This document shows, piece after piece, positions 1-64,000 of a DNA stretch of 64,000 nt (the first letter of the stretch is position 1; each line of letters starts with the position of its first letter). Location of the stretch: assembly GCA_030950375.1 (NCBI GenBank), contig JAUZRN010000011.1:1-64000 (forward strand). Direction: 5' to 3'. The stretch comes from Rhodothermus sp. (GTDB taxonomy: Bacteria; Bacteroidota; Rhodothermia; Rhodothermales; Rhodothermaceae). Under the pieces are notes generated by a model, which saw only the letters and a list, made by a program, of their open reading frames with translations, was not told the DNA's origin and did not search any database. The translations under genes were made by a program, and so were the position numbers.

Positions 1-851
1 TTGCCGGTAGGCGCATTGAGGCGGCCATCGTTAAAGAACCGATCCCAGCTCAACCCACCATCCAGCGAACGATTGATGCCGCCGGCCGTACCGGCCCATA
101 CGGTACCCGTTCCGTCCACATGTACGGCAAAGGCAAAGTAGTTGTCGTAGCGGTCCAGGGCGCTGACTGGTGGGGCTACTCGGAAAAAGTAGGGTTGATC
201 GGGACGCAGGGCGTCGAGCGTGTCAGGGGGCAGAACGGCTCGGTGCCAGGTGCGTCCAAAGTCGTCCGAATAGCGCAGACCGCCGTACCAGTTTGCCGCC
301 CAGAGACGACCGCGTTGTCGATCGTAGGCCAGGTCGAACGTCGTGGTCAGTTGCGGAGCGACAACCGGCTCGGCTGGAAGCCGCGAAATGCCATAGGTAA
401 TCACCGTATCGGTGGAAGCATCGAGCGGCGGAAAGCGAAAGGTCCACGTTTGCCCTCCATCGGTGGAAAAAACCAGTCCCACGGCCTCAAACACATCGTC
501 CTCCACGCCATCGCCGTTCAGATCGGCCTGGTAGCGCGTGCCCAGACTGGCCCAGATTGTATCGCCCACTACCAGCAGCGCATAGACACGTCCGCGCCCC
601 TGCATGATCGAATCGACAGAAGCCCGGTACCAGGTCTGTCCCCCGTCGAAGGTCAGATCCAGGCGCGGTCCGACCCAGAGCGAGTCGCCTCGGGCCGCCA
701 GGTTGCTGACAAAATTTTCAGCGATGCCCGGTACCGGGAGCATCTCGGCTACGCGTCGGCTCCAGTCGGCTTTTGACTGCGCCCACCCTGCTGCCGGCAG
801 CAGTCCCAGCAGCCATCCCATCCAGAGTCGTCGGTTACTCCACCACCACAT
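1..851 (-). CDS. Secreted BNR/Asp-box repeat protein, 3' end cut by window edge
   Basis: The first 283 residues of a larger exported protein are visible. It starts at an ATG preceded by a good GAGGAGG ribosome binding site, and the start lies inside the end of the upstream lipoprotein gene (17-base overlap), so the two are translationally coupled. Residues 1-24 form a signal peptide (Arg-rich start, hydrophobic core, ending near GWAQ). Four Asp-box motifs follow (DGGQTW at about 69 and 131, DFGRTW at 197, DGGLSW at 264), the hallmark of BNR/sialidase-type beta-propeller blades. An aspartate-rich stretch DLNGDGVEDD lies at 110-119. BNR propellers occur in sialidases, photosystem-assembly factors and many T9SS-exported proteins; no catalytic residues can be assigned, so the function is unknown. 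Reading continues off the left edge, so the C-terminus, where a sorting domain might lie, is not seen. Confidence 0.85.
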   Translation of the reverse strand, partial: MWWWSNRRLWMGWLLGLLPAAGWAQSKADWSRRVAEMLPVPGIAENFVSNLAARGDSLWVGPRLDLTFDGGQTWYRASVDSIMQGRGRVYALLVVGDTIWASLGTRYQADLNGDGVEDDVFEAVGLVFSTDGGQTWTFRFPPLDASTDTVITYGISRLPAEPVVAPQLTTTFDLAYDRQRGRLWAANWYGGLRYSDDFGRTWHRAVLPPDTLDALRPDQPYFFRVAPPVSALDRYDNYFAFAVHVDGTGTVWAGTAGGINRSLDGGLSWDRFFNDGRLNAPTG

Positions 852-1644
852 CACGCCGCACCTCCTCACTGGTGAGTCCGATTCGATCGATCGCCTGAAA
901 GGCAAACGTATAGGTGCCCGGCGCATTGTCGCTGGCCAGCGCAAGCGTCACGGTAAACAGACCGTCACCGGCCACCGCATCCCCGCTGTTGGGGATGCCC
1001 CCGCAGACCCCTTCGCTGCCGTCGTCACACAGCAGGATAGGGGCCCCGTTGTTGACGCGCAGTTCAACGCGCAGGATGTTCTCCAGCCCGTCTGGATCTG
1101 ATACCTGTGCCACCACCTGAAAGATCACCGGAGGCTCGCCGGGCGCTGGTCGCTGCAAAGTATCGGGTACTTGCACAGCCTCAATCACAGGCGGACCACC
1201 GGTAGCCCAGAACCAGAGCGTACCACGCACTTGATTACTGAGCCGCCGGGCATCATCCACAGCATAGACGAGTACGGTGTAAGGGCCGACCTGTGCCCGA
1301 TGCAGCCGAAGCGTCGTCCCGCCTGCATACCGATCATTGCCAACAGCTTCCAGGGTGCCCGTCGCTACCGGCTCGGTAGTGCTGAACGGAGCACGTACCA
1401 CAAACGCCACCTGAACCACCTGACCGTCTGGATCCCGCGCTGTCACGGCTATCGTTAGCGGGATGAGCGCTGTATCCCCCCGGACTTGCTCTGCAGGTAG
1501 CGCGTTAAAATCGACCGAATCCGGTGCAAAAGAGAGGTTTGATACCACCGGAGGACGCTCGTTCAGCGACGGTGCTCCGGGCAGGGTATCACACCCCCAG
1601 AGCAATCCGCCCGCCAACCCCAGTAACCAGCAAATGGGTCGCAT
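835..1644 (-). CDS. Lipoprotein with Ig-like/cadherin-like repeats
   Basis: 269-residue predicted lipoprotein. I chose the ATG at 1644 because it gives a short signal peptide ending in a lipobox (GGLLWGC, Cys at about residue 17) and sits behind GGAAAGG; a longer reading from 1686 would bury the signal peptide. After the Cys come two to three beta-rich modules with DPDG-type turns (TARDPDGQVV, VSDPDGLENI), as in Ig-like and cadherin-like surface domains that bind Ca2+ or partner proteins. No enzymatic motif is seen. It is coupled to the downstream BNR protein, so the two probably act together at the outer membrane. The function is otherwise unknown. Confidence 0.8.
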   Translation of the reverse strand: MRPICWLLGLAGGLLWGCDTLPGAPSLNERPPVVSNLSFAPDSVDFNALPAEQVRGDTALIPLTIAVTARDPDGQVVQVAFVVRAPFSTTEPVATGTLEAVGNDRYAGGTTLRLHRAQVGPYTVLVYAVDDARRLSNQVRGTLWFWATGGPPVIEAVQVPDTLQRPAPGEPPVIFQVVAQVSDPDGLENILRVELRVNNGAPILLCDDGSEGVCGGIPNSGDAVAGDGLFTVTLALASDNAPGTYTFAFQAIDRIGLTSEEVRRDVVVE

Positions 1645-1751
1645 GGACACCTTTCCGTACGTTGGCTCAGATGCTTCCGTAGTCACACAACCTCATAGGC
1701 GCGGGCGGATCTTTGCTCCCAAGATAAAAAACAGGACGATGCAATGCACCA

Positions 1752-2978
1752 TCAGATCAGATATAACGGGCGAATGCTAAAACAAAGCACAAAGATCGCA
1801 ATAGCCGCCCAGCCCAGCACGCGTTGCGTAGGTGTGAGCGACAATCGGTACCCCACAGGCGGATGATCGACCCGGATCAGATACAGAATGATCAGGCTCC
1901 ATAGAAACCATCCGCTGTGTCCCATCCAGCCGACAAACGTGGCCAGACGAGGTGCCAGCGCTGCCAGCGCCATCAATCCCAGAAGCACGGGCGCTATAAT
2001 CCGGTGGTTGCCCTCAAACAGCCGATGCAGGTAGAGATAAAGCGCCAGAGACAGCCCGAACCAGGCAGCCGGCTCCAGCCACCAGATGCCTTCTTGCAGA
2101 AGCGGCGGGAGCGTCTCCAGGGCAAAGCCTATGGTAGCGGACACCAGTAGCACCAGCACGAAAGCACGGGCCAGGCGTCGATGCCAGACAGGGCCAAAAA
2201 GTGCGTAGAGTACGTGGCCCCCATCGAGCTGGCCCACGGGCAGCAGGTTCAACGCTGTGAAAAACAGACCCAGCCAGGCAGCAAACAGGGTAGGATAGTG
2301 ATACAGCTCGTACATAGGCGGCACGTTCGGGAAAAAACGGGCCAGCGTATCGAACAGCAGCGTAGGGCCCAGTACCAGCGTCACACTACCCGGAGCCTCT
2401 GCGGGCAGAGGAGCCGAAGGGAAACGTCCATGCGCCAGGATATACGCTTTGAGCGTTTCATGGCCGGGCACGTCCAACAGATAGGTGGGCGGCGGCAGGG
2501 TCAGGAGCGCATAGAGCAACACAATGAGCGCGACGACGAAGCCTGCCAGTGGGCCAGCGACACCGATATCGAACAGCGCACGCGTATCCGGGATTGGTTC
2601 CCGAATGCGGATGACAGCGCCAAATGTTCCGATTCCGTTGAAGGGGAACGGTATGTAATAGGGCAACGTGGCATCAATGCGGTGGCGCTGCGCTGCCAGA
2701 TAGTGGCCAAACTCGTGTACCGTCAGAATCAGTAATAGCGGTAGGCTAAAACGCAGACCATCGGCCAGCAACGCACCATATCCCAGCCGTTCATAAAGCA
2801 GCCAGCGACCGGCCCAGTCGGGCCAGGTCAGCGTGGTTGTCACCAGCGTTAGCACAAACAGCAACAGATGCAGCCATACCCGCCGGGGGCGGCGCGGCCG
2901 CCCCTCAATCGTTTCTTGCCATCGAATGCCCGAGATTGGCTCCAAAACGTTCTCCAGCTTTATTCGACATCGGCCCAC
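1752..2978 (-). CDS. Site-2 protease-like membrane metallopeptidase (M50 family)
   Basis: A polytopic membrane protein of about 408 residues. The zinc motif HEFGH is at residues 88-92 in a hydrophobic helix, and the second conserved site-2 protease motif NLLPVGQLDGG (Asp ligand) lies near residue 250; both catalytic elements are intact. The family cleaves substrates inside the membrane, usually in regulated proteolysis of anti-sigma factors, although many members have unknown substrates. There is no PDZ domain, unlike RseP, and the sequence between the two motifs (about 160 residues) contains a soluble loop. The first possible start is GTG at 2978; a TTG at 2945 with GGAG eight bases upstream is an alternative. 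It lies 35 bases downstream of the aminotransferase gene and is probably cotranscribed. Confidence 0.88.
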   Translation of the reverse strand: MGRCRIKLENVLEPISGIRWQETIEGRPRRPRRVWLHLLLFVLTLVTTTLTWPDWAGRWLLYERLGYGALLADGLRFSLPLLLILTVHEFGHYLAAQRHRIDATLPYYIPFPFNGIGTFGAVIRIREPIPDTRALFDIGVAGPLAGFVVALIVLLYALLTLPPPTYLLDVPGHETLKAYILAHGRFPSAPLPAEAPGSVTLVLGPTLLFDTLARFFPNVPPMYELYHYPTLFAAWLGLFFTALNLLPVGQLDGGHVLYALFGPVWHRRLARAFVLVLLVSATIGFALETLPPLLQEGIWWLEPAAWFGLSLALYLYLHRLFEGNHRIIAPVLLGLMALAALAPRLATFVGWMGHSGWFLWSLIILYLIRVDHPPVGYRLSLTPTQRVLGWAAIAIFVLCFSIRPLYLI

Positions 2979-3013
2979 TCATACGATTCGACCCGCAAAA
3001 GGCTTCCGCCTGC

Positions 3014-4222
3014 TCAGCACAGGGCCGAAAGCCCCGCTTCGATGCGTTGCATTGCCTCCACCAGATTTTCCATCGAGGCGGCATAGGAGATGCGCACACC
3101 GTTTGGATCCCCAAAAGCCTGACCGGGTACCAGGGCCACGTGGCACTGCTCCAGCAGGTAGAGGCAGAGCGACTCGCTATCGGTGATGGGCTGTCCATCT
3201 GGCGTGCGCCGTCCGTAGAACGCCGAGACCTGCGGGAACAGATAAAAGGCCCCCTCTGGCTTCGGGCAGGCAATACCTTCGATAGCCTGCAGCCGCGTCA
3301 ACATAAAGTCACGTCGCTGGCGAAAGGCGGCCACCATTTCCTGAATCGGCTCCTTGTCCATCTGCAGTGCGGCCAACCCTGCTTTTTGCGAAATGCTGCA
3401 CGGTGCCGAAGTAAACTGGCTCTGCACCTTGGCCGCAGCGTTGACAATAGGCCGCTCGGCCGCCAGATAGCCCAGCCTCCAGCCGGTCATTGCGAACCCC
3501 TTGGAGAAGCCGTTCACTGTGATCGTACGTGCCTTCATATCCGGCAGGCTGGCAAACGACACATGCTGCGCGTCGAACAGAATGTATTCGTAGATTTCGT
3601 CCGAGAGCACATAGACGTGCTCGTGGCGACGCAGTACTTCGGCCAGCGCCTCCAGCTCCTCAGGAGAATAAACCGTCCCTGTTGGATTCGAGGGCGAGCA
3701 GAGAATAAGCAGGCGCGTGCGCTCGGTAATAGCCGCCTCCAGTTGTGCTGGGGTCAAACGATAGCCAGTCTCAACCGACGTGGGCAATACGACGGGCGTC
3801 GCACCGGCCAGACGCACCATCTCTGGATAGCTGACCCAGTAAGGCGCCGGAATCAGCACCTCGTCTTCAGGCCGGCAGAGCACCTCAATGGCCATGGCCA
3901 CGGCCTGCTTGGCCCCGTTCGTGCAGAGAATCTGATCCGGCTCGTACTCGAGGCCATTCTCCTCGGCCAGCTTGCGACAGATGGCCTCGCGAAGCTCCAG
4001 CATGCCCGCATTTTCCGTGTAGTGCGTGAAGCCTTCACGAATGGCTCGGATGGCGGCCTCGGCAATAGGCGCCGGTGTATCAAAGTCTGGCTCACCGGCA
4101 CTCAGACTGATCACGGGCTTACCTTCACGTCGTAGCTGTCTGGCGCGTGCCGTCATGGCCAGCGTGGCCGACGGCTGCATGGCTTTGACCCGAGGATTAA
4201 ACGATTCAAGCTGCACCGACAT
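3014..4222 (-). CDS. aspC: Class I/II PLP-dependent aminotransferase (aspartate aminotransferase type)
   Basis: 402 residues, a typical length for the Ib subgroup of aspartate aminotransferases. Visible landmarks are the N-terminal SAGEPDFDTP (41-50), SPSNPTGTVY (176-185), the DEIYEYI segment (208-214) and the PLP lysine in FSKGFAMTGWRLGY (Lys about 241). Family members interconvert aspartate and oxaloacetate with 2-oxoglutarate/glutamate in the cytoplasm; subgroup Ib enzymes can also use prephenate, so exact specificity is not certain. I took the ATG at 4222 rather than the upstream in-frame codon at 4288, because the extra 22 residues do not resemble the family. It lies 78 bases downstream of coaD on the same strand. 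Confidence 0.92.
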   Translation of the reverse strand: MSVQLESFNPRVKAMQPSATLAMTARARQLRREGKPVISLSAGEPDFDTPAPIAEAAIRAIREGFTHYTENAGMLELREAICRKLAEENGLEYEPDQILCTNGAKQAVAMAIEVLCRPEDEVLIPAPYWVSYPEMVRLAGATPVVLPTSVETGYRLTPAQLEAAITERTRLLILCSPSNPTGTVYSPEELEALAEVLRRHEHVYVLSDEIYEYILFDAQHVSFASLPDMKARTITVNGFSKGFAMTGWRLGYLAAERPIVNAAAKVQSQFTSAPCSISQKAGLAALQMDKEPIQEMVAAFRQRRDFMLTRLQAIEGIACPKPEGAFYLFPQVSAFYGRRTPDGQPITDSESLCLYLLEQCHVALVPGQAFGDPNGVRISYAASMENLVEAMQRIEAGLSALC

Positions 4223-4300
4223 GGACGGCTGCCGACATTTGCAAGAGGCTTTTTGGAAGCAAAGATTTGCGCGCAAAGTTAAGGGCAAAACGCGCTGGCT

Positions 4301-4789
4301 TCAATGGCCCGGACGTTTCTTCCGCAGTGCTTCAACAACGGGCGGAGGTACAAACAGACTTACGTCACCTCCCCAGCGATGAATTTCCCGCACGATCGAC
4401 GAGCTGATCATCGCATACTCCTCCGAAGTCATCAGAAACACCGTCTCCAGCTCGGGATAGAGGCGACGATTGGCGAAGGCCATGCGAAACTCATACTCAA
4501 AGTCACTCACCTGACGCAGGCCACGCACCAGCGCCGTCGCTCTGCGTGCACGCGCATGATCGACAAGCAAGCCCTCAAAAGCGACCACCTCAACGCGATC
4601 CAGATGCGCCGTACATTGACGAATCAGTTCACAGCGTTCCTCAATAGAAAAGAGCGGCTCCTTGCCAACGTTGACAGCCACGGTCACCTCTACCCGGTCG
4701 AAAATCCGCAACGCCCGTTCGACAATGTCCAGATGGCCGTAGGTGAAGGGATCGAATGAACCAGGATAGAGGGCCAGGCGTTCGCGCAT
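4301..4789 (-). CDS. coaD: Phosphopantetheine adenylyltransferase
   Basis: 162 residues, the usual CoaD length. The nucleotidyltransferase signature PGSFDPFTYGH is at residues 9-19, and the C-terminal SSSIVREI motif is present. CoaD transfers AMP from ATP to 4'-phosphopantetheine, giving dephospho-CoA, the penultimate step of coenzyme A synthesis, in the cytoplasm. The start follows the rsmD stop by only six bases; the rsmD-coaD pair is common across bacteria, which supports both calls. Confidence 0.97.
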   Translation of the reverse strand: MRERLALYPGSFDPFTYGHLDIVERALRIFDRVEVTVAVNVGKEPLFSIEERCELIRQCTAHLDRVEVVAFEGLLVDHARARRATALVRGLRQVSDFEYEFRMAFANRRLYPELETVFLMTSEEYAMISSSIVREIHRWGGDVSLFVPPPVVEALRKKRPGH

Positions 4790-4795
4790 AAGCGT

Positions 4796-5344
4796 TTAGC
4801 GAGCAACAGGTTGCGAACGAAACACCGAAACAATCGTGCGGCCGTAGCGTCGGCTGGTATCCAGATGCGGATGTCCTTCGAAGTTATGGCGCTTGTCATG
4901 TTCAAGCACAAACAGGCCATGCGGCTTCAGATGGGGCAGTGCCATTTCCGGTAGCTGCGGCAGTTCAGGCAAATCGTAGGGCGGATCGGCCAGAATCAAG
5001 TCAAACGGGGGGCCGCAGTAATGTCGCAGATACTCGACAGCATCTCCCCGGATGAACTCGCAGATGTCCTCGACTTTCAGCGCCTGCGCGTTCGTCCGAG
5101 CGCAGGCCAGCACCGGTCCCTGCAGCTCCACAAAGGTTACGGCTACAGCACCCCGGCTAATCGCCTCCAGTCCCAGTGCGCCCGTGCCTGCAAACAGGTC
5201 AAGCACCTCGGCCCCTTCCAGGTCCATCCGACTTTCCACGAGATGAAAGAGCGACTCCCGCGTGCGGTCGGTGGTCGGGCGGGTTAGATGCCCTTTAGGC
5301 GCACGGAGCGTCTTCCGACGGAACCGTCCGGCTATGATTCGCAT
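4796..5344 (-). CDS. rsmD: 16S rRNA (guanine-966 N2)-methyltransferase
   Basis: 182 residues, typical of RsmD. The protein begins MRIIAGRFRRK, as usual in the family, then shows RPTTDRTRESLF, the SAM-binding glycine motif DLFAGTGALGLEA (about 49-61) and the catalytic DPPY motif in LADPPYDL. RsmD methylates N2 of G966 of 16S rRNA in the 30S subunit. It is followed directly by coaD and preceded by the PilM-like gene 14 bases upstream, all on the minus strand. Confidence 0.96.
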   Translation of the reverse strand: MRIIAGRFRRKTLRAPKGHLTRPTTDRTRESLFHLVESRMDLEGAEVLDLFAGTGALGLEAISRGAVAVTFVELQGPVLACARTNAQALKVEDICEFIRGDAVEYLRHYCGPPFDLILADPPYDLPELPQLPEMALPHLKPHGLFVLEHDKRHNFEGHPHLDTSRRYGRTIVSVFRSQPVAR

Positions 5345-5358
5345 AGCGTGGTCTCCAC

Positions 5359-6264
5359 TCAGGTTAACGCAACCCCGACGCAGGGCACGTACGCCACGGC
5401 TTCCGTGGGGTTCAGCACTTCCGGATCCAGGGTGGTGAGCACTACTGGATTAAGTAGCAGGGGCTCCACCGGAAACAGCAGCTTTAATTCCTCCCGGAGG
5501 GAGATCGGTAGATGCGTACCGTAAAGCGCCAGCTGCTCGACCATAGCTGCACTCAGCCCGAGCCGATGCAGCAGCGCCATACAGAAATAGGCGACGTCTT
5601 CACCGCTACGGGTAAAATGGCTCAGGTACCAGGCGCCGCGTCGGCAGAGCGTGAATTCGGTATAGGCTTCATAGCAACCGATGGCCAGCGCGACCTCAGG
5701 CGCTACGTCAGGTTCAGCTCCGGGCAACCGTTGCAGCATCGCGGCCGCTCCCGCCGTGCTGAGTCGGATGCGATACTGGTTACACGGTGCCTGTTGCAGT
5801 ACCTGCTCCAGGTGCTGTTGCATAGGACGAGGCAGTACAAGCACCTGGTACCAGCATGCCGAGGCCTCCTCCGGTAGCGTCTGACGGAAACCGGGCTCAG
5901 CGTGCAGGTGAAGCGCCTCCGGCGGCTGGCCCGTAATCCAGGCAGCTTCCGCAAGCAGTCGATGACGAAGGGCCTCCGCCTCGATCGTCACAGGCTGCAG
6001 ACTGGCGAACGCCACCATTCCCTGAGGCGGATGCAGAGCCACGTCCAGCTCATCCGCCGATAGCCCCGCCAGCACATCACGCAGCGCTTCCCCCACTACA
6101 TCCAGGTAGCGGGGCGAGGCTGCCTGCAACTCACGCAACACATTGAAGTCAAAGTCACAGCTCCCCAGCCGTAACAGATGATAGCGATTGCCGCGACGCT
6201 CCAGTTCGGCGTAACGCAGCACCGCGTCGTGTAATTCAATACCTGCCCGTGCCCGGGCTTCCAT
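5359..6264 (-). CDS. PilM-like actin-fold protein of unknown role
   Basis: 301 residues. It begins GIELHDAVLRYAEL, reminiscent of the first ATP-binding strand-turn of PilM/FtsA actin-like proteins. It has a second such segment near residue 195 (ALAIGCYEAYTEFTL) and ends in YVPCVGVALT, which matches the C-terminal 'AxGLALR' pattern of PilM. Overall identity to PilM is weak by eye, and the phosphate-binding glycines of ATPases are not obvious, so this is inference. PilM normally recruits PilN to the inner membrane in type IV pilus machines. No PilN, PilO, PilQ or ATPase gene is next to it; instead a small membrane protein precedes it and rsmD follows. It could be a divergent assembly protein or something else. 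Confidence 0.55.
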   Translation of the reverse strand: MEARARAGIELHDAVLRYAELERRGNRYHLLRLGSCDFDFNVLRELQAASPRYLDVVGEALRDVLAGLSADELDVALHPPQGMVAFASLQPVTIEAEALRHRLLAEAAWITGQPPEALHLHAEPGFRQTLPEEASACWYQVLVLPRPMQQHLEQVLQQAPCNQYRIRLSTAGAAAMLQRLPGAEPDVAPEVALAIGCYEAYTEFTLCRRGAWYLSHFTRSGEDVAYFCMALLHRLGLSAAMVEQLALYGTHLPISLREELKLLFPVEPLLLNPVVLTTLDPEVLNPTEAVAYVPCVGVALT

Positions 6265-6295
6265 ATCCGGCGCTCCTGGCCGCCTGTAAACGGCC

Positions 6296-6754
6296 TTATT
6301 CCCAGCTGGCCGCGTTCAACTTGGTCACGTCCGGTTCCAACGAACCGATATAATCGTCCGAAGCCGGATCTTTCAGATAGTAGATCTCTACACGTCCCGT
6401 ATCGTTGACCACATACTCAAACTTGCCATTACGTGGCGAATAGATGAGCGAGTCCAGATTGAAGCCAGGACCGAAAATGCTGTCGGCCTTGGCCATCATG
6501 AACGAATCCTGGCGAATCCAGGCCACCAGCGAATCAAGCGTCGGCGGATAGTGGTCGTAAAGCAGCTCATAGCGAATGAGGGCCGTACGAATATCGCTCA
6601 TGCGGTCGCGTGTCAGGCGCGTTAGCTCCTGCTCGCGCCGCACCGCTTCGTAGGGCTCGGTGATCGAAAGGTACAGGTAATACGCCAGCACCACGATCAC
6701 CACGCCCAGCACGATCTGTAAAACAATGCGCGTAGTCTGACGACGGGTTGCCAT
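6296..6754 (-). CDS. Small membrane-anchored protein, unknown function
   Basis: 152 residues with a single N-terminal membrane segment (about residues 9-30, IVLQIVLGVVIVVLAYYLYL) followed by a charged helix and a soluble C-terminal part. The stretch ALIRYELLYDHYPPTLDSL resembles the region after the N-terminal helix of pseudopilin-type proteins (helix, then YPxxLDxL), but there is no prepilin peptidase site, and the N-terminus is basic rather than pilin-like. It is the first gene of the minus-strand train that continues with the PilM-like gene 31 bases later, so it may be the membrane partner of that protein. I do not recognise the family. Confidence 0.75.
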   Translation of the reverse strand: MATRRQTTRIVLQIVLGVVIVVLAYYLYLSITEPYEAVRREQELTRLTRDRMSDIRTALIRYELLYDHYPPTLDSLVAWIRQDSFMMAKADSIFGPGFNLDSLIYSPRNGKFEYVVNDTGRVEIYYLKDPASDDYIGSLEPDVTKLNAASWE

Positions 6755-6965
6755 GCGTTCTGTGCTCCTGATGGCTGATCGTTAACCGTTGACCGCAAGA
6801 AAAAAACGACATGGACCTTCCCATGTCGGCATCGAAAATACAGGACACGCCCGCGAAATGCAACCATTTTCTTTTTACAGGCCTTTCGCTCTCGGATTCA
6901 CCCTGTAGACCTGCAACCCGTTTGTATTCGACCCGGTTAAAGGGGCCAGCCACACAACAAGCCCC

Positions 6966-7700
6966 ATGGTCACCGTGACCCGTCTGCTTGTTAACATCGA
7001 TCACATAGCCACCCTGCGCAACGCCCGGCGTGAGACGTTTCCCGATCCAGTGCAGGCAGCCGTGCTGTGTGAACTGGCCGGTGCCGACGGGATTGTTTTT
7101 CACCTGCGTGAAGACCGCCGGCACATTACCGATCGGGATGTTTTTCGCCTGAAGGAAGTCGTCCAGGGCAAACTGGACTTTGAGCTCTCCACGAACGAAG
7201 AGATTGTGGCCATCTGCTGTCAAGTGCGCCCGCATCTGGCCACGCTGGTACCGGAACGGCGCGAAGAAATTACTACCGAAGGGGGCCTGGACGTAATCGC
7301 CAACCGCGCCCGCCTGCAAACAGTAATTCCGCGCCTCTTTGAGGCTGGCATTGAAGAAGTGGCGCTCTTTGTGGATCCAGACCCGCGTCAGATCGAAGCT
7401 GCCCGAGAGGTGGGGGCCAACGCCATTGAGCTGCACACCGGCGACTTTGCCAACGCCCCTACCGAAACAGCGCGTCGCACCGAAGCCGAAAAGCTGGCGG
7501 ATGCCGCTCGTCGAGCACACGAACTGGGCCTACAGGTTCACGCCGGCCATGGTCTTAACTATCATAACTACCTGCTCTTCCGAGAAACCGTCCCCCATGT
7601 CCATGAAGTATCGATCGGCTTTGCGATCATCGCACGGGCCGTACTGGTGGGACTGGAAACTGCTGTGCGCGAAATGCGTCGGCTGGTGAAGGGCTACTAA
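6966..7700 (+). CDS. pdxJ: Pyridoxine 5'-phosphate synthase
   Basis: 244 residues, full length. The family signatures are present: LLVNIDHIATLRNAR near the N-terminus, the GADGIVFHLREDRRHI segment, and HAGHGLNYHN in the C-terminal half. PdxJ condenses 1-deoxy-D-xylulose 5-phosphate with 3-amino-1-hydroxyacetone 1-phosphate to form pyridoxine 5'-phosphate, so the organism uses the DXP-dependent vitamin B6 route. This fits with pdxB nearby at 8641-9849. The gene is divergent from the minus-strand train across about 210 bases and is followed at once by era. Confidence 0.96.
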   Translation: MVTVTRLLVNIDHIATLRNARRETFPDPVQAAVLCELAGADGIVFHLREDRRHITDRDVFRLKEVVQGKLDFELSTNEEIVAICCQVRPHLATLVPERREEITTEGGLDVIANRARLQTVIPRLFEAGIEEVALFVDPDPRQIEAAREVGANAIELHTGDFANAPTETARRTEAEKLADAARRAHELGLQVHAGHGLNYHNYLLFRETVPHVHEVSIGFAIIARAVLVGLETAVREMRRLVKGY

Positions 7701-7702
7701 CA

Positions 7703-8644
7703 GTGCATGCTATGGAAGCAGAAAAAAACCAGCCAGCACCCTCCTTGCTTATCGACCCCGCCCAGCTTCCCCCCGAACACCGGAGTGGCTATGTGGCTAT
7801 TGTCGGAAAGCCGAACGTGGGCAAAAGCACCCTGATGAATGCCCTCCTTGGCCACAAGCTATCCATTGTTACCCCCAAACCGCAAACAACCCGCCACCGG
7901 GTCCTGGGTATCCTTTCAGGCGACACTTATCAGATAGTCTTTCTGGATACGCCAGGCGTGCTCAAAAAAGCCCGTTATAAGCTTCATGCGCACATGTTGC
8001 GCACCGTCGACCGCGCTATAGCCGATGCCGATCTGGTGCTCTTCATGGCCGATGCCACCCAGCCTACGCCCGACACAATCAGCCTGAGCCACCTGAATCA
8101 TCGACCGGCTATTCTGGCCATCAACAAAATGGATCTGGTGCAGCAAGCACAAGTGCTCCCTCTGGTAGACGCCTATATCCAGCAGTATCCGTTCGAGGCC
8201 GTTGTTCCTATTTCCGCCCTGACAGGCTATAACCTGGATGTCCTGCTCAAAGAGCTCATCCATCGCCTCCCGCCCGGCCCTCCTTTCTATCCTAAAGATC
8301 AGCTGAGCGAACACCCGGAACGCTTCTTTGTGGCCGAGATCATCCGTGAGAAAATCTTCGAACAGTTCCGTGAAGAAATTCCTTACGCCGCCCAAGTCAA
8401 CATCGTGGATTACAAGGAGCGGCCCGAAGGCAAAGATTTTATTGACGCGGAAATCGTCGTCGAGCGCCCTTCCCAGAAAGCCATCCTGATCGGTAAAGGT
8501 GGACGGGCGCTTAAACGGTTAGGCACAGTGGCCCGTCAGGAAATCGAAGCATTCCTGGGGCGACCTGTCTATCTGCAGTTGCATGTCAAAGTACGCGAAG
8601 ATTGGCGCAACCGCGACCGACTGCTGCGTTCCTATGGCTATTAA
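7703..8644 (+). CDS. era: GTPase Era, ribosome assembly factor
   Basis: About 313 residues. The G motifs are intact: GKPNVGKST (G1), the PKPQTTRHR switch, DTPG (G3), NKMD (G4) and the C-terminal KH RNA-binding domain with ILIGKGGRALKRLG. Era binds the 3' end of 16S rRNA and couples 30S maturation to cell growth. Two starts are possible: GTG at 7703, three bases after the pdxJ stop, or ATG at 7712; the difference does not touch the G domain. The stop codon overlaps the convergent pdxB stop by four bases (8641-8644), so no terminator separates them. Confidence 0.96.
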   Translation: MHAMEAEKNQPAPSLLIDPAQLPPEHRSGYVAIVGKPNVGKSTLMNALLGHKLSIVTPKPQTTRHRVLGILSGDTYQIVFLDTPGVLKKARYKLHAHMLRTVDRAIADADLVLFMADATQPTPDTISLSHLNHRPAILAINKMDLVQQAQVLPLVDAYIQQYPFEAVVPISALTGYNLDVLLKELIHRLPPGPPFYPKDQLSEHPERFFVAEIIREKIFEQFREEIPYAAQVNIVDYKERPEGKDFIDAEIVVERPSQKAILIGKGGRALKRLGTVARQEIEAFLGRPVYLQLHVKVREDWRNRDRLLRSYGY

Positions 8645-9849
8645 ACCACTGTTTCTGCCTCGACCAGCTGTACCCCCAGCCCCACCGCTACGGCTTCGTG
8701 CAGCGATGGTGGGACAAAGGTCCGTTCAATGCGATGCAATGAAAAGCTCCGGCGACGTGGATAGGTGCGCCGTAGCTCCAGAAAGCGTTCGGCCCGCCGG
8801 GCAGGCGTGCCGTTTTGCATGACAATCCGAAAGCGGGCATCGTCAGCTGCGATGTCGTACATCTGCCGGACCAGTTCAGCCAGCCATTGCGTTTCAGGCA
8901 GTTGCATATCGGGCGGAATCAGATCCAGCCGGTCGTCTGGCTGTGGTCCAAGCTGTTCCCTGTCGTCCGGCTGAAATGGCAGGTTCAGGTGTCGTGCCAA
9001 CGCTTCGGCCAGCATAAGCGTACCCCGGACTTTACCTTCATAAGAATGCCCTGCAATATGGGGCGTAGCAATATCCACCCGGGCAATCAAGGCCGGATCG
9101 GGAGCGGGTTCCCCCTCCCAGACGTCCAGCACGACAGCTTCCGGATACCCCTGCTGCCGCGCCTCCAAGAGAGCCCGACCATCCACCACAGCCCCCCGCG
9201 AAGTGTTCAGCAGCCAGGCCGAAGGTCGCATGCGGGCCAGGGCAACGGCATCGATCAGGTGATAGGTTGCATGCGGGCCGGTACGCGTCAGCGGCACATG
9301 GAGGGTCACCACATCGGCTTCGGCCAGGATTGTCTCCAGCGATACCAAATCGGTACGTCCACGCTGCTCAGCCAGCGGCGGGTCGCAACAAAGCACCTCC
9401 ATCCCCAGCGCTGGCAACCGTTGCGCCAGCCTGCCTCCAATATTTCCGCATCCGACAATACCGACGATCCGTCCCCGCAGTGGGACGTTCCACCGCATCG
9501 CCAGCTCTAACAAGGCTGCCAGCACATACTCGACCACCGCATCTGCATTGGCCCCGGGCGCATGAGCAAATGCAATACCCTGCGCCGCTAAATATGCCAG
9601 ATCAACATGATCAATACCGCTGGTGGCCGAGCCGACAAACTGCACTCGGCTCCCTTCCAGCAGCGATGCATCCACCCGCGTCACGCTACGCACCAGCAAC
9701 ACATCGCAGGTGCGTACAGCAGCCGACGTAATCTGATCAGCCGGCAGCGACCGCACTACGCCAAAGCCGCGAAAGGCCTCGCGCACAAAAGGGATATTCT
9801 CATCCGCAACAATGCGCAAAGGGCGCTGCAACCCGGGATGCAGCAACAT
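8641..9849 (-). CDS. pdxB: 4-phosphoerythronate dehydrogenase
   Basis: 402 residues in the D-isomer 2-hydroxyacid dehydrogenase superfamily, at the length of PdxB rather than the shorter SerA-like enzymes. It begins RIVADENIPF as PdxB proteins do, has GSATSGIDHVD, the NAD Rossmann motif GIVGCGNIGGRLAQRL, the NTSRGAVVDG segment and the catalytic TPHIAGHS. A C-terminal extension after about residue 285 matches the PdxB dimerisation domain. It oxidises 4-phospho-D-erythronate in the DXP-dependent PLP pathway, the same pathway as pdxJ two genes away. It is convergent with era. Confidence 0.9.
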   Translation of the reverse strand: MLLHPGLQRPLRIVADENIPFVREAFRGFGVVRSLPADQITSAAVRTCDVLLVRSVTRVDASLLEGSRVQFVGSATSGIDHVDLAYLAAQGIAFAHAPGANADAVVEYVLAALLELAMRWNVPLRGRIVGIVGCGNIGGRLAQRLPALGMEVLCCDPPLAEQRGRTDLVSLETILAEADVVTLHVPLTRTGPHATYHLIDAVALARMRPSAWLLNTSRGAVVDGRALLEARQQGYPEAVVLDVWEGEPAPDPALIARVDIATPHIAGHSYEGKVRGTLMLAEALARHLNLPFQPDDREQLGPQPDDRLDLIPPDMQLPETQWLAELVRQMYDIAADDARFRIVMQNGTPARRAERFLELRRTYPRRRSFSLHRIERTFVPPSLHEAVAVGLGVQLVEAETVV

Positions 9850-10193
9850 GGGTCCAGCCGCTACCTGATTGCTTTAAAGGTAAGATACAGGACTGCTAAG
9901 TACAATTGTCGATGTTCCTTCTCTCTAAAAAACAATGCATTGCCCGAGGGGGGTTTACTACTGCCTGTTTTCGGCCGATCACTTAAGGCACAGATTTTGA
10001 GCACCCTCTGTACGTACTCACTGAAAATTCGCCGTATGTGCACCAAGCCTTGGTATCTGTCGAAACTACCGGCAGCCTCTGTCATTAACGGCAAACAAAG
10101 GCTGCCGGGTCGTCAACAGGCAGGTTAATCACAGCCGCAGGCTGTCTGACTGTTGACGGCTCGGCTTGTTTTATGAACCAACCTGGTATTGTT
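9850..10193. other. Divergent intergenic region with nested inverted repeats
   Basis: About 340 bases between the pdxB start (-) and the SleB-like start (+). It must hold both promoters, but no convincing -35/-10 or Bacteroidota-type -33/-7 pair was found. The only clear structure is the nested dyad at 10111-10158, listed separately. An open frame at 9861-10094 on the minus strand has no recognisable protein features and is judged chance. Confidence 0.6.
10111..10158 (+). repeat. Nested inverted repeat upstream of the SleB-like gene
   Basis: A perfect 9-base inverted repeat, CGTCAACAG (10111-10119) and CTGTTGACG (10150-10158), encloses a second perfect 6-base hairpin, ACAGCC (10131-10136) and GGCTGT (10140-10145), with a 3-base loop. 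It ends 35 bases before the chosen start codon at 10194 and is followed by a T-rich run (TTGTTTTA). It could be a leader structure, an attenuator or a protein-binding dyad; which one cannot be told from sequence. Confidence 0.45.
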
Positions 10194-10844
10194 ATGAGCG
10201 GCAAGCGAACAGCAGGTATGCTGCTGGCGCTGCTTCTTCTGACCGGATTTCTGGCGCTTCATACAGACCTCCTGTGGGGCGACACGGCTCCGCAGCCCGC
10301 AACGGACACAACGCAGGTGTACATAGAGCTGGATTCCATGCGAACGGTTCGGGCCCACTTGATTCGCGAGGGAGCGCTTCGACTGCCTCCGATTCCCCCC
10401 GAAGCGATTGACAACGAGACGCTCTGGCTGGCCCGTGTGATTTATTCAGAAACCAAGCGTCCAGAGGAAATGGAACTGGTGGCGTGGGTTGTCCGCAACC
10501 GCGTTGAAACCCGGTATCGGGGTAAAACTACGTACCGGGAGGTTGTGCTCGATCCGTTCCAGTTCAGTGCCTTTATTCCCTATAATCCCCGGCGCCATTA
10601 CTACATGCGCCTGACCCCTTACTCCAACGCCCCCGGCTGGCAGCAGGCACTCAGCATCGCCTACTACGTACGGTTTGCGGACTCCACCCACCGGCCATTT
10701 TCGATTCGCACACGCCACTTTTTCAGCGAGCAGTCGATGACCGGACGCCTGATACCGATCTGGGCCGAAGGTGTACATCCCATTCGCCCCACTCGTTACC
10801 AGATCGACGAACGGCGTTTCCGGTTTTACGAAGACATCTCCTGA
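10194..10844 (+). CDS. SleB-like cell wall hydrolase
   Basis: 216 residues from the ATG at 10194 (an in-frame ATG at 10173 would add seven residues). A signal peptide or membrane anchor (basic start, then a long Leu-rich core) is followed, from about residue 84, by a Hydrolase_2-like domain: LWLARVIYSETKRPEEMEL, VAWVVRNRVETRY and VLDPFQFSAF, with the Glu of YSE in the position of the conserved acid. SleB/CwlJ family proteins cleave peptidoglycan; in non-sporeformers they act in wall turnover. No peptidoglycan-binding domain is present. A Rho-independent terminator follows directly. Confidence 0.75.
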   Translation: MSGKRTAGMLLALLLLTGFLALHTDLLWGDTAPQPATDTTQVYIELDSMRTVRAHLIREGALRLPPIPPEAIDNETLWLARVIYSETKRPEEMELVAWVVRNRVETRYRGKTTYREVVLDPFQFSAFIPYNPRRHYYMRLTPYSNAPGWQQALSIAYYVRFADSTHRPFSIRTRHFFSEQSMTGRLIPIWAEGVHPIRPTRYQIDERRFRFYEDIS

Positions 10845-10870
10845 AACGCAACGTCGCTGTTGTAAATTAA

Positions 10871-10905
10871 GGGCCTGCGCTACTATGGCGCGGGCCTCTT
10901 TTTTT
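10871..10905 (+). terminator. Rho-independent terminator
   Basis: A GC-rich stem, GGCCTGCGC against GCGCGGGCC with one G:T-type mismatch and a six-base loop, runs straight into CTTTTTTT. It lies 26 bases after the SleB-like stop and just before the next + strand gene. Confidence 0.85.
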
Positions 10906-10927
10906 GAACCAGCACCCACCAGTGGCC

Positions 10928-11944
10928 ATGCACTATCGCCTGCTTTCAGTCCTCCTGCTCCCGCTACTGCTTTCGCCCGCCTGCCGACAGACCGAGCCCG
11001 AGCCGGAAAGCCTCGTATATCCCCCCGAGGGGCTGTTCGTGCCCGAACCACCACCGATTTATCAGACTGAAGGTATTCGGATTGCGACGCTCAACACGTT
11101 CTTTCTATTCGACGGCTACGGCAAAGAAGGGCAGGCAAACTTCCCACATAAAGGCGATCCAGAAGCAGCCCGGCGTCACCGCGCACGCATTGCACAGGTA
11201 CTGCGCACCATCAACGCAGACCTGATCCTGCTCCAGGAGGTGGAAAACAAGGCCGTACTCCAACGCATGATCGACGAAGACCTGCCCGATCTGCACTACA
11301 CCGTCCATTTTGTGCAGGGACATGATACGTTTACCGGGCAGGACGTTGCGGTACTCTCACGGCTTCCTGTGGAAAAGGTCGGCCGCACAGAAGAACGCGC
11401 CCCGGTCGAAGGGACCGACGATACCTATGGCGTAAGCAAAAACATCTGGGTGCGGCTTTACCTGGGCGATCTTCCCACCACCATCATCGGCGTACACCTG
11501 CTCGCTCGTCCTGACGATCCCCGCCGCAAACCTCGCCGTGAAGCCCAGGCTGAAGTGATTCGCCGACTGGTCGAGCGTGAACTGGCTGCCGGACGTGCAG
11601 TAGCCGTGCTGGGCGACTTCAACGACTACGACGAATCCATTCCCGATCTGAACGGCCACCGCCCGATCACCCGTGTGCTGGCCCGAATCAAGGCAGCCGG
11701 ACCGTCACCCGCCGATGACCTGTACAACGTGATGGCCATGGTACCTCAGTATGACCGGTTTACCGTCTTCTACGATGCAAACGCAGACCAGCAGGTTGCG
11801 TGGTCGGAGTTCGCCGCCATCGACCACATCCTGCTCTCGCCTCAGCTTCGCGCCCGCCTGCGTGAAGTGCACTACGCGCAGATCTATGATCCCCGTACTG
11901 TCACCGACCATTTTCCAATCGTGGTAACACTGGCTCCTCGATAA
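10928..11944 (+). CDS. Endonuclease/exonuclease/phosphatase-fold lipoprotein
   Basis: 338 residues from the ATG at 10928, which gives a signal peptide with lipobox LSPAC. The mature part has EEP-superfamily landmarks: IRIATLNTFFLF (Asn metal ligand), LILLQEVEN (catalytic Glu), VLGDFNDY (Asp/Asn) and a C-terminal TDHFPIVVTL (Asp-His pair). The family includes nucleases, phosphatases and sphingomyelinases; an exported, lipid-anchored member may degrade extracellular nucleic acid or phosphoesters. The substrate cannot be decided from sequence. Confidence 0.88.
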   Translation: MHYRLLSVLLLPLLLSPACRQTEPEPESLVYPPEGLFVPEPPPIYQTEGIRIATLNTFFLFDGYGKEGQANFPHKGDPEAARRHRARIAQVLRTINADLILLQEVENKAVLQRMIDEDLPDLHYTVHFVQGHDTFTGQDVAVLSRLPVEKVGRTEERAPVEGTDDTYGVSKNIWVRLYLGDLPTTIIGVHLLARPDDPRRKPRREAQAEVIRRLVERELAAGRAVAVLGDFNDYDESIPDLNGHRPITRVLARIKAAGPSPADDLYNVMAMVPQYDRFTVFYDANADQQVAWSEFAAIDHILLSPQLRARLREVHYAQIYDPRTVTDHFPIVVTLAPR

Positions 11945-11982
11945 AAACGACGAGGGCCCTCCCCGAAGCAGGGACGGCCCTC
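11943..11982 (-). terminator. Rho-independent terminator for the outer-membrane protein gene
   Basis: GAGGGCCCTCCC (from 11952) pairs with GGGACGGCCCTC (to 11982) with one mismatch and a short loop. On the minus strand the stem is followed by GTCGTTTTTA, a proper T-tract, so it serves the minus-strand barrel gene. It may also slow + strand transcription from the EEP gene, whose stop is next to it. Confidence 0.8.
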
Positions 11983-12011
11983 ACTCAGGCCTTATTACAA
12001 CCGCACCGCAC

Positions 12012-12656
12012 TCACAGACCTATGCCGAGACGGAGCATTACGGCGTTCAGGTGCTGACGTGTGTCCGGAACAAACGCCACATCACCAACCCTGAACTCAT
12101 CCGCAAACGCGGTAATGCCAAAGGTGTACTGCAGTTCAGGATAAAGTCGGAGCCCCAGCAGATTCATCTCTACCCCCACACCCAGACTTCCGGCCAGGCT
12201 AAATGCTTTCAGGTTGTCCCTGATTGCCTCATCGGCTCCGGATGGAAAACGCAGCACCGGCCCGGCCAAGATATATGGCGTCAGCAACGGCAACGTCATT
12301 CGATAGCGTACATCAATAGGGATTTCCAGCAGGGAAACATCAAACCCTTCCGGCACGACCTGATTGCCATCCAGATCCTCCTGAAAGCCCTGATACAACG
12401 CGCCCGCATCCATGTAGCGCAGACCCGGACGAATGGCAATCGGTCCCAGCGGCAGATCAAACCAGATCGCCACATGCCACCCCTGACTGTTATCAAACGT
12501 GGCCTGCGTGTCACCGACCTTGATGTCACCCAATCGATTGAAGTTAAGTCCCAGCGACACCCCCAGCTGCGCATGCGCTGTAGCCATCGGTAACATGAAC
12601 AGCAGCAAAAGCACAGCAGATAACAACCGGCGCAAAATCGTCAACTGTGTGGTCAT
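12012..12656 (-). CDS. Outer-membrane beta-barrel protein, PorT/OmpA-barrel type
   Basis: 214 residues. A signal peptide (about 1-29, ending in TAHAQ) leads into alternating short amphipathic strands typical of an eight-stranded barrel: LGVSLGLNFNRL, WHVAIWFDLPLG, IRPGLRYMDAG, LEIPIDVRYRM, LTPYILAGPVLRF, LGVGVEMNLLG, LYPELQYTFG, and a final LNAVMLRLGIGL. Such proteins are widespread in Bacteroidota as porin-family or PorT-like proteins. There is no OmpA peptidoglycan-binding domain. It is a single gene with its own terminator. Confidence 0.85.
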   Translation of the reverse strand: MTTQLTILRRLLSAVLLLLFMLPMATAHAQLGVSLGLNFNRLGDIKVGDTQATFDNSQGWHVAIWFDLPLGPIAIRPGLRYMDAGALYQGFQEDLDGNQVVPEGFDVSLLEIPIDVRYRMTLPLLTPYILAGPVLRFPSGADEAIRDNLKAFSLAGSLGVGVEMNLLGLRLYPELQYTFGITAFADEFRVGDVAFVPDTRQHLNAVMLRLGIGL

Positions 12657-12770
12657 GAGCCTGCGAACGGTTTGGTTGGTGAACGGTTAACAGACATACA
12701 CGTGCAACCTGAACGTCCCGATCGGGTTCACTTTCGCACGCCGCCCTGGAAGACCCAACCTACCCCTGCG

Positions 12771-13919
12771 ATGCGTATTGGAATCTCCTGCTATCCGGTC
12801 TATGGAGGTAGCGGCGTGGTGGCCACCGAGCTGGGCAAAGCCCTGGCCGCCCGCGGCCATCAGATTCACTTTATTGCATACTCCATGCCGTTCCGGCTGT
12901 CGCACATTACCGAGCGCATTTATTTTCATGAAGTCAACGTCAACACCTACCCGCTTTTTGAATATCCTCCCTACGACCTGGCCCTCACCAGTAAGATGGT
13001 GGACGTGGTCAAGTACGAAAAGCTGGATCTACTGCACGTCCACTATGCCATTCCCCATGCTACCAGTGCGGTGTTGGCTCGCCAGATTCTGGAAAAGCAA
13101 GGTATCTACGTGCCGGTCATTACCACCTTGCACGGTACCGATATCACGATCGTTGGACAGGACCCGTCGTTCAGTCCTGTAGTCATCTATTCGATCAACG
13201 AATCAGACGGGGTTACGGCCGTTTCCGACTATCTGCGCCGCGAGACACTCACGCACTTTGAAATCACGCGTCCTATCACGGTTATTCCCAATTTCGTCAA
13301 CACACAGCGCTTTCGTCGGCTGAATAAATTACACTTCAGGCAGGTCCTGTGTCCGCAGGGAGAGAAAGTGATCGTACATGTATCCAATTTCCGCCCGGTC
13401 AAACGCGTGCCAGAAGTAGTGCGCGTTTTTCATCGGCTTCGTCAGGAAGGCCTGGCAGTCAAATTGCTACTGGTGGGCGACGGCCCCGATCGTGTCCCGA
13501 CCGAGCATCTGGCCCGTGAACTGGGCGTCTACGACGACATTCGCTTTCTGGGAAAGCAGGACCCTGTCGAAGAGATCCTGTCCATTGCCGACGTCTTTCT
13601 GATGCCCAGCGGCTCAGAAACGTTTGGCCTGGCCGCACTCGAAGCCATGGCCTGTGGCGTGCCCGTCGTAGCCAGCAACATCGGCGGCCTTCCCGAACTG
13701 ATCATCGACGGGGAAACGGGCTTTCTATGTCCGCTGGGCGACCTGGACACCTTCACCGAACGCACTTACCGCCTCCTGACCGACGAGGTGCTCTGGAAGC
13801 GCATGAGCCAGGCGGCACGCCAACGCGCTGTGGAACATTTCGACACCGAACGCATCGTTCCCCGCTACGAAGCTTATTACGAGCAGGTACTGGCCCAGGT
13901 CGTCCCGCGCATGATCTGA
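12771..13919 (+). CDS. bshA: N-acetyl-alpha-D-glucosaminyl L-malate synthase
   Basis: 382 residues from the ATG at 12771; the longer upstream reading has no family similarity. It begins MRIGISCYPVYGGSGVVATELG, the BshA N-terminus, and has LHVHYAIPHA, the TLHGTDITIVG segment and the GT4 C-terminal PSGSETFGLAALEAMACGVPVVAS. BshA joins UDP-GlcNAc to L-malate, the first step of bacillithiol, a low-molecular-weight thiol. BshB and BshC are not in this window. The next gene starts five bases after the stop. Confidence 0.9.
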   Translation: MRIGISCYPVYGGSGVVATELGKALAARGHQIHFIAYSMPFRLSHITERIYFHEVNVNTYPLFEYPPYDLALTSKMVDVVKYEKLDLLHVHYAIPHATSAVLARQILEKQGIYVPVITTLHGTDITIVGQDPSFSPVVIYSINESDGVTAVSDYLRRETLTHFEITRPITVIPNFVNTQRFRRLNKLHFRQVLCPQGEKVIVHVSNFRPVKRVPEVVRVFHRLRQEGLAVKLLLVGDGPDRVPTEHLARELGVYDDIRFLGKQDPVEEILSIADVFLMPSGSETFGLAALEAMACGVPVVASNIGGLPELIIDGETGFLCPLGDLDTFTERTYRLLTDEVLWKRMSQAARQRAVEHFDTERIVPRYEAYYEQVLAQVVPRMI

Positions 13920-13924
13920 CAGTT

Positions 13925-15001
13925 ATGACGCATTTGATCAGTCGCAAAAAACCCGTCTATCCGATCAGCGACTTTCTGCGTTCTTACCTGGAACGCTACG
14001 GACGCATCTATGAGGGTGGCATTCGCTATGACGATCTACTGCGTTACAACAATGCGATCCCTTTTTATGATGAACAGGGCCGGGATACCCTCTGGTCCAC
14101 CGTCTTTTATCCAGAACTCGAACAACGCGAAATCCACGACCGTCTGCGGCTTACGTACGCACTTTTGAAGGCCGACGGCGACCTTTCCATTGCCGATCAC
14201 CTCTACATCGACCGCATCGACCTGTGCCTCTATGGAAACACGTCACCGTTTCGCGTACGCATTGTTAACGCACTCAACGACAACTTTGACTACTTTTACG
14301 TCAAGCGCGTCGATGCCAACCGTATCTATGGCCTCGAACTGGAACACATCCTGTCCCCCAACCGCATCAACTACTTTGTCTGGGGCGATACAATCATTGA
14401 AGAGCATATTATCGGCATCCCCGGCGACGACTTTTTAAAAGATCACATGCCCACCAATCGCTTCGATGAGGTTCGTCTGGCCAAGGAGTTTGTCAAATTC
14501 AACGAACGCTGTTTCGTGCGCCTGCTGGGCGACATGCACGCCGGCAACTTTGTCATTGACGGCACCCCGGACCTTGAGAAATGGCATTACCGCATCCGTC
14601 CGATCGACTTTGACCAGCAGAGCCATCACTGGCGCAAGGAAGTCTATCTGCCGGAATGTTTTCCACAGAATGCGCCCTTTGTGGAATTGGTGGCCGAGTA
14701 TCTGCCCGAAGAAACCATCCTACAGTATCAGAAAGAAGAGCGTGCCCTTATTGCCAACCGCATGCGCGTCTCGCACGGGCGCTTTCAGGCCCTCATGGAA
14801 GTGATGCAGGAAGACCTGATTGCGCCGGAAGAGAATGTGCGTCGACTGGGGGCCCAGCTGGCCGAACATTACCGAGACACCCGCTTCGAACGTTGTCTGA
14901 CAATGGGAGAACTGGTGTGGTGTTCTACGCAAATTGTACTTGAGCGTAGCCGTCCGGCTGCAGTAGCTTTCTACTTGCGCGCTGTCATGGGCAATCCTTG
15001 A
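13925..15001 (+). CDS. Unrecognised protein with kinase-like motifs
   Basis: 358 residues, starting five bases after bshA and probably cotranscribed. I do not recognise a named family. Several segments resemble aminoglycoside phosphotransferase/HipA-type kinases in the right order: DYFYVKRVDAN (Lys about 127, strand lysine), a hinge-like EEHIIGIPGDDF (159-170), a catalytic-loop-like GDMHAGNF (202-209, compare HGDLHxGN) and a metal-site-like PIDFD (227-230). The protein is soluble, with no signal peptide or membrane segment. Coupling to bshA hints at a thiol or sugar metabolite or a regulatory role, but this is inference; the gene may simply share a transcript. Confidence 0.75.
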   Translation: MTHLISRKKPVYPISDFLRSYLERYGRIYEGGIRYDDLLRYNNAIPFYDEQGRDTLWSTVFYPELEQREIHDRLRLTYALLKADGDLSIADHLYIDRIDLCLYGNTSPFRVRIVNALNDNFDYFYVKRVDANRIYGLELEHILSPNRINYFVWGDTIIEEHIIGIPGDDFLKDHMPTNRFDEVRLAKEFVKFNERCFVRLLGDMHAGNFVIDGTPDLEKWHYRIRPIDFDQQSHHWRKEVYLPECFPQNAPFVELVAEYLPEETILQYQKEERALIANRMRVSHGRFQALMEVMQEDLIAPEENVRRLGAQLAEHYRDTRFERCLTMGELVWCSTQIVLERSRPAAVAFYLRAVMGNP

Positions 15002-15002
15002 G

Positions 15003-15650
15003 CTACAGCGGAAAGGCGCCGGTGAGAAACGGATTGTGCTGACGCTCCTGACCGATGGTGGTTTCAGGGCCATGTCCGGGATAGACACGTGTGTCGTCAC
15101 CCAGCGGAATCAGTTTCTGAAAGATTGACTGCATAAGCACGGGCAGGCTCCCCCCGGGCAGATCGGTCCGCCCGATTGATCCCTGAAAGAGCACGTCGCC
15201 CACGATCACCAGCCGATGTTGCGCATCATAGAAGCTGATCGAACCCGGTGAATGACCCGGCGTATGCAGCACCTTCCAGGTGGTTTTCCCAAACGTAATG
15301 GTATCGCCCTCGTCCAGAAAGCCTTCAGGAGGCGGAGGAGGGTCGACTGGCACGCCAAAGAATTGCCCCTGCATTTCAGCCTGCTCCAGAAAAGGAGCAT
15401 CAGCCCGGTGCATCCAGAATCCTTTTCCAGCATACTCACTGAAAAATTGGCATCCGAAGATGTGATCAATATGGCCATGCGTCAACAGCAGGTGACGCAG
15501 TCGGAGCCCATTACGCTCCAGATAGTCCACCACGGCTTGCTGTTCCGCCCGGGTGTGACAGGACGGATCGATCAGCACAGCTTCGTTTCCATCGTGGCAG
15601 ATGTAGCAATTCGTCTGAAACGGATTGAAGGTAAATCGATGAATCGTCAT
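15003..15650 (-). CDS. MBL-fold hydrolase, glyoxalase II/YcbL type
   Basis: 215 residues from the ATG at 15650; an upstream extension to 15866 would overlap the divergent gene and looks non-coding. The metallo-beta-lactamase zinc motif is LLTHGHIDH, followed by LHTPGHSPGS, VGDVLFQGSIGRTDL and the C-terminal YPGHGPETTIG, which places it in the YcbL-like type of glyoxalase II-related hydrolases. These hydrolyse thioesters such as lactoylglutathione or analogues; in a bacillithiol organism the natural thiol may differ. It is convergent with the kinase-like gene (one base between stops) and divergent from the phosphoesterase across about 160 bases. Confidence 0.9.
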   Translation of the reverse strand: MTIHRFTFNPFQTNCYICHDGNEAVLIDPSCHTRAEQQAVVDYLERNGLRLRHLLLTHGHIDHIFGCQFFSEYAGKGFWMHRADAPFLEQAEMQGQFFGVPVDPPPPPEGFLDEGDTITFGKTTWKVLHTPGHSPGSISFYDAQHRLVIVGDVLFQGSIGRTDLPGGSLPVLMQSIFQKLIPLGDDTRVYPGHGPETTIGQERQHNPFLTGAFPL

Positions 15651-15813
15651 GGTAGGCGGTGTATCGGTTTGGGGCAAACTTATCACGCAGACTCGTGCTT
15701 TTAAAAGTCCTGACCGGTTTTTCACGTACCTGTTTGAGCGGATGGAACATCTCCCGCATGTTTCCGTGCTGCTTAGGCCACTGACCGAAAGGAAACCTGT
15801 GAAGTCATAACGT

Positions 15814-17070
15814 ATGGGGCGCTTTGCGTTGTTTTCGGTCGGGCTCGTGTTGCTGACGCTGGCCATTGATGGATATGTGTACGTTAACTGGCGCCGTTTT
15901 GCCCGGTCCCGACCGGCTGTGCGTTGGACGCTTGCGGTCTATCGGGTGCTGCTGTGGATTATGCCGCTGGCCCTACCAGGTTACTTTTTGATATTTCGCT
16001 GGTGGGAAGTAGAGCCCAAGCTGGCCCGGGCGCTGTTTTTCGGAGGCTGGGCCCTTTACTACGTGCCCAAAATCCCCATCGCGCTGGTACTGTTGATCAA
16101 AGACGGTATGCGCCTGATCGCTCGCCTTGTTGCGCGCCCGCATCCGACGCAAACCGCACCCTCTCCAACCCCATCGGATACCGCCCGCCGCATGAGTCGT
16201 GCTGAATTTATCCAGAAACTGGGATGGTCGGCGGCTGCCCTTCCTTTCCTGACCATAGGCCATGGCCTGCTGCGTACGCTTTACGACTTTACCGTGTATC
16301 GTGTGACGATCCCCATTCCCCATCTACCCCGGGCGCTCGATGGCCTGACCATCGGCCAGCTCTCAGACCTGCATGCCGGTTCGTTCCTGGATGAGCGTCC
16401 TGCCCACGAAGCCGTCGAACTACTGCTGGCGCTAAAGCCCGACCTGATCGTGATTACCGGCGACTACGTTAATCACGATGCCGATGAACTGCCCCTCATT
16501 CTACCCGCACTGCGCAAGCTGAAGGCTGAGCTGGGCGTCTGGGGTTGTCTGGGCAATCACGACCACTACGCCCACACTCCCGAGGTCGTGCGACGGCTGC
16601 ACGAACAGACCCCACTGCGTCTGCTCATCAACGCCCATCACACCTTCCGCATCGACGGTGCTCGGCTGCACCTGATCGGCACCGATAACACAGGATTCCG
16701 ACAGCGCTTTGCCGATCTGCCTGGGGCCCTGAAGGGGCTGAAACCTGATCCACACGGCGAAGAACTGCGACTGCTGCTGGCTCACGACCCCTCATTCTGG
16801 GACCTGGAAGTACGTCCGGGTTATCCCGACATCGACCTGATGCTCTGCGGGCACACCCATGGCGGACAGATTGGCATCGAGCTGGGTCCCCTCCGCTGGG
16901 GATTGGCACGTATCGTCTATGAGCGTTGGGCCGGCCTCTATGTGGAACCTGCTCCATCACCGCGTGGCCGCCAGTACCTTTACGTCAACCGTGGCGTGGG
17001 GACTATCGGCCCACCACTTCGACTGGGCATTCGTCCCGAAATTACCCTGGTTACGTTACGTCGTGCTTGA
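15814..17070 (+). CDS. Membrane-anchored metallophosphoesterase, YkuE/YaeI-like
   Basis: 418 residues. The N-terminal third has about three membrane segments (residues 5-25, 45-65, 75-95); a calcineurin-like phosphoesterase domain follows from about residue 185. All metal motifs are intact: SDLHAGSF, GDYVNHDADE, LGNHDHY and the CGHTHGGQIG block. The related YkuE and YaeI proteins act on phospholipid or lipid A precursors (UDP-diacylglucosamine hydrolysis), and the next gene encodes an LPS transport permease, so an envelope lipid role is plausible but not proven. Confidence 0.88.
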   Translation: MGRFALFSVGLVLLTLAIDGYVYVNWRRFARSRPAVRWTLAVYRVLLWIMPLALPGYFLIFRWWEVEPKLARALFFGGWALYYVPKIPIALVLLIKDGMRLIARLVARPHPTQTAPSPTPSDTARRMSRAEFIQKLGWSAAALPFLTIGHGLLRTLYDFTVYRVTIPIPHLPRALDGLTIGQLSDLHAGSFLDERPAHEAVELLLALKPDLIVITGDYVNHDADELPLILPALRKLKAELGVWGCLGNHDHYAHTPEVVRRLHEQTPLRLLINAHHTFRIDGARLHLIGTDNTGFRQRFADLPGALKGLKPDPHGEELRLLLAHDPSFWDLEVRPGYPDIDLMLCGHTHGGQIGIELGPLRWGLARIVYERWAGLYVEPAPSPRGRQYLYVNRGVGTIGPPLRLGIRPEITLVTLRRA

Positions 17071-17078
17071 AGCCCACC

Positions 17079-18515
17079 ATGAAGCACCTCCATCGCATGA
17101 CGCTCAGCATGCTCCCCGGCCCGTTTGTAGGCTGGTTTGGCACGCTCATGTTTTTGCTCGTCATGCAATTTCTGATCAAGTACCTGCCGGATCTGGTCGG
17201 CAAAGGACTCCCGCTCGGTATTATCCTGGAGCTGATCAGCTATAACCTCGCCTACATGGTGGTGCTGGCCGTGCCCATGGCCACGCTGATCGCCATGATC
17301 ATGGCATTCGGGCGGCTGGCCGAATCGAATGCCTATCAGGTAATCAAAAGCGCGGGCATCTCACTACCGCAACTGACCTGGCCGCTGCTGATCGTAGGCC
17401 TGCTGCTGACGGGCGGCATGATGTACTTCAACAACTTGATCCTACCCGAAGCCAATCATCGCGCCCGCAACCTGTGGATCGATATCCAGCGAAAAAAACC
17501 CGGCTTTCAGCTACAACCTGGTGTGTTTTACGACGGTATCGAAGGCTACAGCATCCTGGTGCAACATCGTGATCCAGAAACCGACTCGCTGCACGATATC
17601 ACCATTTACGATTACCGGCGCAGTGGCGAACATGTGGTCCTGAAAGCCCAGCGGGGACTGCTGCAACCTATCGCTGGCGGACGTTTCATCGATCTCATTC
17701 TGGAAAATGGGGAATTTCACCGACTGCGTCGTCTTGAAGGCCAGGAACGTTACGAACGCCTGATATTTGCACGCTACCGACTACGGCTTGATCTGTCGGA
17801 CTTCGTGTTCACGCGCAGCCAGGAAGAAGGTTACCGCACTGATCGCACCACACCAACGCCTCAGATGCTGGCGCTGGTCGACTCCATGGAAGCCGAAATT
17901 CGGCGAAACCGCGCGCGCGTGCGCCAGCTTCTGTGGCGCCTCCTGAGCGATACGACTGATGCAAACACTTCGCCTAATGGACAGCTTCCCCAGATCCGCG
18001 GCGACACGCTGCGTCCACCTGCGCGCCTGGCAATTCGCGGCCGTCCGGAATGGACTACGTTGTACGACCTGGCCCTCCAGCAGGCCCGTCAGCTTCAGAG
18101 CGAAATTGAAGACCTGCAACGTTCCATCCAATGGACTGAACAACGAGTCGATCGCTATCGCGTCGAAATCCACAAGAAGTTTTCCATTGCAGTTGCCTGC
18201 CTGATTTTTGTGCTGATCGGAATGCCGCTGGGCCTGAGCGTGCGCCGGGGGGGGCTGGGACTGGCTGGCGGGCTGGCTCTGGGTATTTTTCTGTTTTACT
18301 GGGTAACTCTCGTACAGGGCGAGAAACTGGCCGACCGTGGCTATCTGGCTCCCTGGATCGGTATGTGGCTCCCCAACCTGGTTATGGGCCTGCTCGGAGT
18401 GGCGTTAATCCTATATGTCTCGTTCGACCTGCGCGTCACACGCCCGCTGGAATGGCTGACCCGACAACTGCATGCGCTACGCTATGCTGTATCTCGTACC
18501 CACGCCCATCGGTAA
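17079..18515 (+). CDS. LptF/LptG family permease, lipopolysaccharide export
   Basis: 478 residues from the ATG at 17079, eight bases after the phosphoesterase stop. The LptFG pattern is clear: membrane segments near residues 15-35 and 50-75, the coupling-helix segment FGRLAESNAYQVIKSAGIS, then a periplasmic beta-jellyroll region (about 140-290), a charged helical stretch, and three to four C-terminal membrane segments. LptF/G with LptB2 pulls LPS from the inner membrane towards the LptA bridge. The predicted helical stretch before the last segments (about 275-370) is longer than in enterobacterial LptF/G. Whether this is LptF or LptG cannot be settled by eye. Confidence 0.88.
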   Translation: MKHLHRMTLSMLPGPFVGWFGTLMFLLVMQFLIKYLPDLVGKGLPLGIILELISYNLAYMVVLAVPMATLIAMIMAFGRLAESNAYQVIKSAGISLPQLTWPLLIVGLLLTGGMMYFNNLILPEANHRARNLWIDIQRKKPGFQLQPGVFYDGIEGYSILVQHRDPETDSLHDITIYDYRRSGEHVVLKAQRGLLQPIAGGRFIDLILENGEFHRLRRLEGQERYERLIFARYRLRLDLSDFVFTRSQEEGYRTDRTTPTPQMLALVDSMEAEIRRNRARVRQLLWRLLSDTTDANTSPNGQLPQIRGDTLRPPARLAIRGRPEWTTLYDLALQQARQLQSEIEDLQRSIQWTEQRVDRYRVEIHKKFSIAVACLIFVLIGMPLGLSVRRGGLGLAGGLALGIFLFYWVTLVQGEKLADRGYLAPWIGMWLPNLVMGLLGVALILYVSFDLRVTRPLEWLTRQLHALRYAVSRTHAHR

Positions 18516-19224
18516 CCTGGAGGACCTCACATTGCGCGCCTTGCGCATTCTGCGTGAGGTGGATCTGATCGCCTGTGAAGACACTCGTACCTCGGCCAAG
18601 TTGCTTCATCACTATGGCATTACAACCCCTACGACCAGTTACCATGCACACAATGAAACGCGCAGGGCAGCACAGCTTGTCGCTCGCATGGAAGCTGGCG
18701 CACGAATCGCCCTGATTACCGATGCCGGCACACCCGGTATCAGCGATCCTGGCTTCTACCTGGTGCGGGCGTGTCTGCGTCGACGCATTCCGGTGGTGGC
18801 GCTGCCGGGCCCGACCGCCTTCGTGCCGGCCCTGGCCGCCAGTGGGCTCCCTACCGATCGGTTTGTATTCGAAGGGTTTCTGCCATCCAAAAAGGGGCGT
18901 CGGAAGCGGCTGGCCGAGCTGGCGGCCGAACCCCGTACGATCGTACTGTACGAAGCGCCTCACCGGCTGGTCCGCACGCTCGAAGAACTGGCCCAGGCAC
19001 TGGGGAACGATCGACCGGCCGTTGTAGTCCGCGAGCTGACCAAAGTGTTTGAAACGTTCGCGCGCGGTACGCTGCGTACGCTTCACGCGTACTATGCAGC
19101 ACAGCCACGCATCCGGGGTGAGATCGTGCTCGTTGTGGCCGGCGCCTCTTACCGGCCCGATCCTGAATGGCCCCGTGATCAGGCCATTGTTACCTCGTCC
19201 TATACCTCGGAGGAAACCTCATGA
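18484..19224 (+). CDS. rsmI: 16S rRNA (cytidine-1402 2'-O)-methyltransferase
   Basis: 246 residues from the ATG at 18484; an ATG at 18472 is also possible. The gene overlaps the end of the permease gene by 32 bases or more. RsmI landmarks are YLVPTPIGNLEDLTLRAL, ACEDTRTSAKLL, ITDAGTPGISDPG and ALPGPTAFVPALAASGLP, the tetrapyrrole-methylase fold with its SAM-binding glycines. RsmI methylates the ribose of C1402 in the decoding centre of 16S rRNA. Its stop overlaps the rtcA start as ATGA. Confidence 0.96.
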   Translation: MLYLVPTPIGNLEDLTLRALRILREVDLIACEDTRTSAKLLHHYGITTPTTSYHAHNETRRAAQLVARMEAGARIALITDAGTPGISDPGFYLVRACLRRRIPVVALPGPTAFVPALAASGLPTDRFVFEGFLPSKKGRRKRLAELAAEPRTIVLYEAPHRLVRTLEELAQALGNDRPAVVVRELTKVFETFARGTLRTLHAYYAAQPRIRGEIVLVVAGASYRPDPEWPRDQAIVTSSYTSEETS

Positions 19225-20303
19225 GCCTGTCCCCACTGCTTACGCTTGACGGCAGCCGGCATTCTGGAAGCGGGACACTGGTACGGCAGGCTGTAGCCCT
19301 GGCGGCCCTGCTGGGGCGTCCTCTGCGTCTCTACAACATACGGGCACGCCGGCAACCACCGGGCCTTCGTCCTCAGCACCTGAAAGCCGTCGAGGCAGTC
19401 GCCGAGCTGGTTGATGCCCGGTTGGAGGGCGCCAAGCTCGGCAGTCAGCACCTGACGTTTGTGCCCCGCACGCGCCCCCGCGGTGGCCTGTACCGGTGGG
19501 ACATCGGCACAGCGGGGTCGGCCACGCTGTTAGCGCAGACGGTCTTGCCTGTGCTGGCTTTTGCCGATAGCCCAACCCGGGCCATTATCCGTGGTGGGTT
19601 ATTTCAGGATTTTGCGCCGACTTACTTCCATTTGCGCTACGCCTTACTTCCCTTGTTGCATCGCATGGGACTGGAAGCACGCCTGGAGATGCGGCGGCCG
19701 GGTTACGTACCGCGCGGCGGCGGTGAGCTCCTGCTGGAAGTGACCCCGCTCCACACTCCGTTGCAGCCGCTGCGTCTGGAGCAGCAGGGACGACCGGTAC
19801 GCATCTTCGGCCTCGCACTGGCTTCCCACTTGAAACAGCGCCGCGTAGCCCAACGCCTGGCCGACCGCTGCCGCCAGCGCTTGATCGAAGCCGGGCTCCC
19901 AGAGCCGTATATCCAAACAATTGACGACACCCATGCCGATCAGCCAGGTGCTGCACTGGCTGTCTTTGTCGAAACCGACACAGGTGCCTTGCTGGGAGCC
20001 GATCAGGCCGGCGCCCCCGGTCGCCCCTCTGAAGCAATTGCCGAGAACGTGGCCCGTATGCTGCTCGAAGACCTGCGTAGCGGTGCCACCGTCGATCGCT
20101 ATCTGTCCGACCAGCTCCTGCCCTACGTTGCCCTGGCCAACGGCTCCTCGGTGTATCTTGTCCCTGCAATTACCGACCATGTAGCTTCAAGCTGTTGGCT
20201 GGTAGCGCAGTTCATGGATGTGGCTGTGACGCTTCAAAAACGTACGCTGCTGGTTGAAGGCGCCGCACAATGGCCGTCTGTTGACCGGCCACCCCCCTCA
20301 TAG
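19221..20303 (+). CDS. rtcA: RNA 3'-terminal phosphate cyclase
   Basis: 360 residues, full length. It has LDGSRHSGSGTLVRQAVALAALLGRP at the N-terminus (the family usually has GEGGGQ at the SGSG position), RPQHLKAVEAV, an RGGLYRWDIGTAGSATLL segment and RRPGYVPRGGGE near residue 155. The catalytic His region near the C-terminus reads ITDHVASSCWL. RtcA converts a 3'-phosphate on RNA into a 2',3'-cyclic phosphate using ATP. No rtcB ligase or rtcR regulator lies beside it; instead it is ATGA-coupled to rsmI, which is unusual. The altered glycine loop is worth noting. Confidence 0.88.
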   Translation: MSLSPLLTLDGSRHSGSGTLVRQAVALAALLGRPLRLYNIRARRQPPGLRPQHLKAVEAVAELVDARLEGAKLGSQHLTFVPRTRPRGGLYRWDIGTAGSATLLAQTVLPVLAFADSPTRAIIRGGLFQDFAPTYFHLRYALLPLLHRMGLEARLEMRRPGYVPRGGGELLLEVTPLHTPLQPLRLEQQGRPVRIFGLALASHLKQRRVAQRLADRCRQRLIEAGLPEPYIQTIDDTHADQPGAALAVFVETDTGALLGADQAGAPGRPSEAIAENVARMLLEDLRSGATVDRYLSDQLLPYVALANGSSVYLVPAITDHVASSCWLVAQFMDVAVTLQKRTLLVEGAAQWPSVDRPPPS

Positions 20304-20420
20304 GCACCTTGAACCCTTGCCTTGTACCTGAGCGGTCAGAACCGTGGTCTCAAAGGGCAACCCACCATGCAGGCCGGCGTTAGAAAGGCGTTTTTCTGGG
20401 AAAGCCTAACCCCTACCCCG

Positions 20421-23279
20421 ATGCGTCGCACGTTAATTGAGCGTCTGGTAGCTACCGCCGTTTTTCTGTACGCGCTGATTCTTTATGGCCTGACCATTGC
20501 GCCAACGGTTTCGTTCTGGGACTCCGGCGAATTTATTGCAAGCGTCTTCGGCCTGGAAGTCATGCATCCACCCGGGGCTCCGTTTTACATGCTGGTAGCC
20601 CGGCTTTTTTCGATGCTGGCCCCCTCACGCGAGCTGGTCGCGCTGGCTGTCAACTGGGTCTCGGCCCTCTCCAGCGCCTTTACCGTGCTGCTGACTTTCC
20701 TGATCATCGTCCGCCTGATTCGCCACTGGCAACCGCCGGCTGAACAGCGGTCGTGGACAGACGATTTCATTGCCCTGACGGGCGGTGTGATCGGAGCCTG
20801 CACCTTTGCTGTGACTGACTCATTCTGGTTCAATGCCGTCGAAGCCGAAGTCTACGCAATGTCCATGCTTTTCACCGCGCTGGTTGTCTGGCTGAGCTTG
20901 CGGTGGAGCGAACAGGCGGCGGCCGAAGTCGCTACCCTGCGGCGTGGTGGCACACTCTCAGGTCTGGCAGCTAACCGCTACCTGGTGCTCATCGCCTACC
21001 TGTTCGGACTGGCCATCGGGGTGCATCTGCTCAGCCTGTTGGCCCTGTTTTTCGTGGCGCTGCTGGTCTTTTTTACAGAATTCGACCGACCTGAATGGAC
21101 GTCCACTCAGCGCGGGCTACGCATCGTGGGAGCTCTGGCCACCTCTGCGCTTATCTTTGTGCTCATCTACCCGGGCATCATCCAGGAACTACCCGACTGG
21201 GCAGGCAAAAGCGGCGATCCGCTTCTGTTTGGGCTGGTGGTGTTAGCCCTGGTGATCGCTGGCGTTTACTACACCCATCGGCAGCAAAAGCCAGCGGCCA
21301 ATCTGGCCATGCTCTTCCTGGCCATGATCCTGCTGGGGTATTCGAGCTATGCACTCATCATTATCCGCAGCAGTGTTGATCCGCCCATCGATCTGAACGA
21401 TCCAGAAACACCTCAAGCTTTTGTCTCTTATCTGAAGCGAGAACAATACGGGGAGACCCCACTGCTGCGCGGGGCCACCTACAATAACCAGACAGGACAG
21501 ATCGACCAGACGCGCCAGGTGCTTTTCCCCCGCCGCTGGTCACCGGACCCTAACCACCTGCGCGTCTATGCCCAGTACGACTCGGACCTGGACTTCTTCC
21601 TGCGTTACCAGCTCGGCCATATGTACGTGCGCTATTTCCTATGGAACTTTGTTGGCAAGGCCAGCGACGTGCAGGATGCTCCGGCTATCACAGGCTTTCT
21701 ACCCGGCGAAAAAGAGCTGTATTTCTTCCAGACACCCAGTGAACGTGCCGCCCGCAATGTTTACTACGCACTGCCGCTCCTACTGGGCCTGCTGGGCATG
21801 CTTTTTCACTTCAACCATGACTGGCGGCGAGCCTTCAGCGTGCTCATTCTGTTTCTGGTAACCGGCGTGGGGATTATCGTTTATCTGAACCAGACGCCAC
21901 TGCAACCCCGCGAACGTGACTACTCCTACGTGGGGAGCTTTTTCGCCTTCAGCCTATGGATAGGCATCGGGGCCGCAGGCTTACTCGAAATTCTCCGCGA
22001 CCGCCTGAAAGAGCGCGCTGCTGCCGTGCAACGCGCTTTGCTCTGGGGCGGCGCGGCGGTGCTCTTTGCGGCTGTGCCGCTACACATGTTATTACAGAAT
22101 TACGATGACCACGACCGCTCCGGTCGCTATGTGGCCCGCGACTACGCCTGGAATCTGCTGATGAGTCTTGATGAGAATGCCATTGTTTTCACCAACGGGG
22201 ACAATGATACCTATCCCCTCTGGTATCTGCAGGAGGTGGAGGGCATACGGCGAGATGTACGGGTAGCCAACCTTTCCTTGCTGAACACTTCCTGGTATAT
22301 CAAACAGCTCAAGCATCAGTGGGCGCGTCAGTCAGCTCCCCTGCCTTTTTCATTGAGCGACGCAGAGATTGACCGCCTCAGCGTAGTCCCATGGGAACCG
22401 CGCGAGCTTGAGCTGCCGGTTCGGCTCAATCCGGCCACCGACTACGAACGACTGGGCATCGCTCCAGAAGACAGCAACCGCGTTATGCGGCCGATGCGCT
22501 GGCGCCTGGAAGGTCGGCCCTACACCCGTGATCTGCACCTGCTCTATGCAGCCGACATTGCCGTACTCGATATGTTGCGCACCAATGCCGATCGCAACTG
22601 GGAGCGGCCCATCTACTTTGCCGTTACGGTCAGCCCGGATGGCCAGCTCAACCTGCAAAACTTTTTCCAGCTCGAAGGCCAGGCCTACCGGGTGGTCCCC
22701 ATCCGGCACAACGTAACACTCGGACGGGTCGTACCCTCGATCACGCTGGAACGGCTCCGGAACTTCCGGTTCACCAACCTGGACAACCCGGATGTATACT
22801 TCGACGAAAACATCCGTCGTATGGTGGACAACTACCGGAGCATCTATGCCCACATTGCCACACAACTGGCCGAGCAGGGACTGGCCGACGAAGGCGAAGC
22901 TCTGCTCGATACCCTTATGGCACGTGTGCCTCTGGAGACCATTCCGGCCGACCTGCGCTCGTACTACTTCCTGACTCAGGCCTATCAGCAAGTAGGCGCT
23001 CCCGAAAAAGCCGTAGCCATCTGGAAAAAAGCAGAACCGCTTGTACTCTTCACCCTGCGTACCGCTCGCTCCCAGCGGGAAGCTGATCTGGCTGCTCAAT
23101 TCGTACGGATTATTCGCTTTACCTACATGATGGCCGGCGATTACGACGCAGCGGCAGCGTTCAGCAACCGACTGGCCGAAGTGCTGGGAGACGACAGCTT
23201 TCGCAAAACCCCTGAAGAACTCCGCCAGGAAATGCAGCAGCTTCTGGGGAACCCAAACGACACTACGACAAACCCGTAG
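20421..23279 (+). CDS. DUF2723 family membrane glycosyltransferase-like protein
   Basis: 952 residues from the ATG at 20421. The N-terminal half is polytopic (about 11-13 membrane segments) and opens with the DUF2723 signature: APTVSFWDSGEFIA followed by HPPGAPFYML, the Asp-Ser-Gly-Glu of a GT-C type active site. The middle has LNQTPLQPRERDYSYVGSF, and the C-terminal third (from about 560) is soluble and ends in TPR-like helices. GT-C proteins use lipid-linked sugars to glycosylate proteins or lipids at the periplasmic face; DUF2723 members are common in Bacteroidota and have been proposed to be protein O-mannosyltransferase-like. The exact substrate is unknown. Confidence 0.85.
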   Translation: MRRTLIERLVATAVFLYALILYGLTIAPTVSFWDSGEFIASVFGLEVMHPPGAPFYMLVARLFSMLAPSRELVALAVNWVSALSSAFTVLLTFLIIVRLIRHWQPPAEQRSWTDDFIALTGGVIGACTFAVTDSFWFNAVEAEVYAMSMLFTALVVWLSLRWSEQAAAEVATLRRGGTLSGLAANRYLVLIAYLFGLAIGVHLLSLLALFFVALLVFFTEFDRPEWTSTQRGLRIVGALATSALIFVLIYPGIIQELPDWAGKSGDPLLFGLVVLALVIAGVYYTHRQQKPAANLAMLFLAMILLGYSSYALIIIRSSVDPPIDLNDPETPQAFVSYLKREQYGETPLLRGATYNNQTGQIDQTRQVLFPRRWSPDPNHLRVYAQYDSDLDFFLRYQLGHMYVRYFLWNFVGKASDVQDAPAITGFLPGEKELYFFQTPSERAARNVYYALPLLLGLLGMLFHFNHDWRRAFSVLILFLVTGVGIIVYLNQTPLQPRERDYSYVGSFFAFSLWIGIGAAGLLEILRDRLKERAAAVQRALLWGGAAVLFAAVPLHMLLQNYDDHDRSGRYVARDYAWNLLMSLDENAIVFTNGDNDTYPLWYLQEVEGIRRDVRVANLSLLNTSWYIKQLKHQWARQSAPLPFSLSDAEIDRLSVVPWEPRELELPVRLNPATDYERLGIAPEDSNRVMRPMRWRLEGRPYTRDLHLLYAADIAVLDMLRTNADRNWERPIYFAVTVSPDGQLNLQNFFQLEGQAYRVVPIRHNVTLGRVVPSITLERLRNFRFTNLDNPDVYFDENIRRMVDNYRSIYAHIATQLAEQGLADEGEALLDTLMARVPLETIPADLRSYYFLTQAYQQVGAPEKAVAIWKKAEPLVLFTLRTARSQREADLAAQFVRIIRFTYMMAGDYDAAAAFSNRLAEVLGDDSFRKTPEELRQEMQQLLGNPNDTTTNP

Positions 23280-23282
23280 CCG

Positions 23283-23723
23283 TCAGCACAGTCCCACTGC
23301 TTTCAGATAGTGGTCTTCGCGCTGATGCATACGTGCCCGGGTTTCAGGCGTCGTGTCGTCGTAACCAAGCAGGTGCAGTAGTCCGTGCACCACGTAGCGG
23401 CAGGCTTCCTGGGTAAACGTGGCCCCGAACTCGGCATGTCGCTCGGCTGCCATGTCCAGGTCAACGTAAATCTCCCCCGCTACCACTCCGGGCTCTTCGG
23501 TCAGGGGGAAAGAAAGGACGTCGGTATCGTAGTCGTGTCCCAGGTAAGCCCGATTAAGGGCACGCACCGTAGCGTGATCGGCCAGCACCAGACTCAGATA
23601 GCGCAGATGTGCCTGCTCACTGTCCAGGACGATCTGCACCAGCCGACGGAGTAGTGCATTGGGTAAGCGCCGCGATGGATGTACCTGCATGATCTCCAGT
23701 GCCTCCGTCTCGGCGGCTTTCAT
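23283..23723 (-). CDS. ybeY: Endoribonuclease YbeY, rRNA maturation factor
   Basis: 146 residues. The zinc-binding motif is HGLLHLLGYDD, followed by RMHQREDHYL; the third ligand is usually the His of GYDH, and here the residue is Asp. Upstream are LNRAYLGHDYDTDVLSFP and GEIYVDLDMA as in the family. YbeY takes part in 16S rRNA 3'-end processing and ribosome quality control. It is ATGA-coupled to the preceding unknown gene and convergent with the DUF2723 gene (three bases between stops). Confidence 0.92.
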   Translation of the reverse strand: MKAAETEALEIMQVHPSRRLPNALLRRLVQIVLDSEQAHLRYLSLVLADHATVRALNRAYLGHDYDTDVLSFPLTEEPGVVAGEIYVDLDMAAERHAEFGATFTQEACRYVVHGLLHLLGYDDTTPETRARMHQREDHYLKAVGLC

Positions 23724-24187
23724 AAGGCGTTATCGTTCAGATCGTTAAAAAGGGTCTCACTCATCGAAAGGGCTACGCTGCTCATGACCATCTCGGGCGG
23801 CAGCTGCATAAAGTCGGCCGAAAGCAACCGCTCAGGCACATTGGCATAGAGCGAGCAGCCCACCTCACGTTCGACCACCAGGCCACTGACGCACCCCTGC
23901 TGTCGTCCAAAAAAGATCACTTCTCCCAGTTCTCGACTGGCCAGATAGCCTGTGCAACCCTGAAGTTGTAGAAACGAGCTGGGCGTATAAACCGAAACCA
24001 GATTGGACGACATCACCTCCTGCAGCGCAGAGGGCAACGCCAGTTCCCACTGGATTTCGAGCGTCAGTCGTCTTCCACTTTCCGGATCAGATAAGGCAAA
24101 TCGAGCTGTTGTCCCCTCAATGTGGGGCGTTTCTCCTAAAGCCTCAGCAATTCGCTGAATATCCTCATCGGTAAATGTAAACCCCAT
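23720..24187 (-). CDS. Unknown soluble protein coupled to ybeY
   Basis: 155 residues, no signal peptide or membrane segment. It starts MGFTFTDEDIQRIAEAL, has a beta-rich centre (RFALSDPESGRRLTLEIQW) and a C-terminal helix. Four cysteines are scattered (LQGCTGYL, QQGCVSG, VGCSLY) without a metal-binding pattern. Its stop overlaps the ybeY start as ATGA, so it is made together with YbeY, but I do not recognise the family. Confidence 0.75.
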   Translation of the reverse strand: MGFTFTDEDIQRIAEALGETPHIEGTTARFALSDPESGRRLTLEIQWELALPSALQEVMSSNLVSVYTPSSFLQLQGCTGYLASRELGEVIFFGRQQGCVSGLVVEREVGCSLYANVPERLLSADFMQLPPEMVMSSVALSMSETLFNDLNDNAL

Positions 24188-24199
24188 AGATCTTCTACC

Positions 24200-24227
24200 A
24201 TCTTGCAGCCCAGAACTGCTGCAAGAT
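24200..24227 (-). repeat. Perfect hairpin between csp and the ybeY operon
   Basis: A 10-base perfect stem, ATCTTGCAGC (24200-24209) against GCTGCAAGAT (24218-24227), with an 8-base loop. It lies on the leader side of the 24187 start codon, 12 bases before it, and downstream of the cold-shock gene. There is no T-tract after it on the minus strand, so it may be a weak terminator or a translational control element. Confidence 0.5.
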
Positions 24228-24266
24228 AGCGGCAGACCGGACGAAAAACAATGCCCCTGCCTCTTT

Positions 24267-24560
24267 TCAGGAACGATCTACCGCATGAGGGTGGGAGTGC
24301 TGCGAACCTGAGGCACGTTCACCGGAAGCTGCCTTCCGCCTCACTTCGTTGAGCGGAACGACATTGCGCGCATGCAATCCTTTAGGCCCCTCATGCAACT
24401 CAAACTCAACCACCTGGCCAGTTCGGAGCGTTTTAAATCGCCGCTCGCTGATGATCTGTGAGTAGTGAACGAAAATGTCGGCTCCTCCGTCCGGATGCAC
24501 GATAAAACCGTATCCTTTCTTTGCGTCAAACCACTTAACGACGCCACGACGTGCTGCCAT
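24267..24560 (-). CDS. Cold-shock domain protein
   Basis: 97 residues from the ATG at 24560, which has GAGGAGG ten bases upstream. The cold-shock domain covers residues 4-70 with both RNA-binding motifs: GVVKWFDAKKGYGFI (RNP1 KGYGFI) and DIFVHYSQI (RNP2 DIFVH). The tail (about 25 residues, His/Ser-rich) goes beyond the usual 65-70 residues. Such proteins bind single-stranded RNA and act as chaperones in the cold or constitutively. It may be transcribed alone. Confidence 0.93.
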   Translation of the reverse strand: MAARRGVVKWFDAKKGYGFIVHPDGGADIFVHYSQIISERRFKTLRTGQVVEFELHEGPKGLHARNVVPLNEVRRKAASGERASGSQHSHPHAVDRS

Positions 24561-24800
24561 GGGAGGCCTCCTCAATGCTACGCTCAACGTAATGCTCCAT
24601 CAAAAGCTTGGCCTCCCCGTCTCTCGACAGCCGAGATGCCCGGGGACTACAGGCACAAGTCACTACTTACCAATAAGATAGTCGGCTCCTTTTCGGTTGT
24701 CAATCTTTACCTATTCTACACAGAATGTCTTACGCAAGCAATGGGTGTCGCAACTTTGCGCGAAAAGCGCAGGGGGACACGGTCTTTTGGCGTCAGCAGT

Positions 24801-25757
24801 TTACGCCATCTTGCGCAGATACTCCACTACCGCACGCACATGGTCAGCCCGTAACATGATGTAGAAATGGATGCAAGGCACGCCCGCTTCCAGTAGCTCC
24901 TCGGCCTGTCGGCGGGCCCAGGCGATTCCGATCTCAGGGACGTGCTCCGGCCGCGCGGCCTCTACCTCGGCCGCCAGCGCCTCAGGAATCTCTATATGAA
25001 ACCGACTGGGCAAAAGCTGAAGGTGGCGCTTGCTGGTCAGAATTTTCAGTCCGGGAATGATTGGCACATTAATGCCCATCTCCCGACACCGCTCTACAAA
25101 CCGAAAATAGTGTCGGTTATCAAAAAACATCTGCGTGGTCACATAGTGAGCCCCCGCTTCAATCTTTCGTTTAAGGTTTAAAATATCCCAGGTCAGGTTA
25201 GGGGCTTCAAAATGCTTTTCCGGATAGCCGGCCACACCAATGCAAAAGTCGGTAGGTACTGCATCCTCGAGGGGTTCCAGATAAATGCCGCGGTTCATGT
25301 TGGCGATCTGTTGCACCAGATCAACGGCGTACTCGTTGACCGTGCGATCTGGTGGAATGGGCTTCCGGTAGTTGGGCGAATCGCCCTGCAGCGCCATGAC
25401 GTTCTGGATCCCCAGGTAATGCAGCTCAATCAGCGCGTCTTCGGTTTCTTCTCGCGTAAACCCCCGACAGAGCAAATGCGGTACGGTTTCCACCCCGAAG
25501 CGACTTTTAATGGCGGCGCAGATGCCGATCGTGCCCGGACGCTTACGCTTGACACGAGGCCGCAACGTACCGTCCGGCAGCTGCTCGTATTCGACTTCGG
25601 CAGCGTGGCTGGTTACATCAATGAACGGGGGATCAAACGGGATCAACGCTTCAACTACGGCCAATACCTCATCCAGCGACCCCCCTCGGCGCGGTGGAAT
25701 AATCTCATAGGAAATCAGCGGTCCTGTCGCCTGCTCCAGAATTTCGATAACTTTCAT
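24801..25757 (-). CDS. metF: 5,10-Methylenetetrahydrofolate reductase
   Basis: 318 residues from the ATG at 25757 (a TTG two codons earlier is less likely). A TIM-barrel flavoenzyme with SYEIIPPRRGGSLDEV at the N-terminus, DVTSHAAEVEYEQL, LCRGFTREETEDAL, MALQGDSPNY and a QMFFDNRHYFRFVERC segment. It reduces methylene-THF to methyl-THF with FAD, feeding methionine synthesis. No SAM or other riboswitch was seen in the short leader. It stands alone between the cold-shock gene and a small membrane protein. Confidence 0.94.
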   Translation of the reverse strand: MKVIEILEQATGPLISYEIIPPRRGGSLDEVLAVVEALIPFDPPFIDVTSHAAEVEYEQLPDGTLRPRVKRKRPGTIGICAAIKSRFGVETVPHLLCRGFTREETEDALIELHYLGIQNVMALQGDSPNYRKPIPPDRTVNEYAVDLVQQIANMNRGIYLEPLEDAVPTDFCIGVAGYPEKHFEAPNLTWDILNLKRKIEAGAHYVTTQMFFDNRHYFRFVERCREMGINVPIIPGLKILTSKRHLQLLPSRFHIEIPEALAAEVEAARPEHVPEIGIAWARRQAEELLEAGVPCIHFYIMLRADHVRAVVEYLRKMA

Positions 25758-25843
25758 AGGCAAACGGCCGGGCTCTACAAACGTCGCCTTCTACCACACG
25801 CGCCCCTTCAGGATTCAAGGAACAGTCTAATAAAATCCGAACT

Positions 25844-26134
25844 TCAATTTCGGCGAAGCCAGAGGTCATCTACCCAGATCTCCGGCAATCCGTCGGACTG
25901 GCCCGCCTCAAAGTGATACGAAGCCTGATAGCCATGCGGCAGGTTCCCGGCCCGTGGAGCCTCCACATGGATCGGTGCCCGATGACGCGGACGCATTGTC
26001 CATCCCCGCAGGGAAAACTCCCGGTCAAATGGTAATGGACGCTCCGGAAAGAGAATCCGTCCGGCCGTCACCAGCGCCCATACCAGCATGAAAAAAAGTA
26101 CGGGCCCAAAGACTAACACCGGAAGTAGCGGCAT
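25844..26134 (-). CDS. Small membrane protein, unknown
   Basis: 96 residues from the ATG at 26134. One strong membrane segment (residues 3-27, LPVLVFGPVLFFMLVWALVTAG) is followed by a basic and Pro-rich soluble tail. It lies downstream of the oxidase operon, separated from coxD by the hairpin at 26221-26262, so it is probably not a core oxidase subunit. No family is recognised. Confidence 0.6.
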   Translation of the reverse strand: MPLLPVLVFGPVLFFMLVWALVTAGRILFPERPLPFDREFSLRGWTMRPRHRAPIHVEAPRAGNLPHGYQASYHFEAGQSDGLPEIWVDDLWLRRN

Positions 26135-26220
26135 GATGCTGCGCTTACTTTTGTATAGACACGCACCTGCGTCCAGCTGGGATCCATAGCGATGGGACAC
26201 AGGAGAGGATGTTGTTTACA

Positions 26221-26262
26221 AGCAAAGGCGTCGGTTAACAGCTCCGACGCCTTTGCTTTTTG
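26221..26262. terminator. Strong hairpin terminator at the end of the respiratory operon
   Basis: A perfect 14-base stem, AGCAAAGGCGTCGG (26221-26234) against CCGACGCCTTTGCT (26244-26257), with a nine-base loop. On the + strand it is followed by TTTTT; on the minus strand, where the coxD transcript ends 20 bases before it, the stem's own TTTGCTTG gives a weaker T-rich end. It most likely terminates the act-cox transcript and may work in both directions. Confidence 0.75.
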
Positions 26263-26279
26263 CTCAACAGAAGCCATCT

Positions 26280-26651
26280 TCAGGGCCCACCCGAGGGTGC
26301 TTCTACCTGCTCTATCTGCGGCCCACGAATTGGCTGCGCCTCCAGATTGCCAATGTCACCACGATAGAGCATGTCCAGCAACGTGAAGGTCAGGAAGACG
26401 CCTACCATCAACAAGCCGATGATAAAGGCCAAGGCATTGATAGGCCGGTCGTACTTAAGTCCCATAAAAAACAGCACGACCAGCGTGGCCTTGATCACAG
26501 CGATTCCGATCGCCAGGGGCACATGCATAAAATTGAACACGCCCAGATCCGCCTGACCGGTCAGCGCTGTGATAATCGTCAGCGCCACCAGCGCCAGAAA
26601 CACTTTAAGCAATAGCGGTCGGGGTATAATATGGTGCGTTGCGTGCGCCAT
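26280..26651 (-). CDS. coxD: caa3 oxidase subunit IV
   Basis: 123 residues with three membrane segments (about 14-33, 42-63 and 70-93). The second and third helices, HVPLAIGIAVIKATLVVLFFMGLKYD, match the bacterial cytochrome c oxidase subunit IV family (COX4_pro). It is the last gene of the cox block, 20 bases after coxC, and has no redox centre; the family is thought to stabilise the oxidase. The C-terminal tail (about 25 residues) is hydrophilic and Pro-rich. Confidence 0.9.
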   Translation of the reverse strand: MAHATHHIIPRPLLLKVFLALVALTIITALTGQADLGVFNFMHVPLAIGIAVIKATLVVLFFMGLKYDRPINALAFIIGLLMVGVFLTFTLLDMLYRGDIGNLEAQPIRGPQIEQVEAPSGGP

Positions 26652-26670
26652 AATGCTGCCTCCATCCGCA

Positions 26671-27351
26671 TCAGTGAATCAGGTACAGCAAGGGGAACAG
26701 GAAAATCCAGATAATATCTACCAGGTGCCAGTAAAGGGCTGAAATTTCTACCGGTGTATAGTATTCGGGGCTAAAGTGCCCGCGTTGCGCCCGCATTGCT
26801 ATCCAGGCCAGTATCCCCATTCCCACCAGCACGTGCAAGCCGTGGATACCCGTCATCACAAAATAGATGCTGAAGAATTGCCCTACATAGGGAATCTGGA
26901 GCCCTTCGTAGGCATAATTCCCTCCGGGGAAAATATGGTGGTGAAATTTTTCTGAGTACTCGAAGTACTTCACCACCATAAACACCCCCGCCAATGCCAC
27001 CGTTAGCCACAGGTTGCGTACCAGGCGTTTCTGATCGCCCAGTTGCGCGTAATGCACAGCCAGGGCGACTGTGTAGGAAGAGGCCAGCAGCACCAGCGTA
27101 TTCAACCCACCCAGCCGCCAGTCGAGCAGTTTGCTGGCTGCTTGAAACACTTCCGGATGCCAGACGCGGTAGATCGCATAGGCCACGAACATGCCACTGA
27201 ACAGCAGGATTTCCGTGGCCAGAAAGATCCACATGCCGAGCTTGGCCGCATCAAACTGTTGCTCGGCCGACACAAAATGATGTTGCAGGTAGGGCGGATG
27301 GTGCACGTGGGCTTCCGCCTGACCGGGTACAGCTTCCGAAGCTCCTGCCAT
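26671..27351 (-). CDS. coxC: Cytochrome c oxidase subunit III
   Basis: 226 residues with five predicted membrane segments, the number usual for bacterial subunit III of this class. Landmarks are KLGMWIFLATEILLFSGMF near residue 37, FSIYFVMTGIHGLHVLVGM and the C-terminal YWHLVDIIWIFLFPLLYL. Subunit III has no cofactor but helps proton uptake and stability of the oxidase. The gene lies between coxA and coxD. Confidence 0.94.
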   Translation of the reverse strand: MAGASEAVPGQAEAHVHHPPYLQHHFVSAEQQFDAAKLGMWIFLATEILLFSGMFVAYAIYRVWHPEVFQAASKLLDWRLGGLNTLVLLASSYTVALAVHYAQLGDQKRLVRNLWLTVALAGVFMVVKYFEYSEKFHHHIFPGGNYAYEGLQIPYVGQFFSIYFVMTGIHGLHVLVGMGILAWIAMRAQRGHFSPEYYTPVEISALYWHLVDIIWIFLFPLLYLIH

Positions 27352-27386
27352 TGTAATCTCCTGCGTTGGTCGGTCGTAGACTCCGT

Positions 27387-29093
<1,707 letters not shown>

Positions 29094-29109
29094 GGCACCC
29101 TCCTCAGCA

Positions 29110-30060
29110 TTACTGCTGCTGCTTGATAAACTCGATCAAAGCGGCCACTTCGCGTTCGCTCAGCGACGCGTAGCTGGCCGGCATCACGTTGGGATAGCCC
29201 TGCACAACCCGAGCTCCGGGTTGCAGGATGGCTTCCCGAAGATAATTCTCATCCGCTACTGCCGTCGACCCATCTTCAAACGTCCGGGTAGCTCCATAAA
29301 GCCCCTTAAAGGTAGGTCCGACCAAGCGCGATCCATCAACGCTATGACAGCTAAAGCACGCCTTTTCCCGATACAGCTTAGCGCCAAGCTCTGCCAGCGG
29401 CATGTCTTCCGGTACGCCAGCGCTTTCCAACCACTGCTCGAATTCCTCCCGCGGATGCACGATCACCTTGGCCAGCATGCCCGAGTGTTGCGTGCCACAG
29501 TACTCCGCACAGAAGACTGTGTATTCACCGGGCCTGGTGGCTTCAAACCAGAGTGACGAATATCGATCGGGCAGCACGTCTTGCTTGACCCGAAATGCCG
29601 GCACGTAAAAGCTGTGAATCACATCGACGCTGGTCATACGTAGCTTCACCGGCTGCCCGGCCGGCACATGCAGCTCATTGGTTGTCTTAACCCCGTTCGG
29701 GTACTCAAACTCCCAGTACCATTGATAACCATGTACCAGGATTTCATAGGCATCCGGGGGGGCCGTGTACATCTTGATGAAAACCCGGAAGCCCCAGGTA
29801 AATACGATCAGCGTCAGAATCGTAGGTACTACGATCCATGCCAGCTCAATCGCCTTCTTTTCCTTGACGGGCTCCGGCATCTCGTCAAGCCGACGTCGCC
29901 GGTACCGAACGACGAAAAAAGTCATCGCCCCGACGACGCCGATGAACAGCAGGGTGCTCACCAGCAACCAGAAATGAAACAGACTATCTACCTCGGGAGC
30001 CACCGAAGAAGCAGCCTCCGGTAACCAGGCGGTATTCTGCAGCAAAATCATTGCATACAT
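29110..30060 (-). CDS. coxB: caa3 oxidase subunit II with fused cytochrome c domain
   Basis: 316 residues. Two N-terminal membrane helices (about 28-52 and 72-95) are followed by a cupredoxin domain with the CuA site: [11 protein letters not shown] supplies a His, and [13 protein letters not shown] the two Cys, a His and a Met. A C-terminal cytochrome c domain (from about 225) has CFSCH and a likely distal Met in the [10 protein letters not shown] segment. The fusion is what makes this a caa3 enzyme: electrons pass from the quinol-oxidising complex to heme c, CuA and subunit I. It is ordered before coxA with a 16-base gap. Confidence 0.97.
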
Positions 30061-30083
30061 CGCTTTCGGGACGTTCTCTTCGT

Positions 30084-30926
30084 TTAGCTGGCCGTCTGGA
30101 GCGTTGCCTGCTGGCGACGGCGCTCCCGCCGCCAGAACAGAAACAAGGTGATGCCCAGCACCACCATCGTCACCGCTCCACCCAGCCGCATGATGTTGAA
30201 CGCGTTCGCAACGTAAGAATTTTCGTCGGGATCGTACTGGAAGCAGTACAGCAGCACCTGATCCAACACCGTCCCCACCTTGCCCTCCGATGCCTCTACC
30301 AGCGCCTTGCGTACATCGCCCGGATCATGCTCCAGGCCGTACAGATAACGCGAGATCTTTCCGTCTCCACTCAGAAAAATTAACGCTGCCGGATGCGCAA
30401 ACTGTTGTTTTTCCGGCACCCAGCGAAAAGAAAATCCTACTGCATCCGTCAGTGCCCGAATCGTGGTCGAATCGCCCGTCAGAAAATGCCAGCCGGCCGC
30501 CGCCGTCGGTTTGCCCAGCATCTTCAGGTAGTGGGCTTTTCTTCGACGGACCAATGCCGGCGTCTCTCGATGATCAAAGCTCACTGCCAGTACTTCAAAC
30601 TGCTCGCCCGGTGTCCACGACATCTGCCGAAGCGTTTTTGTCAATCCGTCCAGTACCAGATTGCAGAGCATCGGGCAGTCGTGGTATACCAGCGTCAGCA
30701 ATACCGGGCGCCGACCGTCAAAGAACGTCTGCAGGGCTACAGGCCGCCCCTCTTCATCATAAAACGTCAGGTCCAGCGGAATGTAGGCCCCGAGCTTTGG
30801 TTCGATGCCCACTCCCTCAAAAACGGCCAACTGCTGACCGCTCCGCTGGGCAACGGCCGGGAGCGTGAGCAGCATCCCCAGCAACCATATTCCCTGCTGC
30901 CAGCGCCACCACATCGACATCATCAA
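30084..30926 (-). CDS. sco: SCO1/SenC copper chaperone
   Basis: 280 residues. An exported thioredoxin-fold protein with the copper-binding pair in HDCPMLCNL (CxxxC) and the distal His in QFAHPAALIF. A signal peptide covers about 1-27. Unlike most SCO proteins it has a C-terminal membrane segment (about 250-268) and so seems anchored at its C-terminus. SCO proteins deliver copper to the CuA site of subunit II. It is placed directly upstream of coxB, 23 bases away. Confidence 0.92.
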   Translation of the reverse strand: MMMSMWWRWQQGIWLLGMLLTLPAVAQRSGQQLAVFEGVGIEPKLGAYIPLDLTFYDEEGRPVALQTFFDGRRPVLLTLVYHDCPMLCNLVLDGLTKTLRQMSWTPGEQFEVLAVSFDHRETPALVRRRKAHYLKMLGKPTAAAGWHFLTGDSTTIRALTDAVGFSFRWVPEKQQFAHPAALIFLSGDGKISRYLYGLEHDPGDVRKALVEASEGKVGTVLDQVLLYCFQYDPDENSYVANAFNIMRLGGAVTMVVLGITLFLFWRRERRRQQATLQTAS

Positions 30927-30936
30927 ACATTCAGGC

Positions 30937-31329
30937 TTACATGCGCACGCGCAATCCCGAAGGCTGTGGTAATGTCAGGGTCGAATCGTCTCCGTAAGCT
31001 TTTACCACCTCCTCCATGGCCTGCTCAATAGGGATGCGATAAACGCCCCGTTCGGCATCTACTACTCCATAGCCTTCCAGTAGCTGCCGCGCATGCGCTT
31101 CGGTCTCTTCTCTCAACGGATAGCGAAGCGACGCCGCGGCCGTCTCTGCCGTCTTTTGCATCTGCCAGCGCGCCGCCACGATCAGCACCACTACAATAAC
31201 AACCACAAGCGCTACCGTTCCCCACACCAGCCGGAAGAGATACGGTGCCTGCACATTGGCTTCATCCGGCTGCACAGCCGGTGTGGTTTCGGCAGAAGCC
31301 TCCTGGGTCTGTTTCTCCTGCTCGGCCAT
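30937..31329 (-). CDS. Small membrane-anchored protein of the act-cox operon
   Basis: 130 residues with one membrane segment (about 31-52, LFRLVWGTVALVVVIVVVLIVAA), a charged N-terminus facing the cytoplasm, and a soluble C-terminal part that includes GVYRIPIEQAMEEVVKAYG. No heme, copper or Fe-S motif is seen. It sits between actF and sco with an 83-base gap to actF and 10 bases to sco, so it belongs to the oxidase or complex III assembly unit by position. The family is not recognised. Confidence 0.78.
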   Translation of the reverse strand: MAEQEKQTQEASAETTPAVQPDEANVQAPYLFRLVWGTVALVVVIVVVLIVAARWQMQKTAETAAASLRYPLREETEAHARQLLEGYGVVDAERGVYRIPIEQAMEEVVKAYGDDSTLTLPQPSGLRVRM

Positions 31330-31412
31330 AACTTCTATGCGCGTTACAGTAGGGTCGAACGCTTTATAAAAAAACTGGTTGTCGCTCTATGCGAAAGCTC
31401 TGCAAAAACGTC

Positions 31413-32663
31413 CTAATGCAAGGCCAGTGAGCGGGCCAGGTAGGGATCGTTCTGGGGCACCAGGCTATGCCGACTGAGCCGGTAAAACAGCAAGCCGACC
31501 ACCACGCCCAGCAACCCCAGCCAGCAGGTTATGTCCAGCCAGTGGAAAGTCAACTCCTTGTGCAGCACGGGCATGGCTATCCAGAACAGGTCGACCCAGT
31601 GTATGATCGCAAACCAGATGCCCATGACCCCCACCAGCAGCGGCGTGCGCTTGGCCGCCCAGGGTAAAAGTATCAGAAACGGTACTACGAAATGGCCCCA
31701 GATCAACAGCTGACTGATCCCCTCCCAACCATGCTCTAACCGATGGCGATACCAGAGCGTCTCCTCGGGGATATTTCCGTACCAGATTAACATGTACTGG
31801 CTGAAAGCGATATAGGCCCAGAAAGCCGTAAAGCCAAACATCAACTTACCCAGATCCTGGAAATGGGGCGGACGAACAATGCCAGCCAGCGGTCCTCGAC
31901 GCACCAGGATAACATAGCAGGCGGCGATGAAACCTAATGCGACAAAGAATGCCCCCGCGAAGAAGTACACGCCAAAGATCGTCGAGTACCAGTGGGGATC
32001 GAGCGACATCAGGAAATCGTAGCTGGCAAAAGCTACCGTCACACCGTAGAGCGGCATCCCCCAGGCGCTGACCTTTCGCTGCTGCGCCGGAATGGCCGGA
32101 TCCGGCTCAACATCCTGGCGCACCGACAGGGTGTAGAGCCTATAGGCCAGCAGGGTCCATATGAGAAAGTAGAATCCGACACGTACCAGGAAGAAGGGAA
32201 CGTTCAGATAAGCCCGCTTCCCGGCCAGAATGGGATCATATGCCGGACTGGCTGGATCGTAGACTTCCGAGTGCGTCCAGTGATACAGATCGTGGAGCCC
32301 GAACAGAATCGGGATAAACAGAAGCGCCAGCACCGGAAAGATCCATATGAGCGCTTCAGGCAGCCGACGCACGGCCACCACCCACTGCGCCCGCGTCAGA
32401 TGCTGAATCATTACAAAAAACAGGGCGCCCAACGCCAGCGACAGACAGAAGGTCCAGCCTACCAGGTAGGAGAAATAAAACTGAGACGCATCAATAATCC
32501 ATCCCACTATACTGACAATAAGCAGCCCAACACCAAGGGCCAACGGAACAGCCCAGATGCGCACATCTTCGGAGAGTCGGTAACGGGGTTCCGCCTGCGC
32601 TCGCGTGGGCTGCAGCGGATCCAGCAACCAGCCCGGGAAGGTGTTCTTTTTGACTGTTGCCAT
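31413..32663 (-). CDS. actF: Alternative complex III membrane subunit F
   Basis: 416 residues with about ten membrane helices. It resembles ActC/NrfD-type quinol-binding subunits but is shorter; ActF proteins are family members in ACIII. The start (FPGWLLDPLQPTRAQ) is preceded by 30 bases after the actE stop. In ACIII the two membrane subunits ActC and ActF sit beside each other in the membrane and are linked with proton translocation, according to known structures of the complex from other bacteria. No cofactor motif is visible. Confidence 0.9.
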   Translation of the reverse strand: MATVKKNTFPGWLLDPLQPTRAQAEPRYRLSEDVRIWAVPLALGVGLLIVSIVGWIIDASQFYFSYLVGWTFCLSLALGALFFVMIQHLTRAQWVVAVRRLPEALIWIFPVLALLFIPILFGLHDLYHWTHSEVYDPASPAYDPILAGKRAYLNVPFFLVRVGFYFLIWTLLAYRLYTLSVRQDVEPDPAIPAQQRKVSAWGMPLYGVTVAFASYDFLMSLDPHWYSTIFGVYFFAGAFFVALGFIAACYVILVRRGPLAGIVRPPHFQDLGKLMFGFTAFWAYIAFSQYMLIWYGNIPEETLWYRHRLEHGWEGISQLLIWGHFVVPFLILLPWAAKRTPLLVGVMGIWFAIIHWVDLFWIAMPVLHKELTFHWLDITCWLGLLGVVVGLLFYRLSRHSLVPQNDPYLARSLALH

Positions 32664-32693
32664 AAGTCTATACCCCTATGGTTAAGCGCCCAC

Positions 32694-33305
32694 CTACTGT
32701 CCTTGAAGTTGTGCGCGAATTGCCTCGGGCACATCAGCTGCCGTGGCGTGCTGGCTACGCTGAAGCGCCCGCACGTACGCCACAATGGCCCAGCGGTCAG
32801 CTACAGGAATCTGATGGCCATACGCAGGCATATTGCGCACCCCATTGGTGATCACCTCGAAGAGATAGCCGTCTGCTACATTGCGCAGCCGGTCATCGTG
32901 GAAGGACGGCGCCGGCGTATACCCATAATTACCGCGCATGATAATCCCCTGACCATCTCCCGCTTCTCCATGGCAGACGGCGCAGTAGATGTTATAGCGC
33001 TCCCGCCCCCGCCGTACCACTTCGGGGGTAACAGCCAGCGGAATGCGCTCCACATAGGCTCCATCGGCCGTCTTTCCAAAGTAAAACGGGGTATCTTCTT
33101 TCAGCAGTCCCCGGGGCACCGTTCCGGGCACCGGCGGCCGCATGGCTCGGCGATCGGCGAAGAAAGGGTTTAGCTCCTGAGCTTCAAACTTCTCCTGAAA
33201 GTCCATGTTCAGGTTGGGATGCACCGGGGGCTTGCTGGAAATCATTCCACGGCAGCCTGCCAGCAGCAGGCCCAATAGCAATCCCGTCCAGATCGTACGC
33301 GACAT
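32694..33305 (-). CDS. actE: Alternative complex III monoheme cytochrome c (lipoprotein)
   Basis: 203 residues from the ATG at 33305. A signal peptide with lipobox LLAGC (Cys 18) indicates lipid anchoring. One heme-binding motif CAVCH lies at 108-112 and is followed by GEAGDGQG; NMPAYGHQI near residue 160 may supply the axial Met. In ACIII, ActE carries a single heme c and takes part in electron transfer to the oxidase or soluble carriers. It follows actD with a 24-base gap. Confidence 0.93.
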   Translation of the reverse strand: MSRTIWTGLLLGLLLAGCRGMISSKPPVHPNLNMDFQEKFEAQELNPFFADRRAMRPPVPGTVPRGLLKEDTPFYFGKTADGAYVERIPLAVTPEVVRRGRERYNIYCAVCHGEAGDGQGIIMRGNYGYTPAPSFHDDRLRNVADGYLFEVITNGVRNMPAYGHQIPVADRWAIVAYVRALQRSQHATAADVPEAIRAQLQGQ

Positions 33306-33329
33306 GGCAGGTCTGGCTTGCATCATGAC

Positions 33330-33983
33330 TCAGCTCGTCGTTACGGCAGCTTTAGCGGCCGACGCAGGTGTCGGAGCAACCTCTTCTTCGCCCCGATCTT
33401 CAATCACCTCGATGTTGTAGCCGCCCAGCTGCTCCAGCAACTGGCGCGTAGCCACCTGGTCAAACTTTGGATCACTGGCGGCCACAAACAGGAAAAATCC
33501 GTCGTCGGTCACCCTTGCAAAGTTCTTGGAGTAAAACAGCGGATTGTAGGGACGCGGCAGCCCATTAAGGGCCAGCATAATTGCTACCCCGGCCAGCGCC
33601 GAAAACAGAATCGTCAACTCAAAGATGATGGGCACCGACGGCGGCAGCGCAAAGAAGGGCTTTCCACTGATGTTCAGCGGATAATCAACCGCCCCCATCC
33701 ACCACTGCATCCACCACCCCAGCACCAACCCGGCAATCGTTCCCGTAAAGAAGGTGAGCACGCCTACCTTCGAGTTGCCCAGCCCCATCGCCTCATCCAT
33801 CCCATGGATAGGGAAGGGGCTGTGGGCATCAAAATGCCGATAGCCAGCTTTGCGCACCTGTCGGGCAGCATGCAACAGGGCTGCCGGATCCGAAAACTCG
33901 GCCAGCAGGCCATAAACCGACCCGTCACGGGCCTCATAAATGCCCATCGAAGCTTTCAGCGAGCGAAGCAATTCCTTCAGCAT
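33330..33983 (-). CDS. actD: Alternative complex III subunit D
   Basis: 217 residues, two membrane segments (about 93-113 and 145-165) in a DUF3341-type protein: YEARDGSVYGLLAEFSDPAALLHAARQ at the N-terminus and LGNSKVGVLTFFTGTIAGLVLGWWMQWW before the first helix. No redox cofactor is expected. It follows actC by 16 bases. Confidence 0.93.
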   Translation of the reverse strand: MLKELLRSLKASMGIYEARDGSVYGLLAEFSDPAALLHAARQVRKAGYRHFDAHSPFPIHGMDEAMGLGNSKVGVLTFFTGTIAGLVLGWWMQWWMGAVDYPLNISGKPFFALPPSVPIIFELTILFSALAGVAIMLALNGLPRPYNPLFYSKNFARVTDDGFFLFVAASDPKFDQVATRQLLEQLGGYNIEVIEDRGEEEVAPTPASAAKAAVTTS

Positions 33984-33999
33984 GGCATCTCTCCATTGC

Positions 34000-35463
<1,464 letters not shown>

Positions 35464-35491
35464 CGCGTTCTCGGTCCTGCTTGCAGATCGC

Positions 35492-38400
35492 TTAGGCTAC
35501 CGATTCCTGCTCCAGTAGCCGGGGATTCGGGTTCGTAATACGAGCCAGGTACGAAGTGCGCGGCTTGACATTGAGCGCCGCCAGCATCTCGTACCGCCGT
35601 ACATTCTGTCGCTGTCGAACAACCGCACTGTTGGGATCATTCAGATCACCGAACGTGATTGCTTCGGCCGGACAGGCCTGCTGACAGGCCGTCTTGACTT
35701 CGCCATCCCGCAAAGGTCGCCGTTCAATATTGGCCTGCCGCTGCGCCTCGCGGATGCGCTGCACGCAGTACGTGCATTTTTCCATCACGCCGCGGAAGCG
35801 CATGGTCACGTCCGGATTCTGGGCCATCTGTATCTGAATAGGTAGCGTCTTGACCCAGTTAAACCAGTTGAACCGCCGCACCTTGTAGGGACAGTTGTTC
35901 GAGCAATAGCGGGTACCGATGCAGCGGTTGTAAACCATCTCGTTGAGCCCATCCGGCGAGTGCACCGTCGCCGCCACGGGGCAGACCGACTCGCAGGGCG
36001 CGTTCTCGCAGTGCATGCAGGGTACCGGCTGCACCACGAGCTGCGGATCGTCGACGTGGGCCTCGTCGCTTACAAAGTAGCGATCGATACGCAACCAGTG
36101 CATTTCGCGCCCACGGCCCACCTCACTTTTGCCCACCATCGGCACGTTATTTTCACTGTCGCAGGCCACGATGCAGGCATTGCACCCCGTACAGGCATTC
36201 AGGTCAATGACCATTGCCCACTGGTTACGGTAGTAATCACTATCCTGAAAGGCGGGCTGCTTGCTCGGATGGGCCTCTTCCCACAGCGTAGGATATTGCT
36301 CCCAGGGTTCCAAGCCTTTCAGAGGCGGCTCGGCCTCTTTGGCAAAGTCTGGATGCTTCCGGAATTCTTCCAGCGTAGCCAGACGCACCAGAGGCCGCCC
36401 GACCATCGCGCCATGGTCCTGCGTGGTTACAATCTTATAGGTACGTTCGGTTTTGCGCACCCGGGCCCCACGAGCCACCCAGGGCATCTCCGGCCGCCGA
36501 AGCGGCGCTACATTTACGCCCACGCCGGTAGCGATAGCGCCATGGCCGTAAATGTCCGTGTAGTCGTCCAGGTCAAAAAACGGCGTCTTGCGCTCGGGAC
36601 GGGTCGATGTGATTTCACGTCCATACCCCAGATAGACGGTAATCGAATCGTCCGGGTGGCCGGGCAGTATCCATACAGGGAGTTCCACCGCTCGATCATC
36701 CAGCGCAAGTTCAATCACGTCGACAATATAGACCCCTTTGCGGTATTCAGCCTTGACGCCCAGCGCCTCGGCCGTCTTTGGACTCAAAATGGCTACATTA
36801 TCCCAGACGATCTTTGTGATCGGGTCGGGCAGCTCTTGCGTCCAGGCATTGTTGGCAAAACTGCCATCCAGTATGGTCGGATCCAGCCGGAAGACCACCT
36901 CCAGCCCACTCTCTGTCGCAGCAGGCCAGTTGGTCAGCGCCTGCCGACGAGGCCGTAATGTAACGGTCGGATAGCTTGAATCCGGCAGGAACCCGTCATG
37001 CAACACCCGCTGCCAGACCTGTTCGAAGGCGCCCCGCCCCGCCAGTAATTGTCGCCAGGTAGCGCGCACCAGATCGTAGCTGCTCTGCTCTCGTCCCGTA
37101 GCCAGCAGCGCCAGCACTTCAAGCGCTGAATGCGCTGCTTCATAAAGTGGCGCGATCAGGGGCTGGATAACCGAAAGCGTACCGTCGTAGGCACGTCCGT
37201 CTCCCCAGGCCTCCAGATAGTGTGTTGCTGGCAGATGCCAGGTGCTGCGGCGTGCCGTTTCGTCCACGTGCAGTCCCACGTGAATCACCTCAGGGACCCG
37301 TGCCAGCGCTTCGGCAAAGCCCAGAGCCGCCGGAGCATCATAGACGGGATTGACATTCAGAAGCAGCAACACGTCCACCTCCCCTGCCTGCATGGCCTGC
37401 ACCAGATCGGCCAGGGCCGTGTGCTGTGGTGTGACCGGCTCTTCCAGCGCATGCAGGATCACCGTACGGCCCAGACTGCCCAGCAGGTCGTTGATCACCG
37501 CGCAGAGGGCATGCACAGCCGGGGGCTGCGTTTCGCCTGCCAGCACCACACCACGCCGGCCGGCGGCCCGAAGATCGCGTGCGATCTCCACCACGAACGG
37601 GTGCCCTGCAAACCGGGCGCCCGCCTCGCGGAGCTCGGTAATGCCCAGCTCAGCTGCCAGCGCTGCCGCAAATGCCGGAATGTCGCCAGCCCGCAGGCGC
37701 AACCGGTGGTCGGCCATACCGCCTGTGACCGTGTAGGTGCTCTCGATCACGTACAGGCGGCTGATCTCGTCCTCGGGCCGCTCCATGCGCCGGCTGGCTG
37801 CAAACTCACGCGTGTTCTCGATAAAGTTGCGGTCGGTCGGCCCCAGAAAGTCGGCGTCGAGGCTGACGATCACGCGCGCCTCTGAGAAGCGATAGCGCGC
37901 GCGCACCGGACGTCCAAAGGCCTGCTGCAGCCCCAGGGCTTCATTATCGTCGCCTTCCGGTCGGTAGGTCACCCAGCGCACCTGTGCATAGCGGCGGGCC
38001 AGCTCCTGCTGTAGCGCCGCCAGCGTGGGCGAACTGCTCGGCTCGCAGAGCACAGCCAGCCGCTTCGTGCCCGCCTCGGCTGCCAGCGTCTGGGCAAACT
38101 GTACGAAGTCGCTCCATGAGGCAGGCTCTCCCTTGCGGAGCACCTGCTGGGAGCGATCCGGATCGTACAGGTTCAGCAGCGAAGCTTGCTCAAAGACACC
38201 TGAAGCCCCCTGGCTGAGGGGATGGTCCGGGTTTCCCTCGATTTTGGTCGGACGCCCTTCGTGGCTTTCGACCAGCAACGGCCGCAGAATCCCTCTGAAA
38301 GGCATGGCCGTCGCATAATGCAGCGGAATGCCCGGAATGATCTCCTCAGGCTGACGCACATAGGGCAGGATTTTTTCAACAGGGCGCCGGCAGGCCGTCA

Positions 38401-38611
38401 GACCGGCCAGCGCCATCGACGCACCCATAATCTGCAAAAACTGACGCCGCGACGTGCCACTCGGTGGCTCGGCGACGCCCGGCATAAATTCGTCCTGCGC
38501 CAGCTTTACCCATTCCGGGTTGCGCTGCAGATCGGCTGCACTGCGCCAGAGACGCTTGCCCGACGCAGACTTTTCAGCTCCGTCCGGATTTACCACAGGC
38601 AGTTCAATCAT
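35492..38611 (-). CDS. actB: Alternative complex III iron-sulfur subunit B
   Basis: 1039 residues. A Tat-like N-terminal motif [13 protein letters not shown] (about 53-65) is followed by a long molybdopterin oxidoreductase-like region (about 80-720) that in this family carries no molybdenum cofactor. A C-terminal ferredoxin-like part (about 795-1000) has four cysteine clusters, starting with CTGCNAC (807-813), then [30 protein letters not shown] (946) and CQQACP (976). The Cys sets fit three [4Fe-4S] and one [3Fe-4S] centres, as reported for ActB. It links quinol oxidation to the hemes. Confidence 0.97.
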
Positions 38612-38673
38612 AGGACGCTCTCAACCGACAAACGCGAAAACGTTTCCAACTAAACCCATAAAGGCCCGCCCGC

Positions 38674-39321
38674 TTAGTAATGGCAGGCTGAACAGTTCGT
38701 GGGCGGACGAATCCCCTCTTCTCGAATGCGGACCAGGTTACGTTCAATGTAGTCGGCCGGCGGCTGATAGCCCATCGTGGTGATCTCGCTTTGGGGCCGC
38801 AAATACAGCTCCGGCTGCCGATGACACTCCAGACACCATCCCATCGAGAGGGGCTTAACCACCCGCACCACATCCATCTGATCAATCCGACCGTGACAGG
38901 TCTCGCATCCCACCCCATTGTTTACATGGGAGGCATGGCTGAAGTGCGCATAGTCAGGCAGGTGATGCACCTTCACCCACTCAATGGATTGATCCGTCGC
39001 CCAGCTATCACGCACCGCCTGCAACCGGGGTGACTCGGTCAAAATCTGACCATGGCAGTTCATACAGGTCTGCGTAGAAGGGATGCCTGCCTTATCAGCA
39101 ATCTCCACCCCTCCATGGCAATAGCGACAATCCAATCCCAGCTTGCCCACATGAATGCGGTGGCTGTACGGCACCGGTTGCTCCGGCGCGTAGCCCACTT
39201 CATAAAATTCCGGCGAAAAGTAGTACCATACCAGAAAAACGGCCAGCACACCCCCAAAGACAGAGCCTGCCAGCGAAAGCGCCGGCAACCGATTGGTCTT
39301 TCTGGAAAAAATCTGCGGCAT
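38674..39321 (-). CDS. actA: Alternative complex III pentaheme cytochrome c
   Basis: 215 residues. One N-terminal membrane anchor (about 13-33) is followed by exactly five CxxCH heme motifs, at residues 65 (CRYCH), 86 (CMNCH), 139 (CETCH), 163 (CLECH) and 210 (CSACH, two residues before the end). The pentaheme count is the ActA signature. It is the first gene of the act-cox transcript and is followed by actB 62 bases later. The upstream 338 bases to the GT2 gene hold the operon promoter. Confidence 0.97.
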   Translation of the reverse strand: MPQIFSRKTNRLPALSLAGSVFGGVLAVFLVWYYFSPEFYEVGYAPEQPVPYSHRIHVGKLGLDCRYCHGGVEIADKAGIPSTQTCMNCHGQILTESPRLQAVRDSWATDQSIEWVKVHHLPDYAHFSHASHVNNGVGCETCHGRIDQMDVVRVVKPLSMGWCLECHRQPELYLRPQSEITTMGYQPPADYIERNLVRIREEGIRPPTNCSACHY

Positions 39322-39659
39322 AACGTTCCAGACGTAAGGCTATCCCCCTTGTTCGTAAAGCAGGAATCTACAGCCTCCCAAACTGCGCGGGAGCCTGTCC
39401 CTGCGAAATTCGGATAAAAAGTCTCACTTTACTGAAAACAGCCTTTACGCTACAGGACTTAGACCAAAAAATCAATGCTTCCCTCATTTCCTTGCAGGAT
39501 TTTCGGGAATCGTTGACAGAGCTTCCGCATTCGCCGCAACCCAGGCATTGCTGCGGATGCAGGCACAAAGTATGCCGCCCTTCCGTTTTTTGCAAAGCTT
39601 TGCGGTAAGGGCAGCACACTTTCGCATTATCTTTGAAACCGGTCTACCGCACTGCAGAG
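39322..39659. other. Divergent promoter region between actA and the GT2 fusion gene
   Basis: Roughly 340 bases, lower in GC than its surroundings. No gene is seen. For the + strand gene a TATCTTTG box lies at 39628-39635, matching the Bacteroidota -7 consensus TAnnTTTG; a TTTG at 39599-39602 is too far (25 bases) for a confident -33 box. For actA no box could be assigned. Confidence 0.6.
39628..39635 (+). promoter_or_regulatory. Possible -7 promoter box TATCTTTG
   Basis: Matches TAnnTTTG, the -7 element of Bacteroidota promoters, 24 bases before the GT2 fusion start. Whether Rhodothermota use this consensus is an assumption, and the -33 element is not at standard spacing. Confidence 0.3.
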
Positions 39660-41774
39660 ATGCCTATGTCGTCTGTGGAGCCCTTCACTTCTGTTACCCG
39701 TAACCCGCTCGTCGATCTGTCGGTGATCATCGTGAACTATAACGTGCGTGAGCTGCTCGAGCAGGCGCTGCATTCGGTCTTTCGAGCGACCGACCGGCTG
39801 GTTGTGGAAGTTTTTGTCGTGGATAACAACTCCGTAGACGGCTCGGTTGAAATGGTTCGCACCCGATTTCCTCAGGTGCATCTCCTGGTCAACACCCACA
39901 ATGTCGGCTTCAGCCGCGCCAACAATCAGGCCATCCGTCGTGCTCACGGCCGCTATCTGCTTCTGCTTAATCCCGACACCATCGTGCAGGAAGACACGCT
40001 CCGCACGATGGTAGACTTTCTGGATGCCCACACCGACATAGGGGCAGCCGGCTGTAAAATTCTCAATCCGGACGGTACCTTTGCTCCGGAAAGTCGTCGA
40101 GCGTTTCCAACACCGGCTGTCGCTTTTTATCGAATGATAGGCTTAAGCCACCTCTTCCCCCGCAGCCGACGGTTCGGGCGCTACAACATGACCTACCTGT
40201 CACCCGATGTCGAGACGGAAGTCGATGCACTCAGTGGCTCCTGCATGTTCGTTCGGCATGCCGCGCTTTACTTTTCGCGGGCAGCCTATGAGCGCCTGTG
40301 CCGTGAAGGGCTCGGCGCTACGGCGCACCTGCTGCCCGGAGGTCTGCAACCCGATGGCGGTGCCGGCCTGCTCGACGAAGCGTTTTTCATGTACGGGGAA
40401 GACCTGGACTGGTGCTACCGCATTCAGCAGGCCGGCTGGAAGATTGTCTATACGCCGCGTACTCAGATCATTCACTATAAAGGAGAAAGTACCAAGAAGG
40501 GAGAATTGCGCTACGTGCGGCTGTTCTACGGAGCCATGCTCCGGTTCGTTGAAAAGCATTTCCGCGACCGTTATCCGCCGGTCTTTCTGTCATTACTTCG
40601 CACCGGTATTGCATTGCGGGCCGGACTGTCTGCCCTGCATCGCAGCATCCGCCGACTGATGCCGCTGTTGTTTGACGGCGCGTTGACTGCGCTGGTTGTC
40701 ACAACGGCGGGCTGGCTGCGCTCCCTGATGGCCGGACGTCCGCTGGCGTCGCTATTTCTGCTCACCGTAGTGCCGGCCTACGCGCTGAGCACTGTGGCGG
40801 GTATTGCGTTGATGCACGGCTACCGTCGCGGTCGCATCTGGCAGTTGCGTCCGGTCTTCTATGGTACGCTGATCAGCCTGCTCTTTATGGGCACGTTGTC
40901 GTTTCTGGTACCTGACATTGCATTCTCCCGGATGGTTGTGCTGCTCAGCGCTCCTTTTATGTTCATCTTGCTGATGGGATGGCGGCTCCTATGGCGCCGT
41001 CGCCGTTCCACTCGCCTGCAACGGGCCCTGCTGGTCGGACCAGCCGATGAAGCTCGCCGCCTGTACCGCCTACTGGAAGCGGTCCCCTGGCCGTCGTTTC
41101 ATCTGATCGGATACGTCTCACCGCAGCCGAACGAAAACGCATCGCCGCCTCCCCCTTGCCTGGGCGCGCTGCATCACCTGCGCGATCTGGTGCGTCTGCA
41201 ACAGGTGGATACCGTCATTTTTGCCACAGCCGGCCTTTCACACACCACCGTCCTGCAGCTCATTCAACAGCTTCGTGATCTGCCGCTACAGTTCAAAATG
41301 CTGCCGGAAGGCCGCTCCCACGTAATCGGCAAAGCGCATATCGAAACGCTCGAGCCCCCCTCCCTTGTCGATGCAGAAGCGGCCCTGCCTACACTCCGGA
41401 GCCTACCTGTGCGTCGCGCGTTGGAGTGCAGCCTGGCACTACTGGGACTGGCGCTGTTGCCGCTCCTGAAAGGACTGGCCCGCTTGACCGCCCACCCCGG
41501 ACTGAACCGGCTGGCTCGTCGCCTGACAGCCTTACCCGACGTACTACGCGGCCGTCAGGCCCTTGTCGGATGCCGACCCGACGAATATGTGCTACTACCC
41601 CGCGCCTGGGACATCCAGCCCGGCCTGTTTGCCGTGAGCGAGGCGCGGCCTACCCCCCCCCGCAATCCTGAAGATATTCGTCAGCTTTATGCTTATTATA
41701 TGCAGCAGCGGACGACCTGGCTGGACCTGGTGCTGCTGCTCCGGGCTATCCGTCGAATGCTTTATACAGCCTGA
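39660..41774 (+). CDS. GT2 glycosyltransferase fused to a decayed polyprenyl glycosylphosphotransferase
   Basis: About 704 residues from the ATG at 39660 (ATG at 39666 is equally possible). The N-terminal 300 residues form a WbbL-like GT2 domain: [43 protein letters not shown] and [10 protein letters not shown]. Then come about four membrane helices and a CoA-binding-like domain ([13 protein letters not shown], about 465-580) as in the N-terminal part of WcaJ-type enzymes. The C-terminus retains a membrane helix and then [14 protein letters not shown] and WDIQPGLF, two late elements of sugar-phosphate transferases, but the catalytic stretch with KFRSM between them is missing. It likely acts in exopolysaccharide assembly through the GT2 domain. 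Confidence 0.85.
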
Positions 41775-41782
41775 ACACGCTT

Positions 41783-42814
41783 ATGGCGCAGAAAGCTTCG
41801 AAATACCTGCTTGATTTTGAAAAACCTATCGTCGAGCTTGAGCAAAAGCTCGATGAGATGCGCGCGCTGATGGCCGAAAATCCAGAAGTGGATCTTTCTG
41901 CGGAGATAGCGGCGCTGGAAGCACGCGTAGCAGCGCTCCGTGAGTCGGTCTATCGTAACCTGACCCGCTGGCAGCGGGTGCAAATCGCGCGTCATCCTGA
42001 TCGTCCCTATACGCTCGACTATATCGAGGCCCTTTCGGAAGGCTTCGTCGAGTTACACGGCGATCGCTGCGCTGGCGACGACCCGGCCATCGTCGGCGGA
42101 TTTGCCACATTCCAGGGCGCCCGCTTCGGGTATCGCGATCGTACCGTACTCTTTGTAGGCCACCAGAAAGGGCGCGATACAAAAAGCCGGAAGTACCGCC
42201 GCTTCGGTATGCCCAATCCTGAGGGTTACCGCAAGGCACTACGGCTGATGAAACTGGCAGCCAAGTTCGGCAAACCCGTTGTTACTTTGCTCGACACGCC
42301 GGGGGCCTATCCCGGTATTGAAGCCGAAGAACACGGCCAGGCCGAAGCCATTGCCCGCAATCTATTCGAAATGGCTCGGTTACCGGTCCCAATTGTGGTG
42401 GTAGTAATTGGCGAGGGGGCTTCAGGGGGCGCCCTGGGTATCGGGGTAGGCGACCGCATCCTGATGCTGGAAAACGCCTGGTATTCGGTCATTGCGCCAG
42501 AAAGCTGCTCGCAGATTCTCTGGCGGTCCTGGGACTACAAAGAAGAAGCGGCCCGCGCCTTGAAGCTTACAGCGGCTGACCTGCTCAAGCTCGGCGTCAT
42601 CGACGAGATCATTCCTGAACCTGTCGGTGGAGCACACCGCGATCCCCAGGCTACCTTCCAAGCGGTCGGTGCCGCCATCGCCCGGGCACTACAAGCCCTG
42701 GAAGGCATCGCGCCCTCGACCCTGATCGATACGCGCATCGAAAAATTCGCCCGGATGGGCATCTATCGAGAAGCCTCAGAGCCCACCCCCTCGACTGAAT
42801 CCGGAACGGCATGA
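41783..42814 (+). CDS. accA: Acetyl-CoA carboxylase carboxyltransferase subunit alpha
   Basis: 343 residues, the usual AccA length, with an N-terminal coiled-coil ([21 protein letters not shown]) and the crotonase-fold catalytic part: [74 protein letters not shown] and [15 protein letters not shown]. It transfers the carboxyl group from biotin to acetyl-CoA to form malonyl-CoA, the first step of fatty acid synthesis, with AccD. accD is not in the window. ATGA overlap with the thioesterase gene. Confidence 0.97.
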
Positions 42815-43269
42815 TCCGACACGTCTATCAACATCGGGTACGCTACCGCGAATGCGATCCGATGGGTATGGTGTATCATGCCCATTATGTGGACTACCTG
42901 GAAGCGGCACGTACCGAAATGCTACGCGCTCTGGGACTTCCCTATCGCGAACTGGAGACCGCCGGCATCATTATGCCCGTGGTGGCGCTGAACCTGCACT
43001 TTCGTCGGCCCGCTTACTACGATGAACTGCTGGATATTATAACCATGATCCGGGAGCTCCCACGGGCCCGGCTGTTCCTGGATTATGAGGTGCGCCGCCA
43101 TGAAACACAGGAGCTGCTGGCCACCGGTCAGGTAACGCTCTGCTTTGTCGATCGCGCCCGCAATCGCCCTATACGCGCACCGAAGGTCCTGCTGGACGTG
43201 CTGCAACAGGCGTTGGCATCTTCGCTGTCAACCGACGGCCAGCCTGAACGCTCATGCCTGCCGAAATGA
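42811..43269 (+). CDS. Acyl-CoA thioesterase, YbgC/4HBT family
   Basis: 152 residues, hotdog fold. [28 protein letters not shown] carries the active-site Asp of 4-hydroxybenzoyl-CoA thioesterases (D in ECDPMG). YbgC-type enzymes hydrolyse short-chain or aromatic acyl-CoAs and are often tied to the Tol-Pal or fatty acid systems. It is ATGA-coupled to accA and overlaps nadC. Confidence 0.9.
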
Positions 43270-44168
43270 CAACATCGGCTGCCTGGCCTCCCTACCTGGA
43301 TGAAGCAACGCTGGATACGCTGATCCGACAGTGGTTGGCCGAAGACATCGGTCCGGGCGATGTTACCACCGAAGCCACCGTTCCCCTGGATCGCCAGGCA
43401 CGCGGGCTTTTCCTCGCCAAAGCATCAGGGATTATCGCCGGGTTGCAGGTAGCCACTCGCGTTTTCCAGATCGTGGACCCTCAGGTGCGCCTCACCTGGC
43501 ATCAGGCAGACGGCACCCGGGTAACAGCCGGTACCATCTTTGGCACCGTGGAAGGACCAGCTCGTAGCCTGCTCATGGCAGAGCGGTTGGTGCTGAACCT
43601 GATGCAACGCATGAGTGGTATCGCCACAGCTACCTATCACCTCGTAGAACGTGTCCGCCCCTACGGTACAAAAGTCCTTGATACTCGTAAGACAGCACCA
43701 GGGCTGCGGTTGCTGGATAAATGGGCAGTACGCCTGGGCGGCGGTACCAACCACCGTCTGGGACTCTATGACACGATTCTTATCAAAGATAATCATATAG
43801 TAGCTGCGGGCGGTATTCGCGAAGCCATCGAAGCCGCTCACCGATACTGCGCACAACGCCAACTGACCCTTCCTATCGAGATTGAAGCCCAATCTCTGGA
43901 AGATATCGATGCCATCCTCACCACTGGAGGTGTCGACTGGATCCTGCTGGACAATTTCGCCCGACGGCTTCCTGACGGCACACTTGACGTCGAACCCCTT
44001 CGTAAAGCCGTTCAACGCATCGATGGCCGCTTTCACACAGAAGCCTCAGGCAACATTACCCTCGAAACCGCGGCGGCCATTGCTGCCACCGGGGTCGAAG
44101 CTATTTCCTCCGGCGCTCTGACGCATTCCGTTCGCGCGCTCGACCTGTCGCTGGAACTCACGTTGTAG
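43254..44168 (+). CDS. nadC: Nicotinate-nucleotide pyrophosphorylase (carboxylating)
   Basis: 304 residues from 43254, or 300 from the ATG at 43266 that overlaps the thioesterase stop as ATGA. Family motifs are WLAEDIGPGDVTTEATV, AERLVLNLMQRMSGIAT, VLDTRKTAPGLR, and KDNHIVAAGGI; the PRPP/quinolinate-binding Arg and Lys residues are present. It converts quinolinate and PRPP into nicotinate mononucleotide, a step in de novo NAD synthesis. Confidence 0.95.
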   Translation: MPAEMTTSAAWPPYLDEATLDTLIRQWLAEDIGPGDVTTEATVPLDRQARGLFLAKASGIIAGLQVATRVFQIVDPQVRLTWHQADGTRVTAGTIFGTVEGPARSLLMAERLVLNLMQRMSGIATATYHLVERVRPYGTKVLDTRKTAPGLRLLDKWAVRLGGGTNHRLGLYDTILIKDNHIVAAGGIREAIEAAHRYCAQRQLTLPIEIEAQSLEDIDAILTTGGVDWILLDNFARRLPDGTLDVEPLRKAVQRIDGRFHTEASGNITLETAAAIAATGVEAISSGALTHSVRALDLSLELTL

Positions 44169-44227
44169 GAGACTTTGCCGAAAAGCTGGCGTTATAAGGC
44201 CCAGACCCGTTCACGAACCGGGCCTAT

Positions 44228-45406
44228 ATGTCTATGACCGAGTTCATTCGTCTTCTGACCCGGCAACTACAGGTGGCTTTCCCCCCTTCCCAGGCCTACC
44301 CCCTGCATACCCTACGTCGGCTGGGAATACCCGATGCCCTCACACATTACCTGCAGCATCAGGCAATCGCTCGGGCAGAGGCTCGGCTTCCTTCTCTTGA
44401 TAACACCTGGTTCGAAGTCGAAGCACCCGAAGTTCAACAAACCTATCAAGCGCTGTGCACCCGATTGCGTTCGCATCTACGCATTCCGCCCCAGGTATGG
44501 CCAGAACTGCTCAGCCAGAGCGTTCAGGCTCTGGTGCAGTACCTGACTCGACCGATCCACACACTCACGACCCACATCTTCTCGGAAGATGAAGTGCTAC
44601 CAGCCGAAAAGGTACTGCAGCGTATGCACTGGTTTCTCCCCTATGCCTACTTCCGAGAAGCCGTTGCCCTGTACGTCGAGGAAAAACAGATCAACCAGCT
44701 ACAACGGCGGCGTTTCACCGAGCTGTTGCACCGCATCGATCGGAAGCTGACGGCTGACTTTGATGCCGACGCCTGGCTGCGGCTGCTTCGCCCGCTTTAC
44801 GAACTGGCTGCCCTGCTACCGGAACGGCCAACAGCGCTTCCAGCCTCCCTGCTGATCGCCTTCTTTGCAGAGAAACAACAGCCGTACCTGGTGCAGCGAC
44901 TCCAGGCGAAAGGCCCCGCCCTGCTGACAGCCGAAACGCTGCATGCACTGATCGCCGATAAGCCGTCCATAACCACCGAATCCGAAGAAGAAGCAACGCT
45001 CCCCCTGTGGCGCCGCTTTCAACTTCAGCAGACAGCGCCCGAAGATGCCCAGGCACCTACCATCGGCACCACCCCCCTTCCCCGCTGGATGCAGTTTTAC
45101 CAAAAACCGCTGACTGAACAAATCCCGGAGCCTCCCACGGCCGACCTGGAACGAGAAGTGCTCGGCGAAACCGGCCTGCGCAATCGCGAACTGTTCATCA
45201 CGCATTTGTTCCGTGGAGACCGGGCCGCCTACGAACGCGTACTGCGCCGGCTACGCGACACGCCCACCTGGACCGAAGCCTCTCAGCTTATCGCGGAAGA
45301 AGTATTCCGTCGCTACCACGTGAATATCTACAGCGAACCGGCCGTCGCCTTTACCGACGCCGTTGAGCGTCGATACCGAAAAAACCGGGCATCCCCCTTG
45401 CAATAA
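44228..45406 (+). CDS. Conserved-looking soluble protein, unknown function
   Basis: 392 residues, no signal peptide or membrane segment. Mostly helical by eye, with a Thr/Glu-rich linker near 255-270 (ITTESEEEATLPLWRRFQLQ) followed by a tail with PLPRWMQFYQKPL, and a compact C-terminal helical region ending in HVNIYSEPAVAFTDAVERRYRKN. The composition and codon use look native. No catalytic motif is recognised. It is preceded by an imperfect hairpin near 44197-44225 just before the start. Confidence 0.7.
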   Translation: MSMTEFIRLLTRQLQVAFPPSQAYPLHTLRRLGIPDALTHYLQHQAIARAEARLPSLDNTWFEVEAPEVQQTYQALCTRLRSHLRIPPQVWPELLSQSVQALVQYLTRPIHTLTTHIFSEDEVLPAEKVLQRMHWFLPYAYFREAVALYVEEKQINQLQRRRFTELLHRIDRKLTADFDADAWLRLLRPLYELAALLPERPTALPASLLIAFFAEKQQPYLVQRLQAKGPALLTAETLHALIADKPSITTESEEEATLPLWRRFQLQQTAPEDAQAPTIGTTPLPRWMQFYQKPLTEQIPEPPTADLEREVLGETGLRNRELFITHLFRGDRAAYERVLRRLRDTPTWTEASQLIAEEVFRRYHVNIYSEPAVAFTDAVERRYRKNRASPLQ

Positions 45407-45468
45407 AGACACCCGGTGTGTATCGTTAGCCCAGTGTTGAAGTATTGCTTTAACTAAAGTAGAAAATC

Positions 45469-47646
45469 GTGGTACGGGGATTATTGTTGCTGTGGCTTGT
45501 CTGGTGCCTCATAGATACCACGCAGGCGCAAGATACGACCACAACCAGAACGGCGGCTCCGCTGGAGCGTCTGCAGGCCTTTCCTTCCGAAGAAATTCCG
45601 TTCGATCGGCGGTTGCGCCTGCTGGGCACCAGCCTGGTTGGCTTATTGCCGCCTGCCGACAGTCTGGATGAACCCACCCTGCTTGAATACCTGGCGCATC
45701 TGTACAACCATCAGGCGCGCATCCTTAAAGCAGAAGCGGCTGGTGAGCTGGAAACAGCCGCCCGCTTGCTTGACGAAGCGCTTGAGGCCCTGGCCATGCT
45801 GAGCCGCCAGCCCCACATTGCTTCTAATGTGCGCTTCCGGGAACTATACCGTTCGCTGATTACGGAGTACGAACAGCTCTATGGCATACCGCCGGACACG
45901 TTGACCCTGAGCTACGGCGACATCTTTGCCTTTCGTGAAGCGATGTTTGCAGCCATGGACGCTGTGCGCGAGCCGCTGCTGGAGGACGTGGCCCCCCTCA
46001 ATCTGCCTGCTCCTCACAGCACCGTGCCGCTCACCATGAACCGGCTTGTCAAAATGAGCATAGACTATCTGTTGCGCGAGCCGGAACAACATCTATTGCG
46101 CTGGCTGAGTCGGGCGGAGACCTACTTTCCCATGATCGAGCACATCTTTAAAGAAGAAGGCGTCCCAGATGAGCTCAAATACCTGGCTATGATCGAAAGC
46201 GGCCTCAATCCCTACGCTCGGAGCCGAGCCGGGGCCGTAGGTATGTGGCAATTCATGGCTGGAACAGCCCGTCTCTATGGGCTGCGCATCACGCCCTGGG
46301 TAGACGAACGCCGGGACCCGGAAAAATCCACCCGTGCGGCCGCACGCCACCTGAAAGATCTGTACGCCCTGTTTGAGGACTGGCATTTAGCGCTGGCCGC
46401 CTATAATGCCGGCGCGGGACGGGTTCGGCGTGCACTCAGCCGAGCTGCAGTTCGTCATGGTACCGAGCAGCTCACCTTCTGGGACATCTATCCGTATCTA
46501 CCGCGCGAGACGCGTAACTACGTTCCTATGTTCATAGCAACAGCCCTTGTGGCCTCCAATCCAGCGGCTCTGAACCTGACCGTCCAGCCTGGCCCCCGCT
46601 ATGAATACGACTATGTGCCCGTACAGGGCATGCTTTCCCTGGAAGAGATTGCGCGCATGGCAGGGACCGATGTGGCTACGCTACGTGCCCTGAATCCCGA
46701 GCTGCGTCGCAGCATCCTGCCGCCCACGCAGGGCCCCTACTTCATTCGTTTACCCCTGGGTAGTTACGCTCGTTTTGCAGCAGCCTATGCGCAGCTTCCC
46801 GAAGATCGGAAGCGTCCCGTCACGACCTACACGGTACGCCGTGGAGACGCACTCAGCATCATTGCCCGACGCTTTGGGGTAAGTGTCTCAGCGCTCATGC
46901 GCGCCAATGGCTTGCGAAGCACCCTGATTCGACCGGGACAGCGGCTGATCGTGCCGGTACCTCGTTACAAAAGCGCACAGGCCCTGCAACTGGCCGAAGC
47001 GGTGCCGGTGCGTGTGCAGTATGGCGGTCGATCCATACGCCCGCTTCGCGTTGTTTCGCCTGCAGCAAAAGCACCGGCTACCCCTTCAGCCCAGCCTGCC
47101 GCTCTGGAAACAGCAGCCCCTGAACCGGCCACCGCCCCGTCCGACAGAACCACCTCCACCGATGCCAGAGCCCCCACACGCGTCGTCTACACGGTACGCC
47201 CGGGCGATGCGCTTAGCAAGATTGCCCGGAGGTATGGCATTTCGGTAGCCGATCTCAAGCGCTGGAATCGCCTCTCCGGTAATACCATCCGCGTCGGACA
47301 GGAACTGGTGCTGTATTTGTCGGAGCCGGTCATGCCAGAACGAGTGGTGTACCGCGTGCGTCCCGGCGACACGCTCAGCGAAATCGCCCAGCGCTTCGGC
47401 GTATCCGTACGAGATCTCAAACGCTGGAATGGCCTGCGCTCCAACCGCATCTACGTCGGACAACGCCTGAGCATCTATCCGGAAGCGGAGGTCTTACGGG
47501 GCTATACCGTCTATCACGTACAGCCCGGCGACACGCTCAGCGAAATCGCCCAGCGCTTCGGCGTATCCGTACGAGATCTCAAACGCTGGAATGGCCTGCG
47601 CTCCAACCGCATCTACGTCGGACAACGCCTGAAAATCTTTTCCTGA
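45469..47646 (+). CDS. MltD-like lytic transglycosylase with LysM repeats
   Basis: 725 residues with a GTG start and a signal peptide (about 1-20). The SLT catalytic domain (about 200-360) has [24 protein letters not shown], catalytic Glu about 243, then [10 protein letters not shown]. Four LysM peptidoglycan-binding domains follow (from about 454, 574, 628 and 682), and a degenerate fifth lies near 380. The last two are 54 residues apart and identical over 36 residues, from an exact 109-base DNA repeat. MltD enzymes cleave glycan strands to 1,6-anhydro muropeptides during wall growth or envelope assembly. Confidence 0.93.
47362..47632 (+). repeat. 109-base exact direct repeat within the LysM region
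   Basis: Positions 47362-47470 and 47524-47632 are identical at every base. The repeat spacing of 162 bases equals 54 codons, one LysM unit plus linker, so the reading frame is preserved. The linkers between copies differ. The earlier LysM copies are diverged at the DNA level. Confidence 0.95.
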
Positions 47647-47792
47647 AAGAACTGTTTTTTTACCCAGACGCACGGAAATGTTTTCCGCCGCTTAGACGAA
47701 ACTCACGCTGTAAGGCATCGTTCGTTTAGCAGGCACACGGCTTGTAGCCAGGATGTGCAGCATCATGCACCCATCCATCCGGAGAAAATGCT

Positions 47793-48299
47793 ATGTATGA
47801 CGAGCAACTCCGCAAACTGATTGAACAGTTTCGCGCAAAATTTCTGGAGCTTTCCAACGAAGACATTCAACGCCTCGTTGAAGAAACCAGAGCAGAAGCG
47901 CTGGCGGAAGCCCGAGCAATCATCAAAGAGCAGATGCTCCAGGCCATTCTGGAGCAATCGGCTCGCTTGCAGGCTCATAAGGCGATGCCCCAACCAGCTA
48001 CTGCAGCGCAGCCGACCGTTGCCCAACCGGCAGAAGCCCCCAAGCGTCCCCCTTTTGAGACACCCCGGGTGACGCTGGTCAGCCGTCCCGAAACACCTCC
48101 GGCACCGCCTTCGGAAAAATCGGCGCAGGCTACGCCTGCACCAGCGGCTGTCGAAACGGAGCAAAACGGATCAGAAATTGAGGGCGCGCGCCAGATTCTA
48201 CGCGAGATCGAAAACCTTCGCCAGCAGCTGAGTGCCAACGAGGAATGGCTCACGCGGGGTAGTTCGGCTGAAGACGAAGCGGATCATGCCGGAACCTGA
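47793..48299 (+). CDS. Coiled-coil/Pro-rich protein paired with GvpF/L
   Basis: 168 residues. Residues 1-65 are a charged helical module (QRLVEETRAEALAEARAIIKE, then LQAILEQSARLQ), 66-135 a Pro/Ala-rich linker, and 140-168 a short coiled coil (ILREIENLRQQLSANEEWL). The N-terminal module resembles the N-terminus of the next gene (RQEALVLARAVLKQWWLQAILEQVTR), so the two share a paralogous segment. There is no membrane segment. The gene overlaps the GvpF/L gene by 14 bases. Function unknown; possibly a partner or scaffold of the GvpF/L protein. Confidence 0.75.
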   Translation: MYDEQLRKLIEQFRAKFLELSNEDIQRLVEETRAEALAEARAIIKEQMLQAILEQSARLQAHKAMPQPATAAQPTVAQPAEAPKRPPFETPRVTLVSRPETPPAPPSEKSAQATPAPAAVETEQNGSEIEGARQILREIENLRQQLSANEEWLTRGSSAEDEADHAGT

Positions 48300-49191
48300 G
48301 CTCGACAGCCCAGCAGCCCGCTGGTATTTTTCTGAAAGGGAAGTATACCAGCTGACCGAGGCTTCCCGTCAGGAAGCGCTGGTGCTGGCGCGTGCCGTAC
48401 TCAAGCAGTGGTGGTTGCAGGCCATCCTCGAGCAAGTAACCCGCCACCTACATCCTATCACGGCTCCAGAATCCCAGGTTTACTACGTCTACGGTATTAC
48501 ATGGGCCGGCCAATCGGTCCGTGGGCCGGAACCAGTGGCGCTCATTCCCTTCCGTAATGTGCAGGCCATCGTACGGCGCGTCCCGGCCCGTGATTATAGT
48601 CTGGAAGCTATCCGGCAGCGCCTTCACGACACGGAGTGGCTACGTGCCCAGCTTCGGGCACATCATCAGTTTCTGGCCTCTTTGCAGCTCGAAGGCCCGC
48701 TGCTCCCCTTACGCTTTGGCACGATCTGTCCCGAACAGACGCATGTCCGAGCGCTGCTGGAGGCCAATTACGAAGATTTCTGCGCCACGCTGGCATTGTT
48801 GGACGGTCGGCAGGAATGGCTATTTCAGCTCGACGTTGATCGTGCGCGTCTGAAAGAGGCCGTCGCGCTGGTCCAGGGCACAACTGCCGACGACCCATCG
48901 CTCACGGTCGAAGTAGATCGGCTCTTGCAAATAGCGGCCGAGCACTGTCACCAGACACTCTCCGCCTTGGCTGACCGGGCCAAAGTGCAACGTCTGGAGG
49001 TCCGACGCCATCCTGTACTACGCGCCGCCTATCTGGTTGCTACCGAACGCACAAGTGCTTTCCGTGATCGTGTGGCCTCGCTGGAGCGGGCCTACCGGAC
49101 ACTGGGCATCCGACTACAGCTGAACGGCCCTTCACCCCCGTTCAACTTCGCCCGGCTGCATCTGGAAGTACCAGCCGCTGCTCCGGTATGA
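48286..49191 (+). CDS. Orphan GvpF/GvpL-family protein with N-terminal extension
   Basis: 301 residues from the ATG at 48286. The N-terminal 60 residues are a helical module shared with the upstream gene. From about 63, YYVYGITWAG begins a GvpL/GvpF domain with VQAIVRRVPARDYSLEAI, then LPLRFGTICPEQTHVRALLE and a DGRQEWLFQLDVD segment. GvpF/L proteins are accessory gas-vesicle proteins that bind the structural protein GvpA. No gvpA or other gas vesicle gene lies in this window. It may therefore be a repurposed GvpF/L, or the rest of the locus may lie elsewhere. Confidence 0.85.
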   Translation: MPEPELDSPAARWYFSEREVYQLTEASRQEALVLARAVLKQWWLQAILEQVTRHLHPITAPESQVYYVYGITWAGQSVRGPEPVALIPFRNVQAIVRRVPARDYSLEAIRQRLHDTEWLRAQLRAHHQFLASLQLEGPLLPLRFGTICPEQTHVRALLEANYEDFCATLALLDGRQEWLFQLDVDRARLKEAVALVQGTTADDPSLTVEVDRLLQIAAEHCHQTLSALADRAKVQRLEVRRHPVLRAAYLVATERTSAFRDRVASLERAYRTLGIRLQLNGPSPPFNFARLHLEVPAAAPV

Positions 49192-49631
49192 AACACCGCT
49201 GGCACCCCCCTGCCTGGATGCCGGTTACCCTGTTGTTTGTTTACGGAACCCTTCGTGGCCAATTGCCCCGCTTTCTTCCACCCACCCTGCACGAAGCGAT
49301 TCGCTCGCTGGGACGTGCCTGCTACCGGGGGCGTTTGTACGATCTCGGCGCCTATTCCGGCGCCGTCCCCGATCCCGACGGCCTCGTACACGGCGAATTA
49401 TATGCCCTGCAACAAGACCAGGCCGCCCGTATCTTTGCCTATTTGGATGAATATGAGGGGTACGATCCAGACCGACCGGAAGCCGGTGAATACCGGCGTG
49501 TCCAAGATACTGTGTTCCTACCGGACGGCCATCCAGTGTCGGCCTGGATCTACCTGTACCACGGCGATCTGTCGCAGGCACGCCTTATCTCATCTGGCGA
49601 CTATCTGCGCGATCGCTCGCTGCAACCCTGA
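49188..49631 (+). CDS. Gamma-glutamylcyclotransferase-like protein (AIG2/GGCT fold)
   Basis: 147 residues. The family signature is FVYGTLRGQLPRFL near the N-terminus, with GRLYDLGAYSGAV, the LDEYEGYDPDRPEAGEYRR acidic catalytic segment, and a final AWIYLYHGD. The fold acts on gamma-glutamyl amines or dipeptides; specificity is unclear. It is ATGA-coupled to the GvpF/L gene (49188-49191) and convergent with sdhB. Confidence 0.85.
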   Translation: MKHRWHPPAWMPVTLLFVYGTLRGQLPRFLPPTLHEAIRSLGRACYRGRLYDLGAYSGAVPDPDGLVHGELYALQQDQAARIFAYLDEYEGYDPDRPEAGEYRRVQDTVFLPDGHPVSAWIYLYHGDLSQARLISSGDYLRDRSLQP

Positions 49632-50348
49632 TCACCGCGCAGCCACCTCCATCACAGCACGCCGCTTCAACGCCGACAGCCAGCGGGAAATGTCAATCTC
49701 CTTGGGGCAGGCTTCATTGCAATTGAAGATCGTATAACACTTCCAGAGTCCTTCGCGCGAGTCAACCACCGGTAATCGCTCGTCGGCCCCTTCGTCGCGT
49801 GAGTCAAAGGTGTACCGATAGGCCTTAAGCAGGGCTGCCGGCCCCAGGTATTCCGGATCCGCCCAGGTGCTGGGGCAGGCATGCGTACAAGCCCCGCACA
49901 TGATACATTTGGTGGCGTCTTCAATCAGCGCAAATTCTTCAGGGCTCTGCAACCGCTCTCGCTCAGGCGGTGGCGTGCGTGTAATCAGCCAGGGCTTAAC
50001 AGCCCGATATTTTTCGAAGAAACGGCTCTGGTCAATGACCAGATCTTTGATCACCGGAGCTGTGGGCAACGGCTCGAATGTAATCGTATCGCCTTCTCCT
50101 TTAACCAGATCTTTGACCAGCACTGAGCAGGCCAGCCGGTTTTCGCCATTAATTTTCATAGCATCCGAGCCACAAATGCCATGACCACAGCTCTTGCGGA
50201 ACGTCAGCGAGCCGTCAATATGCCATTTGATATGCAAAAGCAACGACAACGCGCTGTCCATGGGCTCCGCATCGACCTCGTAGGTCTCCCAGTACGGCTC
50301 GGCGTCGGTCTCCGGATTGAAGCGTTTGATTTTGACCTTGACTTTCAT
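49632..50348 (-). CDS. sdhB: Succinate dehydrogenase iron-sulfur subunit
   Basis: 238 residues from the ATG at 50348. The N-terminal plant-type ferredoxin motif is SCGHGICGSDAMKINGENRLAC, with Asp at the third position as in E. coli SdhB. The C-terminal [4Fe-4S]/[3Fe-4S] part has CIMCGACTHACPSTW and a further CYTIFNCNEACP. It relays electrons from FAD in SdhA to the quinone site in SdhCD. Last gene of sdhCDAB; it lies one base from the convergent GGCT gene. Confidence 0.96.
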   Translation of the reverse strand: MKVKVKIKRFNPETDAEPYWETYEVDAEPMDSALSLLLHIKWHIDGSLTFRKSCGHGICGSDAMKINGENRLACSVLVKDLVKGEGDTITFEPLPTAPVIKDLVIDQSRFFEKYRAVKPWLITRTPPPERERLQSPEEFALIEDATKCIMCGACTHACPSTWADPEYLGPAALLKAYRYTFDSRDEGADERLPVVDSREGLWKCYTIFNCNEACPKEIDISRWLSALKRRAVMEVAAR

Positions 50349-50397
50349 GGCTACCGCTCCATCGATTGGGCGACCACGTGGCAACCAGGCGGGTCGC

Positions 50398-52137
50398 TCA
50401 GTACTTCCGTTCTTTTGGTTGGAATCGGGTGATCGTCACCGGTTTATAGTCGAACCGGTAACTATCTTCCCCTTCTCGGTAAATCAGCGTATGTTTGAGC
50501 CAGTTTTCGTCGTCTCGTTTGGGATAGTCTTCGCGGGAATGGGCCCCTCGACTTTCTGTCCGATTCAGGGCTGAACGCGTGATTACTTCAGACAGATCGA
50601 CCAGGAAGCCCAGCTCGACAGCATCCATCAACTCGGTGTTGAACCGCTTGCTTTTGTCCCGCACCACCACGCGCCTGGCGCGCTCCCGGATCTGTTTCAG
50701 ATCGTTCAGCGCGGTGGTCAGCGTCTCCTCGTTCCGAAATACGGAGACGTTATCCATCATGGTCTGCTGCAGATCGGCGCGCACCACGGCCACGGGCTCT
50801 CCCTGCGTTCGCCCCAGGATATCTTCCAGCATTTCGCGGACGCGCCGGTCCGGGTTGTCAGGCAGCGGCTCCTTCTTGCGACCCTCTTTGCGAAGCGTTT
50901 CGGCCATATGGATCCCTGCACGCCGCCCGAAGACAACCAGGTCAACCAGCGAGTTGGTCCCCAGCCGGTTAGCGCCATGCACCGACACGCACGCGCATTC
51001 ACCTACCGCGTAGAGACCCGGTACAATGCTACCCCGACCGGCCCGCTCCACCTGCCCATCATAGTTGGTAGGAATCCCTCCCATTGCATAGTGGCAGGTG
51101 GGAGCCACGGGAATCGGCTCTTTTACCGGATCAATGCCCAGGTATGTACGACAAAAGGTGGCAATTTCAGGCAACTTGGTTTCAATTACCTCGCGCCCGA
51201 CGTGCCGCAGGTCCAGGTAAACGTAATCTTTTCCGTTGATACCCCGTCCCTCTCGAATTTCTTTGTAGATGCACTGTGAGACCAGGTCGCGGGGTGCCAG
51301 GTCCTTTACCGTAGGCGCATAGCGTTCCATGAAGCGCTCGCCTTTGTCGTTGAGCAGAATGCCACCTTCCCCACGTGCTCCTTCGGTCACCAGAATACCC
51401 AGTCGGTAAAGGCCTGTGGGATGGAACTGGACAAATTCCATATCCTCAAGCGGCAGGCCGCTGCGCAGCACGATGGCCATGCCATCCCCGGTGCTGGCAT
51501 GGGCGTTCGAGGTCGTTTTGTAGACGCGCCCATAGCCGCCCGTGGCCAGACAGACCATCTTGGCGTGAAAGACGTGAATTTCCCCGGTAAGCAACTCATA
51601 GGCCACCACCCCGCAACAGACGCCCTCGGGCGTCATGATCAGGTCCAACGCCTGAAATTCATCGTAGAAGCGAACCTGATTCTTGACACACTGATCGTAA
51701 AGCGTATGCAGAATGGCATGGCCAGTGCGGTCTGCCGCATGGCAGGCACGTCGGACCGGCGCCTCACCGAAATTTCGCGTGTGCCCCCCAAAGCGGCGCT
51801 GGGCAATTTTCCCCTCTTTGTTACGGCTAAAGGGCACGCCATAGTGCTCCAGCTCGATGATGGTCCGGGGCGCATCCTGACACATGATCTCAATAGCATC
51901 CTGATCGCCCAGGTAGTCGCTCCCCTTGACCGTGTCGAAGGCGTGCCAGAGCCAGTGGTCTTCTTCTTCGTTGCCCAGGGCAGCGCCAATCCCTCCCTGG
52001 GCTGCTCCCGTGTGCGAACGAAGCGGATGAAGCTTGGAAATCACGGCCACATCTGCGCCTCCCTCCTTGGCGTAAAGCGCCGCCATCAAGCCCGAACCAC
52101 CGGCTCCTACGATGACGACGTCGTGCGAAAAAATCAT
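50398..52137 (-). CDS. sdhA: Succinate dehydrogenase flavoprotein subunit
   Basis: 579 residues from the ATG at 52137. FAD-binding motif [17 protein letters not shown] at the N-terminus, the covalent FAD-attachment His in [14 protein letters not shown], the substrate-binding [21 protein letters not shown] and the C-terminal [21 protein letters not shown]. It oxidises succinate to fumarate. It follows sdhD with a 37-base gap and is followed by sdhB after 49 bases. Confidence 0.97.
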
Positions 52138-52174
52138 GGCAACATTCGGTTTGCAATCAACCCGTAGGTTTCTT

Positions 52175-52678
52175 TCAGGATGCAGGCATATACCCCCATC
52201 CGGCCACAATGATAGAATACAGCCCTACGATGAGCAGCACCAGTGCCAGCGTCCAGGAAAGCGTCTGCGCCAGCACGCGCCCGATGGGATGACGAATATA
52301 ATCGGTCAGGATATTGTTGAGGCCATAAAACCCGTGATGCAGGGCAAAAATCAAAAACAGAATGTTGAAGCCCTTCCAGAGCACGGCATATACGGGATCG
52401 GCCAATCGCAGCATCACCACGTCATACGGGGTGACTTCAGCATCGGGACCATAACGCGCCCGCACCGCTTCTTTGGCCGCCTCCGGATAGTCGGGCAACG
52501 CGCCCGCCTCAATCTGCTCCTGGGAGAGCACCTGGACCGCCACACTGGCCGTCTGCGCATCGTAGTGCTGGACCCAGAAATGAGTAATCAGCAAAAACAC
52601 GAGAAACGTCCCGGTAATGCGATGCAGAAACCAGTGCATGGCATAGGAACGGGACGTCTTACCATACCGGGTAGCCAT
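52175..52678 (-). CDS. sdhD: Succinate dehydrogenase membrane anchor subunit
   Basis: 167 residues with three membrane segments (about 14-35, 98-118, 135-155) and a hydrophilic loop of about 55 residues between the first two, longer than usual. The first helix, [21 protein letters not shown], has the His and Arg typical of the quinone-binding anchor. It complements SdhC as the second anchor of the membrane quinone site. Confidence 0.88.
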
Positions 52679-52695
52679 TGTAACCCCTGCCGTTT

Positions 52696-53106
52696 TTATG
52701 AACCCGTCAGATACGTGACCACGGCATAGAGTGAAGGATAACCGCCCACGCCAATGATCAACAGACAGACGATAGCCAGCGTCCAGAATAACTTTTTAGC
52801 GTGCGGATGCCAGCCTAAAAAATCAATCAGAACGATCCGGAGCCCATTGAGGGCATGGTAGGCTACAGCCGCCAGCAGTAGAAATTCCCCAAACTTAAAG
52901 ATCGGGGCATGATAGGTGGCAATCAGTTGGTTAAACGCCTCCCGATCGGTAAGTGCCCGCAAGCCCCAGACATGCAAGATGAGATACACCACCAGCCCGA
53001 TGCCTGTCAGGCGATGCAAGAGCCAGGCCAGCATGCCGGTGCGGACACGATAGCGCTGTAGCCGATGAACACGCTGAACTTCCGGCTCAACCGTTTCAAC
53101 CGCCAT
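52696..53106 (-). CDS. sdhC: Succinate dehydrogenase cytochrome b556 subunit
   Basis: 136 residues, three membrane helices. LLHRLTGIGLVVYLILHVWG carries the conserved His, and the second helix AYHALNGLRIVLID a further His that could be a heme b ligand. With SdhD it binds quinone and heme b. First gene of the sdh operon; the 548-base region upstream holds its promoter. Confidence 0.93.
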   Translation of the reverse strand: MAVETVEPEVQRVHRLQRYRVRTGMLAWLLHRLTGIGLVVYLILHVWGLRALTDREAFNQLIATYHAPIFKFGEFLLLAAVAYHALNGLRIVLIDFLGWHPHAKKLFWTLAIVCLLIIGVGGYPSLYAVVTYLTGS

Positions 53107-53654
53107 AATCGCTCCAGAGGTTTGCTTGCTGAAACTCCCGCCCGCTCAACGCAAGCTTTTCTTAATTTTAAGAAAGCAGAAGGAATATAGTCAGGGCCTT
53201 GCTTCGCTTCTTGCGAATTTACGTTAAAGCCTATCGCTTCCTGCAGGGATCATTTTGTGCAGACACGCGATTTATTCCGTAGCCGGAACCGTACCCTTTC
53301 TCGGATCCGGTTAGCAGGGGACCCGCTGACTGACCGATCTATTCGGTGCGAAAGCGTGGTTGCCCCATGATCACCGAAGCTTCCTGTAGTGCATGTTTTT
53401 GTGCCTTTTGCGTACAACCCTCATGATTTCGCTGCACCGCTCCGCGGTGCAAACCTTCTGGTATGTTCTGTTTCCGTTAACCCTAAACGTCACGAACGCC
53501 TTGAATCGGCGGAGGACCGGAAAACGGCGGACTGCTTCCGCTTCCTCTATCCAGCTGCCGACCCGTCCTGCATGTATACGGACCGACAAACCGACTTCCC
53601 CTCCTCCCCGTTTCCGGTACCGCCTGGTTCGAGGCCCGTGCAGCAAAAAGTTGT
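53107..53654. other. Long divergent region between sdhC and RNase G
   Basis: 548 bases with no gene I can support; open frames of 70-180 codons here run in several frames without family features. It must hold the sdh (-) and RNase G (+) promoters. The RNase G leader may be long, and contains the hairpin at 53433-53451. A TATATTCC stretch upstream of sdhC on the minus strand (near 53180-53190) could be a promoter box but was not convincing. Confidence 0.5.
53433..53451 (+). repeat. Perfect hairpin in the RNase G upstream region
   Basis: TGCACCGC (53433-53440) and GCGGTGCA (53444-53451) form an eight-base perfect stem with a three-base loop, about 200 bases before the RNase G start. No T-tract follows, so it is not a simple terminator. 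RNase E-type genes are often autoregulated through leader hairpins; that role is inference here. Confidence 0.45.
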
Positions 53655-55481
53655 ATGGCCAAGGAAATTATTATCAACGCCGAGAAGGACCAGACACGCA
53701 TTGCCATCGTCGAGGATGGGACCCTGGCCGAATTTTACATCGAGGATCCCGAGCACGAACGCACCATCGGCAACATTTACCTGGCCCGGGTCTGCCGTGT
53801 GATGCCCAGCATCCAGGCTGCCTTTGTGGACATCGGGCAGCAACAGGACGCGTTCTTACACTTTTCAGATGTAGCTCCCAGCCTGCCACTACAACTGAAA
53901 TTTCTGGCCGACCCGCACCCCAGTGTCCATAAGCTGGCAGCCGAAATTGAGCAGCATCATCAGAGTCTGGCGCGCCGTCGCCACCCACGACCTCACCGCG
54001 TAGGCGAAGCGCCAGACGTCCCAGCGACAGAAACCCCCTCCCAAGCTGTCGGCCTGAAGCGACGGCTCCGGCTGGATGCGCGCATGCGTGGACGCCGGCG
54101 GCTGGCTCAGCGTCGGCTCCAACGCAAAATCGTAACCTCCTCCCCGCCCCTTGAGCCAGCAGCAGCGACCGAACAGCCCCACCACGCTTTTGCTCCCGAA
54201 ACGTTGCTCAAACGCGACCAGCCCTTGCTCGTCAAGATTATCAAGGAGCCAATTTCTTCCAAGGGAAGCCGGGTCTCGACCGACATCTCGCTGGCCGGAC
54301 GCTTTCTGGTGCTGGTGCCATTTGCCAACTATGTGGCAGTCTCTAAAAAAATCACCTCGTACAAAGAACGCCGCCGTCTGCGTGCCCTTGCCCGAAGCCT
54401 GGTACCCGAAGGCTTTGGCGTCATTGTACGTACAGTAGCTGAAGGGCAGAGCGCCAAATCACTTGACACCGATCTACGCCTGCTCCTGGAAAAGTGGGAA
54501 CGCATCGAAAAAAAGCTGGCCGAACATCCCAACCCGCCTGTCCTGCTTCACGAAGATGTGAACATGGTCTCCTCGGTAATTCGCGATCTGTTTTCGGAAG
54601 ACTGCACCCGCATTCTGGTGGACCATCCTCGCCTGTATCGCAACATTCGGAGCTACGTGCAGGCCGTCGCTCCTCACAAAGCAGACGTGGTCCAGCTCTA
54701 CCGGGCCAAGGCACATATTTTTGCCGCTACCGGCATCGCCAAACAGGTGGCGCAGGCCTTTGAAAGTCGCGTCGATCTGCCCTCGGGAGGCTATCTCTAT
54801 ATCGAGCACACTGAAGCTATGCATGTGATCGACGTAAATTCAGGACGGGCTGGACGCGGCCTGAGCCAGGAAGAAAATTCCCTACGGGTCAATCTGGAAG
54901 CTGCCCGCGTCATCGCCCAGCAGGTGCGCGTGCGCGATCTGGGTGGTATCATCGTTGTCGACTTCATTGATTTAAAAGATGAAAAAAATAAGAAGAAGGT
55001 ATACGATGAGCTCAAAAAGGCTTTCAAAAAGGACCGGGCGGTCACCAAAGTTCTGCCTATGAGCGATTTTGGTCTGGTCCAGATCACACGGCAGCGCCTG
55101 CGTCCCAGTCTGACTACCACGTTCGATAAGCTGGCGGAGCGGCTTGTTCGCGAAAAAGCGCTGCCTCCGGCTGCGGCCCAGCCCACACCGGAAGCTTTGC
55201 TGGACGCTATGGAGCGTTGGCTTCAAACCTATCGTCGGGCAGGTGGCCGCCGCAACATTATCCTCCGCGTACATCCTTTCACCGCGGCGTATCTGACGCG
55301 GCGTCTGCCTACCTATCCAACACGCTGGCTGCTCAAACACCTAGTACGTGTTCGGCTGGAATCCGACCCCAACCAGCCGCCGTTGAGCTTTCGCTTTGAG
55401 GATCCTGCTACCGGCGAAGACCTGACCGAACGGTTTATGCTCCCGCAAAACGGACAGCATCCGGAGCAAATACCTTCCTGA
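53655..55481 (+). CDS. rng: Ribonuclease G/E with a large insertion in the S1 domain
   Basis: 608 residues. The start MAKEIIINAEKDQTRIAIVEDG and GNIYLARVCRVMPSIQAAFVDIG are RNase G/E-like, then FLHFSDV begins the S1 domain. An Arg/His/Pro-rich insertion of about 110 residues (about 80-190) splits the S1 domain before LLVKIIKEPISSKGSRVSTDISLAGR. The catalytic acids lie in HVIDVNSGRAGRG and GGIIVVDFIDL. It is close to the RNase G type but longer because of the insertion. The enzyme degrades mRNA and matures rRNA. It starts an operon with the next two genes. Confidence 0.93.
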   Translation: MAKEIIINAEKDQTRIAIVEDGTLAEFYIEDPEHERTIGNIYLARVCRVMPSIQAAFVDIGQQQDAFLHFSDVAPSLPLQLKFLADPHPSVHKLAAEIEQHHQSLARRRHPRPHRVGEAPDVPATETPSQAVGLKRRLRLDARMRGRRRLAQRRLQRKIVTSSPPLEPAAATEQPHHAFAPETLLKRDQPLLVKIIKEPISSKGSRVSTDISLAGRFLVLVPFANYVAVSKKITSYKERRRLRALARSLVPEGFGVIVRTVAEGQSAKSLDTDLRLLLEKWERIEKKLAEHPNPPVLLHEDVNMVSSVIRDLFSEDCTRILVDHPRLYRNIRSYVQAVAPHKADVVQLYRAKAHIFAATGIAKQVAQAFESRVDLPSGGYLYIEHTEAMHVIDVNSGRAGRGLSQEENSLRVNLEAARVIAQQVRVRDLGGIIVVDFIDLKDEKNKKKVYDELKKAFKKDRAVTKVLPMSDFGLVQITRQRLRPSLTTTFDKLAERLVREKALPPAAAQPTPEALLDAMERWLQTYRRAGGRRNIILRVHPFTAAYLTRRLPTYPTRWLLKHLVRVRLESDPNQPPLSFRFEDPATGEDLTERFMLPQNGQHPEQIPS

Positions 55482-55489
55482 GTAAAACG

Positions 55490-55813
55490 ATGGCCCCGGG
55501 CCGGAACAACAAGCGTGCTGCAACGCGTCGACTGGTCGATGAACTGATCACCGTCGCCCGTCAACTTGGCCTGGAAGTCCGAATAGAAACCGGCCCCTTC
55601 CGGGGTGGGCATTGCATCAAGCAGGGCGACGAACTGGTTATGCTTAATCGGCGGCATCCTCCAGAAGTCCACCTCGCACAGCTGGCCGAGGCGCTACGCA
55701 ACCGCCCACTCGATACGCTCTATCTGAAACCGGTTGTTCGTCGCGCACTCGAAGAAGCCTGGGCTCGTTCTTCGCCTGCTACAGACGCCGTACTGGATGT
55801 CGAACTCGACTGA
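55490..55813 (+). CDS. Small conserved-looking protein, unknown
   Basis: 107 residues. It has a basic start (PGRNNKRAATRRLVDELI), GLEVRIETGPFRGGHCIKQGDELVMLNRR and DTLYLKPVVRRALEEAW. There is no membrane or signal part. It starts eight bases after the RNase G stop and overlaps the MBL gene start by 17 bases, so the three are coupled. The basic N-terminus might bind RNA, but this is speculation. Confidence 0.75.
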   Translation: MAPGRNNKRAATRRLVDELITVARQLGLEVRIETGPFRGGHCIKQGDELVMLNRRHPPEVHLAQLAEALRNRPLDTLYLKPVVRRALEEAWARSSPATDAVLDVELD

Positions 55814-56615
55814 CACAACCACGCTTCGGGTAATCCTCTTGGGCACCGGCACCTCGACCGGCGTGCCGGTAATAGGTTGTTCCTGCCGTGTCTGCCGCTC
55901 TACCGATCCACGCGACCGACGCACCCGCTGCGCCTGCTACATTGAGGCCAACGGATTAGGCATCCTGATCGATACCGGACCGGACTTCCGCCAGCAGGCC
56001 CTGCGCGAAGGGATTCGCCAGCTGGACGCTGTACTTTACACCCACCACCATTTTGACCACGTGGCGGGCATCGACGACCTGCGTCCATTCTTTTTTGAGA
56101 ACAACCGCCCGATCCCCTGTTACGCATCGCCCAACACAACTCGGGTGCTGTATCGCATGTTTTCGTACATCTTTGCCGATGGCAGCTATCCTGGGGTTCC
56201 CAGGCTTCATCTTCACCCTGTAGAAGGCCCCTTTGAGGTAACCAGCCGCTATGGCCGTACCACTCGAGTACGTGTGGAACCAATCGCGTTACTGCATGGC
56301 CAATTGCCCATGTATGGCTACCGTATTGGCCATTTCGCCTACCTGACCGATGCCAGTCAGATTCCTGAAGCCAGCTTCGAACGTCTTCAAAACCTGGACG
56401 TGCTTGTACTCAATGCGCTGCGCGAACGGCCGCATCCTACCCACCTTTCTATCGACGAAGCGGTTCGGATTGCCCGCCGCATCGGAGCTCGCCAGACGTA
56501 CTTTATCCATATGACCCACGAAGTGCTGCACGCCGAGGTTGATGCTCGCCTACCGGCCGGCATCAACCTGGCCTACGATGGCTTGCAGTTTACTTGCCGT
56601 CTCACCACTTCTTAA
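55797..56615 (+). CDS. PhnP-like MBL-fold phosphodiesterase
   Basis: 272 residues from the ATG at 55797. It starts with VILLGTGTSTGVPVIGCSCRVCRS, the PhnP/RNase Z-like Gly motif with two Cys, followed by the zinc motif YTHHHFDHVAGIDDLR, ALLHGQL and the C-terminal HMTHEVLHAEVD. PhnP hydrolyses phosphoribosyl cyclic phosphate; other members act on RNA 3' ends or cyclic nucleotides. No phosphonate genes are near, so another substrate is likely. Coupling to RNase G suggests a possible nucleotide or RNA role. Confidence 0.85.
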   Translation: MSNSTDTTTLRVILLGTGTSTGVPVIGCSCRVCRSTDPRDRRTRCACYIEANGLGILIDTGPDFRQQALREGIRQLDAVLYTHHHFDHVAGIDDLRPFFFENNRPIPCYASPNTTRVLYRMFSYIFADGSYPGVPRLHLHPVEGPFEVTSRYGRTTRVRVEPIALLHGQLPMYGYRIGHFAYLTDASQIPEASFERLQNLDVLVLNALRERPHPTHLSIDEAVRIARRIGARQTYFIHMTHEVLHAEVDARLPAGINLAYDGLQFTCRLTTS

Positions 56616-56687
56616 CATCGCATAACTTGCGCGATCGTAAATTCTCAGCAATGCGAATCGTCCGAACATCCACCAGCATCGGTTGCC

Positions 56688-57131
56688 ATGAAAATTCTCA
56701 TACTCAACGGCCCCAACCTGAATCTGCTGGGCAAGCGTGAACCCGCTATTTACGGCCGCATTACCCTCCAGCAGTTAGCAAAAATGTTGCGGGAAGCGTT
56801 TCCGAATGTGACGCTGGAATTTGTGCAGAGCAATCACGAAGGCGAGCTTATCGACCAGCTCCATCGGGCCGAAGCTGAACGCTTCGACGGGGTCGTGTTC
56901 AATCCGGGCGGCTATACACACACCTCCGTAGCTATCCGCGACGCCGTGGCGGCCATTTCGGTGCCAGTCGTAGAGGTACATCTGTCCAACCTGCATGCCC
57001 GCGAATCATTCCGGCAACACTCTCTGACAGCCGCCGTATCTGAAGGACAGATCGTCGGCCTGGGCGCCCTGGGCTACCGACTGGCGATCGAGTATCTTGT
57101 AGAACGAGCGCGCCAGAAGCCCAAACGCTAA
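56688..57131 (+). CDS. aroQ: 3-Dehydroquinate dehydratase, type II
   Basis: 147 residues, typical type II length. LNGPNLNLLGKREPAIYG contains the catalytic Tyr, QSNHEGELIDQLH and NPGGYTHTSVAIRDA the active-site Asn and His region, and EVHLSNLHARESFRQHS the C-terminal site. It converts 3-dehydroquinate to 3-dehydroshikimate in aromatic amino acid synthesis. Confidence 0.97.
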   Translation: MKILILNGPNLNLLGKREPAIYGRITLQQLAKMLREAFPNVTLEFVQSNHEGELIDQLHRAEAERFDGVVFNPGGYTHTSVAIRDAVAAISVPVVEVHLSNLHARESFRQHSLTAAVSEGQIVGLGALGYRLAIEYLVERARQKPKR

Positions 57132-57133
57132 CC

Positions 57134-57643
57134 GTGGCAACTTATCGTGGACACCTGGCCGGGGCCACGGCGTTCTTCGCCGTGTACCTGGGTGGATTGT
57201 TCTACATCTTCTCGATCGACGCAGCCTATACCCGCTTCACGCTGCTGGAGCTGGTGGCCTATCCTCTGGCCCTTTTTGGCCTCTGCCTGATGTTTGCGCT
57301 CTGGCCAGACGTCGATACTAACTCAATGGGCCAGACGCTTTTCTACTGGATCTTCTTTCTGGTCGACATCGTGCTCATTGCGACCCGCCATTTTGAAGAA
57401 GCCGCTTATCTGGGGCTGTTTGCCATCCTCCCCATTCTGGGGAAACATCGTGGCTGGACCCACACCTGGTGGGCCATGCTGCTTATCCCGTCGCCGCTGT
57501 TGCTTCTGCCTTATCTGTTTTTTCCGGAACGACCTTTCTACGGACTGCCCTTTTATGGCGCTGCCGTTGTAGGATACCTGAGTCATTTAGTACTCGACGG
57601 CGTACTGTTTCGCCTGCGCCGACGCCGCCGCACCCATCGCTGA
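57134..57643 (+). CDS. YdjM-like membrane metal-dependent hydrolase (DUF457)
   Basis: 169 residues with a GTG start two bases after the aroQ stop. About four membrane segments, a conserved ALWPDVDTNS motif, KHRGWTHTWW and the C-terminal HLVLDG, which are the acidic and His landmarks of the YdjM/LexA-regulated membrane-bound family. The family is annotated as metal-dependent hydrolase, but activity is not established. Two bases separate its stop from the flippase start. Confidence 0.85.
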   Translation: MATYRGHLAGATAFFAVYLGGLFYIFSIDAAYTRFTLLELVAYPLALFGLCLMFALWPDVDTNSMGQTLFYWIFFLVDIVLIATRHFEEAAYLGLFAILPILGKHRGWTHTWWAMLLIPSPLLLLPYLFFPERPFYGLPFYGAAVVGYLSHLVLDGVLFRLRRRRRTHR

Positions 57644-57645
57644 CC

Positions 57646-59262
57646 ATGCCTGCTGGACGCCTGCGTCAGCTCGCCTCGGAAACGGCCATCTACGGGCTGT
57701 CGTCTATCGTAGCCCGTCTGCTTAACTTTTTGCTCTTTCCATTCTATTCGCATGTCTTTACGCCCGACGCCTACGGGGTCATCTCCATTGTCTATACGGC
57801 CTTTCTGTTTTTTAACATCGTTTACCAACACGGGATGGAATCGGCCTACCTGCGCTTTGCCGTAACGGCCGACGAAGACGAACGGCGGCGTGTCTTCAGT
57901 ACAGCCGTAGGATCGCTGATAGGCACGTCTCTTTGCCTGTCGCTGCTGATTGTGCTGTTTCCTGCCCCCATAGCCGCCCTGATTGACCTGGAGACGCGCT
58001 ACCAGTGGCTGCTCTACTATATGGCTGCCATCCTGGTGCTCGATACGCTGGCAGTGGTACCCTTTGCTGAGCTGCGACTGCGCAACCGTGCCTGGCGCTT
58101 TGCGCTGATCCGATTGGTCAGCGTATGCGTCAACATTGGCCTGAACATCCTGCTGCTGGCAGGGCTGCACTGGGACGTGGCGGGTGTCTTTATGGCAAAC
58201 GTCGTGGCTTCGGCCACCACCCTGGCCTTGCTAACGCCGGAATTTATCCGGCTGGGACGTCTGCAATTCGATGGGACATGCTGGCGCAAGCTTCTGCGCT
58301 TCGGGCTACCGTTTCTACCGGGCGGCCTGGGTTATGCCATCACAGACCGCCTCAATCTGCTGTTCCTGAAGCGCATGACCCCAGAACAGGTCGAACGTCT
58401 CTACAGCGACCGCTTTGACATGGAGGCGCTGGCACGCGAAGCCGAACGGGCCGCCCGCGCCGTGCTTGAGCGCGCCGGAGGAGTACTTACGCCTGAGGTA
58501 CAACAACGCATGGCCGAAGCAGCCCAGGCCGTCTACGGTAATCACGTGGTGGGCGTCTATAACGGTGTGCTCAAGCTGGCTATTTTGCTCATGCTGGTCG
58601 TTCAGATGTTTCGGTTTGCCTGGCAACCGTTCTTTCTACAACATGCCCGCGATCCGGATGCCCCCCAGCTCTTTGCCCGCGTCTTTTCCCTGCTGACAGC
58701 CATCTGTCTGCTGGTCCTACTGGGCATTTCATTGTTTGCCGCAGAAATCGTCCGCCTGCCCCTGCCCGGCGGCTATGCACTGATCAACCCGCGCTACTGG
58801 ACGGGCCTGTTCATTGTACCGGTCGCCCTGCTGGGTTATCTGTTTCAGGGCTGGTACTATGTATTTTCGGCGGGGGCTTACCTGCGCCATCGCACCGGCT
58901 TTTTCATTCCGGCCACCCTGGCTGGCGCGACCGTATCGCTGCTGCTCAACGCGTTGCTGGTACCCCGCCTGGGTATGCTGGGCGCCGCCTGGGCCACCAC
59001 ACTGGCTTATGCAGCCATGGCTCTGATGCTCTGGGGGTTGATCCGACCACACTACCCGGTACCCTATCGGTGGCGCCAGGTATGGGCGTTAGGCGCCTGG
59101 AGTGCGTTGCTCTTTGCAGCCTGGCAGCAATGGCCATCGCTACAACAGCCCCACGTCGAACTACTCTTGCTTATCGGCTGGGCCACTATGCTACCTGTAC
59201 TCCGCGTGATCTCGCCTGCCGAACTCCGCACCCTGCTCAAACCACGTCCACCCTCAGCGTAG
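57646..59262 (+). CDS. Lipid-linked oligosaccharide flippase (Wzx/MATE-like) with cytoplasmic insertion
   Basis: 538 residues from the ATG at 57646, about 12-14 membrane segments. It begins RQLASETAIYGLSSIVARLLNFLLFPF, typical of polysaccharide exporter (PST) proteins, with FGLPFLPGGLGYAITDRLNLLFL at the start of the second half. Between ITDRLNLLFLKRMTPEQ and the next helix VGVYNGVLKLAIL sits a charged insertion of about 55 residues. Such proteins flip lipid-linked sugar repeats across the inner membrane for O-antigen or exopolysaccharide. Confidence 0.88.
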   Translation: MPAGRLRQLASETAIYGLSSIVARLLNFLLFPFYSHVFTPDAYGVISIVYTAFLFFNIVYQHGMESAYLRFAVTADEDERRRVFSTAVGSLIGTSLCLSLLIVLFPAPIAALIDLETRYQWLLYYMAAILVLDTLAVVPFAELRLRNRAWRFALIRLVSVCVNIGLNILLLAGLHWDVAGVFMANVVASATTLALLTPEFIRLGRLQFDGTCWRKLLRFGLPFLPGGLGYAITDRLNLLFLKRMTPEQVERLYSDRFDMEALAREAERAARAVLERAGGVLTPEVQQRMAEAAQAVYGNHVVGVYNGVLKLAILLMLVVQMFRFAWQPFFLQHARDPDAPQLFARVFSLLTAICLLVLLGISLFAAEIVRLPLPGGYALINPRYWTGLFIVPVALLGYLFQGWYYVFSAGAYLRHRTGFFIPATLAGATVSLLLNALLVPRLGMLGAAWATTLAYAAMALMLWGLIRPHYPVPYRWRQVWALGAWSALLFAAWQQWPSLQQPHVELLLLIGWATMLPVLRVISPAELRTLLKPRPPSA

Positions 59263-59565
59263 CCGTTCCCACCGATGCACCCGCAGATGCGTGTAGGGAA
59301 TGCCCTGCCAGCGGTCCAGATATGGCGTACCCTCCACCCGTAACCGCACGGGGGCCTCAGCCGCTACAGCCCGCCGATCATCCTCGTTCTCAAACACCAG
59401 CAGGTAGTAGTTGCGCGCAGCCGTCTCCAGCACCAGCGCAGCAAACGGCGCCTGTCCACGCGATACGACCTCTCCTTCCACCACAATAGGCGCCTGCGCT
59501 GGCGGCGCCTGCGTGGCGCATCCCATGCCCAGCAATAACCAGGCGATCCCGACCAACCTTCTCAT
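59254..59565 (-). CDS. Small lipoprotein, unknown
   Basis: 103 residues with a lipobox LLGMGC (Cys about 16). After the Cys is a Pro/Ala stretch and a small beta-rich domain (VVEGEVVSRG, PVRLRVEGTPYLDRWQ, THLRVHRWERLR), OB-fold-like by eye. It overlaps the end of the flippase gene by nine bases, convergently. Function unknown. Confidence 0.78.
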   Translation of the reverse strand: MRRLVGIAWLLLGMGCATQAPPAQAPIVVEGEVVSRGQAPFAALVLETAARNYYLLVFENEDDRRAVAAEAPVRLRVEGTPYLDRWQGIPYTHLRVHRWERLR

Positions 59566-59666
59566 AATCGAATTGCTCCATAAGTGGTAAGGAACGCACC
59601 TTGTTATTTTCGTAAAAAATATGTTACCCTGCCATTGGTTTTTGCGCCACCAAACAGAACGGCTCG

Positions 59667-61970
59667 ATGCTACGCTACTACTGGACCCTGCTGCTTCTGC
59701 TGGCCTTTCCGGCCGTCGCTCAATCCCTACGTCCGATTGCGACGAGCGACAGCCCTGCGACTTTGCCGAAACATTACATTCTACACGTTACCGACTGGCT
59801 CAACCGCCAGCCAGAGGTCCGCCAGGCCCTGGAAGATTTTCGCTACCGCAAAGCGCTGGGTCTGCTATCAAACCGTCCGGGCATCCAGGCCCCTCCTCAG
59901 GTAGGTGATCGACGCTCGTTCAAAGTCTACAATTTTGAAACGCAGACGACCGAGTTGCGCGAATTTGAGCTGCGCGTTATCGAAGATCGTTTTTACTTGT
60001 GGGTAGAAGTAGCCTCGCTCGACAGTGGATGGGTAACCAACGAAAAACTGGAAGCCCTCCGGATGGCGTTGGCCGACGCCACACCAACTGGCTCCATCAA
60101 CCCCAACCAGGGCATTATCGTCAACGACGAAACCGTCTTCGGCAACCCACCCAACGTGGATGGCGATGGCAAAACCGACGTCCTGCTGGTAGACATACGC
60201 GATGGCTGGGACCCTGAAAGTGGTGGTGGATTTGTAGCCGGTTTTGTGTATGGCGGTGATCTGAGCCCTCAAGGTAACGGTAATTACCGAGACATTTTGT
60301 ACCTGGATACCAATCCTTCACTTTCCACCAATCGCCCGATCGCATCGCTCCTCTCGACGGCCGCCCACGAATATCAGCACCTGATCCACTTCAACTATGA
60401 CACCGACGAGATTTCTTTTGTCAATGAAGGCCTTTCGGAATGGGCCGAAGTAATCAATGGGTACGATCGGCGGGCCATGAGCTATCTGAGCGATGCATCG
60501 CGCTACAACGTGCCCATTTTTCGCTGGTCACAGGACAACGTGAACGTCCTGGATGACTACGAGCGTGCTGGTCTGTTCACCACCTATCTGGAAGACCGGA
60601 TTGGCTGGCAGGCCGTTGGTGCCATCACGCGGGATCCTTCCCACGGCTATCTGGGCTATGAAAATGCACTGGTCCCCCGGGGCCTGTCATTCTCCCAGGT
60701 CTTACTTGATTTTCACACGGCCAATTTCCTGAACGATCGCACTGTTCATGCCGCTTATGGCTATAGCCACGCCGATTTTCAAAATCTGGGCGCTGCCCCT
60801 ACGGTTGTGTATAACGGCCGCATTGCCACCCAGACGCCCGACACCACCGTGCTGCTCTGGGGAGGCGGCGTGCTTTATCTGGTCTGGAAACATGTCAAGG
60901 ATCTGCAAATTGCCCTTTCCGGCGCTTCGCTGGCTATCCGTTCGCTGCAATACCCAGAAGGGGGTGGCCTTATAGTTAACGATCTGGATCCCGGAGCGTC
61001 CCCTTTCAACTTTCCCGGTGTGCACGACCAGGTGGTATTGATCGTCACCCGCACTGTCACCTCTGGAAGCTCTCAGGTGACCTATAGCGCCACCTGGCGC
61101 TCGGATCAGACTTTCACCAACCAGATCGTCCAGTTCGACAACGGCCAAGCCATGCAACCTTTCATTCTGTCTGGAGGGCTGGAGTTGCTTACCCGCTTTG
61201 AAAATCCACAACCGGGCTATACGCTACTGGGCCGCGTCTTCCTGCCCCTGTACTTTTACAGCCAGTTTAGCAATGGCCCGCCTCCTACCGAACCGCGAGA
61301 TTTTACGCTGACGGTGCGGGCAGCTAATTCGGACGGTACGCCTGGCCCTGTGCTCTTCGAGCAGACCTTCGACGATCCACGCCCCTATCAACAGGTATCG
61401 TCGCTTACCATTCAATTTGCTGAGATCGACCTGTTTCCGTACGCCGTCCAGATCGGCGACCTGCCCGACACGCTGTTTATCGGCTACCGGGATGCCGGCA
61501 CCGACACGAACGCTATTGTTCTGGCCACTGCCAGCTACACTGTTGAGAACCGATCATTCATCGGACCGATCCAGGGCAACTGGCGTGCGCTCTGGGAAAC
61601 AACACTCACCGACGGCACTTCCCTCAATGGCCGCATTATCCCTATCCGGCTTGAGTTTCTGGTCGGAAGCGAACCGGTGCCGGCCGAACCGACCGCCGAG
61701 CTCCCTCGCGAACCAGCGCTGGAGCCACCTTATCCCAATCCGTTCCGCACGATAGCCTGGTTGCGTTACCATCTACCGGCAAGTGGCCCAGTGCGATTGC
61801 GCGTGTATGACCTGCTGGGCCGACCCGTGGCCACGCTGGTCAACGGCCCGCAACCGGCCGGCACCCACACGGTACGTCTGGATGCCAGTGGCTGGGCCAG
61901 TGGCCTGTATCTGTGCGTGCTGGAAGTAAGCGGTCAGCGCTACATCCAGCGGCTGCAGGTAGTGCGCTGA
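59667..61970 (+). CDS. Secreted zinc metalloprotease with T9SS C-terminal sorting domain
   Basis: 767 residues. Signal peptide about 1-18 (ends near AVAQ). A peptidase domain holds the zinc motif HEYQHLIHF (His 234 and 238, Glu 235) followed by the downstream NEGLSEWAE (Glu 254 or 258 as third ligand), the arrangement of M30/M6-like gluzincins. A beta-rich region follows. The last 80 residues (YPNPF, RVYDLLGRPVATLV, LDASGWASGLYLCVLEV) form a T9SS type A sorting domain that targets the protein to the outside. The substrate is unknown. Confidence 0.9.
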   Translation: MLRYYWTLLLLLAFPAVAQSLRPIATSDSPATLPKHYILHVTDWLNRQPEVRQALEDFRYRKALGLLSNRPGIQAPPQVGDRRSFKVYNFETQTTELREFELRVIEDRFYLWVEVASLDSGWVTNEKLEALRMALADATPTGSINPNQGIIVNDETVFGNPPNVDGDGKTDVLLVDIRDGWDPESGGGFVAGFVYGGDLSPQGNGNYRDILYLDTNPSLSTNRPIASLLSTAAHEYQHLIHFNYDTDEISFVNEGLSEWAEVINGYDRRAMSYLSDASRYNVPIFRWSQDNVNVLDDYERAGLFTTYLEDRIGWQAVGAITRDPSHGYLGYENALVPRGLSFSQVLLDFHTANFLNDRTVHAAYGYSHADFQNLGAAPTVVYNGRIATQTPDTTVLLWGGGVLYLVWKHVKDLQIALSGASLAIRSLQYPEGGGLIVNDLDPGASPFNFPGVHDQVVLIVTRTVTSGSSQVTYSATWRSDQTFTNQIVQFDNGQAMQPFILSGGLELLTRFENPQPGYTLLGRVFLPLYFYSQFSNGPPPTEPRDFTLTVRAANSDGTPGPVLFEQTFDDPRPYQQVSSLTIQFAEIDLFPYAVQIGDLPDTLFIGYRDAGTDTNAIVLATASYTVENRSFIGPIQGNWRALWETTLTDGTSLNGRIIPIRLEFLVGSEPVPAEPTAELPREPALEPPYPNPFRTIAWLRYHLPASGPVRLRVYDLLGRPVATLVNGPQPAGTHTVRLDASGWASGLYLCVLEVSGQRYIQRLQVVR

Positions 61971-61973
61971 GCC

Positions 61974-62906
61974 TCAGAGAACACGCTCCCCGCGGGCTGC
62001 TATCAGCAACGCATACCACGCTTCGTGGCCTAACGTGAAGGTCTCGGCCCGAGCACAGACGCGAATGCGCTTCGGCCGCGACGTGCCGATTGATCGGCTG
62101 AATCAGCACCGGATGGCGCAGCAACCAGGCCAACGCGATCGCCTCGCGCGATACCTGCTGTGCTTCAGCCAAATGAGCCACAGCCTCAGCGGCGCGGAGC
62201 GTTCGGCTGCCTGCTTCAACCGGCGGATCCAACAGACGTCCGCCCGGGGCGACCAGGCCTGCACCAGCACGTCGTGCAGCCGGCAACGGTCCAGTAGCCC
62301 GATTCCCCCGGCATGAGCCTACCAATCGTCGTGATTTGCTACGATACCATCTTCAATCAAATGGGTATGTAGCAGACTGAGCGCTGGTTAACTACCAACG
62401 GTTGGTCCGCGTAGCGCGCCCGTAGCGCCATCTGAGCAGCCGTGTGATTAGCTTACGCCGAAATAACGCACCTTGCCGTTCCGGTAAAGCACATCGAACC
62501 ACCTCCTCCGGCTCCATCAGCAGATCTGGACGGTGCAGCAATAGCACGTCTACATAGTTCGATATGAAGCCGTCGAAATCGTAACGTTGTGGCGCACCCG
62601 GCGGATCATCCTTGAACCGGATCCCGCATTTGGTCTGCAACACGGCCTGTGCCCGCCGGCCGGCTCCCGGTTCAACAGCTCACCGAAGACCGCTTTCGAC
62701 TTGCCCCGACTATAAATATCGGCGTGATCAAACAGGTTGATCCCTTTTTCCAGTGCTGTCTGCACAGCGTTGGCTGTACGGCGATGCACTGCCTCCAAAA
62801 TGGTCATCGCATCCCACGGCCTGCCCGATGCATACAGCCATAGGCAATACGCGAGACCTCCAGCTCCGTATGCGGTATACGGCAGGTTTGCCTCGAGCTG
62901 ATCCAT
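61974..62906 (-). pseudogene. Aldo/keto reductase pseudogene with several frameshifts
   Basis: The minus strand has aldo/keto reductase (YdhF-like) segments in the right order but in different frames: GINLFDHADIYSRGKSKAVFGELL, then after a shift near 62660 QTKCGIRFKDDPPG, DVLLLHRPDLLMEPEEVV, a further shift to NGKVRYFGVS ending in a stop, then LLHTHLIEDG, GLLDRCRLHDVLVQAWSP, and SREAIALAWLLRHP, and a tail ending WYALLIAARGERVL at 61974. About 20 residues of the barrel before the DVLLLHRPD segment are also missing. At least four shifts mean no functional product. It starts near 62906, four bases from an open frame on the + strand. Confidence 0.85.
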
Positions 62907-63020
62907 CAGTTGGACAAAAAATGCGAACTTACGGTAGGAGCTGACCGCCTGGGACGCAATGCACTATCTTGGGGCTTTGCGTTGAATTTCCGATCTTTGT
63001 CTCAAAAGTTGCGATCGCGT

Positions 63021-63449
63021 ATGGGAAGGGTTATTCGAACGGGAGATACCCCGGCCAAGCGTCGCCATCAATACCTGCGCTCCTGCGCTGAGGTTCTGCA
63101 TTTGCTGGCGCAGCGTCCTTCCTTCGATGAGGAGGCCCGTGATATGGTGGCTTTTTTTGTGTTTAACCTGCGCAACATTGCCCAGACGATCGATGAGAGT
63201 GCACAGGTCTGGGAGGATCGGGGCTACTGGCGCAAGGCCGAATCCTTGCGGCAAAAGTGGCGTTGGACCTCCAGGGCTGCCGACGAGCTGGAACGGCTGA
63301 TTCGGCAACACCGTTGGGATGCTGTTCCTTCTGTACTGCTCCGCCTGATGCCTCACTTTCAACACATTACGGTGGCCACGATCACGCGTAACGCAGACTG
63401 GTGGTGCGGGGCCCTCAAAGCCCTGCTGCGTTCCTCAACCCGGTCGTAA
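63021..63449 (+). CDS. Small conserved-looking helical protein, unknown
   Basis: 142 residues from the ATG at 63021; the frame is open upstream to 62910, but that extension overlaps pseudogene sequence. Helical, with HLLAQRPSFDEEARDMVAFFVFNLRNIAQTIDESAQVWEDRGYWRKAESLRQ and a C-terminal DAVPSVLLRLMPHFQHITV. Rich in Trp and Arg. No motif is recognised, but the gene lies eight bases before yqgE and is probably cotranscribed. Confidence 0.7.
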   Translation: MGRVIRTGDTPAKRRHQYLRSCAEVLHLLAQRPSFDEEARDMVAFFVFNLRNIAQTIDESAQVWEDRGYWRKAESLRQKWRWTSRAADELERLIRQHRWDAVPSVLLRLMPHFQHITVATITRNADWWCGALKALLRSSTRS

Positions 63450-63456
63450 CCGAACC

Positions 63457-64000
63457 ATGGAGTCGCTGACATTACGTCCCGGCGTGCTGCTCATTGCGCC
63501 CCCTATGCTGGAAGATCCGAACTTCTGGCGAACCGTTGTGCTGCTCTGTGCCCACAGCGACGACGGCAGCTTTGGTCTGATCCTGAACCGACCGACCACG
63601 CTGACCCTCCGCGAAGTGCTCGACGTACCGGTTGCTTACCCCCTTTCCATGGGAGGGCCGGTTCAGCCTGAAACACTGCACATCCTGCATCGGCTCGGCA
63701 ACGAAATTCCCGAGGCTCAGCCCGTCATTAACGGTGTCTACTGGGGCGGTGAGGTCGATGCCCTGCTGGATCGACTGCGAACCGATCCACCAGACCCCGA
63801 CGACATGCGTTTTTTCCTGGGCTATTCGGGATGGGCGCCGGGCCAGCTTGAAGCCGAATACGAAGCGGGTGGCTGGATTTTGGCGCCAGCACACGCGACC
63901 AACGTATTCGAAGATGCACCGGAACAACTCTGGCGTACGGTCCTGCGTCGTATGGGCGGCGAGTATGCCCTGCTGGCCAACTTTCCTGATGATCCCCGTC
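63457..64000 (+). CDS. YqgE/AlgH family protein, cut by the right window edge
   Basis: 181 residues are visible and no stop is reached. The family motif set is PGVLLIAPPMLEDPNFWRTVVLLCAHSDDGSFGLILNRPT, MGGPVQPETLHILH, and FLGYSGWAPGQLEAEYEAGGWI. The family (UPF0301) is widespread; it has been called AlgH in pseudomonads, but its molecular role is not settled. It starts seven bases after the preceding stop. Confidence 0.92.
   Translation, partial: MESLTLRPGVLLIAPPMLEDPNFWRTVVLLCAHSDDGSFGLILNRPTTLTLREVLDVPVAYPLSMGGPVQPETLHILHRLGNEIPEAQPVINGVYWGGEVDALLDRLRTDPPDPDDMRFFLGYSGWAPGQLEAEYEAGGWILAPAHATNVFEDAPEQLWRTVLRRMGGEYALLANFPDDPR

Follow-up and report, generated by a model that had tools for sequence, protein, structure and literature searches.

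The orphan GvpF/L protein of Rhodothermus, judged by the gene content of its genome and of related genomes, most probably does not belong to a gas vesicle, a conclusion that is well supported. Its gene lies in the window, the 64,000-nucleotide stretch of Rhodothermus sp. DNA analyzed here (contig JAUZRN010000011.1, positions 1 to 64,000), and its product P0002 shares a short, charged N-terminal helical module with P0001, the product of the overlapping upstream gene. Stand-alone copies of this module accompany orphan GvpF/L genes in related families, and in other families the GvpF/L domain ends a giant protein made of helical repeats. The two layouts, the restriction of strong module matches to genomes with an orphan GvpF/L, and the lack of a recognisable GvpA led us to propose that P0001 and P0002 belong together in a single cytosolic assembly, other than a gas vesicle, around the GvpF/L domain, a reading to which we give nearly even chances.

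An overlapping gene pair with a shared N-terminal module

The features of the pair and of its neighbours are as follows.

47793..48299, + strand: P0001, module protein of 168 aa (ORF call)
47850..47966, + strand: shared module in P0001, residues 20-58 (BLASTP, shuffles, hhalign)
48286..49191, + strand: P0002, module and GvpF/L domain, 301 aa (ORF call, Pfam)
48328..48444, + strand: shared module in P0002, residues 15-53 (BLASTP, shuffles, hhalign)
48481..49152, + strand: GvpL_GvpF domain (PF06386) of P0002, residues 66-289 (Pfam)
45469..47646, + strand: lytic transglycosylase (SLT) with LysM repeats (MltD/LysM), a neighbour not counted in the system
49188..49631, + strand: GGACT/AIG2-like gene, a neighbour not counted in the system
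49632..52209, - strand: sdhB and sdhA, convergent with the pair, neighbours not counted in the system

The original prediction had described two genes and a GvpF/L-like region starting at about residue 63 of P0002. Both genes were located as described, and Pfam assigned residues 66-289 to PF06386 with E = 2.9e-38 and 132.7 bits against a curated cut-off of 23.6, covering profile positions 2-244 of 245. The start of P0002 lies over the end of P0001 in a 14-nt overlap. P0001 is composed of a two-helix N-terminal module, a Pro-rich linker, and a C-terminal helix with the conserved motif ILxEIExIRxQIxxNExLL, and showed no convincing family match in Pfam, NCBIfam, PADLOC, or PHROGs. A promoter and terminator scan returned a single promoter-like site, which was located within the 5' end of P0002 and was at chance level.

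The N-termini of the two proteins were compared in several ways. BLASTP of P0001 against P0002 gave E = 3e-9 over the full alignment. The N-termini reached a local score of 88, compared with a shuffle mean of 24.4 (sd 4.6), and none of 5000 shuffles scored as high (z = 13.8); the best of 677 other tiles from the window ORFs scored 49. Separate ortholog profiles were aligned by hhalign over 39 columns at 97.4% with E = 9.6e-12 (97.9% and 5e-13 in another run). Furthermore, when all ORFs of the loci were searched with an HMM of the module built without any P0002 sequence, only module and GvpF/L proteins were detected at E < 1. The predicted N-terminal similarity therefore held in the profile comparison, at E of about 1e-11, although it extends over 38-39 residues and not over the 60 first proposed; the first 19 residues of P0001 form a separate helix that has no counterpart in P0002. 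The module is charged, not hydrophobic, and the hydrophobic moment of its helices did not differ from that of shuffles. A sequence match of the module in the PDB, to a mitoribosomal protein (E = 0.0025), was taken as a chance helix match.

An explanation to be weighed at this point is that the similarity reflects chance or the convergence of charged Ala/Leu-rich helices, the two proteins being functionally unrelated. Such helices are information-poor and the shared stretch is short, but the z value with no shuffle out of 5000 reaching the score, the profile E value, and the selectivity of the HMM built without P0002 all disfavour this account of P0001 and P0002, and we find it scarcely credible.

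Both genes are under purifying selection, which is strongest on the module. Against five Rhodothermus relatives, dN/dS of P0001 and P0002 was 0.07-0.15 where dS was finite. The module of P0001 gave dN of 0 against the L002 locus and dN/dS of 0.025 against L003, and the Pro-rich linker was the least conserved part of the protein (0.11-0.31). AF2 predicted helices at residues 2-19 and 22-64 of P0001 (block pLDDT 79-98 over residues 1-60), followed by a disordered linker and a C-terminal helix at residues 122-161 (pLDDT 92-95 over 131-150). The AF2 model of P0002, made from three sequences, had a pLDDT of 40 and was too poor for use. Since P0001, P0002, and related GvpF/L proteins had no hydrophobic stretch of membrane-helix grade, a cytosolic location is probable.

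Gas vesicle genes in the genome and in relatives

No GvpA gene had been noted in the window, and this observation could be extended to the whole genome (G000; 3.03 Mb, 99.6% complete), which has one GvpF/L. A genome search of G000, which gave no control match of its own, recognised no member of the GvpA family, and no normal gvp cluster containing the pair was found in the genome. The positive control for the GvpA, GvpK, and GvpG searches was G043, a genome of the same order in which three GvpF/L, three GvpA-family genes, GvpK, and GvpG lie close together as a true gvp cluster. GvpK was detected in neither G000 nor eight relatives by the search that found it in G043. For GvpG, G043 scored above the cut-off, and G000 gave only a sub-threshold match to the C-terminal half of the profile (G000:C39:34265-34345), with similar ones in G002, G004, G012, and G016 (frames of 78-88 aa). 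These matches were not counted, because they cover only that half of the profile and are located away from the GvpF/L locus.

GvpF/L was present in 25 of 60 relatives, 24 of which had no recognisable GvpA. When 296 genomes were drawn from the phylum, GvpA was missing from every GvpF/L-positive genome inside the order (15/15), whereas 25 of the 30 positive genomes outside the order had it (Fisher p = 4.5e-8, shared ancestry ignored). Genes in relatives were taken from our own ORF calls, absence stands for no match at the thresholds used, and sampling was within the window's phylum. The suggestion that the pair is possibly not part of a gas vesicle is thus well supported by the lack of GvpA and GvpK in G000, the detection of both in G043, and the orphan state in 24 of 25 GvpF/L-positive relatives.

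A lone GvpF/L was also observed at L090:5394-6296 (G113). The search for GvpA gave no match in this genome, although its family, f27, is rich in gas vesicles; the lone gene possibly represents a decayed or incompletely assembled gvp cluster.

Two conserved layouts of the orphan GvpF/L locus

Orphan GvpF/L genes occur in two conserved layouts, A and B, at different loci. Layout A was found in the window's own family (f1) and in f7 and f8. Its order is a 392-aa hypothetical protein gene, MltD/LysM, one to three small module genes, and the GvpF/L gene, convergent with sdhB-sdhA. The last small module gene is of the P0001 type and carries the C-terminal motif of P0001. The module is also present on the GvpF/L protein itself in f1 and f7, and the GvpF/L proteins of f8 gave a weak, short N-terminal match to it (full-sequence E 0.00025-0.0064).

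The SLT/LysM gene occupies the same position in the layout A loci of f1, f7, and f8, as does sdhB-sdhA in layout A loci. The sdh genes of f8 (L041, L045, L048) share only 27-30% identity with the sdh genes of the window but keep their position and orientation, and could be a replacement in place. The 392-aa protein, encoded at 44228-45406 of the window, had no convincing family match and is kept at the same layout A position with 26-87% identity. The stop codon of P0002 lies within the GGACT/AIG2-like gene, which is present in most Rhodothermus loci only; it was found neither in L033 nor in families f7 and f8. We considered whether the pair is functionally tied to the succinate dehydrogenase, MltD, or GGACT genes and rejected this. 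SDH and MltD are constant in layout A, but layout B is located elsewhere (pruA/lolCE), and we took the neighbours to mark position, not function.

Layout B was found in families f2, f4, f6, and f11. Here pruA is divergent from a long gene, which is followed by lolCE and, in most loci, a peroxiredoxin gene. The long gene encodes a giant protein of 710-1917 aa. From the N- to the C-terminus, the giant consists of the motif AKxALKxKLLxxxxQQAxxEL, helical repeats, a linker that is either acidic or Pro-rich, and the GvpF/L domain. Autocorrelation revealed a 44-residue period in 10 of 13 giants (z 3.5-17.9 at lag 44), the same period was seen by unit spacing in the L037 giant, and the two f6 giants have few repeat units. 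The number of repeat units above 3 bits was 2 to 17 per giant. The strongest hydrophobic period of the L046 giant (L046:5875-8955 is one giant gene) and of the L049 giant was 3.66-3.67 residues, corresponding to an 11-residue helical pattern; in L042 this period ranks after 4.4.

Relation of the giants to the module and descent of the orphan lineage

Strong module matches (E < 1e-20) were obtained in 11 of 60 relatives, all of which have an orphan GvpF/L; there were none in G043. The probability of this co-occurrence was 1.3e-5 (hypergeometric, relatedness ignored). Both proteins are kept together across the genus (seven of seven genomes) and in further families. Outside the order, the 296-genome draw gave only weak module matches, in one family (f30; E 0.001-0.01, frames of 522-525 aa); these and a G055 match (E 0.009) were taken as chance. 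In G025, the module genes are at the end of one contig and GvpF/L at the end of another, and in G046 a module match lies at a contig end, in an ORF resembling the start of a giant; both look like assembly breaks.

The N-terminal motif of the giants matched the module at 79% (E = 1.5e-5; decoys at most 5.9%) and their internal repeat at 95.7% (E = 8.4e-9; decoys at most 1.7%). Direct comparison of the module with the internal repeats gave a weak match (33%, 21 columns) that was above decoys. These profile comparisons weakly support the view that the N-terminal motif and the 44-residue repeats may be the same module as that of P0001. For the internal repeats convergence is possible, since short amphipathic helices can look alike.

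In the phylogenetic tree, the orphan GvpF/L domains were separated from the canonical domains, those of G043 among them, with a support of 88/99, which is under the starred level. The orphan domains formed the groups f1+f7+f8 (99/97) and f2+f4+f11 (98/94), with f6 apart. Together, tree and synteny are consistent with an orphan lineage that was inherited vertically within the order.

A second divergent GvpF/L-like group was observed in families f29 and f46 (L086:4574-6259, L087:4108-5565, L088:4476-5705, and L089:4157-5605), whose genomes have no recognisable GvpA. It resembles the orphan proteins in having a long N-terminal region, though one of a different type, before a C-terminal GvpF/L-like domain, but differs from them in its very divergent domain on a long branch, the lack of a module match, and its different neighbours.

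Comparison with known gas vesicle proteins

GvpF/L is regarded as a factor dedicated to gas vesicle assembly. The C-terminal domain of P0002 is homologous to the GvpF/GvpL accessory proteins (PF06386), and profile A2 matched the solved GvpF structures 4qsg and 6l5d by sequence (E 1e-4 and 1.9e-5, respectively). Unlike those proteins, the orphan occurs as one copy, carries an extra N-terminal module or repeats, is separate in the tree, and has no GvpA or GvpK in its genome.

The giants recall GvpC, a repeat protein of the outer gas vesicle surface that has 33-residue repeats in Anabaena. Both have helical repeats, and the repeat lengths, 33 and 44, are multiples of 11. However, the repeats of the giants are fused to GvpF/L and there is no shell to bind. 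Four giants scanned with Pfam had no GvpC match, and GvpL_GvpF was the only match at E ≤ 0.1. Halobacterium GvpC interacts strongly with GvpL (PMC9501494).

A literature search with few terms among open-licence papers yielded no account of GvpF/L without GvpA or of the giants. The GvpF/L domain is already known, and the architecture and the partner were not found in the libraries searched.

Proposed assembly and alternative explanations

In gas vesicles, GvpF binds GvpA, for which the first helix of GvpA alone suffices (PMC11445434), and GvpL contacts most other Gvp proteins, with GvpC among the strong partners (PMC9501494). The simplest reading of the orphan would be a retained helix-handling domain with its own helices as ligands. 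The conserved module helices of P0001 and P0002 would pack helix to helix, and stand-alone modules could align to form a bundle or rod. Holding or capping the module helices would be the task of the C-terminal GvpF/L domain, which might also nucleate the assembly or link it to another target. Elsewhere in the Rhodothermales, a single chain that combines helical repeats with a C-terminal GvpF/L would serve the same purpose; we infer that layouts A and B share this role, although their loci differ. The physical complex of P0001 and P0002, its rod-like form, and helix binding by GvpF/L are likewise inferred. The earlier suggestion that the shared helix points to one complex gains indirect support from the adjacency of module genes and GvpF/L in three families, the presence of the module on the GvpF/L protein in two of these, and the fusion of GvpF/L to helical repeats with a similar motif in four others. 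Points against the assembly are the weak direct match between module and internal repeats, the weak module matches of the f8 GvpF/L proteins, and the hydrophobic moment of the module, which did not stand out from shuffles. For the order as a whole, we tentatively put forward an assembly in which GvpF/L caps or nucleates an array of helical modules, provided as small proteins or as a giant, to give a rod or scaffold in the cytosol that is distinct from gas vesicles; this wider model seems plausible to us rather than probable.

The main rival is that GvpF/L took on a new role as a helix-binding adaptor or chaperone, the gene of its client lying elsewhere. P0001 would then be a dedicated regulator, or a decoy imitating the helix of P0002, and no polymer or scaffold would be built. 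GvpF has indeed been described as chaperone-like for GvpA (PMC11445434), f1 has only two copies of the module, and the neighbours give no structural hint. The one to three module genes of layout A and the up to 17 repeat units of layout B nevertheless look like building material rather than a regulator, and we consider the adaptor rather unlikely, if still a serious candidate. It is also conceivable that the pair is a relic of a gas vesicle cluster, in which GvpF/L outlived GvpA with no or residual function: the domain has its homologues in gas vesicle GvpF/L, and G043, from the same order, carries a complete cluster. A relic would hardly be expected to show purifying selection and a pair conserved in every one of the seven Rhodothermus genomes and in further families, and the G043 genome has no module and its canonical domains stand apart from the orphan ones in the tree (88/99); we regard this origin as improbable. 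Even more doubtful is a divergent gas vesicle or other hollow protein shell whose shell protein went unrecognised, with module proteins in the place of GvpA. The small proteins beside GvpF/L do recall the GvpA paralogues of gvp clusters, but the module is predicted to be all-helical and is charged, not hydrophobic, whereas GvpA is modelled as alpha-beta-beta-alpha (PMC9501494), and GvpK is missing as well.

Implications

The orphan lineage keeps GvpF/L without a recognisable shell gene and with a helical partner of its own, which is a warning against annotating such genes as gas vesicle genes. The pair also offers a simple two-gene system for asking what GvpF/L does alone. If the proposed assembly is correct, GvpF/L would be a general helix-assembly factor that is not specific to gas vesicles, and if the helices polymerise, the Rhodothermales proteins would form a new bacterial scaffold or filament.
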